NCBI GenBank assembly: GCA_023250955.1
Contig: JAHEZQ010000039.1
Coordinates: forward strand, 1 to 36,029
Direction: 5' to 3'
Length of the DNA stretch: 36,029 nucleotides
Source of the DNA: Melioribacter sp.
Lineage (GTDB): Bacteria; Bacteroidota; Ignavibacteria; Ignavibacteriales; Melioribacteraceae
Part shown: positions 1 through 36,029 of the stretch, in pieces
How positions within the stretch are numbered: position 1 is the first letter of the stretch
Layout: every line of letters begins with the position of its first letter
Made by a program: the position numbers and the translations under genes
Notes under the pieces: generated by a model
Told to the model about the DNA's origin: nothing
What the model saw: only the letters and a program-made list of their open reading frames with translations
The model's database searches: none

Positions 1-218
1 TTTTCATCGTCCGATAAACAAGGTCTGTGGTTTGGAATGCTAAGCACGTCCTTTAATTCAAATTGTACGTCAAAGTGACACCATTTGCATTTAGTATGCT
101 TATAGACTAATGCATATCAGGAGTTTGTTGGATGCGGTTTCCTAGTTTCATACTCGGTAAAATCGTGTGGGCGTTCTTTGCAGAGCTTTTCCCATGCTGC
201 CTTATTCATGTTTGCCAT
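1..218 (-). pseudogene. 5' part of small Cys protein gene, with nonsense codon
   Basis: This is the left copy of the start of the gene that is intact at 35766-35999/36008. It runs off the window edge. The A at 119 turns glycine codon 34 (GGA in the other copy) into TGA on the minus strand, so this copy would stop after 33 residues, before the CKWC cysteine pair. It is not a separate gene if the molecule is circular. It is either a population variant, a sequencing error, or a real difference between two terminal copies. Confidence 0.75.
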
Positions 219-239
219 TCTCCGCGCGCGTTTTTAATT
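1..239. repeat. Left copy of 239-bp terminal direct repeat
   Basis: Bases 1-239 repeat 35791-36029 with one difference that I can see, A at 119 against C at 35909. The junction lies inside overlapping leftward genes, and the gene order stays continuous when the ends are joined. This fits the assembly of a circular or circularly permuted genome. A true terminal repeat of the packaged DNA is the alternative. The mismatch argues against a purely exact assembly overlap. Confidence 0.93.
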
Positions 240-468
240 TGTCATCAGTGCAAACAAACGTTCTATGAAATGTAAAACTATCGTCCGGTTGAGCTTCAAT
301 AAGTTTCCCGCCCGACTTAATGCAATTGTGTCGAAGTTGAACATACTGAGGAGTGTAATTAATAGACGAAACAATGGTAATAGGAATATATGCAACAGAA
401 ATTAATAAGACACCGGCAAGCACGAAAAGTGTGAGTTCTACTATAAATTCATATAGATTATTAAACAT
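202..468 (-). CDS. Small membrane protein, function unknown
   Basis: 88 residues. One hydrophobic stretch at about residues 11-35 is a convincing membrane segment. It is followed by a polar tail with two cysteines and a charged C-terminus. I chose the ATG at 468 because AAGGAAGG lies a short distance upstream and the gene then overlaps the preceding gene by only 8 bp. A longer reading from 591 would overlap it by more than 130 bp. A signal-anchor with the tail outside is plausible, which would fit a lysis or superinfection role, but nothing specific shows it. It lies in the leftward small-gene cluster and overlaps the start of the next gene. Confidence 0.7.
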   Translation of the reverse strand: MFNNLYEFIVELTLFVLAGVLLISVAYIPITIVSSINYTPQYVQLRHNCIKSGGKLIEAQPDDSFTFHRTFVCTDDKLKTRAENGKHE

Positions 469-1303
469 CTTTGCCGCCTTCCTTATCAGCGCCCAATTCC
501 TTAGAAAAAATCTTATCAAGTAAAATGCAAGCCAAGTGCATTCCGGAAGCTGCAGCTGTATTGCCTCCTTCTTCTTTAATGAATCTAACAAACTGCGATC
601 GAAGTTCTTTCACCTTTTCGATAGGCACAACGCGAGCAACTGGCTTTTGACTGTTTGCGTATTTTTGCCCATTGAAAAAAAGTTGTCTCGCTCGATTCTC
701 TAGAGCTTTGTAGAAATAAGGATCCATACCTCGATAACTCTCCATAAACTCATCTACGTAATCGGGGTGCCAATTGGCGGGCTTGTCGGTTTCGGGCGGC
801 TTAGCTGGCTCCGGAAGAAAGTCTTTAAACGTAGAATCGGCATAAGGCGATCTTCTGTAATATGACGAGTTAACGTAATTAGCCAAAGAATCCAAAGGAG
901 TAGGCGTTCTATCAATCTGAATTTTTCGCGTACTCCAATCAATGTTATCTACGATTGCTTGTAGAACCGAATCGGTTTCGGGCGGCTTGGCTGACTTATC
1001 GCTGTATGGCGCGGGTTGCTTGGCTTCGGCTTCGAGTTGCATTTCATAAAGTTTTTCTGCCGGAGTTTTGTCGGATTCATTGGGCATATCCAGCATATCG
1101 CAGAATTTATTAGCTTTACGGATTCCTAATTTCTCTTCTGCTTCACGTCTTGAACGCGGCTTGGATTGAGCGGCTTCGAGTGCCTCTACTTTTTCACTTG
1201 TTTCAATAAAGCTGTCGAAAACGTAATCACGTAAATCATCTAGTCTTCTTTCTAATCTTTCTAATCTGGATAATCTGGATAATCTGTCATTGGTTTTGTT
1301 CAT
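461..1303 (-). CDS. Hypothetical coiled-coil protein (280 aa)
   Basis: I do not recognise the family. The N-terminus (about residues 8-45) is rich in Arg, Leu and Glu with heptad-like spacing (RLSRLERLERRL), so it is a likely coiled coil. The underlying DNA has a short tandem repeat near 1258-1287. The middle is proline-rich and polar and contains AKPPETD twice, from near-identical DNA at about 785-801 and 971-987. The C-terminal third looks helical. There is no signal peptide or membrane segment. The ATG overlaps the TGA of the upstream gene (ATGA), so translation is probably coupled. Its base composition is clearly richer in G+C than most of the window. Confidence 0.75.
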   Translation of the reverse strand: MNKTNDRLSRLSRLERLERRLDDLRDYVFDSFIETSEKVEALEAAQSKPRSRREAEEKLGIRKANKFCDMLDMPNESDKTPAEKLYEMQLEAEAKQPAPYSDKSAKPPETDSVLQAIVDNIDWSTRKIQIDRTPTPLDSLANYVNSSYYRRSPYADSTFKDFLPEPAKPPETDKPANWHPDYVDEFMESYRGMDPYFYKALENRARQLFFNGQKYANSQKPVARVVPIEKVKELRSQFVRFIKEEGGNTAAASGMHLACILLDKIFSKELGADKEGGKDV

Positions 1304-1515
1304 TTTACATTTTCTCCATCAAAAGGTTTAATTCCCCATTTATCGTCAATTTCTTTTTCTTTAGCATTAATTTTATTAGATTCTTCTTTTAAACTGCGCA
1401 TTTTTTTCATAACATCTAGCATATCATCGTTCATTATTACTGAGTTAATGAAAAATAAAGCAATTTCGGCGGCAATTTTTGTGTATTCAGCGTTAATTTC
1501 TTCTAGTCTAGTCAT
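1300..1515 (-). CDS. Small helical protein, unknown
   Basis: 71 residues from the ATG at 1515. I preferred it to an ATG at 1527 because GAGGA lies 6 bases upstream and overlaps the end of the preceding gene. The protein is mostly charged and helical, with a methionine-rich centre (residues 32-43), and probably folds as a helical hairpin or short coiled coil. No catalytic motif is visible. It sits between an RHH protein and the 280-residue coiled-coil protein and overlaps the latter by ATGA, so it belongs to the same transcript. Confidence 0.65.
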   Translation of the reverse strand: MTRLEEINAEYTKIAAEIALFFINSVIMNDDMLDVMKKMRSLKEESNKINAKEKEIDDKWGIKPFDGENVK

Positions 1516-1516
1516 T

Positions 1517-1723
1517 TTATTCCTCATCTACTTTAATAGCCTCTATAATTACTTCAGGCTTAGTTGTAATATTTAAAATATGGCGAATAAATTCAGATTT
1601 AGAAACAATTCTATCGGAATTTTCCATATTATTTAATTTTAGGAACTTGCAGTGAGCTTTGTGGATTTGTTTAAATAGATCTGCACTTAATCTTAATAAC
1701 ATGTTTTTATTTTTTTGAGACAT
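1517..1723 (-). CDS. Ribbon-helix-helix-like DNA-binding protein
   Basis: 68 residues. The pattern is a short basic start, a strand-like segment (NMLLRLSADLF, about residues 7-17), a helix, then a turn with SKSEFIRHIL (about 42-51). This matches the Arc/CopG ribbon-helix-helix layout, in which a dimer places the strand pair in the DNA major groove. AAAGGA from the end of the upstream endonuclease gene serves as ribosome binding site. It lies in the leftward early cluster and may autoregulate it. The assignment rests on pattern only, and another small helical fold is possible. Confidence 0.5.
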   Translation of the reverse strand: MSQKNKNMLLRLSADLFKQIHKAHCKFLKLNNMENSDRIVSKSEFIRHILNITTKPEVIIEAIKVDEE

Positions 1724-1725
1724 TT

Positions 1726-2355
1726 TTAGTTTCCTTTTCTAGTTTTAGACATTTTATCTTTAGTTTCTTGAGAATGTTTTTTACCCATTGCAGATTTAGA
1801 CATTTTACTTTTTGTCTCTTGAGAAAATTCTCTACCTTTCATGGATTTACTTATTTTATCTTTACTTTCTTGGGAAAGTTTTTTACCTTTTCTAGATTCA
1901 GATAATTTATTTTTAGTTTCTTGGGAACATTTTTTACCTAAACGGCGTTTGTTTCCTTTTAGAGCTTCAGATATTTTATCCTTAGTATCTTGAGAAAGCT
2001 TTTTACCTTTATGAGATTCAGATAATTTATTTTTAGTATCGTTTGACATTTTATGATTATCTCCGCCTTTTTTAATGTTATAGCCAAACATTCTATCTAA
2101 TGTATTTAATTCTTCAATATAAGTTTCTTCCAAATAATTACAAACAGAGAAAGAACTTGTTTGTGCAATAACTTCAAATTTGAAATTATCCATTCCATAT
2201 TTTTTGATAGAATTATAAAGATGTGGGGAATCATTTAGTTTGTTTTTTGAATTAGAAATATGCTGTTTCCATCTTTTTTCTGGTTTTTGAAAAGTTTGTC
2301 CAATATAAATTTTATTATTTATAATATTTGTTATTGTATAAATGTAATAATTCAA
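1726..2355 (-). CDS. GIY-YIG homing-type endonuclease with NUMOD3 repeats
   Basis: 209 residues. The N-terminal GIY-YIG nuclease domain (about 1-100) shows YIYTITN at 4-10, IYIGQT at 16-21, the expected catalytic arginine in KRWKQH (R28) and the metal-binding glutamate in LEETYIE (E76/E77). From residue 103 to the end there are six roughly 17-residue repeats of the type SQETKxKxSxxxKGKK, the NUMOD3 DNA-binding motif. It starts with TTG placed directly after the TAA of the upstream gene, with AAAGGA just upstream. Its first 102 residues are about 80% identical by eye to the product of 3266-3946. Unlike that paralogue it stops after the repeats and lacks a C-terminal helix-turn-helix. It is probably a free-standing homing endonuclease. 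Confidence 0.9.
   Translation of the reverse strand: MNYYIYTITNIINNKIYIGQTFQKPEKRWKQHISNSKNKLNDSPHLYNSIKKYGMDNFKFEVIAQTSSFSVCNYLEETYIEELNTLDRMFGYNIKKGGDNHKMSNDTKNKLSESHKGKKLSQDTKDKISEALKGNKRRLGKKCSQETKNKLSESRKGKKLSQESKDKISKSMKGREFSQETKSKMSKSAMGKKHSQETKDKMSKTRKGN
1729..2049 (-). repeat. Tandem ~51-bp units encoding six NUMOD3 motifs
   Basis: The 3' half of the GIY-YIG gene is built of about six imperfect units of roughly 51 bp, each encoding a SQETK...KGKK motif, with one 6-residue insertion between units. These repeats bind DNA in homing endonucleases, and their similarity would allow copy number to change by slippage or unequal recombination. Confidence 0.85.
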
Positions 2356-2360
2356 TTAAT
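2337..2360 (-). repeat. Start-site repeat, copy A (24 bp)
   Basis: The block covering the TTG start and first codons of the GIY-YIG gene is identical over 24 bp to 3928-3951 and 35127-35150. The other two copies share 29 bp. It holds the TTG start, and in the longer copies the AAGGA ribosome binding site as well. Confidence 0.85.
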
Positions 2361-2865
2361 ATCCTTTAAGTATCTTCTTATTTAAAATGAGAGGTTCATC
2401 AAGATTATTATTTAAATGATCATCTAGTTTATCAATATTTAAATCAGATGGTATTGATTCATTTTTAATTTTATATAAAAATGAAACATATTCTTTTTCT
2501 GTCATATGACAACCTTTATTTAAATAAACTTTAGAATTTGAATTCATTGGATAAACGTAAAAATATTTATATAATCCAAATTCGTCAACTTTATTATTAA
2601 ATCTATTTAAACCTGGAAAAAAATAATAAACTAAAAAATAAGGAATATTTAATTTTTTAGCAATTTTTAATTGACATTTTATTTGAAAATTATTTAAATC
2701 TGTTTTATAGTGGAAACCATGTTTTGTTTCCACCATTATTTGAGGCTCACAATTTTGATCATATTCTATCATGTCGACATCCGTTGCATATAGTTTTGCT
2801 CCCCATTTTCTGTGATTATCATTATATTCTTCATTTGTAAAGTTTAAGAGTTTTTCTATTGTCAT
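2356..2865 (-). CDS. PD-(D/E)XK-like nuclease
   Basis: 169 residues. The segment at residues 20-50 reads KWG....YATDVDMIEYD....PQIMVETKHG, with acidic residues D29/D31 followed by E46-x-K48. This is the core of the PD-(D/E)XK nuclease fold, and a Gln-rich helix at about 60-70 fits the usual helix after that core. The C-terminal 60 residues are polar and unassigned. No good ribosome binding site precedes the ATG. The gene abuts a GIY-YIG gene (stop TAA, then TTG) and lies between two GIY-YIG paralogues, so a part in homing, host DNA breakdown or repair is possible. The family call comes from motif geometry only. Confidence 0.6.
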   Translation of the reverse strand: MTIEKLLNFTNEEYNDNHRKWGAKLYATDVDMIEYDQNCEPQIMVETKHGFHYKTDLNNFQIKCQLKIAKKLNIPYFLVYYFFPGLNRFNNKVDEFGLYKYFYVYPMNSNSKVYLNKGCHMTEKEYVSFLYKIKNESIPSDLNIDKLDDHLNNNLDEPLILNKKILKGY

Positions 2866-2932
2866 ACATATATATCATGTAATGCACAGATATACAAAAT
2901 ATTTTAAATAAAAGTGAAAATAAATTTAATAA

Positions 2933-2948
2933 TAAAAATTTTTCATTT
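2933..2948. repeat. 16-bp inverted repeat, left arm
   Basis: This arm (TAAAAATTTTTCATTT) is the exact reverse complement of 3136-3151. The arms are 187 bp apart and enclose the GC-rich stretch. The AAAAATTTTT core is itself palindromic. Confidence 0.85.
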
Positions 2949-2971
2949 GTCGAGCATTGTTTTTATTTAAA

Positions 2972-3028
2972 CTCGCGCGCGCTCCCGCGTGTGCCTGCGC
3001 GTGTACCTGTGTGCGTGCCCGCGGGCGT
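2972..3028. other. Alternating purine-pyrimidine GC stretch (Z-DNA-like)
   Basis: About 57 bases made mostly of CG, TG and CA steps, for example CGCGCGCGC followed by GTGTG and GCGTG runs, stand out sharply from AT-rich flanks. Alternating purine-pyrimidine DNA of this kind can adopt the Z form under negative supercoiling. No open reading frame explains it. Confidence 0.8.
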
Positions 3029-3135
3029 AAGATCTTATATATACGGAAAGCAATTCGTAGTTCCTCCGAATATCATCCGTTGGATTTTATTTTCCTTCGT
3101 CAAATTTTCATAAATTCAAATTTACTTGAAAAATA

Positions 3136-3151
3136 AAATGAAAAATTTTTA
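3136..3151. repeat. 16-bp inverted repeat, right arm
   Basis: Exact reverse complement of 2933-2948. It lies next to the G6 tract of the adjacent stem-loop. Confidence 0.85.
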
Positions 3152-3153
3152 CT

Positions 3154-3220
3154 GGGGGGAATATTTAATGTTTTTTGTTGATAACGAATATTTTATTCGG
3201 GATAAATACTAGACCCCCCC
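3154..3220. other. Nested stem-loop with G6/C6 base
   Basis: GGGGGG at 3154-3159 can pair with CCCCCC at 3215-3220, and TATTTA at 3162-3167 with TAAATA at 3203-3208. Inside lies a second hairpin, CGAATA (3185-3190) with TATTCG (3194-3199) and a 3-base loop. Downstream on the plus strand are A and C runs rather than a T tract, so it is not a standard terminator in that direction. Confidence 0.55.
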
Positions 3221-3265
3221 GAAAAAACCCCAAAAATTCGTGGTTTCTTTTTGACTTTAATGCTT

Positions 3266-3946
3266 TTAATTTAAACGTGTAACTTTATATTTCTTGTTGA
3301 TTATTTTATTTTTGCTTATTGCTCTAGAAATGTAGGTTTTAGATACTTTTAACGCTTTTGCAGCATCTAAATTTGATTCATAAACTGTTTCAATGCTAGT
3401 TTCTAATTCTGTGACAAGAACAGTTTTAAAAGAATTTTTATTACCTTTTTTAGCTTCAGATAATTTATTTTTAGTTTCTTGAGAAAATTTTATACCTTTT
3501 CTAGCTATACCTATTTTATTTTTATGTTCTTGAGAAATTTTTATACCTTTTTTAGCTGTAGACATTTTATTTTTAGTATCTTGAGAAAATTTTTTACCTT
3601 TGTGAGCTTTGGACATTTTGTCTTTACTTTCTTGAGAGAGTTTATGATTATCTCCGCCTTTTTTAATATTATAGCCAAAATTTCTATCAGTAGATTTAAA
3701 TTCTTCAATATAAGTCTCTTCCAAATAATTACAAACAGATAAAGAACTTGTTTGAGCTATTACTTCAAATTTAAAATTATCTATTCCATGTTTAATCATG
3801 GACGAATAAAGGTGTGGAGATTTGTTTGGTTTACATTTTGAATAATAAATATGCTGATTCCATCTTCTTTCTGGTTTTTGAAAAGTTTGTCCAACATATA
3901 TTTTATTATTAATTGTATTTGTTATTGTATAAATGTAATAATTCAA
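3266..3946 (-). CDS. GIY-YIG homing-type endonuclease with NUMOD3 and NUMOD1-like parts
   Basis: 226 residues. The GIY-YIG domain (1-100) has YIYTITN, IYVGQT, the catalytic arginine in RRWNQH (R28) and the metal-binding glutamate in LEETYIE. Four NUMOD3 repeats follow at 103-170. The C-terminus (about 187-222) contains [20 protein letters not shown], a helix-turn-helix of the NUMOD1 type for extra DNA contacts. The start is TTG with AAGGA a few bases upstream. It is a close paralogue of the 1726-2355 product, and with its complete C-terminus it is the better candidate for an active enzyme. It is the first leftward gene, reading away from the divergent promoter region at 3947-4020. Confidence 0.9.
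3437..3640 (-). repeat. Tandem units encoding four NUMOD3 motifs
   Basis: Four imperfect roughly 51-bp units encode SQ..K.K...A.KG.K motifs in the middle of the endonuclease. They match the units at 1729-2049 but are fewer. Confidence 0.8.
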
Positions 3947-3956
3947 TTAATTCCTT
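3928..3956 (-). repeat. Start-site repeat, copy B (29 bp)
   Basis: This block is identical over 29 bp to 35127-35155 and over 24 bp to 2337-2360. On the minus strand it reads AAGGAATTAATTG and on into six codons (MNYYIY). It carries the ribosome binding site, the TTG start and the first residues of the endonuclease. Confidence 0.9.
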
Positions 3957-3986
3957 TTTAAATATCTATAATAGAATGTGATACAA

Positions 3987-4015
3987 TTGATACATAAGAT
4001 ATATTTTCTTATAAT
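3987..4015 (+). promoter_or_regulatory. Near-consensus sigma70 promoter with operator-like dyad
   Basis: TTGATA (3987-3992), a 17-base spacer and TATAAT (4010-4015) make the best sigma70-type promoter I noticed in the window. Transcription would begin near 4022 and read the membrane peptide and lipoprotein genes. An inverted repeat, ATAAGA (3994-3999) with TCTTAT (4007-4012), fills the spacer and enters the -10 box, where a bound dimeric repressor would block RNA polymerase. The two RHH-like proteins in the window are possible ligands, by inference only. Confidence 0.6.
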
Positions 4016-4176
4016 ATAAAGGAATCTAATTAGAATAAAGTTTTAAAACGTTTTTGAGATTGGATGAGTACTTGGTTGATTCTTCTCTAAAAGTTAATTT
4101 AAACTTAATACAAAAGGAAGAAACTAGGTTGACATTTGTTAGCCGAGGATACAGATTGATTTTTAGGAGAGAGAAA

Positions 4177-4278
4177 ATGTTTAATATACTTGGTGGAATG
4201 TTTTTGTTTTTTATGTTGGTGATTGTTCCTTTTGCTCAATTAATTACTGGATTAGCTGAATCGGAGAAAAAGAAATGA
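4177..4278 (+). CDS. Tiny single-span membrane protein (33 aa)
   Basis: The ATG at 4177 has a strong ribosome binding site (AGGAGAG) 6-7 bases upstream. The frame is open further up to a TTG at 4054, but that start lacks such a site. The product is 33 residues with one hydrophobic helix (about residues 5-27) and a KKK end, so the C-terminus probably faces the cytoplasm. Its TGA overlaps the ATG of the lipoprotein gene (ATGA), so the two are translationally coupled. The pair, read from its own strong promoter, looks like a cell-envelope cassette such as superinfection exclusion or lysis. No family is recognised. Confidence 0.6.
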   Translation: MFNILGGMFLFFMLVIVPFAQLITGLAESEKKK

Positions 4279-4604
4279 AAAAACTATTATTGATTATTAT
4301 TTTAATGTTAGTTGGTTGTACGAATACTTTAAGTTCTAGTGAAGATGAATTTAAAAAGATTGATTTGTGTTCAAATAAATATGATGAAGTTAATAAAGTA
4401 TATAAAATTGAATTTCCTGGAAAAAGTTCTGAAGAATTAATTAAAAATACTTGGATTGAAAAATGTGATGATAAATCTTGTTATGTATATAATGGTTATG
4501 TATCTAATAATATTGCTGGTGATAGAAAATATTATAATGGATATGTAGAAGTTTCTTTTAATAATCAAGAATGTAAAGATTATTATATTGTTTATTTGGA
4601 ATGA
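4275..4604 (+). CDS. Predicted lipoprotein
   Basis: 109 residues. A classic lipoprotein signal (MKKLLLIIILMLVGC) ends in the lipobox LVGC, so C15 would be lipidated after cleavage by signal peptidase II. The mature part is about 95 residues, polar, with four further cysteines (DLCSNK, EKCDDKSC, QECKD) that could form disulphides outside the cytoplasm. Phage lipoproteins of this size include receptor-masking superinfection exclusion proteins and outer-membrane spanins. The coupled upstream membrane peptide is too short for a normal inner-membrane spanin, and the independent promoter fits expression outside the lytic programme. I favour an exclusion or conversion role, with low certainty. Confidence 0.75.
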   Translation: MKKLLLIIILMLVGCTNTLSSSEDEFKKIDLCSNKYDEVNKVYKIEFPGKSSEELIKNTWIEKCDDKSCYVYNGYVSNNIAGDRKYYNGYVEVSFNNQECKDYYIVYLE

Positions 4605-4756
4605 GAATATAATAAGGTAGGTAAATGTAGTTTTTGGGGCGGGACTTGTTTTAACCCAGAGATACTCAGGAAAAAACCTCACTAAGAGATAGAGAAAAGA
4701 AACTTTTATATAATCATTAATATTTAAAACAAATACAAAAAAATCACAAACCGACT

Positions 4757-4791
4757 CTTCTCCCCACAGCGCGGAGCGCGCATGGGGGAAG
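4757..4791. other. GC-rich hairpin
   Basis: CTTC-CCCCA (4757-4766, one bulged T) pairs with TGGGG-GAAG (4783-4791). Inside it GCGCG (4769-4773) pairs with CGCGC (4777-4781) around a GAG loop. GCGGAGCG occurs in the loop region and again at 4791-4798. This very stable structure could act as a single-strand initiation site or an RNA element. Confidence 0.6.
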
Positions 4792-4833
4792 CGGAGCGAA
4801 GCGGGTCCGGGATGTCTGTTTATACCGGTTCCC

Positions 4834-4930
4834 GGGTTTCCGGTTACCTTGGGAGCCGGAAACCGGAAACCAACTTTTATCGAGGTTTTTTCAAAAAAGC
4901 ATTGAAATAGAAAATTGTATCCGGAAACCC
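4834..4930. repeat. Iteron-like CCGGAAACC repeats
   Basis: The sites are GGGTTTCCGG at 4834-4843 (inverted), CCGGAAACC at 4856-4864, an overlapping copy at 4863-4871, and CCGGAAACCC at 4921-4930, the exact reverse complement of the first. Four copies within 100 bases suggest binding sites for a replication initiator or for the RHH regulator encoded just downstream. Confidence 0.6.
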
Positions 4931-5039
4931 AAATTGTTAACCATAATAAAAAAATTTTTTATATAAAGTCGAGATACAACTAATTGTAAGACATATAAAT
5001 AAGAATCATTCAATTCCTAAAATCCCGTCCAGGATATTC

Positions 5040-5068
5040 AAAACCCGCCTTAAATAAGCGGGTTTTTT
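5040..5068 (+). terminator. Rho-independent terminator
   Basis: AAAACCCGC (5040-5048) pairs with GCGGGTTTT (5058-5066) around a 9-base loop, followed by a T-rich tract. It would stop rightward transcripts coming from the putative origin about 60 bases before the RHH gene. It therefore either ends a short untranslated RNA or insulates the replication operon. It shares the ACCCG...CGGGT theme with the terminator after that operon. Confidence 0.75.
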
Positions 5069-5127
5069 ATTTTTTAAACTATTTTAATTTTATTTTTAAA
5101 AATGTATGCATAAGAAGGTATTCTGTT

Positions 5128-5325
5128 ATGAGACAAAAGAATATCACCTTTAAAGATGAGGAAGGTTTAAATGAAAAACTCATCATACTTTCTAAAAAAT
5201 GCCGAATTCAAAAATCGACTTTAATTAGAATTTTATTAAATAAACAATTAGAAGCCGTCAATGAGTCTGGACAACTTATTGATTTATCCAAAAAGGAATT
5301 GAATGACTCATACGAAACAGAATGA
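5128..5325 (+). CDS. Ribbon-helix-helix (CopG-like) regulator
   Basis: 65 residues. KNITFKD at 4-10 is strand-like. It is followed by a helix (EGLNEKLIILSKKC), a turn and a second helix beginning RIQKSTLIRILLNKQLE at about 26-42. This is the strand-helix-helix pattern of CopG/Arc repressors, followed by a polar tail. AGAAGG lies 9-10 bases before the ATG. The gene overlaps the RepA-type gene by 23 bp and comes first in the operon, just as small RHH repressors precede initiator genes in some plasmids and set copy number. The CCGGAAACC sites or the promoter region are its likely targets, by inference. Confidence 0.6.
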   Translation: MRQKNITFKDEEGLNEKLIILSKKCRIQKSTLIRILLNKQLEAVNESGQLIDLSKKELNDSYETE

Positions 5326-6574
5326 AAATGACACATTAGAAAGTTTAATAGATTATTTTACAGTAAATCCTACAGCAAAAACTGAAAACGATCATGAAAT
5401 AGAAGCAAAAAGAATTTCTAAGTTAAGAAAAGAGAAATCTTTAAAAAAACCAGAATTAGAACCAGAAAAATTTGACTTAAACCTATTTGGTGGAGAAAGG
5501 CTGCTTGCTTTAGCTAACCGCCCAAAGATAGATATTAATTTCCTTGTGAAGAAATTACATATTACTCCAAATGAGGTAATAAGAATAATTGGAAACCCAA
5601 ATTCTGGAAAAACATACTCGGCATTAGAGATTGCTATTGACTCAATTCTTGGATTGCCACTATTCGGAAATAGTGAATTCCAAACTGTTTTTGATCCAAA
5701 CAAGATTATTGTTTTTTTGCAACTTGAAGGCGGAAAAGAAATGACAAGGTTTAGAGTGGAAAGAATAGTTACGGGAATTTGTGAACATTATGGATTTAAT
5801 CATGAAGAAACATTTAAAAAAGTAAATGAAAGATTTTTTTTCCAATATATGCCAGCTTCAAATGTTGCTTTTAGTAATCCATCAAAGATGGATAAATATA
5901 AAAATGATCTCGCAAAACAGTATAAATCTCACAATGTTGGACAATTATTTATAGATAATCAAACTGCAATATTTAATACATCTGGATTATCTCCAAATGA
6001 TCCTATATCCAGAGTAATTCTAGACTGTTTTAAGGATGCTGCCAATATGGTATCTCATGATGTTTTTACTTGGTTTATTCACCATTTCAATAAAAATAAT
6101 ATAGATGCAGGCTCGCATCAGTTATTTGCAGCATCTGGAACTGAATTAAATATTCATTATGAGAAAGATAAGAATTTGCGCTGGATAGAACATCATAAAT
6201 CTAATTTTACATTATCTAACGATATTCCAATCGAATTCACTGGTAATGGTGCATATGATGATGATATGGAATGTACACGCGGATTATTTATCGAGGCTAA
6301 AGATAAGTCAGTAATTTTTGCTGAAGAAAAACAAATAGTAATATCACAAATATCATCATATACTGAGCCATGTAATATAACTTCGCTTATAAAAACTCTA
6401 GTAGATTCAACAAAAACTAGTGGTAATAAAATATCAAGAGACAAGGCAACTAATCTTATTAAGCAAATGATCGAAACTGGAGAAATAGTATCAGAAAAAG
6501 GTAAAAATAATTCTACTATAATTAAGATAAAACCAATTAATCACGGTGAAACATCATGGGAGGCAGCAGAATGA
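5303..6574 (+). CDS. repA: RepA-type RecA-fold replication ATPase
   Basis: 423 residues. The core shows Walker A GNPNSGKT at 97-104, a glutamate-containing strand VFLQLEGGKE at 137-146, Walker B QLFIDN at 214-219 and a sensor-like WFIHHFNKNN at 257-266. This order matches the RSF1010 RepA/AAA_25 group of hexameric replicative ATPases. The N-terminal 60 residues are charged and flexible. The C-terminus (about 350-410) looks like a winged helix that could bind DNA. The ATG at 5303 has AAGGA about 6 bases upstream inside the RHH gene. It is the only clear replication enzyme in the genome, so host polymerase and primase are presumably recruited. Whether it unwinds DNA or loads the host helicase cannot be told. 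Confidence 0.8.
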   Translation: MTHTKQNENDTLESLIDYFTVNPTAKTENDHEIEAKRISKLRKEKSLKKPELEPEKFDLNLFGGERLLALANRPKIDINFLVKKLHITPNEVIRIIGNPNSGKTYSALEIAIDSILGLPLFGNSEFQTVFDPNKIIVFLQLEGGKEMTRFRVERIVTGICEHYGFNHEETFKKVNERFFFQYMPASNVAFSNPSKMDKYKNDLAKQYKSHNVGQLFIDNQTAIFNTSGLSPNDPISRVILDCFKDAANMVSHDVFTWFIHHFNKNNIDAGSHQLFAASGTELNIHYEKDKNLRWIEHHKSNFTLSNDIPIEFTGNGAYDDDMECTRGLFIEAKDKSVIFAEEKQIVISQISSYTEPCNITSLIKTLVDSTKTSGNKISRDKATNLIKQMIETGEIVSEKGKNNSTIIKIKPINHGETSWEAAE

Positions 6575-6717
6575 AATGTAATCACGAATTTTCAGAACCA
6601 GAATATGTAGATAATGTTTACCTATTTATTTGCCAAACCTGCGGAAAGCAGAAATTTGTAGATCTTTCGGATGATATTGATTATGGGGAATTTCCGGAGG
6701 AAACAGAATCCACGTGA
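6571..6717 (+). CDS. Small zinc-ribbon-like protein (48 aa)
   Basis: 48 residues, with its start overlapping the stop of the ATPase gene (ATGA), so it is the third gene of the replication operon. It begins MKCNHEF and has CQTCGKQ at 21-27. The CxH and CxxC pairs are spaced as in a single zinc ribbon. The rest is acidic, including DLSDDIDYGEFPEE. It resembles, in its NHxF...CxxC layout, the products of 6874-7107 and 35766-35999. It may help the ATPase contact DNA or a host protein. No function can be assigned. Confidence 0.7.
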   Translation: MKCNHEFSEPEYVDNVYLFICQTCGKQKFVDLSDDIDYGEFPEETEST

Positions 6718-6772
6718 TATATAAACCAATGCAGCTGAATTTCTCAGTTGTATTTTCATCCACAATTATTCC

Positions 6773-6817
6773 AAAACCCGATTAGAAGTCATAAAAAGCT
6801 TTAATCGGGTTTTTTTA
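6773..6817 (+). terminator. Rho-independent terminator of the replication operon
   Basis: AAAACCCGATTA (6773-6784) is perfectly complementary to TAATCGGGTTTT (6802-6813) around a 17-base loop, followed by a T tract to 6817. It closes the RHH, ATPase and zinc-ribbon operon. Confidence 0.85.
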
Positions 6818-6873
6818 TTTTATTATTTATGATTTTTATTTAAATATTATGGTAATAATATTGTATAGCTTGT

Positions 6874-7107
6874 ATGACACGTATATCATCAGACTTAAAT
6901 CATAATTTCCAGGCGACTTCGTTTGGAATCGTATATAATTCATCATCAAATCCAACAATTTTATCAATCTGCAAAGGTTGTAATGCTAAAAAAATATATT
7001 TAAGTGGACAAGGCGAATGGTTCGAAATAAATAATAAAAAATATGTAAAGGAAGAATTTTTTAATCTTACATGTGAAGAGTTTATTATAAAAGGATTACT
7101 AGAATGA
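6874..7107 (+). CDS. Small Cys protein with LTCxEFIIKxLLE tail
   Basis: 77 residues. NHNF at 9-12, CKGC at 33-36 and a C-terminal NLTCEEFIIKGLLE can be seen. The tail matches the end of the 34987-35145 product and resembles those of 35593-35769 and 35766-35999, so these small proteins form a family within the genome. The CxxC pair plus an upstream His or Cys suggests metal binding. The ATG lacks a ribosome binding site and no upstream in-frame start exists, so translation may be leaderless or weak. First of three ATGA-linked rightward genes. Confidence 0.65.
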   Translation: MTRISSDLNHNFQATSFGIVYNSSSNPTILSICKGCNAKKIYLSGQGEWFEINNKKYVKEEFFNLTCEEFIIKGLLE

Positions 7108-7310
7108 CTTCAATATTTAATGAAGAAACCGAGAAAAGAATAGAATTTATTTATAATAATGTATTTTCTGAAGTACTTACTATTCCGGAGTATATGAATC
7201 AATGTATAAAATCTTGCGGAGATATAGATAATTTAAATAAATGGCTAACTGAAAGAGAATTAGAAATAAACATAACAATGGTAGCTGAAATTAGAGGATT
7301 ACTTAAATGA
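7104..7310 (+). CDS. Hypothetical small helical protein
   Basis: 68 residues, overlapping both neighbours by ATGA. It is acidic and predicted mostly helical, with two cysteines (QCIKSC at about 33-38), no membrane segment and no motif I recognise. Translation coupling makes it part of a three-gene unit with 6874-7107 and 7307-7639. Being rightward between the replication and lysis-end regions suggests an early role, but that is context only. Confidence 0.6.
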   Translation: MTSIFNEETEKRIEFIYNNVFSEVLTIPEYMNQCIKSCGDIDNLNKWLTERELEINITMVAEIRGLLK

Positions 7311-7639
7311 AAAATAATAATGACGATAATTTAACGGAAGAAGAAAAATCAATACTTGAACCTATTTTAGAATTAGCAGTTCATGATTTTGGAATAAAAA
7401 AAGTCCCAAATTCTTACGTAGATTTTCATACTGTAGACCTAATTTGGCATCACATGTTCAGAAAAGACACGTTACTTTTTATGACTATAAAATTAGATAG
7501 ACAAACTAAAGAAGTTAAGTATATCCTTGAGACCACAAATGAGTATGGTGAACATGATCAAGAATCATTTTTAACAACGCTACAAGCTATAGATTTAATA
7601 AAAAGAAATGAAACTCAGCTTGATGGTACATTGAATTAA
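7307..7639 (+). CDS. Hypothetical protein (110 aa)
   Basis: 110 residues beginning with an acidic NNNDDNLTEEEK segment. The body alternates strand and helix, including DLIWHHMFRKDTLLFMTIKLDR at about 45-66. There is no signal, no membrane segment and no recognised catalytic motif. It is last in the rightward unit and ends one base before the end of the oppositely oriented late operon (7641), so the two transcripts converge with almost no spacer and no clear terminator between them. Confidence 0.65.
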   Translation: MKNNNDDNLTEEEKSILEPILELAVHDFGIKKVPNSYVDFHTVDLIWHHMFRKDTLLFMTIKLDRQTKEVKYILETTNEYGEHDQESFLTTLQAIDLIKRNETQLDGTLN

Positions 7640-7640
7640 A

Positions 7641-7964
7641 TTATTTAATAAAAATACTTGTCAAAAATAAGACAGTGTCGAATGCTATTAAACACCAAAA
7701 AAGGTTATTAATGCTAAATTTGATACTGTCTATTTTTTTATCCATTTTCTCATCTCTAATTTTATTAACTTCCTCAATAGATCTTACAGTATTATTTAAA
7801 CTATGAATTGAATTATTAATTGTAGATAAAGATTGCTTTATTTCAGGAATTCTGGCGTTCAATAGCAAACGCATATCTTCTGTTAAATTATATAATTGTT
7901 TATCATGATATTCTACATCAGAACGCAATTCAATTACATTGTCTTTTTTATCATTCGTGCTCAT
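7641..7964 (-). CDS. Tail-anchored coiled-coil membrane protein (XhlA-like)
   Basis: 107 residues. A polar helical region (about 1-85) with heptad-like leucine and isoleucine spacing, including SLSTINNSIHSLNNTVRSI, is followed by one hydrophobic C-terminal span (about 88-106). This matches XhlA-type lysis accessory proteins, where a cytoplasmic coiled coil ends in a membrane anchor. It is the last gene of the leftward virion operon and overlaps the holin-like gene by 14 bp, which supports a role in lysis. Sequence similarity to XhlA is not shown, only architecture. Confidence 0.6.
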   Translation of the reverse strand: MSTNDKKDNVIELRSDVEYHDKQLYNLTEDMRLLLNARIPEIKQSLSTINNSIHSLNNTVRSIEEVNKIRDEKMDKKIDSIKFSINNLFWCLIAFDTVLFLTSIFIK

Positions 7965-8301
7965 TATTAGCTCCAGGTGGCAAACTGTCTGGCAAATTCG
8001 CTTGTTTTTTTAGAAATGCCTTAAATATAGAAAAAACATATGAAGAAGCAAAACCGGAAAGTAAAGCATAGGCGATTTTTTCACCAACTAACTGTCCAGC
8101 AATTTGTCCAATTGGAGCAAAAAAAGTAATTAATAAAGATACAATTAAACTTAAACTAGGCAGAAAAACACCTGTAAATTTTTTATTATCTTTTAAATTA
8201 TTCCATTTTCCTTCTGTCCAAAGTCTTATTACATAAACAAAAATTGCAACAGTGATTGATTGAAGGATTATATTTGCGGAAAAAAAAGATTGAATATCCA
8301 T
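7951..8301 (-). CDS. Holin-like membrane protein
   Basis: 116 residues with hydrophobic segments at about 10-27, 42-67 and 74-95 and a short charged C-terminus (KKQANLPDSL...EHE). Three spans and a small size fit a class I holin, which forms lesions in the inner membrane at the end of infection. It follows the large fibre gene through a one-base TAATG overlap and is followed by the XhlA-like gene. No endolysin gene is seen beside it, which is unusual and lowers confidence. A membrane protein with another role is possible. Confidence 0.55.
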   Translation of the reverse strand: MDIQSFFSANIILQSITVAIFVYVIRLWTEGKWNNLKDNKKFTGVFLPSLSLIVSLLITFFAPIGQIAGQLVGEKIAYALLSGFASSYVFSIFKAFLKKQANLPDSLPPGANNEHE

Positions 8302-10451
8302 TAATAGTTCCTAAAATCAAAAATTGGTTGAAAATGTTGAGATGCAGCTGTTCCTCTCAAATCTGCTAACGCATAAGATGTAGCCAAATTAGAGGCTGTA
8401 GTGCTAAATATGCCAAATCCGGGTCTTAAACAATTACTTTGATTAACTGTTGATCCAAACTGTCCAGAAAATACTGGCATACTGCTAGCTAAAACCACGT
8501 TACTCATTGTAATCCACGAAGGACCTGTTAAATTCGAATTAGATAATAATCCAACTACATAATTTCCAGCTGGCATATTTACATTTATTGGAACAACAAT
8601 ATTTTTAAATCCATTAATGAATTGACTTGAAACAGTTCCAGTCATAGTTATTGTAGTACCAACAGAACCAGAGCTTAATAAAGATAGTGAAGTTCCGTTT
8701 ATAGAATAAATTCCAAGTCTAGCAGCAAGTTGAAATGCATAAGAGCTATTACTTGAAACTGAACAAGTATTAGATAAAAACAAATTACAATTAGAAAAAC
8801 TATAATTTGTTTGAACATCTAATGGGAAAAATATAGGAAATTGATCTAATTGAGTTGCATTATTACTGTATATATTGCTAATATTTCCTAATGCACTTAA
8901 TGTACCACCACTTTGCGTGTATGAAAAAGAAGCAGTTAAAGTATTATTATTCATACCAAATGAAATATTATTTGAATTATTAAATACTACTAGACCAGTG
9001 GAAGCTACTTGAGTTCCAGCCGAAATTTGCTGAATATTACTTTGGGTTTGTACAGTTTGAACAGGAGCAGAAATTACAATGCCACCAACTGATGCGCCTA
9101 CAGATACCGCTCCAGCTCCATAAGCCAACATTCTACTTGCATTAATTGTAGAATTTGATTGATTTGTAGTATTTCCAAACGCTAATAACTCTTGACTCAT
9201 AACTGCAGTAAGAGTACTTCCATTTAATCCAAAACTTAAACCATTAGAATTACTAAATACAAAATTTGTAAGATTATTTGATGTAGTGCCAGCAGAAAAA
9301 TTAACAGCGCCATTAGCACAGGATGCAGTAATAGTATTTCCATTTAAACCAAAACTTACACCATTAACATTACTAAAAGATAATTGCGATAAGTTACTAT
9401 TTGTAGTTCCAGCAGTTACTCCAACATAAGCACTTGCTGAAATTTGAAGACCATTACTATTAAATATAGTTTGTCTTCCAAATATAACGTTATTCAGATT
9501 AACAAAATTTAAATAACTTACATTATAATCTGAAGCACCAACATTCATTTGTAATAAGCGCTGAGATCCGGTTATAACAGAACCATTTAATCCAAATGAA
9601 AATCCGTTTGAATTACTAAAAGTTAAAGCAGAAAGATCATTTGATGTAGTTCCTGCAGAAACATTAACTCCTGATATTAATCCAACGGTTGAAGGAACAG
9701 TATAAGAAGCTGTAATTTGATTAGAATTAGACATTCCAAAACTAATACCATTAGAATTTGCAAATGAAACAATTCCAGACTGAGCAATTTGTGTTCCAGC
9801 GCTTGGATAGACAATTGATTGTGTTTGTACTGATTGAACTGGTACTGAAGCAGTTAAAGTTGATCCATTTAATCCAAAACTTACGCCGTTTTGATTACTA
9901 AATACTATATTTGAAAGATTATTTGATGTAGTTCCAGCAGAAAAATTAACATTTCCTCCACCACCAACTCCAGAAATAACAACGCTTCCATTTGTATAAC
10001 CTACAGATACATTTCCAGCACCATTAAAAGTTACACTTCTTGCATCAAATGTTCCAGAACTATTATTTGTAGTATTCCCAGCAGCAAAATATCCTATAGT
10101 TTGATTTGTTTGAGTAGGAACAGTATATGAACCTGTAATTGTACTTCCAGATAAACCAAATGCTAAACCGTTAGCATCTCCAAAATATATATTAGATAAA
10201 TTTTGATTAGTAGTACCAGCAGAAATATTAATATTTAATTCGCCAATAATATTTTGCCAAGTAATATTACCTGGATCTGGGTCTGTTAGCATCCAGACAC
10301 TTCCGTCATTTAATTGTACTGCTAATTTATATTTGTCAGCAATATCAAATCCAACAGCTGCATTTCTTGCATTATCATCAGCATATTCAAATGAAATAGG
10401 ACCATGAATACCTTGTGTAATGACTTGTTTTCCATGTTTTGCGGATACCAT
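8301..10451 (-). CDS. Repetitive tail fibre with shared N-terminal anchor
   Basis: 716 residues. Residues 1-58 are about two thirds identical to the start of the tailspike at 12869-14689, pointing to a common virion-attachment domain. Residues of about 70-520 consist of roughly nine degenerate 35-45-residue repeats of the type SAGTTSNNLS..FSNSNGVSFGLNGSTITAS, a Ser/Asn/Gly-rich beta-structured fibre shaft. The last 190 residues are non-repetitive and probably bind the receptor. The sequence around the start codon (GATACCATATTTTAATGC on the plus strand) is also shared with the tailspike gene. The DNA repeats could let the shaft change length. Confidence 0.8.
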   Translation of the reverse strand: MVSAKHGKQVITQGIHGPISFEYADDNARNAAVGFDIADKYKLAVQLNDGSVWMLTDPDPGNITWQNIIGELNINISAGTTNQNLSNIYFGDANGLAFGLSGSTITGSYTVPTQTNQTIGYFAAGNTTNNSSGTFDARSVTFNGAGNVSVGYTNGSVVISGVGGGGNVNFSAGTTSNNLSNIVFSNQNGVSFGLNGSTLTASVPVQSVQTQSIVYPSAGTQIAQSGIVSFANSNGISFGMSNSNQITASYTVPSTVGLISGVNVSAGTTSNDLSALTFSNSNGFSFGLNGSVITGSQRLLQMNVGASDYNVSYLNFVNLNNVIFGRQTIFNSNGLQISASAYVGVTAGTTNSNLSQLSFSNVNGVSFGLNGNTITASCANGAVNFSAGTTSNNLTNFVFSNSNGLSFGLNGSTLTAVMSQELLAFGNTTNQSNSTINASRMLAYGAGAVSVGASVGGIVISAPVQTVQTQSNIQQISAGTQVASTGLVVFNNSNNISFGMNNNTLTASFSYTQSGGTLSALGNISNIYSNNATQLDQFPIFFPLDVQTNYSFSNCNLFLSNTCSVSSNSSYAFQLAARLGIYSINGTSLSLLSSGSVGTTITMTGTVSSQFINGFKNIVVPINVNMPAGNYVVGLLSNSNLTGPSWITMSNVVLASSMPVFSGQFGSTVNQSNCLRPGFGIFSTTASNLATSYALADLRGTAASQHFQPIFDFRNY

Positions 10452-10473
10452 ATTTTAATGCCTATTTATTGAT

Positions 10474-11007
10474 TTACACTACAACGATATAACCGTCATC
10501 ATTTGTTAATATAAATCCTTCTTCATCATTAACAACTGGTAATTCTGGTTTAAATTCTAATAAATCAGAATCTGAACAATATAAAAATTGTCCAATCTGA
10601 GTTGGAACAGGTAATGGGGGCGGTGGTGGTGGTATAACTACTTCTTTCCAAACAGGTTTCGTTCCATCATTTGATAAGAAATAATTATTTGGACCAATAG
10701 GCAATGGAACCCAATTAGTTCCATTATAATAAACTATTGAACCAGCAGTTTGTCCAGTTAAGTGAAAATCTATTACCTGAGGATCAGGATATGTTCCAGA
10801 TAAATCTCCACCAGCTGGACCAGAAGGATTTCCGCCTCCACCACCACCGCCTCCTCCACCAACTCCCCAAGTTGGAGCAAATCCTTCACCATGAGTTACT
10901 AATGCATATCCATCTTGACCAGGCTCTAATCTAGTCCAATCATTTCCATCAAAATATAAAATATCTCCATATTTTGCATTTATTAAATTGTTAATAATTT
11001 TAGCCAT
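10474..11007 (-). CDS. Short fibre protein with poly-Gly and poly-Pro linkers
   Basis: 177 residues. A run of ten glycines at about 50-59 is followed by GGDLSGTYPDPQV, a motif common in phage tail fibres. Two YxGNDW/YNGTNW-type units (residues 18-23 and 93-98) look like repeated fibre elements, and PPPPPP occurs at about 126-131. The product ends IVVV, as the preceding gene's product ends in VVV. It starts by a TAATG overlap with the 474-residue gene, so the two are coupled. It is probably a slender fibre or adaptor in the receptor-binding apparatus. Confidence 0.65.
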   Translation of the reverse strand: MAKIINNLINAKYGDILYFDGNDWTRLEPGQDGYALVTHGEGFAPTWGVGGGGGGGGGGNPSGPAGGDLSGTYPDPQVIDFHLTGQTAGSIVYYNGTNWVPLPIGPNNYFLSNDGTKPVWKEVVIPPPPPPLPVPTQIGQFLYCSDSDLLEFKPELPVVNDEEGFILTNDDGYIVVV

Positions 11008-12431
11008 TATACTACAACAGCTCCATTAGTTAAGGTAGTTAGGTAATTATCATAAGCAGTCATTTCTGCAGCTGATGGAATTCTATTCAAATAAACAACT
11101 TCAAAAACTGCAACGTTTCCGTATGCAATAGTTCCAGCCGAGCCAATCGCACGACCGGCAGGAATAGAGTTACCTACGTTTCCAGTCGTTTGATTTGCGC
11201 CATATCTGAATATATCTCCGGCATTATTTGACCAATCCGCACGATATCTTGCCCACGAATTAGTTGGGCAAGTGACTGAAGTTCCGGCAATACCAGACTG
11301 AGATCTGATTAAATTAGCACCACTGGAAAGCAAGCAACCACCACCAACATTTGAGTTATCGGAAATTAAACAAGCAGTTCCGGAAAATGATAAGTATTTA
11401 GCTAGACCCAAAGCACAAGTTGGCGTTGTTCCTGGAGCCGGAAGATTAAACGCGGAAGTTAGAGAATCATTGGAACCATCAAATGTAATTGAAGGTAATC
11501 CATTTAATGTACCATCAGAAGAATTATAGACAGGTTGAGCAGAGCCAGTAGCTTGAGTGTAATTTCTTGCATTGGCAGTTTGATCAGCCCACGCAGAAAC
11601 ACCAGTAGCTATCGTGATTCCTTTGTCAGCTCTTACCCATTGAAGAACTGAAGAAGTTCCGAAGATTGAAAGAGGATTACCGTAAACAACATCAAATCCG
11701 TATCTTGATAAATAATAATTATCTAATGCAGCAATCTCAGCAGGCGATGGTTTACCTTGAGTCACAATACGTTCAGCAATTGCACCGTTCCAGAAGGCAG
11801 CGCCAGTCGTTGAGAAAATAGAAGCACCAGTGGCAGTATTTGTGCCAGAATTTAATGCACCACCAGTTAATCTACCACCAACTTTAATATAAGCTGCAGT
11901 TGTAGAATAGAGAGCTTCCATTCTTTGCCACGTATTTAGCGGCAAAATAATTCCTGAATTTACTGCAGTACCGCTATATATTGAAACGTTACCAGCGCCA
12001 GCAGCATCATAAAGATCGGTTGTTTCCGGCTGTCCGCTTCTAGAACCCCAAAGAGCAGCGTTTGCATATGATGTTTCTTTGCCAATACCGCTAATCCAGA
12101 GGTTTTGACCTAGAGGCAATGTAGTGTTTACAAGCTCAGTTGAATTAACAGCAGTAGCACTTAATGTTGGCTGAAAGTTAAGACCTGAATCAGAAGGATT
12201 ATAAACAGGTTGTTTTGCTCCTGTTGCTTGCGCGAAATTGTGATTATTACCTGACTGATCAGCCCATGCAGAAACACCAGTAGCTAGAGTAATACCTAAA
12301 TCGCCTCTAACCCATTGGAGAACGGGAACAGATTTGATTATGGTTAGTGGGGTAACTTTATTATTTCCAGGATTAACACCTTTACCTGGACCAATTCCTG
12401 AAAATAATTTTCCAACGTCATATGAAGGCAT
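11007..12431 (-). CDS. Tail adhesin with two LamG/concanavalin-like domains
   Basis: 474 residues. The body is an internal duplication. LQWVRGDLGITLATGVSAWADQSGNNH near 37-63 recurs as LQWVRADKGITIATGVSAWADQTANAR near 264-290, and each half ends with an E(R/V)-containing strand and PSxAE(I/M)xAxDNY. This layout fits tandem LamG-type jelly-roll domains, often glycan-binding in phage tails. Residues 1-30 are a Gly-rich leader. Its DNA is somewhat richer in G+C than its neighbours. It lies among fibre genes, so a receptor-binding or virion-decorating role is likely. Confidence 0.7.
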   Translation of the reverse strand: MPSYDVGKLFSGIGPGKGVNPGNNKVTPLTIIKSVPVLQWVRGDLGITLATGVSAWADQSGNNHNFAQATGAKQPVYNPSDSGLNFQPTLSATAVNSTELVNTTLPLGQNLWISGIGKETSYANAALWGSRSGQPETTDLYDAAGAGNVSIYSGTAVNSGIILPLNTWQRMEALYSTTAAYIKVGGRLTGGALNSGTNTATGASIFSTTGAAFWNGAIAERIVTQGKPSPAEIAALDNYYLSRYGFDVVYGNPLSIFGTSSVLQWVRADKGITIATGVSAWADQTANARNYTQATGSAQPVYNSSDGTLNGLPSITFDGSNDSLTSAFNLPAPGTTPTCALGLAKYLSFSGTACLISDNSNVGGGCLLSSGANLIRSQSGIAGTSVTCPTNSWARYRADWSNNAGDIFRYGANQTTGNVGNSIPAGRAIGSAGTIAYGNVAVFEVVYLNRIPSAAEMTAYDNYLTTLTNGAVVV

Positions 12432-12442
12432 TATTTATCCTT

Positions 12443-12829
12443 TTACTGCATTGATTTAATGTGGCAGGTAGCAGTAGCAGTAATGGAGCCGGATCCAGCT
12501 GTATAAACTAATCTTACCCAACGAGCAGCACTGAATAATTCTAAGAATCCACCACCAGCTCCAGAAATAGCAACATTTAAACCAGAAACTGTCGTCCAAT
12601 TTACTAAATTAGCATTAGGAGTCATAGTCTCATTACCTTCCCAATCATTACAAGTCTGTACTGACCAAGTTCCAGCAGGAGTTCCAGTCGAAGGATTACT
12701 TACCTGAAAACTAATTCCATAAACTTTGTGAATCGGGATTGGTGAACTATTAAATGTTACAGCTGAAACGTAAGCGTTAATTACTGTTCCTGAAACTGCT
12801 TCTTGTACTAAAATTCTATTTGCCTGCAT
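12443..12829 (-). CDS. Small beta-rich tail-associated protein
   Basis: 128 residues, predicted almost all beta: alternating hydrophobics, ISFQVSNPSTGTPAGTWSVQTCNDWEG at about 39-65 and a C-terminal strand pair ending CHIKSMQ. The pattern suggests a beta-sandwich domain. It sits between the tailspike and the LamG-like adhesin in the fibre block of the late operon, so a minor tail, cap or chaperone-like role is likely. No family name can be given from sequence alone. Confidence 0.55.
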   Translation of the reverse strand: MQANRILVQEAVSGTVINAYVSAVTFNSSPIPIHKVYGISFQVSNPSTGTPAGTWSVQTCNDWEGNETMTPNANLVNWTTVSGLNVAISGAGGGFLELFSAARWVRLVYTAGSGSITATATCHIKSMQ

Positions 12830-12868
12830 TATATTTCCTTATTTAAATCTGAAGGTATGTATTTATGT

Positions 12869-14689
12869 TTAATTATTGATTAATATTAGCCATCCATTTA
12901 AAGAATTAGAATACATTATTTTAAATGATATAAATCCTCCAATTATTGGAGTATACACTATATCTGCACCAGTTGCTGATAATAATCTATTTCCTACAGT
13001 AGATCCTGAATTATTATTATATAATGTTAATATTTCAGTTCCAGCATATACAAAATCAATAACTTGTCCATCAACATGTGGTGCAAATCCTGTAATACCA
13101 AATGCCGAAGTAGGACCAATAATAACTTGAAATCCTGATGATAAAGATATATTATTATTTGAACCATTAGATAGATTTATTGTTTGAGAAGGTATATTCA
13201 TACCAAATCTTGAAGTTATAAATTGAAAACTGGAAAAATTAAAATTAAGTTTTGCTGTTTGATAATCATACCACTGTACGAATCCTGAAAAATCATTCGA
13301 ATCAAACGTTTCCATAGTATTATCTGCATTAAATAATCCAGTAATACTACAATTACCATTTAAACCTTTATTTTTAACAAAGTTTCCAGAAACGATTCCT
13401 CCATAAATACCACTAATTGAAACTCCTTGACAAGCTTCAATTGTAATAACTGATAAACCAGTAGTACTAGATTGAGCATTTAAATTATATACATTTCCAG
13501 CTTGAATATTTCTAAGAATGAAAGGTTCACCAGTTAAAAAACCATCACCCATAGATACGCTTGCTTCAAAATTAATAGCTCCATCTGCTATAAGAGCTAC
13601 AGTATAATCATAATGTAAATTATATTCTGCATTTCCAAATATTTTTACATAACTTGAAGTATCTCTTGTTCTAAATGAAGGACCTAATGGAGCAGATGTT
13701 GCACAACTTTCAGTTATAATTCCTCCAACTCCACCCATTAAAAATGAATTATAACAAAGAGTAGCTGTACAATTATCTATTGTACATAGTTCACTGCTTG
13801 CAATTATAATGCCATTCATTGACTGTAAAACATCCCAATCTGTATATGTTCCAACTCCAAATGCATCGATTGGTATAAAAGTTATACTTGTACCAGATGA
13901 TGAAGTTATTGTTCCTTGTAGGAATCCATTACCAGATCTTGAACATAATAATAAATCAGTACCAATAGTATATGGAACAGTTAATGCTGAAATAGTAATA
14001 CTAACAGGAGTATTTACTACAGTGTTTATTGTTATAGATGTCGTACTAGTAGCTAATGGAATTGATGATTCATATCCATAAGCTTCTACATTATAAACTC
14101 TACAATAATTAGCATCCGTATATCCATCACCAGATATAAGGATTCCATTTTCAGGACCAGAAACAGAAGATTCTACACCAAGATCATATACAAAACAGTT
14201 ATTACAAGATACAAATTTAATACATGCAGATCTTGGAGTTCTTGGACCTGTATTTCTTAATCTAGTTCCAATACCACTAACTGAAGTTCCAACTCCTTTA
14301 AGAGTAATTCCTTCATCATGATCTAATTGAAAACCTTCTGGAGAACGATAAACTCCATTTCTAAATAAAATAGTACCAGCTCCTTGAGCTTTTAAAGCTG
14401 TTAAAAGTGAAGTATATGCAGGTAAATCATCAACTCCATTTGGTGGTGGCATTAAAAATTCAAGAGGATTTGTTGGATTTGTAGTATTTGTTATATTTAA
14501 CCAAGTTGGAACAGTAGGATCTGCAAGTAGCCAAATGCTTCCATCATCTAATTGCATTGCTAATTTATATTTGTCATAATCCTGAAATCCAGTGGCTGCA
14601 TTTCTAGCTGCAGCATTCGCATATTCAAATGCAATAGCGCCATGAATGCCAGATGCCATAGTTTGCTTTTCATGTTTAGCTGATACCAT
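12869..14689 (-). CDS. Beta-helix tailspike, probable glycan depolymerase
   Basis: 606 residues. Residues 1-58 are the anchor domain shared with the 716-residue fibre. From about 85, NGVDDLPAYTSLLTALKAQGAGTILFRNGVYRSPEGF is the start typical of pectate-lyase-like right-handed beta-helix tailspikes. About 300 residues of short strand repeats follow (including NNCFVYDLGVESS and CTIDNCTATLCYN), then a C-terminal beta domain. Such spikes work as trimers that bind or cleave capsule or O-antigen. The catalytic acids cannot be picked out by eye. It lies immediately after the ejection-protein genes, the usual place for receptor-binding genes. Confidence 0.75.
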   Translation of the reverse strand: MVSAKHEKQTMASGIHGAIAFEYANAAARNAATGFQDYDKYKLAMQLDDGSIWLLADPTVPTWLNITNTTNPTNPLEFLMPPPNGVDDLPAYTSLLTALKAQGAGTILFRNGVYRSPEGFQLDHDEGITLKGVGTSVSGIGTRLRNTGPRTPRSACIKFVSCNNCFVYDLGVESSVSGPENGILISGDGYTDANYCRVYNVEAYGYESSIPLATSTTSITINTVVNTPVSITISALTVPYTIGTDLLLCSRSGNGFLQGTITSSSGTSITFIPIDAFGVGTYTDWDVLQSMNGIIIASSELCTIDNCTATLCYNSFLMGGVGGIITESCATSAPLGPSFRTRDTSSYVKIFGNAEYNLHYDYTVALIADGAINFEASVSMGDGFLTGEPFILRNIQAGNVYNLNAQSSTTGLSVITIEACQGVSISGIYGGIVSGNFVKNKGLNGNCSITGLFNADNTMETFDSNDFSGFVQWYDYQTAKLNFNFSSFQFITSRFGMNIPSQTINLSNGSNNNISLSSGFQVIIGPTSAFGITGFAPHVDGQVIDFVYAGTEILTLYNNNSGSTVGNRLLSATGADIVYTPIIGGFISFKIMYSNSLNGWLILINN

Positions 14690-14715
14690 ATTTTAATGCG
14701 GATTTAATAGCTTAA

Positions 14716-16653
14716 TTAAATCGAACCATCTGCTACTTTTTGTATATTTGTAGCTCCAGTATTAAGTTTGGACAAACCTTTTAATGAACCTTTATTTTGC
14801 TGTTTTTCTTGTTCTTCAGAAGATTTATAAAGATCTTGTATTGCTTTAATATTATCTGCTTTAAATGAATTATCCAAAGGTTGACCAAGTAATACGCTTA
14901 ATTTTGCTTTTGTAGCAAAAGGCATTTCTTGATATTTAGGATTTACAGCTTGACTCATTATACTTGAGTGTATTTTATTATAAATAGCTGGATAAACTGC
15001 TTGAACCACTTCCATATCAGCACGATTTAATGTACCATTATGTAATTTATCTAATACTATATAAGGATTATTAATTACTTCTAATTTATTGTGGAAATTT
15101 TTAAGCTGCTCTTCATTAGGTTTCCAAGTATCTTTTGTAAATGCCATTGGAGGATTTGGATTTTTTGGCATTATTTGATTTAAATAATTTAATGCATTTA
15201 ATGAAGATTGTGAATATTGTGATTGAACTGCAGTATTATTATTAAAATGAGAAGCGTTATCTCCAATTATCTTTTGATCATTTTGGGTTGCCATATTATC
15301 AGCCAATTTAGCAGAAAGATTTTTAAAAGTTTTATAATCATCATCTTTATCATAAATATCTTTACCTAACATAGATAATACATATGGTGAAGAGCCAATA
15401 TTATTATATTTTCCTTTAGATAATGATTCTAATATTTCCGGAATTTTATTAATTTGATTTAATGAATAAAGATTAGCTTTCAACATTGCCTGTAAACCAA
15501 GTGTTTTAGCTTCTTGTGGAATCATTTTTGTAATCATATTAGCGGCTGGAGAATCATTTCCTCCAAATAAACCAATACCAGCAAGAGCGCCGGCTAAACC
15601 ATTACCACCCATAAGATGTCCAACGCCAAATCCAGTAGCGCCAGCAGCAATTATTTTACCAATAGTTTTAGAAATAACCTGATCTGCTACTTCTTGACCA
15701 GCCTCAGTTAATTTAGTAACAGGTTTTTCTCCACGAACAAATTCGTTAAGACTTTTCTGTCTTGATAATGAACCTTGATTAAATTCTTCTAATGCTTTTA
15801 ATTGCTCTTCATTAAATTTTCCAAGATCTTTTGCTCCAGATAATCTTTCTTGAGCTTGTTTTTCAGCATTACTATTTCTAATATTAACTAAATCATCAGC
15901 AGCTTTGAATTTTTCAATATCATTAGAATTAGGAACTTTTATTCCTTTATTTAAAAATTCATCAACTTTACCTAATACTGGCTCAAGAACTTCTCCAGCT
16001 TTGGTTGTAGCTTTTTTTAAACCATATAAAGTTGGACCAAATAATCCGCCAATACCAGCAGCAACCAAAAGATCTTCACCAGCAGTTTTGGGGTCCTGAA
16101 AAATAGCTTCACCAATTACATGAGGAGCTGAAATAACCGATTGTTCAACAGCTCCGCCTAATGCTTTTGCAGCAATTACTCTAGCTAATCCTATTTCTTC
16201 AGCAGCTCTTCCTGCAGTTAATGCACCTTCTGCAACACGTCCGGCAGTAGCAGCTCCTTTAAATAAAGGACCACCATAATAAAGTGAACCAATCGCACCA
16301 GCTAGTGATCCTACGGTATTTGCAGTTTGATGGAATTGTTGCAAGGCTTCATGAAGTTTAACTTCTTTTGGGTCAGCAAATTTTTTATAAGCCATTTCCG
16401 GTAAACCGAATAAAGCTTCATTACCAGCAGCTTCTAAACCAACACGCAAAGAACCGCCTATACCTTTATTTTCCTCAACAAATTTTCTCTGTTCAGGATC
16501 TAATGCGGCAAGTTTTAATTCTTCTTCAGTTGGTTGAGGTTTATTTAATTCGGCAAATCTTTGTTGTCTTTCTAAATTTTCATTAGATTTGTCAATTTTA
16601 TTATTAGAATAATCATATTCCTCTAATACAGGTTTACCATTTACTAATTTCAT
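14716..16653 (-). CDS. Ejection (internal virion) protein with hydrophobic segments
   Basis: 645 residues. The charged N-terminal 70 residues are followed by Ala/Gly-rich hydrophobic stretches at about 115-135 (TVGSLAGAIGSLYYGG), 155-215 and 335-365 (IIAAGATGFGVGHLMGGNGL). The C-terminal half is polar and helical. Podovirus internal proteins that leave the capsid and line a channel through the host envelope have this mix of soluble and membrane-seeking parts. It overlaps the previous gene by ATGA and is last of three such genes between tail hub and tailspike, matching the order in other podoviruses. No lysozyme motif is visible. Confidence 0.65.
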   Translation of the reverse strand: MKLVNGKPVLEEYDYSNNKIDKSNENLERQQRFAELNKPQPTEEELKLAALDPEQRKFVEENKGIGGSLRVGLEAAGNEALFGLPEMAYKKFADPKEVKLHEALQQFHQTANTVGSLAGAIGSLYYGGPLFKGAATAGRVAEGALTAGRAAEEIGLARVIAAKALGGAVEQSVISAPHVIGEAIFQDPKTAGEDLLVAAGIGGLFGPTLYGLKKATTKAGEVLEPVLGKVDEFLNKGIKVPNSNDIEKFKAADDLVNIRNSNAEKQAQERLSGAKDLGKFNEEQLKALEEFNQGSLSRQKSLNEFVRGEKPVTKLTEAGQEVADQVISKTIGKIIAAGATGFGVGHLMGGNGLAGALAGIGLFGGNDSPAANMITKMIPQEAKTLGLQAMLKANLYSLNQINKIPEILESLSKGKYNNIGSSPYVLSMLGKDIYDKDDDYKTFKNLSAKLADNMATQNDQKIIGDNASHFNNNTAVQSQYSQSSLNALNYLNQIMPKNPNPPMAFTKDTWKPNEEQLKNFHNKLEVINNPYIVLDKLHNGTLNRADMEVVQAVYPAIYNKIHSSIMSQAVNPKYQEMPFATKAKLSVLLGQPLDNSFKADNIKAIQDLYKSSEEQEKQQNKGSLKGLSKLNTGATNIQKVADGSI

Positions 16654-18611
16654 TTTTGAACTTTGCCTTTAGCTTTAGCTTTATCATAAGCACTTTGTAA
16701 GTCTTTTTTAGCTTGTTCTGCACCAGATGTTCCGGCAAATAATCCAGGTGCAAGATTTTCGGATACGGCTTTAACTTCTGGTTCAGATGTTGATTCATTT
16801 GGGTGAGCTGCTTTGGTAACTGCATATGCTCCACCTAAAAGATCAAGTTTTTGTTTAGCTCTTGTTCCAGGCAATATTGCAATGCCAGTATCAACAACTC
16901 TATCAAGTTTCTTACCACCTTCTGAAAAACCAGTAGCAACACTATTAAATGCTTCTCTATCTTTTTCAGATTTAAAAACTACTTCTTCTCCAGTAAACGG
17001 ATCAATTGCTACTAAATCTGTTGAAAGTTTGTCAGCTTTAGGATTATCTGTTTCATTTCGTAATTTACGAACTTCTTCTGTAGATTTAATTTCTGCAGGA
17101 GAAGCTAATCCGATAACATTTCCTTTAATATCAACTTTGTAATAATTTCCATCTTTATCACGTTTAATTGCAAAACCTCCAGCAGCAGGACCAGTAGGCG
17201 TTGGAGCAAGAAGTTTACTCAATGCAGCAACAGCCGGACCCATAGCGGCTTGTCTTGCAGCTTCTTTTTGTTGTTCTAAACCTAATAAAACATCTTGTCC
17301 TTTCGCTTTTGCAATAGGATCTTCGGTTTGAGAAAGAACTGTTTGAACCTGTTGAGCCGCTTTTGTTAAACCCAAATTTAAAGCAGCAGCCTCAGCAGAA
17401 CGTTCATCCATTCTTTTTGATCTAAAATAAGCTACAGCATTAGTTGCTAAATCAACTTCTTTGCCAAGTTTTGCTATTTCTTCTTTTTGAGCATCAATAT
17501 CACGCTCTACTAATGTATTAACTGTTTGAACAATTGAACTTGGAGAAACTGGACCACCACGAGCCGCTAATCCTTTGAATCCTTGTTCTAATCCAGCAAA
17601 CAAAGCTATACCAATAAGTCCAGCAGTAGGAGTTTGTTTCCAATATCTAGCAGGATCTATATGAGCATTTTTAAAATCATTTTTTGTAGTTTCTAATTTA
17701 TTTTCAATTTCTTTTAATCCAGTATTAAATTCTTGTTCATGAATTTTATTTAATTCTTGAGAATTTTCAATCATCGAAGTAGTGCCTTCATTAATTTTAG
17801 CAATAGCTGTATTTCTAGCAGATTCAGCTTCTAATATACTTTTTGCAGCTTCAATTCTTTGATCTGCTAAATCTGTTTGTTTATTTGCAGAACGAAGTTG
17901 ATCACCAGCTTGAAATATTCCTAATTGTTTACCAGAAAATTGTCCAGGTTTAATTCCCGACCAATTAACTGAACCGTCTCCATTTAATGGATACTGTGAT
18001 TTAATTTTATGTTCAGCTACATCTAATGCTGCAGTTTGTTTTGCAGCATCAGCAGGATTCATTCTTCCAGCAGCAACAGCCTCTTCAATTTCTGCTCTTT
18101 TTGCCAAAATAGGATTTAAAGAAGCATCCATATTAGCTTTTAAATCTCCAGTATAATTTGCACCAGGAACGGAAATTCCAGGAACAGTAGGAGAACCGTT
18201 ACCACTTGGAGCTACATTTGTTCCAGCAGGATTAAATGTAACCGGCGCAGCAAGTGGACCTGTAGCATTAGGAGCTGCAATTGAAGCAGGAATTACATCT
18301 GGCGTAACTGTAGGAGAAGGTAAAGTCGCAGGTACAGGAGCAGAAGCAGAAGGAACAGCTCGATTAGCAGCTGTATTTGAATTTGATACACCTTTATCAG
18401 CTTTAAATTTAGCTCCTTCTTCTGGAGTCATTGAACCTTTAGCAACCCAATTATCAACCTTATCTGCACTAAAACCGTTATTTGTTTCAGGAATAGATGG
18501 AGAAGCTTTAAATGCATCACTTTTTACAATAGCAGCAGAAGCTTGTTCAGGTGTATAAACGCCTTTAGCTTGAAGATCTTCAATTTGTTCACGAGTTAGT
18601 GTTTGAGCCAT
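16650..18611 (-). CDS. Internal virion (ejection) protein, large helical
   Basis: 653 residues. Two related N-terminal helical units, LQAKGVYTPEQASAAI at 13-28 and WVAKGSMTPEEGAKFK at 54-69, resemble short SHOCT-like motifs. A Pro/Ala-rich linker follows (about 78-145). Long helical stretches occupy about 155-450, including a hydrophobic AGLIGIALFAGLEQGFKG segment at about 325-342. The C-terminus is basic (KAKAKGKVQK). The size, helicity and place in the late operon fit a DNA-ejection protein. The start has a good GGAG site. The family was not identified, so the call relies on context. Confidence 0.6.
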   Translation of the reverse strand: MAQTLTREQIEDLQAKGVYTPEQASAAIVKSDAFKASPSIPETNNGFSADKVDNWVAKGSMTPEEGAKFKADKGVSNSNTAANRAVPSASAPVPATLPSPTVTPDVIPASIAAPNATGPLAAPVTFNPAGTNVAPSGNGSPTVPGISVPGANYTGDLKANMDASLNPILAKRAEIEEAVAAGRMNPADAAKQTAALDVAEHKIKSQYPLNGDGSVNWSGIKPGQFSGKQLGIFQAGDQLRSANKQTDLADQRIEAAKSILEAESARNTAIAKINEGTTSMIENSQELNKIHEQEFNTGLKEIENKLETTKNDFKNAHIDPARYWKQTPTAGLIGIALFAGLEQGFKGLAARGGPVSPSSIVQTVNTLVERDIDAQKEEIAKLGKEVDLATNAVAYFRSKRMDERSAEAAALNLGLTKAAQQVQTVLSQTEDPIAKAKGQDVLLGLEQQKEAARQAAMGPAVAALSKLLAPTPTGPAAGGFAIKRDKDGNYYKVDIKGNVIGLASPAEIKSTEEVRKLRNETDNPKADKLSTDLVAIDPFTGEEVVFKSEKDREAFNSVATGFSEGGKKLDRVVDTGIAILPGTRAKQKLDLLGGAYAVTKAAHPNESTSEPEVKAVSENLAPGLFAGTSGAEQAKKDLQSAYDKAKAKGKVQK

Positions 18612-18626
18612 TTATTAAATCTCCAA

Positions 18627-19505
18627 TTATTTTTTCTTAACAGGTGGCGGGGTTGCTCCAGGAGGAGTTAGATATGCTGATAATCCACCAGTAGCTATAT
18701 TACCAACAGCTCCAATTCCAGCTCCAATCATACCGTTAATACCTGCAGCGTTTCCTAATGCCATAGCGGATTCTTGTGCTTGTTTCCATTGATCTTGCTG
18801 AATATCTTGAGCATCAGAAGCTAATACAGCTCCAGCTTGACCATTTACAGCATTTAATCCTAAATTATTTAATCCTAATGCCGCTTGAATGTTTTGACCA
18901 TTAGTATTTACCCCGGCACTTAAATTAGCCAAAGAAGTATTATTATTTAAATTAGATTGATTAATTAATGCTTGCTGATTCAAGTCAGCCTGACTTGTAG
19001 CTAGTCCAATATCTTGTCCTCTTTGATTGCCAAGAACTGCTCCTAATTGATTTTGAGCATTTATTTGTTCAGCCATTCTTTGCTGAGCTACTTGCTGAGC
19101 TAAAGTTTGATTTGCCATTACAGTCTGAGCAGATAATCCTCTAGCTAATAAAGCAGGATTTGTTCCGCCTTGTGGAGCAGAAGCCGCTAATGCAGCCTGA
19201 CCAGCTAAATTTCTATCGGTTCCTTGTTTTAATATATTTGAAGCTAAACTTGGACCCGTTCCATTTGCTTGAGCTTGTAATTGACTAACTAATTGATTTT
19301 GATTATCTCTAACTTCATTTTGCGGAGCCATGTTGATTTGAGCAGCAGGACCTACGGTAGTATTTTTGGCAAATGGAGAATTTAAATTACTTAATCTATT
19401 TCTATCATCAGCAATATTTCCTTGCTGTTGATTAAATTTATCAGTTTGTAATTGACCTTCTTTATTAACTTTGGTTTTTTCAAAATCTTGTGATGCTGTT
19501 ACCAT
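18627..19505 (-). CDS. Small ejection-type virion protein, Gln/Asn/Ala-rich
   Basis: 292 residues, unusually rich in Gln, Asn and Ala with almost no aromatic residues. Long helical stretches (QTLAQQVAQQRMAEQINAQN around 132-151) lead to a Gly/Ala hydrophobic segment near 250-275 (NGMIGAGIGAVGNIATGG) and end in KKK. This resembles small P22-type ejection proteins that insert into the membrane during DNA entry. It is the first of three adjacent internal-type genes after the tail hub. The function is inferred from composition and position. Confidence 0.6.
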   Translation of the reverse strand: MVTASQDFEKTKVNKEGQLQTDKFNQQQGNIADDRNRLSNLNSPFAKNTTVGPAAQINMAPQNEVRDNQNQLVSQLQAQANGTGPSLASNILKQGTDRNLAGQAALAASAPQGGTNPALLARGLSAQTVMANQTLAQQVAQQRMAEQINAQNQLGAVLGNQRGQDIGLATSQADLNQQALINQSNLNNNTSLANLSAGVNTNGQNIQAALGLNNLGLNAVNGQAGAVLASDAQDIQQDQWKQAQESAMALGNAAGINGMIGAGIGAVGNIATGGLSAYLTPPGATPPPVKKK

Positions 19506-19506
19506 T

Positions 19507-19890
19507 TCATTTCTCCAAATCTATATATAATCTAATAAATTGATTTTTGCTAATTATACCGTCAAAAGTATCACAAACTCTATTTACAACGTTTTTAAAA
19601 ACAGTATCTCCAATTAACAATTTAAATCCTAATTCTTTGGAATAGTTTATTATTTCCTGAATAATCATATTTAATGCAATATCTGTTTTATCCTTATCTA
19701 TATGCGGATTCTTGCACAGAACTTCCACATAAGCTTGTTTAGAATTAGTTAAATAAAGAAATCCACAAGCATGTCCAAGAATAATAAAACCAGTAGTCGA
19801 TAAATAAGATTCATCTAAATCTTGATTATAATATTTATGCCATTCTTTTATTTCATTAAAATGTGACGAATTATATTTAATTACTTCCAT
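19507..19890 (-). CDS. GNAT acetyltransferase-like protein
   Basis: 127 residues. The layout fits a reduced GNAT fold: an N-terminal helix region HFNEIKEWHKYY, central strands TGFIILGHACGFLYLTNSKQAYVEVLC at about 32-58 and a helix TDIALNMIIQEIINYSKELGF at about 69-89. No clear acetyl-CoA loop (Q/RxxGxG/A) is seen, so the enzyme may be degenerate. It begins by a TAATG overlap with the large tail gene. Similar small acetyltransferase-like genes occur among podovirus tail and packaging genes with unknown purpose. A second one lies at 34056-34499. Confidence 0.5.
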   Translation of the reverse strand: MEVIKYNSSHFNEIKEWHKYYNQDLDESYLSTTGFIILGHACGFLYLTNSKQAYVEVLCKNPHIDKDKTDIALNMIIQEIINYSKELGFKLLIGDTVFKNVVNRVCDTFDGIISKNQFIRLYIDLEK

Positions 19891-22800
19891 TATGTTCTAT
19901 TTCCAAACTTATTCTTAGGAGCAAGTTTATTAGTACCTTGTTTGACTCCAATTTCAAAGGCAAAATTAGAAATATCAAAGCCTTCAGTAAAATCATCTTC
20001 CTGAGAATCATATATCTCAATCTTAAATGAGGTACATTTCTGTCTAGTTAAATGAATATTAAACTCATATGGAACGAAATCTCCACCCCAAACATCAGAA
20101 TCGCCCCAATATTCTTCACTTCCCCAAACATTATTATCTCCAATTAATGTTCCAGCATTAATTTCTGTAAATTGTGGAGGACTCTTATTGAAATCATAAT
20201 AAAAAGATACATTTAATTTATGTTTTCCTAAGTATGATCCTAATATTAATGCTCTACGGACTCTTTGGTATCCTTGTAATTTAGCAAATGATAGCCATCC
20301 AGTTTGAATTTTTAACTGAATAAATTCTCCATCATCAGTATATCCTTCAGATTCCTTATATACAACTCCATTAGGTTTTAATAAGTAATAATTAGAATTA
20401 ACAAATAATGCATCTACTGCTGGTAATTTTGTAAAAGTAGACCATTGTCCAGTATAATAGTCATAAACTAACATTGTTCCAGATTTAGTAGTAAATCTTA
20501 CTTGATTATTTATTGGATTAACAATAGCAGAAGTAATAGTTAAATTATTATAAGACTCAACATTTGCGCCAATATAAGTTGTATTTAAACCTCTATCTAA
20601 TAAGTAAATACCTTTTTTACTCTTAAACATTAATCCTAATTTTGTAATAACTACTGATTTTGGATCAATACATCCTACATCTGTTGAAATATTATTAAAT
20701 CCAGTATTGTAATCATTTCCATCACCAGTATTTGATGGACCACTTCCAGCCAAATAAAACATTCCATTCTCTTTGAATATAATTAATTTATCATCTAATA
20801 CGCCCAAAGCTGTAATATTTCCAAAGTGAGGATCGCACTTGAATGTTAAATATTCAGAAAATTCTACAGATGAACCAGTTGAGTTTTCTTTAGAAAACCA
20901 CATCAAATTTCCATCCTCTAATCCTCCAATAAATATTCTATTTTTATAAAGAGCAGAGAATTTAGATGAAGGTGGTGCTGCATTAGGCACAACTCCACCT
21001 AATGTATACAACGAATCATTAGATAAAATTTGAAAATCTGATTTTGTATCTATAAATGTAACAAAGTCTACATTTTTATTATTTTGCAAAGGATTTAATA
21101 ATTCAGTTACTCTATAAAATACAGTATCTCCCAAGTTTTCAGTTCTGTAAATTACAATTTTAACATCATTTTTTTCCGTTAAACGTAACGTTGGCACAAT
21201 TATTGTAACGTTATGTGATGTTGAATCTGAAATTGTAACAGAAATTGGAACAGATGGAGCTGATCTTACTATTTGTCCAAAACTATCAATCCATTCATAA
21301 ATAGCAGAATATAAATAAACACCATCAGTAATTCCACCAGAATTCATATCTCCAGATGTTGGTGGACTGATTACACCTGAACCAATAATTTGATTAGTAA
21401 TTGTTAATCCGGAACCGTTTTTAACTACATCAAATAATGATGTTGGTAATGCCTCAATTATTGCATCTAATACAGTTTCATTGGAATCATCAGAATCTAT
21501 TTTTACTTCAATTCCGGTTTTTAATCCAATCATTGGGTCAACACCTTTACTATCAACATTAAACCATACATAAAACGGTTGATTTAATGAACCTATTGTA
21601 AAGTATGATGATTGTAATATTCTATTAGCATCTTCAAAAAATAAAATATTAACAATTTGTGGTAAAATTGAAGTTCCTAATTGAGTTAATATAACCGTAA
21701 AAGGAATTGAACTATATTCTACATTTTCTGGATATTGAAAAAAATTATTCTCTACTAAGTTAAATCCGTCATAATTTTTAAATATTCCGCCAGAAATATT
21801 TAAATTATTACCAAGTGTAATATTTGATAATCCAATTGAATTATTATTAAAATTATAATTAACTTTATTAATTCCAGTTGGTAAATAAATTGTATTATTA
21901 TCTGAAACGAAACTGTTTTTAATTTGAAGTGGAATTAAAATTTTTCCATCAGAATCTATAATAGAATCTGTACATGTATTTAATTCAACACCATCAAGAG
22001 CACTTGCTTTAGATCCACCACCTTGATTTACATTTGATCTAGAAGCAATTATTCCTAATTCATCAAATAAATAATATGTTGATTGAAATGTTGAATTAGT
22101 TACTCCAAGAAAGAAGTTTATATTATTATAAAGAAATGGTTTGGAATATATACTTATTCCACGCTTAAAAAGCTTATCTGAAAAAATTTGACCATCTATA
22201 GTTACAATTGCTTTATTTATATAATTTCCATACTCAGTTTTACTTGTAAAACCCGGATTTTCATTTAATGGAGATAATTCATAAAATATAGTATTTTCTC
22301 CAGTTAATTCTCCTTTAAATCCAAAAACTTTATATACTGGTTGATATTCATTTGTTACAGATATAGTATAACCAGAACTAACTGAAGTAGAACTAGCTCC
22401 TTTTGTTCTAATTCCACAAACTGATAAAGTATATTTATGTTGTACATTTGCTTTTGAACAGCCTAAAACCCAAATATTATTTAAATTATCTTCCCAAATA
22501 TTTATTGCCTGAGAACTTGCTCTTGTAAAATTGTAAGAATTTAATCTTGCTCCATTTGCATCACTAAAATAAATTAAACCAGTATTACTTAAATTATTTT
22601 TACTATATGCTAAATAAAACAATCCATCATAAAGTTTTGGACTTAATACATCAAATTGAGGATTTTGAGAATTAATATCACTAACAATTAAATTAGAATC
22701 GCTTATTGTAAATAATGTTTGTGGATTTATTATTTTACTATAAAGTTTTCCAGTATTATAATAAATAATAACAAATGAATCCTGAAATACAATTACTTTT

Positions 22801-23297
22801 GGACGAGAACCATATTCATCAAGTAAAGCATTTGAAATTAATATTGAGCCGTTTAAATGATCTATTATAGAATATTTAAGACCACCATTTGGATATTCTT
22901 CCCAGACATATAATTCAATATCATTAAATACTTTACATTCAACGTTCTGTTGCTGTTTATCATTGGAAAAAATTGCAGAAGTTTGATCTGATAGTTGATA
23001 ATCTCTTCCTCTTCCTAGCCAAATATTTTCAGCTTCGGAAAATGCTAATACATCTGAACTAGTAATTTGCAATAATTCATTATTAAAATTAGCTAAAGAT
23101 ATTCCTTCAGAAATATTTCCGGAATTTGTTTGCAAAGTTGTAGAAGTAAATCCATTCCTTTTACTTATTTTACCAGTTTCTTTAAATACACCATTTTCTA
23201 ATATATTTAATTCTCCAGGTATACTGTTTTTTTCATCAGTTTTATTATCAATACCTTTGTAAAATGATATTGGAACTATTTGAGTTTGTAAAACCAT
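19890..23297 (-). CDS. Large tail hub/nozzle protein (stabilisation protein-like)
   Basis: 1135 residues. The N-terminus (ISFYKGIDNKTDEKNSIPGELNILENGVF...ISKRNGF, about 11-50) is typical of podovirus tail tubular B or stabilisation proteins, which close the tail tube below the portal. The long middle is beta-strand rich with propeller-like FKENGMFYLAGSG and SKKGIYLLDRG units at about 820-880. Near the C-terminus NNVWGSEEYWGDSDVWGG is followed by RQKCTSFKIEIYDS, the conserved end of this group. It is the largest gene here and lies between the fibre and the ejection genes, as expected. The homology level is fold and pattern, not a confirmed match. Confidence 0.7.
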   Translation of the reverse strand: MVLQTQIVPISFYKGIDNKTDEKNSIPGELNILENGVFKETGKISKRNGFTSTTLQTNSGNISEGISLANFNNELLQITSSDVLAFSEAENIWLGRGRDYQLSDQTSAIFSNDKQQQNVECKVFNDIELYVWEEYPNGGLKYSIIDHLNGSILISNALLDEYGSRPKVIVFQDSFVIIYYNTGKLYSKIINPQTLFTISDSNLIVSDINSQNPQFDVLSPKLYDGLFYLAYSKNNLSNTGLIYFSDANGARLNSYNFTRASSQAINIWEDNLNNIWVLGCSKANVQHKYTLSVCGIRTKGASSTSVSSGYTISVTNEYQPVYKVFGFKGELTGENTIFYELSPLNENPGFTSKTEYGNYINKAIVTIDGQIFSDKLFKRGISIYSKPFLYNNINFFLGVTNSTFQSTYYLFDELGIIASRSNVNQGGGSKASALDGVELNTCTDSIIDSDGKILIPLQIKNSFVSDNNTIYLPTGINKVNYNFNNNSIGLSNITLGNNLNISGGIFKNYDGFNLVENNFFQYPENVEYSSIPFTVILTQLGTSILPQIVNILFFEDANRILQSSYFTIGSLNQPFYVWFNVDSKGVDPMIGLKTGIEVKIDSDDSNETVLDAIIEALPTSLFDVVKNGSGLTITNQIIGSGVISPPTSGDMNSGGITDGVYLYSAIYEWIDSFGQIVRSAPSVPISVTISDSTSHNVTIIVPTLRLTEKNDVKIVIYRTENLGDTVFYRVTELLNPLQNNKNVDFVTFIDTKSDFQILSNDSLYTLGGVVPNAAPPSSKFSALYKNRIFIGGLEDGNLMWFSKENSTGSSVEFSEYLTFKCDPHFGNITALGVLDDKLIIFKENGMFYLAGSGPSNTGDGNDYNTGFNNISTDVGCIDPKSVVITKLGLMFKSKKGIYLLDRGLNTTYIGANVESYNNLTITSAIVNPINNQVRFTTKSGTMLVYDYYTGQWSTFTKLPAVDALFVNSNYYLLKPNGVVYKESEGYTDDGEFIQLKIQTGWLSFAKLQGYQRVRRALILGSYLGKHKLNVSFYYDFNKSPPQFTEINAGTLIGDNNVWGSEEYWGDSDVWGGDFVPYEFNIHLTRQKCTSFKIEIYDSQEDDFTEGFDISNFAFEIGVKQGTNKLAPKNKFGNRT

Positions 23298-23311
23298 TAT
23301 TTTTTATCCTA

Positions 23312-24919
23312 TTATACATCCTGAACAGTAACCCAACCACTACCATCATATATTATGACTGCATAACCGTTTTGCTGACCACTACCAGTAAAAATTGTTT
23401 TATCATACAAAGTACCGCCGCCATTATCTTTTAATATTACGTGAAAATTTGACCCAGTAGCACTAACTTTATATATATAAAAATATATAATATCATTTAC
23501 AACTGCACCGGTATTTTGAAATGTGTAGGTTACATTTCCGCTTAATGCAGTATTTCTAAATACAAAAATACTTGCATTATTTATTGAATAATTCGTATTA
23601 GTTGCTGGAGTATTAAGTATTACACGAGGAACTTGTCTACCAGCTCCATTATTAACCATCTGTTTGTCTATTTGAGATGCTTGATAAATTCTTGTAGTAC
23701 CTAAAATTGCAATATTATCACTAACACCACCACCAAGATTCATACCGCCATTAAAATTAGCAAATGGACTGCAGCTAAATAACTCAGCTGCATTATTAAA
23801 TGTTACGCCTTCATTGAAAGTAGCATTTGATTTAACATTTAATAAATCAGTTGCATTATCTCCAATATTTACATCACCATTCATATCTACTTTGTAGTTC
23901 ATTATTACATCATCACCGAAAAATGCATCAGCCGTAAATGCACTTGTTCCGTTTATTGTAATAATATCAGCAGCAGAATCTCCAAGATTAACGTTTGTAT
24001 TTAAATATGTACCACCAGTTGAATATACGTTAAATTGAGAACCTCTAATATCAGTAGTAGCTGCATTTATTGTAAATAAATTTCCCGAATTAAAACCAAA
24101 TGTATAACTAGAACCATTAAAATTTAATACGTTTGAGCTGCCGCCTAAAGTAATTGTTCCAGAGCCAGTTGCAGAAATTCCAATAGAACTTCCAACTATA
24201 CTTGTTGCATTTCCGCTCTGCCCAAATGTATTATTTAACCAGCTATAATCTGCACCAAAGTCAGCATGCCAAACTCCAAAACCATCACAAACTAATGTCA
24301 TTACTTCATAATTTCTATTGAAAACTTTACTTGTAGTTGAATCAATTAAATCAAAACCATTAGCAGTAATTGTTATATTGTTACTAGAAGAATTTCCTTT
24401 TACATCTTTGAAAATATAAAATCGTCCAGCTGTAACTGTATTTGCTGCTGGTAAAGTAACTGTTATTGGATTTATTGAACAATCTATCTCGTAATAAACA
24501 TATGTATCAGCTGAATTAATCGTTGTAGTTGCGGAAATCGCTCTTACTGAATAAAATGTATTTGTTGAATTTATTGATGAACCATTTGTTAATTTAATTG
24601 GTATTCCAGAAGAATTATTAAAATACAAATTACCATTGAAAACATAAATTTGATTAATGTCTTGAGCTCCATTTAATATTACTCCAGAATTATTCATTCT
24701 ATATGAACGCGCATTGTTAACGTTATTTATATTAACCGGAAAATCTGCATTAATATTTAATCCAGCAACTGGGATTTTTACACCAAGTCCCGTAGTATGA
24801 TCATGAATATCAATTTTTTCTGCTAAAGCTGTATTGATCTCGTAAGCGTAGTCCTGCCCCGGTTCTGATCCTACCGATGGCAGAATCATATCCATATTTG
24901 GCGTCACAAATGTACTCAT
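23312..24919 (-). CDS. Tail fibre or baseplate-type protein
   Basis: 535 residues. The N-terminus MILPSVGSEPGQDYAYEINTALAEKIDIHDHTTGLGVKI (about 11-49) has the IDxHDHTxGxGv motif often found at the start of phage fibres. A central jelly-roll-like part follows (TVTLPAANTVTAGRFYIFKD at about 154-173) and then a Asn/Gly/Asp-rich repeated shaft (NVNLGDSAADIITING, VNIGDNATDLLNVKS, around 305-365). The C-terminal 100 residues are beta-rich. It overlaps the upstream GIY-YIG gene by ATGA. It may connect to the tail hub encoded next, unlike the distal fibre genes at 8301-14689. Confidence 0.7.
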   Translation of the reverse strand: MSTFVTPNMDMILPSVGSEPGQDYAYEINTALAEKIDIHDHTTGLGVKIPVAGLNINADFPVNINNVNNARSYRMNNSGVILNGAQDINQIYVFNGNLYFNNSSGIPIKLTNGSSINSTNTFYSVRAISATTTINSADTYVYYEIDCSINPITVTLPAANTVTAGRFYIFKDVKGNSSSNNITITANGFDLIDSTTSKVFNRNYEVMTLVCDGFGVWHADFGADYSWLNNTFGQSGNATSIVGSSIGISATGSGTITLGGSSNVLNFNGSSYTFGFNSGNLFTINAATTDIRGSQFNVYSTGGTYLNTNVNLGDSAADIITINGTSAFTADAFFGDDVIMNYKVDMNGDVNIGDNATDLLNVKSNATFNEGVTFNNAAELFSCSPFANFNGGMNLGGGVSDNIAILGTTRIYQASQIDKQMVNNGAGRQVPRVILNTPATNTNYSINNASIFVFRNTALSGNVTYTFQNTGAVVNDIIYFYIYKVSATGSNFHVILKDNGGGTLYDKTIFTGSGQQNGYAVIIYDGSGWVTVQDV

Positions 24920-25551
24920 GATATAACCTTTTTAAATATAAATTTATTTTTAATAGGAGTTACACGCTCTCCTCTTGTTTGTTTACCAATATCGCTTTTA
25001 TCACATTTTGTAATATCTGAAGCTTCTCTTATACTATTATATACAATTCCATCTTGATCTATTATTTTAACAGATGTATACGAATTACCAATCATTCTTT
25101 TTGCTGTTTTTTCTAATTGTAATTTATATTCTAGCGAATCTTTTCTTAAATTATGAGAATTTTTTATTGCTAATCTGTGTGATTTAGATATAATTTTTCC
25201 TTTATGAACTTCTGATACTTGTTTTTTCTGTTCATTGCTCATATTATAACCGCCAGTACCTTCACCGCCATCAGTTAAGTTCATTACAATATCTGGAGAA
25301 AATTTTCTAAACATTGCAATTACTTCAACTTCTGATTTTAGAACAGATTCAATTGTTTCATGTTGTTCTAATTCTGAAATATAGAAATTTTCTTTTCCAT
25401 ATTTTTTCATTGAATTATATAATTTATAATTCAAATGTTTTTTTGAATTTAATTTATAACAATGCTGTTTCCACCTTTTTTTAATATTTTTTGTAATACC
25501 AATATAAATATTATTATTCACACTATTAGTTATCATATATAAGTAAAACAT
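24916..25551 (-). CDS. GIY-YIG homing endonuclease inside the virion operon
   Basis: 211 residues. FYLYMITN at 2-9, IYIGITKN at 15-22 and KKRWKQH at 25-31 form the GIY-YIG core, and a glutamate in VLKSEVEVIAMF gives the expected metal ligand. A single NUMOD3-like motif (MSNEQKKQVSEVHKGK at about 104-119) precedes a NUMOD1-like helix-turn-helix (SIREASDITKCDKSDIGKQTRG at about 173-194). It sits between two structural genes with 8-bp and 4-bp junctions, the classic position of a free-standing homing endonuclease. It is only distantly related to the two GIY-YIG proteins near 2-4 kb, so it probably arrived separately. Confidence 0.88.
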   Translation of the reverse strand: MFYLYMITNSVNNNIYIGITKNIKKRWKQHCYKLNSKKHLNYKLYNSMKKYGKENFYISELEQHETIESVLKSEVEVIAMFRKFSPDIVMNLTDGGEGTGGYNMSNEQKKQVSEVHKGKIISKSHRLAIKNSHNLRKDSLEYKLQLEKTAKRMIGNSYTSVKIIDQDGIVYNSIREASDITKCDKSDIGKQTRGERVTPIKNKFIFKKVIS

Positions 25552-25558
25552 TTTCGCC

Positions 25559-25903
25559 TTAGTAAACTATTAAATCTATTTTCATTGTTCCGAGACTTTT
25601 TAATATTAACACTTTGTCCGGATTATTATTAACCGTATCACTTTCAAATATATCTGTAAAACCTTTTGAATCATATATTTTATGAACCCAATATCCAGAA
25701 TATTTATATCCAAGACCTGTATTTATAAAATTATCTTGCCCATTACCTTTAATATCAATTCCTTTAATTATATTTCCACCCAAATACGGAATTGAAGAAA
25801 TTTTATTAACAAGTTCTACTAAACCGTCTTGAAACAAATTAAAAGATTTAACTACATCAGTTTCTGCCTGAAATATAATCTTTTTTAATTTGTTGAAAAT
25901 CAT
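25559..25903 (-). CDS. Small podovirus neck/tail-associated protein
   Basis: 114 residues. The second half (NTGLGYKYSGYWVHKIYDSKGFTDIFES...PDKVLILKSLGTMKIDLIVY, about 57-114) follows a pattern common to small podovirus structural proteins: a G-L-G...G-W/Y-x-V start, then a strand pair and a final hydrophobic strand ending with an aromatic residue. Its start overlaps the adaptor gene by ATGA. It is probably a tail or neck component encoded beside the head-tail connector. The exact role is unknown. Confidence 0.6.
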   Translation of the reverse strand: MIFNKLKKIIFQAETDVVKSFNLFQDGLVELVNKISSIPYLGGNIIKGIDIKGNGQDNFINTGLGYKYSGYWVHKIYDSKGFTDIFESDTVNNNPDKVLILKSLGTMKIDLIVY

Positions 25904-26580
25904 CTATTCCACCAACCTAAACCACGATATTCAGCATCCTGCCAAGACCCAACTCTCTTAGGAATTGCATCATCTCTGTTTGTCATCATCTTAGTTATTC
26001 TCTGTTTAATCATTTCTAATTGAGCACCAAATACTGAAACGTCTGACTCTTCTTTAGCTAAACATTTAATTGATGCCGAAGTAATTATATAATCAACAAA
26101 CTTTTCTAAATCACTTCTTACATTAACATAACCGTCTAATAATGTTATATTTGGAATATACCATATTTTATATGTTCCAACAGCTTGTTCTGAAGGAATA
26201 AATCTAATATGATCTCCTTCCATATTATATTGAACATTGTTATAAATATTTTCATACAATATAGAAGGTGAATTATTATATTTATTTCTATCTTTAAACA
26301 TAAATCTCTGCAATGAATACCAGTTATTATTTGATATTTTTTTATCAACTCCTCTTAATTTATATAAATTGGGAGAAAAGTATAAAATATCACCAGAACC
26401 TAAAGTTAATTCCTGAGATGTTAAACTATAATCTTCAAAAGAATTAACTAAATAATCATAAAGTTCTTCATAACCTTGATTAATATATAAATCACATTCA
26501 TCATCAGTAACAAATTGAGAATTCTCCATATTTGTTCTGGAACGTACCTGCGATCTTAGTGTTTCTAAAGTTATTGCCAA
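25900..26580 (-). CDS. Head-tail adaptor protein
   Basis: 226 residues, starting with TTG at 26580 and an AGGAG site about 7 bases upstream. The N-terminus (LRSQVRSRTNMENSQFVTDDECDLYINQGYEELYDYLV, about 8-45) is the helical start typical of podovirus adaptors of the P22 gp4/connector type that bind below the portal. A middle strand region (RFIPSEQAVGTYKIWYIPNI) and a helical C-terminus follow (CLAKEESDVSVFGAQLEMIKQRI). It is the first gene after a strong hairpin that separates the capsid genes from the neck and tail genes. Confidence 0.7.
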   Translation of the reverse strand: MAITLETLRSQVRSRTNMENSQFVTDDECDLYINQGYEELYDYLVNSFEDYSLTSQELTLGSGDILYFSPNLYKLRGVDKKISNNNWYSLQRFMFKDRNKYNNSPSILYENIYNNVQYNMEGDHIRFIPSEQAVGTYKIWYIPNITLLDGYVNVRSDLEKFVDYIITSASIKCLAKEESDVSVFGAQLEMIKQRITKMMTNRDDAIPKRVGSWQDAEYRGLGWWNR

Positions 26581-26613
26581 AATAAATCTCCTATATGTTT
26601 ATGTTAAAATAAT

Positions 26614-26649
26614 GACGGGGAAATATAATTTTGTTTATATTTCCCCGTC
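26614..26649 (-). terminator. Hairpin between head and neck genes, possible terminator
   Basis: GACGGGGAAATATAA (26614-26628) and TTATATTTCCCCGTC (26635-26649) form a perfect 15-bp stem with a 6-base loop. On the minus strand the stem is followed by ATTATTTT, a modest T tract. It may end part of the transcripts from the capsid genes, or protect their 3' ends, lowering expression of the neck and tail genes. Confidence 0.65.
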
Positions 26650-26692
26650 CATAAAAATAGAGTTAATAAATCAACTCCATTATATAATAAAT

Positions 26693-26914
26693 TTATTCAG
26701 ACTCTTCTTCATCTTCATAACTATCACACATTTTTACAGACTTTTTGAAAGATTTTTTAAATCCTTCTTTATCATCAGATTTTAATGCATCAAATAAATC
26801 ATCCAAAGTTGAATCTAAAGTCATGTCTGATAATTTAGATTCTGATTTAGATTCTTCTACTTCTGAAGGTTTTTTTGATGCTAAAATCAATGCAGCTAAT
26901 TTAGGTTTATCCAT
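26693..26914 (-). CDS. Small acidic protein downstream of capsid genes
   Basis: 73 residues, rich in Asp, Glu, Ser and Lys, with DDLFDALKSDDKEGFKKSFKKSV at about 38-60 and an acidic end (YEDEEESE). The AKS..DKEGF..SF pattern resembles short helical proteins encoded just after capsid genes in many phages, of unknown function. AAAGGA lies upstream of the ATG. A strong hairpin follows about 45 bases downstream. Confidence 0.6.
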   Translation of the reverse strand: MDKPKLAALILASKKPSEVEESKSESKLSDMTLDSTLDDLFDALKSDDKEGFKKSFKKSVKMCDSYEDEEESE

Positions 26915-26932
26915 TTTATTTATTCCTTTATA

Positions 26933-27349
26933 TTAGGACCCAGCCGGAGCTACTGAATCTTTAACAAGTAAGGTAACATCAAAACCAGCATTAGCAGGTA
27001 AGTCAGTAGGAGTTGTTCCTGATAAAAATACGAATCTAACAGTTTGAGCAGCCCAACCAAGTGGTGCTACTGTTCCGCTAGTATTATGCCAAACAATTTC
27101 TGCCTCTAACCCAGTACGTACGTTTGGACTATGAACTGTTGCATTAAATGACAAGAATGCTGGATAAGCTTGATCTAACAAAAGATCATATGTACCAGCA
27201 GAAACACGACTAAATGTTCCACCAGCAAAATTACTAGAACCAATAGTTCCTACTGAATCGCTAGTAGTAGCATATCCATCAAGTAACGTGGTTTTTGTGT
27301 TCTGATTAAATATAAATTGATTTCTAAATGAATTTTTACTATTCGGCAT
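26933..27349 (-). CDS. Probable capsid decoration or minor head protein
   Basis: 138 residues, Thr/Ser/Ala/Gly-rich and beta-rich, with GTFSRVSAGTYDLLLDQAYPAFLSF at about 44-68 and AAQTVRFVFLSGT at about 100-112. The gene directly follows the major capsid gene, and a strong AAAAAAAGGA ribosome binding site precedes its ATG. This place and composition fit a decoration (cement) or head-fibre protein. It is separated from the capsid gene by a 200-bp spacer holding a long hairpin. Confidence 0.55.
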   Translation of the reverse strand: MPNSKNSFRNQFIFNQNTKTTLLDGYATTSDSVGTIGSSNFAGGTFSRVSAGTYDLLLDQAYPAFLSFNATVHSPNVRTGLEAEIVWHNTSGTVAPLGWAAQTVRFVFLSGTTPTDLPANAGFDVTLLVKDSVAPAGS

Positions 27350-27480
27350 ATTAATTCCTTTTTTTAAATAACGACAGTATCTTTAGCGAATTAATTAAAA
27401 CTCTAAATCAACGCAAAATTTAAAAATTTGATAAAATGAACCATTCAAATTATCATACTAAAATATCTTATTATTCATAT

Positions 27481-27541
27481 AAGAATCCCCGAAATATCTA
27501 ATAAAGAGTAAGCTTGAATTATTAGATATTCGGGGATTCTT
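27481..27541 (-). other. Long hairpin after the capsid gene
   Basis: AAGAATCCCCGAAATATCTAATAA (27481-27504) pairs with TTATTAGATATTCGGGGATTCTT (27519-27541) apart from one bulged A, giving a stem of about 23 bp and a 14-base loop. On the minus strand it lies 13 bases after the capsid stop codon and is not followed by a T tract. A processing or mRNA-stabilising site is therefore as likely as a terminator. Confidence 0.65.
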
Positions 27542-27553
27542 ATTTAGTTTTAA

Positions 27554-28780
27554 TTAGCCAACCGGAGTTAACTGAGTCGTAACGAAGTGAGACGGTTGTA
27601 ATACTCTAACCTGAGCATATGAGTAAATACGAACGTCAACACCATCCTGGCTATTTGAACGAAGATAAGGAATTCCATCCGTATCAAACATTTTCGGAGC
27701 CGGACCAGTTGAGTGAAGAAGAATATTCTTTGATTCAACCGTATAAGCACGATCTCCCGGGCACCAGATATCCTGAAGAACCGTTACAACTTGTTTCGGA
27801 CCTTGGATTTGAATACCACGGAAACCAACCTTGACATTATCAACATCAAGATCAATATATTGTACTTTGGAACCTAACGTACGAACCAAAGCAGTATACT
27901 GAACCGGATTAACTAACATAAAGTCAGGATTTCCACCGTTTTGTGAGCTCAAAAGTAATGAACTTAAGAGAGCGTCTTCAATATTCTGACCAGTAGCATC
28001 AAGTGAGTTACCATATAAACGTGAATCAACTGAACGATCTACGCCGAAGAAGCTTTCTGAAGGAGAAACTCCACCAAATGGAACCCAAGCATCCAAACCG
28101 CTCATACAAACACGGGTCGGAGTAGCACTGTTCTGACGATCACCATCACAGAATATCCAGTCACCATTTTGCGGTGAACCAGTAGCTGCAGAAATCGTAA
28201 TAGTACCTGTAGCACGATTAACAGAGTTAACAGTGACAGAAGTACCTGAACGAAGAACTGAAGAAGCCTGCGTTGAAGCGAATACAATCTTCATACCTTT
28301 TTCAAAGTTAAATGAAGAAGAAGCTAAACTTAAAGTAATCGTAGTACCAGTAATATTACCAATACGAGCAATATCACCCCAACCTGAACGGTAGAACTGA
28401 CGAGACATTGAATTTGAAAGTGAATTTAAAGCACCTTCAATTTCATAATCTAAAGCCTCAGTAAATGCACCTTTGTCATTTTTTGAAGCCTCAATCGTAC
28501 GGTTGTCAATTGAGCAGAAAGAGTAATCTTTAACCGTAGTGACTAAGAATGCTGAAGCTGAAGACGTTGAAGTCTGAGCTAAAGCAGTGCTAAAATCAGC
28601 TGAACGATTCTGCGGATTACCATATAAAGTCGGCTGTTTTGCATCCGAACCATAAAAATCTTCTCTGCGTTTAGCAATTGCCAAACCTGGACGATCGGTT
28701 AATACTAACTCCTGAATTTCATTCGGAGTATAAAGCTCCTTCATAATTGGAGCGAAAGTTGAATTCATATCTAAAGCCAT
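27554..28780 (-). CDS. Major capsid protein
   Basis: 408 residues. It directly follows the scaffold gene and is followed by a decoration-like gene. The sequence fits an HK97-fold shell protein: an N-terminal helical arm (MNSTFAPIMKELYTPNEIQELVL), an extended loop region, a central beta-rich insert (about 150-215, SGTSVTVNSVNRATGTITISA) and a C-terminal part with LLSSLLLSSQNGGNPDFMLVNPVQYTALV at about 268-296. AGGAT lies before the ATG. The gene has more G and C than most of the window, as often seen for the most highly expressed phage gene. No protease is encoded nearby, so maturation cleavage is doubtful. Confidence 0.85.
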   Translation of the reverse strand: MALDMNSTFAPIMKELYTPNEIQELVLTDRPGLAIAKRREDFYGSDAKQPTLYGNPQNRSADFSTALAQTSTSSASAFLVTTVKDYSFCSIDNRTIEASKNDKGAFTEALDYEIEGALNSLSNSMSRQFYRSGWGDIARIGNITGTTITLSLASSSFNFEKGMKIVFASTQASSVLRSGTSVTVNSVNRATGTITISAATGSPQNGDWIFCDGDRQNSATPTRVCMSGLDAWVPFGGVSPSESFFGVDRSVDSRLYGNSLDATGQNIEDALLSSLLLSSQNGGNPDFMLVNPVQYTALVRTLGSKVQYIDLDVDNVKVGFRGIQIQGPKQVVTVLQDIWCPGDRAYTVESKNILLHSTGPAPKMFDTDGIPYLRSNSQDGVDVRIYSYAQVRVLQPSHFVTTQLTPVG

Positions 28781-28808
28781 TGAAATATCCTATTAATTTA
28801 TTGCACGC

Positions 28809-29969
28809 TTATCGTTTTGAAGCTGCTGCAATTGCTCTTTGTATTCTATCCTCACGAGATTTATTCGAATTTATTGGATTAGATATACGAGCTGTGTTTG
28901 TGTTGGTTAGTGTACGTTTTTTAACCCCACTGTATATTGGCTGCTCGGGATTTTCATTGGCTCTTAGTGTCGTTTCATTTGAATTAACTTCTTTGGATTT
29001 TTCTTCAGCCTTTACAGCTTCTGCTTTTTCCTCTGCAATTAATTTAAGTGTCTTTGCTTGATTTTTCGCTCTCTCATAAAAGAAATCATTTACCATTTTT
29101 GCTGCAGTTGGAATATCCATCACTTTGTGACCCGGTTTTGAACCGTTGATTTTCCAATCTTCATCAATTACGTTAAATACCTCATCATGAGCATCAAATA
29201 GCTCTATTGATTTATATACCTCATTATTACTATTTAAATATGTTTTAATTTCATTTTTAAAGTTATTAATAAATTGTTTCTCTTTTTCTGTTTCTTTATT
29301 TTTTTCAGCTTCCTCAGCTTTTAATTTCTCTTCTTCACGTTCTTTATTAAATTTCTGCTCAAATCTCTTTTGTTTATATTCGGCAGATTCGCCTTTAATA
29401 TAATAATCAGCTAATTCACTAATACCTAAATTAAAATGTTTTTCAATAAATTCTAATATTGCTCCAGGTCCACCATCTTTTAATTCTCCAACTTCTTTTT
29501 GAATTTGAGCGGCTTTTTGAATATCTTCCTCATGAACTTTCTTTTCAGAAGTCCATTTAGCTTTCTCTGCCTCAATTTCTTTTTTGGCATTTTCTTTCTC
29601 AACCTGAATACGCTTTTCCTGCTTTAATAAGTTAGCAAGACGCTCTGATACCTTTTCATCTTCAGGTTTATCAGTTTTCTTTTCCTCAGACTTTTTATCT
29701 TCAGCTTTAACTTCTTCCGGTTTTTTATCTTCATCTTCTTTCGATTTAACTTCAGAATCTACCTTTACTTCAGGTTTCTTATCCTCAACTTTAACTTCAG
29801 GTTCAGTTTTATTTTCAATAACCTGATTTCCTTCTGTTAATGTTACACTTTTAACAGGTTTTAATGTAGTTTCTGATAGTATACTTTTTGCAACAGATCC
29901 TCCAATTGTTCCTTTATTGGCGTCCGGTGCTGATATTGATGCTGATGGTGAATGTTCGATCGGGTCCAT
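28809..29969 (-). CDS. Capsid scaffold protein
   Basis: 386 residues, extremely charged. Residues of about 50-110 alternate Lys/Glu/Asp/Val/Pro and are probably disordered. Long coiled-coil segments lie at about 110-165 and 200-240. A globular helical part follows (AHDEVFNVIDEDW, DIPTAAKMVNDFFYERAKNQAKTLK), and a basic end (SREDRIQRAIAAASKR) matches the usual capsid-binding C-terminus of scaffolds. AGGAGA precedes the ATG. Its place between portal and capsid genes makes the assignment strong although no sequence family is recognised. Confidence 0.8.
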   Translation of the reverse strand: MDPIEHSPSASISAPDANKGTIGGSVAKSILSETTLKPVKSVTLTEGNQVIENKTEPEVKVEDKKPEVKVDSEVKSKEDEDKKPEEVKAEDKKSEEKKTDKPEDEKVSERLANLLKQEKRIQVEKENAKKEIEAEKAKWTSEKKVHEEDIQKAAQIQKEVGELKDGGPGAILEFIEKHFNLGISELADYYIKGESAEYKQKRFEQKFNKEREEEKLKAEEAEKNKETEKEKQFINNFKNEIKTYLNSNNEVYKSIELFDAHDEVFNVIDEDWKINGSKPGHKVMDIPTAAKMVNDFFYERAKNQAKTLKLIAEEKAEAVKAEEKSKEVNSNETTLRANENPEQPIYSGVKKRTLTNTNTARISNPINSNKSREDRIQRAIAAASKR

Positions 29970-30012
29970 TTTGTCTCCTATTTTTATGGATGATTAATTA
30001 TCTTGTTAATTA

Positions 30013-31899
30013 TTATTGTGTCGGAAGTAATGCGCTCTGTGGTGCCGCTCCTCCAACAGCCATTCCTGGCATTTGCGGCATTGCTGGTAATTGTGGAGGT
30101 GGCGGAGGATTAGCTACACTAATTAATTCCTTACAATCTCCTATGAAGTTTCTTAATAACTCCATATTCTTTTCCGGTACATCTCCTTGAACTTTAGCAT
30201 TCAAATAAGCCGAAACTCCTTGCTGAATTGCTAATGTCAAATTCATATATGGATCTGCTACTGCTGGTTTTCCATCTTCCAACATTTGCTGAATTAATAA
30301 ATTTGTATCATTTAGAGATGCATTTTGAATACTCATAAATTGTTCCAAATCAGGCATATCAAGCAAGGATAATGCATATTCTTTGGGAATAAAATTGGCT
30401 TGCATTAATTGTACAATCGTTGAAAGCTTGCCAGCAGGAGTTGAAGGAAGTAATGAAACCGGGAATCCTCTCATTGAGTATTCATCCTCATCCATTGATA
30501 CTTTCTTCCAATCAAGTTTCTTAATAAATTTAGAACCAACAACTTTTACAGTTATATTGGATTTCTCTTCATAACAATCTCTGGAAAAATCAATCATAAT
30601 TTTGCCAAGATCTAAGAACATTTTTTCATACATTAAAGCAGATAAAGCCATTCTTTCTGTTTGAATATCTTCGTATGTTGACATTGCAATACCAGAACTC
30701 AACTCTTTTGGCTTCTCAGACATGGCAGATAATTGAGAAACGCCACAAATTTCATAACAACGATTATAAAGTGTATCAACATGTCTATAAATCTCTGGAG
30801 AAATAGCTGCTGGAGTTGATTGACTTGGAGGAGTTCCTGTATAAGTAATAATATCTCCAATTCCACCATTAATTAAAGCATCATCAGATACTGCTGAACC
30901 AGCTTCTATAAAATAACGAGGAGTTGCCATTCTTTCTTGCGCAATTTCAATCATTCTTAATAATTTATTAATAGCTAATTGTGAACCGGCTAACTCTTCA
31001 GCTAATCCAGAACCCCAAAAACCCATAGTTTTTGGACACCAGCGGTAAAATACAAATGGAAAATAAGTTTTTGTATAAGAATCTGACTGTAACGTACAAT
31101 TATCTATACAAATTGCATGTCTTCCATCTTCAGCTTTTGGACCTGAGGCTAAATGCCACGATTCAACAACCATAACCATATCTGGAGGAACTACGTTATT
31201 TTGCAAAGTAGCATTGAAAGTTCTAGCTGATTCAATTTGATCTTTAAATTTAGGAAACATCTCCTTTAACTGATCTCTTTGAGTTAATTTGCGGCGATGA
31301 ATTTGCTGTGGAGATTCATAAATACCTTCAGCTTCATCAATAATTAATTCAGAAACTAATACTCTTTCACATTTAATATTATTATCTTCTGAAATATAAA
31401 CGTAAACAGCTCCAGTTCCAAATTTACAAGCGTCAGAAAAAGCTCTTGCACAAACCTGATAAGCATTTGTTAAATCAAATAATCCTTCTAAATACTGCGT
31501 AAGATTTTTCGCTTTTTGCTGTAATTTAAATGATCCTTTTTCTGTGACAAATTCGACTTTAGGTCTTGACTTGGAGATTTTATTGCATACAGTGTCAATA
31601 CAGGATTTGACTACATTCCAAGTAGGACGAGTTGAAACTGTACTATTATTAGAAGTAAATGATTCATAAAAACCCAATGCATAAGACATTACATCCAAAT
31701 TCTCATATAATCTAGCAAATTGAATATTTTTAAGATGTCTAGTTGATTGAGTATCTCTTAATTTATCTACTATTCCAAAAACGGAAACATAAATATCTGC
31801 CTCTTTATCAAGCCACCATTTAGATTTAGCTTGAGCGTTTGTAGATTTGGTTGTTCCAATTCTACCTTTTTTTGGAGTTGGGGTTTTTTCAAATGACAT
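30013..31899 (-). CDS. Portal protein
   Basis: 628 residues. It lies between the large terminase and the scaffold gene. The protein has the podovirus portal pattern: an N-terminal DKLRDTQSTRHLKNIQFARLYENLDVMSYA (about 46-75), RPTWNVVKSCIDTVCNKISKSRPKVEF at about 91-117, a crown and stem part with MGFWGSGLAEELAGSQLAINKLLRMI at about 292-317, and a Pro-rich C-terminal tail (NPPPPPQLPAMPQMPG). The dodecamer would form the DNA channel at one capsid vertex, the docking site for terminase and later for the adaptor. The ATG at 31899 has a GGTGGA site upstream. Confidence 0.85.
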   Translation of the reverse strand: MSFEKTPTPKKGRIGTTKSTNAQAKSKWWLDKEADIYVSVFGIVDKLRDTQSTRHLKNIQFARLYENLDVMSYALGFYESFTSNNSTVSTRPTWNVVKSCIDTVCNKISKSRPKVEFVTEKGSFKLQQKAKNLTQYLEGLFDLTNAYQVCARAFSDACKFGTGAVYVYISEDNNIKCERVLVSELIIDEAEGIYESPQQIHRRKLTQRDQLKEMFPKFKDQIESARTFNATLQNNVVPPDMVMVVESWHLASGPKAEDGRHAICIDNCTLQSDSYTKTYFPFVFYRWCPKTMGFWGSGLAEELAGSQLAINKLLRMIEIAQERMATPRYFIEAGSAVSDDALINGGIGDIITYTGTPPSQSTPAAISPEIYRHVDTLYNRCYEICGVSQLSAMSEKPKELSSGIAMSTYEDIQTERMALSALMYEKMFLDLGKIMIDFSRDCYEEKSNITVKVVGSKFIKKLDWKKVSMDEDEYSMRGFPVSLLPSTPAGKLSTIVQLMQANFIPKEYALSLLDMPDLEQFMSIQNASLNDTNLLIQQMLEDGKPAVADPYMNLTLAIQQGVSAYLNAKVQGDVPEKNMELLRNFIGDCKELISVANPPPPPQLPAMPQMPGMAVGGAAPQSALLPTQ

Positions 31900-31902
31900 A
31901 TA

Positions 31903-32145
31903 TTATTCCACCGCTAAGTATAAATCTGGGTCAGCAAAAATTGAATCCTCCACAAACTCTGGATTCTTTAAATCTTTTTTCAACTTATCTTGTTTTTTAT
32001 CTTTTTTAATAATTGGTACGGATTTAATAATTAAATCATGTTTAGATTTAGTTATTTTAATGCCAGAATATTCTAAGCTATCCAACTTGTGCTTATTTAA
32101 TATTTTGCAAAGTGATTCAATTAGTTCTAAATTAGCATCATCCAT
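31903..32145 (-). CDS. Hypothetical small protein between terminase and portal
   Basis: 80 residues. A helical start (MDDANLELIESLCKILNKHKL) is followed by a strand pair (YSGIKITKSKHDLIIKS), then a Lys/Asp-rich segment and an acidic end (EDSIFADPDLYLAVE). There is no membrane segment. AAGGA stands 9 bases before the ATG. Small genes in this position are common in podoviruses and their function is usually unknown. Regulation of packaging is one possibility suggested only by position. Confidence 0.6.
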   Translation of the reverse strand: MDDANLELIESLCKILNKHKLDSLEYSGIKITKSKHDLIIKSVPIIKKDKKQDKLKKDLKNPEFVEDSIFADPDLYLAVE

Positions 32146-32157
32146 ATAATTAATTCC

Positions 32158-33609
32158 TTAATATCCGTATTCTTTATCAAAATCAATTTCAGCTTCAGTT
32201 TTAAAAGATTGTCTTTGTTTTCTTTTAATTTCGGCTAAAACTTGAGAATGCATTGGATCGGTTATTTGAGTTGACTTAATTGGTTCTTTGCCCAAATAAT
32301 GACGAGCATGTCTCCAAGTATATAAAGCCGAATCTGCGCTATTATTCTTACATGAATCTAATTCTTTTAATTTATCTGCTCTTACATCATAAATTAAATT
32401 GTCCCACTCTTTCTTTAATGCATCAGTTCCTGGCAAAAGTTTAATTTTTCCAGCTCTTAAATCATCATTAAATAAAGAAATATAATCAAATTTATCTTTC
32501 TTTTCTGCTGCAACGAAATTATAATGTAAACGGTTTCTTAATGTTTCCACTATCTGTTTAGAATGATCACATATAATCTTACTTATCTTATATTTAGAAT
32601 TTAATTGTATTAATTTTTCCTGAACATCATCTATAGTCATTTCAGTTTTATTAAAAGCTTCTACTATATAAAGTATTGGGGAATTTAAATTATATGCTCC
32701 AATAGTAAAAGCTGTAGCATCATTAAATCCTAAATCTAATCCGGCTAAATAAATCCATTTTGAATCTATTTGTGGTAATTCTGGAGCTATATTTAATATT
32801 GGATTAAATCTGTAAATCTTCTTATCATCTGAAAGAACCCATTTACCTTCATATTCTCTTAAATATCTTGGGTCACTCTTAAAATCTGGATTAAATTTAA
32901 GAAGTGTTGCTAATTCTGCTTCCCAAACCTCTTTCATATGAGGATTATCAATCGTATTACCTTTAAATACACTCCATTCATAATTCTTTTCCAAGTGATT
33001 AGTAACGGAAAAGAATAAATCAGGATTATCCAACATAACAGTTTCTTTAGGAGTTCCGAATAAACAGATAGTTCCTTGTAAATCTGCCATAGCTGGTTTA
33101 AGAACGTTATAAATTAAATTCCTTAAATCAGTTGTATAATCCTGAGCTTCATCTATTGTGGCTAATTTATACTTAGGTCCACGTAATTTATCATGATCTT
33201 TCTTTGATGAATCCATACCAAAGAACTTAATCTGAGCCCCATTTTCAAATTTAAATGTTAAGGTTGATAAATTCTCTTTACATTCTATATTAAAACGTCT
33301 TAATATTGGGCGAAAATAAACATCTATTACCAATTGACAAGTAGCTCTAGTTAATCCAACATAAAGAGATAATGTTCCTGGGTGTCTAAAAGCTGTAATA
33401 ATTAAATATAAACAAGCTGTATGAGATTTACCAAACCTACGAGAAGCAAGTAGAGCTTTAAGTCTATTTGATGTATTTGACTCAATAAACTCTCTTTGCT
33501 TCGGAAATGCATCATTAAGAAGCGCATTAACCATATTACGTTTAATATATTGATTAACTATATTTAAAGCTTCCTGTTTTGATAGGTTTGTCTTCTTAAG
33601 TGGATTCAT
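32158..33609 (-). CDS. terL: Terminase large subunit
   Basis: 483 residues. The ATPase half has Walker A ASRRFGKS at 55-62, Walker B LATIDEAQ at 149-156 with D153/E154, and coupling motif FGTP at 184-187. The nuclease half shows the RNase H-like acidic triad: AGLDLGFND (D292, D298), IICDHS (D348) and NNSADSALY (D426). The full length fits a complete enzyme that pumps DNA into the procapsid through the portal and cuts it. Its ATG overlaps the TGA of the upstream small gene. The end-processing mode (headful or site-specific) cannot be read from the sequence and bears on how the terminal repeat arose. Confidence 0.93.
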   Translation of the reverse strand: MNPLKKTNLSKQEALNIVNQYIKRNMVNALLNDAFPKQREFIESNTSNRLKALLASRRFGKSHTACLYLIITAFRHPGTLSLYVGLTRATCQLVIDVYFRPILRRFNIECKENLSTLTFKFENGAQIKFFGMDSSKKDHDKLRGPKYKLATIDEAQDYTTDLRNLIYNVLKPAMADLQGTICLFGTPKETVMLDNPDLFFSVTNHLEKNYEWSVFKGNTIDNPHMKEVWEAELATLLKFNPDFKSDPRYLREYEGKWVLSDDKKIYRFNPILNIAPELPQIDSKWIYLAGLDLGFNDATAFTIGAYNLNSPILYIVEAFNKTEMTIDDVQEKLIQLNSKYKISKIICDHSKQIVETLRNRLHYNFVAAEKKDKFDYISLFNDDLRAGKIKLLPGTDALKKEWDNLIYDVRADKLKELDSCKNNSADSALYTWRHARHYLGKEPIKSTQITDPMHSQVLAEIKRKQRQSFKTEAEIDFDKEYGY

Positions 33610-33833
33610 TTCTTGGATTTATCAGCTTTTTCTTCTGGTAATACGGAAAATGATTTAATTACGGTTTTATTAATATTAAGAGTATCTTCTGAACCAAATC
33701 TACGTTTAATAGTAAAATACCACTTATCCTCATCCATATTCATTTCCCAGTCTTTATCCATAAGATAAGCTACTGGCATTCCACCCATAATATTCGTTAA
33801 AGTGTGGGTTAATTCTACAGTTTTCAATTTCAT
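33606..33833 (-). CDS. Hypothetical small protein
   Basis: 75 residues. TVELTHTLTNIMGGMPVAYLMDKDWEMNMDEDKWYFTIKRRF at about 5-46 suggests a small alpha-beta fold with a strand-rich second half. It ends with a Lys-rich tail (EEKADKSKK). ATGA overlaps with both neighbours place it firmly in the terminase transcript. No function can be read from the sequence. Confidence 0.6.
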   Translation of the reverse strand: MKLKTVELTHTLTNIMGGMPVAYLMDKDWEMNMDEDKWYFTIKRRFGSEDTLNINKTVIKSFSVLPEEKADKSKK

Positions 33834-34063
33834 TTTGTCTCCTCATTTGCTTGAATTATTTGTTTAATTACTTTGTAATATTGTTTAGCCAAAACTTCTT
33901 CAGATTCTTTGTCTTGAAAAGCATATTTGGCAAAGTAAAATCTGTCTAATACATATTCTAATTCTTTTATTTTACCAACATGTTCTGTATCTTCTGGAAT
34001 AAATTCTTTATAATTACCATGTTCATCTATTGAAAATGTTTTAATTCCTTCTACATTATACAT
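33830..34063 (-). CDS. Hypothetical small helical protein
   Basis: 77 residues. A strand-like N-terminus (VEGIKTFSIDEHGNYKEF) leads into two acidic helices (KIKELEYVLDRFYFAKYAFQD and SEEVLAKQYYKVIKQIIQANE). The helical-hairpin C-terminus could form a coiled coil. It overlaps the acetyltransferase-like gene by 8 bp and the next gene by ATGA. Not recognised. The position between small and large terminase genes suggests a packaging accessory at most. Confidence 0.6.
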   Translation of the reverse strand: MYNVEGIKTFSIDEHGNYKEFIPEDTEHVGKIKELEYVLDRFYFAKYAFQDKESEEVLAKQYYKVIKQIIQANEETK

Positions 34064-34499
34064 CGTTTTCCTTTGAAAATGCTAACTTTGGATTATATGT
34101 GTGATCATACTTATCTTTATATAAATCATAATTAGAACCTTTTAATGTAATAATAAAGGTTTTGTTTTTAATATTATCTAATAAAGAATTAATTAAATAT
34201 TTAGACAAACCTAATTGGCGAAAAGAATATTTAATATAAAGCCAATGAAGTATTAATGAATCATTTTGTATTTGATAAATGGCATAGCCGAGAATTTGTT
34301 CAGTATCATCAGGATTACAGATTACAGAAACCAATGATTGATTAAGCAATTTATTGATTAAAAGCTTGTGATAACCGTAATAGGCTGGACCTTTGATTGG
34401 CTGGAATTTATTATGATCATTGTAGGAATTTAACCAGGATGAATAAATAAAGTTTAGGTCATTCGGGTTTGGTGGTCGAATCATCTTCGGGAGACTCAT
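34056..34499 (-). CDS. GNAT acetyltransferase-like protein near terminase
   Basis: 147 residues from the ATG at 34499, which has a GAGGA site about 6 bases upstream. A longer frame to 34598 would overlap the small terminase gene by 140 bp. IRPPNPNDLNFIYSSWLNSYN at about 7-27 is the start of a phage GNAT-like family, with a central ILGYAIYQIQNDSLILHWLYIKYSFRQLGLSKYLINSLL. RQLGLSKYL matches the acetyl-CoA-binding Q/RxxGxG/A loop only in part. The second half keeps strand KTFIITLKG. Substrate unknown. Confidence 0.6.
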   Translation of the reverse strand: MSLPKMIRPPNPNDLNFIYSSWLNSYNDHNKFQPIKGPAYYGYHKLLINKLLNQSLVSVICNPDDTEQILGYAIYQIQNDSLILHWLYIKYSFRQLGLSKYLINSLLDNIKNKTFIITLKGSNYDLYKDKYDHTYNPKLAFSKENDV

Positions 34500-34833
34500 T
34501 ATTATCCTCATTATTATTTGTGGTAAGAAGCTGAATAGCCTGCTTAAGTGACTCTTCTGAAATTTCACGATCAGATGAATCAATTTTTTTATTATCAAGC
34601 ATTAAAGCTGTCTTGACGAACTCTGTAACTGCTTTAGCTTCAGAAATTGATAATAATTGATTTTTGGAGCGAATATTTAATACAGCAACTTGAACTTTGC
34701 ATATTTCTTTTGCTTGTACGTAAATATCACCAAAATCAGATTCATCAACTTTGTGAACCTGAGTGAAAGTTTTTTTGAGTCGAGCTCTTGCCTTACTACC
34801 AACACTGCCCGGTTTTGGTCCTCTTCTAGCCAC
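34459..34833 (-). CDS. terS: Probable terminase small subunit
   Basis: 124 residues. A basic, flexible N-terminus (MARRGPKPGSVGSKARARLKK) suits DNA binding. The centre is helical (FGDIYVQAKEICKVQVAVLNI, ISEAKAVTEFVKTALML) and the C-terminus is acidic and disordered (NNNEDNNESPEDDSTTKPE). This profile and its place as the first gene of the packaging and virion operon match small terminase subunits, which recognise phage DNA and load the large subunit. No clear helix-turn-helix is visible. The call is mainly positional. Confidence 0.55.
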   Translation of the reverse strand: MARRGPKPGSVGSKARARLKKTFTQVHKVDESDFGDIYVQAKEICKVQVAVLNIRSKNQLLSISEAKAVTEFVKTALMLDNKKIDSSDREISEESLKQAIQLLTTNNNEDNNESPEDDSTTKPE

Positions 34834-34874
34834 AATTATCCTTATTATATTAAATTAGCTTATTACAGTCTAAT

Positions 34875-34902
34875 ATTATATTGTAAAAATGATAGAAATT
34901 AA
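34875..34902 (-). promoter_or_regulatory. Candidate late promoter before terminase genes
   Basis: On the minus strand TTAATT (34902-34897) and TATAAT (34880-34875) are 16 bases apart, about 40 bases upstream of the small terminase start and just after a terminator. It would drive the long leftward virion operon with host RNA polymerase, as no phage polymerase is seen. The AT-rich context makes chance matches easy. Confidence 0.4.
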
Positions 34903-34938
34903 TGTGTGTGATATCATTGATTGAATGAAATTGTTAGA

Positions 34939-34962
34939 AAATGGGGTTTGTAGCCCCCATTT
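34939..34962 (-). terminator. Rho-independent terminator of the leftward small-gene cluster
   Basis: AAATGGGG (34939-34946) pairs with CCCCATTT (34955-34962) around an 8-base loop. On the minus strand the stem is followed by TCTAAC rather than a long T tract, but the stem end itself supplies TTTT. It lies 25 bases beyond the last small gene and just before the terminase promoter candidate. Confidence 0.6.
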
Positions 34963-34986
34963 ATTTCAAACTGTTTCCTGTTATAT

Positions 34987-35145
34987 TTATTCTAATAATT
35001 TTTTAATAATAAATTCATCACATGTTAATTCAGAATTTTCCATTAATGGAAAATTATCACAATTACAATTTAAACAAATATGTGTTAAAACTCCAAATTT
35101 TATAATTATACCAATTTTATGAGTTTTATAAATGTAATAATTCAA
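34987..35145 (-). CDS. Tiny Cys protein fused to the endonuclease start block (52 aa)
   Basis: 52 residues from a TTG start with AAGGA a few bases upstream. The first six residues, MNYYIY, and the ribosome binding site come from a 29-bp block identical to the start of the GIY-YIG gene at 3946. The rest is unlike the endonuclease: ICLNCNC at 23-29, suggesting metal binding, and a C-terminal ELTCDEFIIKKLLE that matches the tail of the 6874-7107 product. It therefore looks like a chimera of an endonuclease start and a small Cys protein. It is last in the leftward cluster, just before a terminator. Confidence 0.65.
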   Translation of the reverse strand: MNYYIYKTHKIGIIIKFGVLTHICLNCNCDNFPLMENSELTCDEFIIKKLLE

Positions 35146-35155
35146 TTAATTCCTT
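35127..35155 (-). repeat. Start-site repeat, copy C (29 bp)
   Basis: Identical to 3928-3956 over 29 bp and to 2337-2360 over 24 bp. It supplies the AAGGA site, TTG start and first six codons of the 52-residue gene. Confidence 0.9.
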
Positions 35156-35402
35156 ATTTCTTTAAAATAAACATAATAGCTCCACCAATAAAACTTATGA
35201 TAGCTGGCACGCCAAATTTTAAAATTACATCACTAAGAGAAGCAACCTTTTCAGATAATCTTTCAGTTATAATTGTAAGATTTTTAACTTCGTCTTGTAA
35301 ATTAGAAATAGCTTCATCTTTTCTTAAGTCTTTCTCTTTTAAAAGAATTAATTCCAACTGATCTGAGCTATACATCTTTGGTTTAGGTGGTGGATTAAGC
35401 AT
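35154..35402 (-). CDS. Coiled-coil protein with C-terminal membrane anchor
   Basis: 82 residues. A helical, heptad-like section (about 14-58, including ISNLQDEVKNLTIITERLSEKVASL) precedes a single hydrophobic C-terminal span (about 60-80, FGVPAIISFIGGAIMFILKK). The layout is the same as that of the 7641-7964 product and of XhlA-type proteins. It lies in the early cluster, away from the holin-like gene, so it could be a second lysis accessory protein or a membrane anchor for replication or exclusion functions. An AGGA site precedes the ATG. Confidence 0.65.
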   Translation of the reverse strand: MLNPPPKPKMYSSDQLELILLKEKDLRKDEAISNLQDEVKNLTIITERLSEKVASLSDVILKFGVPAIISFIGGAIMFILKK

Positions 35403-35410
35403 ATTATTTC

Positions 35411-35596
35411 CTATTTTAAATTCGTAAATTCTTTATAATTAAATACAATATAATTTTTATCTTCTCCTATATTATATTTACTTTCATATCTTTTTGTTAA
35501 TATTATTTTTTCTCGGGGAAAAGGTTTAGATGTAGTTAATTTTACTACAACTTGCCATGTTGGGTCATAATGTTTATAATGTTTATTATTAGTCAT
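35411..35596 (-). CDS. Hypothetical small basic protein
   Basis: 61 residues. A His/Tyr-rich start (MTNNKHYKHYDPTW) is followed by strand-like segments (WQVVVKLTTSKPF, KIILTKRYESKYNI, NYIVFNYKEF), so a small beta-rich fold is likely. ATGA overlap with the upstream cysteine protein gene implies coupled translation. It is AT-rich, in contrast to the more GC-rich genes just upstream. No function is evident. Confidence 0.55.
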   Translation of the reverse strand: MTNNKHYKHYDPTWQVVVKLTTSKPFPREKIILTKRYESKYNIGEDKNYIVFNYKEFTNLK

Positions 35597-35769
35597 TCTA
35601 AAAGCTCCTTAATCAGCGCCTCAACACAAGTAAGCGGGCAATTATCGTCAGTGATATTTGCAATCATGGCACTCAGCGGAAATGCACAACTGTTATGGTC
35701 GCAAAGAAGCTGATTACAGTTTATGCACCTATATACGCTTTTAGATAGTTGAGCCGGTATGTGTTTCAT
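35593..35769 (-). CDS. Tiny six-cysteine protein (58 aa)
   Basis: 58 residues, read on the minus strand from the ATG at 35769, which overlaps the TGA of the upstream gene (ATGA). Its own TGA overlaps the next ATG. Cysteines lie at 15, 18, 23, 28, 44 and 48, with CINC as a metal-binding pair and the end CPLTCVEALIKELLE. That tail resembles NLTCEEFIIKGLLE (6874-7107) and ELTCDEFIIKKLLE (34987-35145). It probably binds zinc. ATGA coupling on both sides strongly supports it as a real gene despite its size. Confidence 0.7.
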   Translation of the reverse strand: MKHIPAQLSKSVYRCINCNQLLCDHNSCAFPLSAMIANITDDNCPLTCVEALIKELLE

Positions 35770-35999
35770 TCGAGTAACCTCTTTATTATCTTTTCATCGT
35801 CCGATAAACAAGGTCTGTGGTTTGGAATGCTAAGCACGTCCTTTAATTCAAATTGTACGTCAAAGTGACACCATTTGCATTTAGTATGCTTATAGACTAA
35901 TGCATATCCGGAGTTTGTTGGATGCGGTTTCCTAGTTTCATACTCGGTAAAATCGTGTGGGCGTTCTTTGCAGAGCTTTTCCCATGCTGCCTTATTCAT
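35766..35999 (-). CDS. Small Cys/His protein with CxxC pair
   Basis: 77 residues from the ATG at 35999. An ATG at 36008 would add three residues, but the GGAG site touches it, whereas it lies about 10 bases before 35999. HDF near residue 15 and HTKCKWCHFD near 38-47 give an NHxF...CxxC-like pattern seen also in the 6571-6717 and 6874-7107 products. The end CLSDDEKIIKRLLE echoes the IIKxLLE tail of the family. The gene starts inside the end of the membrane protein gene when the circle is closed. The partial copy at 1-218 has a stop at codon 34 (numbered from 36008). Confidence 0.7.
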   Translation of the reverse strand: MNKAAWEKLCKERPHDFTEYETRKPHPTNSGYALVYKHTKCKWCHFDVQFELKDVLSIPNHRPCLSDDEKIIKRLLE

Positions 36000-36029
36000 G
36001 TTTGCCATTCTCCGCGCGCGTTTTTAATT
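35791..36029. repeat. Right copy of 239-bp terminal direct repeat
   Basis: Repeats 1-239 with C at 35909 in place of A at 119. This copy keeps the reading frame of the 35766-35999 gene intact. Confidence 0.93.

Follow-up and report, generated by a model that had tools for sequence, protein, structure and literature searches.

A candidate replication module with iterons and a RepA-type ATPase in a circular, podovirus-like contig

We analysed a phage contig of 36,029 bases (contig C12, taken whole and called the window here), which forms part of a 3.26-Mb assembly of 67 contigs. Between positions 4757 and 6717 and shortly beyond, a hairpin, a group of short repeated sites, an A/T-only tract, three rightward genes and two terminators follow one another:

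4757-4810, mostly 4757-4791: GC-rich hairpin, RNA fold -28.4 kcal/mol, z -3.1
4835-4843 (-), 4856-4864 (+), 4863-4871 (+) and 4921-4929 (+): four exact CCGGAAACC iterons, found by exact matching
4943-4967: A/T-only tract of 25 nt, candidate unwinding element
5040-5066: terminator in the interval between iterons and RHH gene, fold z -2.8
5128-5325 (+): RHH-like (CopG/Arc type) protein of 65 aa, candidate repressor or copy-control protein
5303-6574 (+): RepA-type RecA-fold ATPase of 423 aa, candidate helicase, perhaps initiator
6314-6571 (+): C-terminal domain of the ATPase, possible winged helix (weak MCM_C match, predicted model)
6571-6717 (+): 48-aa peptide with one CxxC and an N-terminal C-N-H, motif by eye
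6773-6813: terminator 3' of the three-gene unit, fold z -6.4

The three genes for the RHH-like protein, the ATPase and the CxxC peptide are thus bounded by two terminators, as a first-pass annotation of this DNA had proposed, and both terminators were absent from the automatic scan, the first because of its 9-nt loop (the scan allows 3-8) and the second because of a bulge. A sequence like that at 5040-5066 recurs in at least five of 57 genomes of the same order (G058, G005, G032, G004 and G012; a lower bound, as few candidates were scored), at 84-94% over 32-49 bases, which supports the terminator call and agrees with a host from this lineage. Since the CCGGAAACC iterons lie upstream of this terminator, it is not obvious that they act as operator for the promoter of the RHH gene. 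The same position, between the iterons and the operon, is an observation that speaks against reading all these elements as one module.

The annotated GC hairpin is real by folding as DNA also (z -3.3 for 4745-4860). The four CCGGAAACC sites span 95 bp (4835-4929), with copies 1 and 2 arranged as a dyad, and no further exact copy occurs in the window. Among the 9-mers of the window with at least five G/C, it is the sole one of which four copies fall inside 150 bp, and none of 60 first-order Markov sequences contained any 9-mer clustered in this way. Allowing up to one mismatch, we counted 9 matches where 1.82 are expected, a number reached in none of 100 shuffles. The A/T-only tract, also part of the earlier description, is present, but it is nothing unusual for this window, where four other A/T-only runs are longer and it ranks fifth. 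No element reached the gathering scores of Rfam. A cluster of host-DnaA boxes was considered and discarded: the window holds one TTWTNCACA against 5.95 expected.

The window contains a second odd noncoding stretch, which equals the proposed origin in oddness and competes with it as an origin:

2866-3265: noncoding, with an alternating CG/TG tract; rival origin or packaging site

An origin or packaging site could lie here, in which case the CCGGAAACC sites would form an operator, bound for instance by the RHH protein. A perfect 16-nt inverted repeat (2933-2948/3136-3151) flanks the alternating GC-rich tract, the patch at 2972 reaches 0.75 G+C in 60 nt and is at least as strong as the hairpin patch of the module, and the stretch contains runs of G and runs of C. 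Short repeats, direct or inverted, are what RHH proteins bind, in keeping with the operator role. However, the stretch has no G+C-rich 9-mer cluster, its DNA fold is not unusual (z -0.9), and it adjoins a homing-endonuclease ORF rather than the ATPase gene. Its resemblance to 4605-5127 hardly departs from chance, if at all, with a forward score of 30 against a null 95% value of 31 and a reverse score of 35 against 33 (null maximum 38), the latter in an alignment made up almost entirely of A/T. We regard this placement of the origin as unlikely.

The product of 5128-5325 is probably RHH-like, judging from weak calls that agree across two libraries. Of the earlier assignment as a CopG-like RHH gene, the family likeness therefore stands, with a match to the CopG-like phrog_7325 (E 8.9e-4), but RHH_3 (E 0.0065) falls below the Pfam cut-off and NCBIfam gave no match. 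The 48-aa peptide fared similarly: its one CxxC is there, but as a zinc ribbon it found nothing better than E 0.08 in Pfam, and a zinc binder is a possible reading.

The ATPase gene was correctly recognised at first pass as RepA-type, and profile comparison bears this out. The protein matches AAA_25 with E 2.9e-11 and 43.8 bits, over the curated cut-off of 27. It fits the phage family phrog_3123 (E 3.6e-7) better than the DnaB-like phrog_19 (E 0.0015), and is thus nearer to the former. In an alignment of the ATPase with four distant relatives, K103, E142, R151, D218, H260, H261 and K264 are invariant. The catalytic Lys, Glu, Asp and His are conserved as K103, E142, D218 and H260/H261, with roles assigned by analogy with the account in PMC8965321; the residues which that source lists for RepA-like helicases have invariant counterparts in the phage protein. 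Hexameric helicases typically have an arginine finger, according to the same source; after H261, the five-sequence alignment has no invariant Arg and is poor in that part.

The C-terminal part of the ATPase is only suggestive of a winged helix. The MCM_C winged helix matches the fragment at E 0.0081 and the whole ATPase at E 0.57, both under the cut-off. A structure predicted for this domain has the order helix-helix-strand-strand (mean pLDDT 68), and a fold search with it brought several winged-helix proteins to the top, none at E <= 0.001. Profile comparison of the fragment alone gave 2.4% probability. A model of the full ATPase, computed with no alignment, had a mean pLDDT of 35 and was discarded as useless. 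The weakness of the winged helix, together with the conserved arginine finger not being seen in the alignment, counts against the reading as a replication module.

Could the ATPase instead be a RadA-like motor of recombination or repair, in a phage whose replication depends wholly on host initiation? AAA_25 is broad, with matches in all 57 genomes searched; of the matches listed, most are 447-500 aa long, a size that suggests RadA or DnaB. A conserved arginine finger not seen among the five sequences also points toward such a motor. The closer fit to phrog_3123 than to the DnaB-like family argues against it, as does a search of solved structures with a profile of the four relatives (window protein excluded), which finds RSF1010 RepA first (E 5.6e-10) and well before RadA (2.8e-5). 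We therefore consider a RadA-like motor highly improbable. Against the ATPase itself, this profile gives E 7.1e-6 and a probability of 84% over 270 columns.

Relatives of the ATPase are distant. Those in the order that match phrog_3123 better include a protein of 377 aa on an island of the same genome, in contig C2, near an integrase-like gene and restriction-system-like genes (named by eye); pairwise BLASTP of the ATPase against it gave no match, a point against the module reading. They also include a 431-aa protein in genome G061 and two longer proteins in G058, and the one of these two that was scanned is a Prim-Pol/AAA_25 fusion. The relative on C2 has a winged helix over the Pfam cut-off (HTH_5, E 1.1e-7), which in the other two relatives scanned stays under it. 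This fusion and this winged helix indicate that the wider family includes mobile-element replication proteins. By a laxer rule of three copies, a clustered 9-mer lies near one of the four relatives' loci (contig C36 of G058, ~3 kb from the Rep gene), and none was found in the 14-20 kb examined at each of the other three, which likewise counts against the module reading.

In the searched collections the ATPase is without close relatives. Searches of 50,697 phages, of viral contigs, of genome contigs and of 95 other genomes of the order brought up none; the scans of viral and genome contigs detect close relatives only, and records from its own genome may be missing from them. A weak match (E 7.7e-4, 23% identity) appeared in one of 394 other genomes of the phylum, a set that partly overlaps the others. 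Phmmer found no relative in the PDB. In 72,556 plasmids the ATPase had zero matches at E <= 1e-5; at E <= 10 there were 24 records, with E 0.06 as the best among the 20 listed.

The contig carries direct repeats at its ends:

1-239: left terminal repeat, matches 35791-36029 with one mismatch
35791-36029: right terminal repeat, matches 1-239

Joined through this 239-bp repeat, the contig makes a 35,790-bp circle, in which the ORF at 35766-36008 (minus strand) runs unbroken across the join. The assembly's 16S stretch, a partial gene at the end of contig C54, matched by wildcard pattern one record of the genome collection, a groundwater MAG of the Ignavibacteriales. The assembly therefore probably belongs to that order and is probably a metagenome bin; the phage may have its host there. 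The window has a G+C of 0.314, against 0.30-0.38 in stretches from 16 other contigs. The length of 239 could be an assembler word length; of the other contigs, 20 of 66 were compared by their readable ends (mostly one end each; four masked), and no two ends were shared. Cumulative GC skew is lowest at 35.5 kb and highest at 7.7 kb, and climbs through 4-8 kb, where the genes run rightward; it tracks gene direction and therefore places no origin.

Outside the contig, a search of the whole window against the DNA of 57 genomes (its own included) gave short matches only, mostly A/T-rich by eye, with the exception of the terminator; five first-look candidates were scored per genome, so that misses are possible. 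The assembly that contains the contig returned just a 23-nt and a 34-nt match (five first-look candidates were scored out of 183 in one scan and out of 201 in another), and no integrated copy was seen in it. The 23-nt match, in contig C64, was considered as a CRISPR link and rejected: it is not surrounded by a repeat array and is close to chance.

From its genes alone, the element looks like a short-tailed phage, i.e. a podovirus. A P22-type portal is recognised over the cut-off (E 6.3e-12), and a podovirus-type capsid model matches at E 4.5e-20 and 72.1 bits, just under its cut-off of 80. The product of 19890-23297 has a weak match to tubular tail protein B (27% over 15% of the query, E 5e-4), and its best PHROG is named amidase and its second internal virion protein. 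No tape measure was recognised in the phage ORFs scanned. Genes for terminase, portal, capsid, tail and fibre-like proteins lie on one strand, and the module with a few small genes on the opposite one. Capsid relatives were found neither in phages at E <= 0.01 nor in 95 other genomes, and portal relatives neither in phages at E <= 1e-3 nor in 390 other genomes of the class. The terminase has weak matches in 29 phages and, by tally, in 5 of 95 other genomes. Viral contigs scanned with the ATPase, terminase and portal, a scan that reaches close relatives only, yielded none.

As far as profiles can tell, a polymerase, primase and integrase are absent: neither these nor a partition protein were recognised in 40 ORFs compared with PHROGs and 39 with Pfam. 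The window has 69 ORFs of >=60 aa, of which 44 were scanned, the other 25 being mostly overlapping or antisense; three GIY-YIG ORFs and two small ORFs were compared with Pfam only. Profiles may miss divergent proteins, and many of the scanned ORFs matched nothing. A hit of 25900-26580, in the structural block, to the N-terminal part of DNA polymerase alpha (E 0.047, under the cut-off) was dismissed as meaningless. As first annotated, the unit is probably the replication module, and the only one recognised, of an element that looks like a podovirus.

A phage of similar size and layout is the Pelagibacter phage Greip EXVC021P (MT375525), a circular record of 34.9 kb with a named host strain. Its virion genes form one leftward block in similar order by name, with many early genes opposite, and none of its 58 annotated features, many of them hypothetical, is named polymerase, primase, helicase or integrase. 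In a comparison of 12 Greip proteins with 17 from the window, the terminase alone showed a clear relationship (27.6% over 156 aa, E 7e-9). Greip differs in having a DnaA_C-domain protein and an ERF protein, and AAA_25 was found in none of its 10 early proteins scanned.

How far does the likeness to known replicons go? In pLS1, the order of an RHH gene followed by an initiator gene goes with a rolling-circle initiator, and the repressor of pRN1 is also an RHH protein. In pLS1/pMV158 the rolling-circle initiator comes after copG, whereas here the gene after the RHH gene encodes an AAA_25 ATPase. With RSF1010 (IncQ), the phage ATPase has the RecA-fold ATPase family of RepA (PDB 1g8y/1nlf/1olo) in common by way of the relatives' profile; a direct sequence match is absent, and the RepA chain has 279 aa against 423 aa in the phage protein, which has an extra C-terminal part. 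RSF1010 replication, according to a title cited in PMC8965321, also uses RepB and RepC, and in the phage ORFs scanned neither a RepB primase nor a RepC initiator was recognised. The replicon likeness to pLS1 and RSF1010 drawn at first pass is not supported, as neither these two proteins nor a rolling-circle initiator was recognised in the ORFs scanned.

The gene order closest to that of the phage module is found in pRN1 of a crenarchaeon, where, in the account of PMC4234260, a small gene for what is termed a transcriptional repressor precedes that of a replication protein with a C-terminal winged helix. Both systems also have a stem-loop. According to the same account, the pRN1 protein is a primase and SF3 helicase, unlike the phage ATPase, and the essential pRN1 stem-loop lies downstream of the genes and is described without iterons. 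A parallel within phages is GP46 of the lytic lactococcal sk1-like phage F13, described in PMC8965321 as a RepA-like 5'-3' helicase of the early region, whose pull-downs contained host SSB, topoisomerase I and DnaK/DnaJ; the likeness to our RepA/AAA_25-type protein is one of description only. The passages of that source on the F13 helicase region name ssa and ssb genes and mention neither an RHH gene nor an iteron cluster. In the literature searched (titles and abstract starts), this combination of parts is not described, and no phage paper was found for this bacterial lineage, probably Ignavibacteriales.

Is the unit a true plasmid replicon, with the virus living as a circular prophage and the RHH protein as its copy-number control? 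The circular contig inside an assembly assigned to one bacterium would fit such a phage-plasmid, as would a replication protein in the company of no integrase recognised in the ORFs scanned and with no integrated copy seen in its own genome. The circle itself is ambiguous, since headful-packaged virion DNA can assemble as a circle too, and presence in an assembly that is probably a metagenome bin is no proof of residence in a cell. RepA-like extrachromosomal prophages do exist in mycobacteria, where, in the part of PMC7157519 that covers them, a RepA-like protein replaces the integrase and the phages persist as plasmids. These phages carry parABS, whereas a partition gene was not recognised here. 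Against the origin of the replicon from a plasmid, neither the ATPase (at E <= 1e-5) nor the noncoding 4605-5127 had a match in plasmids. Taken together, we find a phage-plasmid rather unlikely.

Nor does persistence as a plasmid follow from being plasmid-like. As outlined in PMC8965321, lambda and SPP1 rely on the host after initiation and F13 is a lytic phage with a RepA-like helicase; host-dependent phages exist, and missing polymerase and integrase genes are therefore no pointer to plasmid life. 'Plasmid-like' is apt as an analogy of mechanism, and as such proves neither membership among plasmids nor lifestyle. A more specific proposal is that the podovirus lives on as a plasmid through a two-gene replicon that has no primase and is under the copy control of the RHH protein, and in which an iteron-recognising winged-helix protein would itself be the ring helicase. 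Such a replicon type was not found in the collections searched, and we hold this proposal to be quite improbable.

We favour, with a probability of roughly 0.55, the reading that 4757-6717 serves a small podovirus as its replication module, in concert with the host replisome. The iterons, the fold family of the ATPase, most of its catalytic residues, the gene order, the terminators and the circular contig can be read directly from the sequence. The module reading is supported by the iteron cluster, unique in the window, and by the ATPase, the only replication gene recognised. We speculate that the CCGGAAACC iterons and the neighbouring AT-rich DNA would serve as the origin, that the ATPase would bind the iterons, perhaps via its C-terminal winged helix, assemble there as a ring and unwind the DNA, and that DNA synthesis would be done by the primase and polymerase of the host in a presumably theta-type replication. 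The RHH-like protein, encoded in the same operon, may limit the dose of ATPase by repressing the operon. A phage that brings its own origin and helicase and leaves all other steps to host enzymes needs no polymerase.

If this is right, the module would count among very small origin-plus-helicase units, in a phage assigned to a lineage for which the searches found no phage paper, and would offer a test case for whether a RepA-type ATPase can act as its own initiator. If it is merely the module of a host-dependent phage, it would be ordinary in principle, and unusual in its parts and in its lack of close relatives.

The noncoding stretch at 2866-3265 of the window is a possible origin or packaging site, a rival in this respect to the probable replication module at 4757-6717. 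Within it, we found a tract of alternating CG/TG with a G+C content of 0.75 over 60 nt, runs of G and of C, and a perfect inverted repeat, whose 16-nt arms are separated by a spacer of 187 nt. This stretch is listed here together with other features of the window.

Noncoding stretch and selected ORFs of the window
1517-1723, minus strand: small RHH-like ORF, the second in the window, by its appearance to the eye
1726-2355, 3266-3946 and 24916-25551 (minus): three GIY-YIG endonuclease ORFs
2356-2865, minus strand: ORF with a D...ExK pattern, PD-(D/E)XK nuclease-like by eye
2866-3265: noncoding stretch with alternating CG/TG tract, inverted repeat, and G and C runs
34459-34833, minus strand: candidate small terminase subunit ORF, by eye and position

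Two of the GIY-YIG ORFs, 1726-2355 and 3266-3946, are alike (80% over 300 nt), and both contain NUMOD3 motifs and 51-nt repeats. The Pfam scan returned no match for either the nuclease-like or the RHH-like ORF, and for the latter the PHROG scan gave nothing better than E 0.12. The top PHROG match of the terminase candidate (E 0.0039) is to a PHROG of unknown function.

The two terminal repeats differ by a single base (119 / 35909), which suggests an assembly error or population variation.

In the RepA-type ATPase encoded within a stretch of contig C2 of the same genome assembly (L018 2844-17163), the winged helix is clear. The same stretch carries, as judged by eye, an integrase-like gene and restriction-system-like genes.

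Three small ORFs of the window (6571-6717, 6874-7107 and 35766-36008) were seen by eye to share an H-x-F motif followed by CxxC and perhaps encode a single family of zinc-binding peptides.
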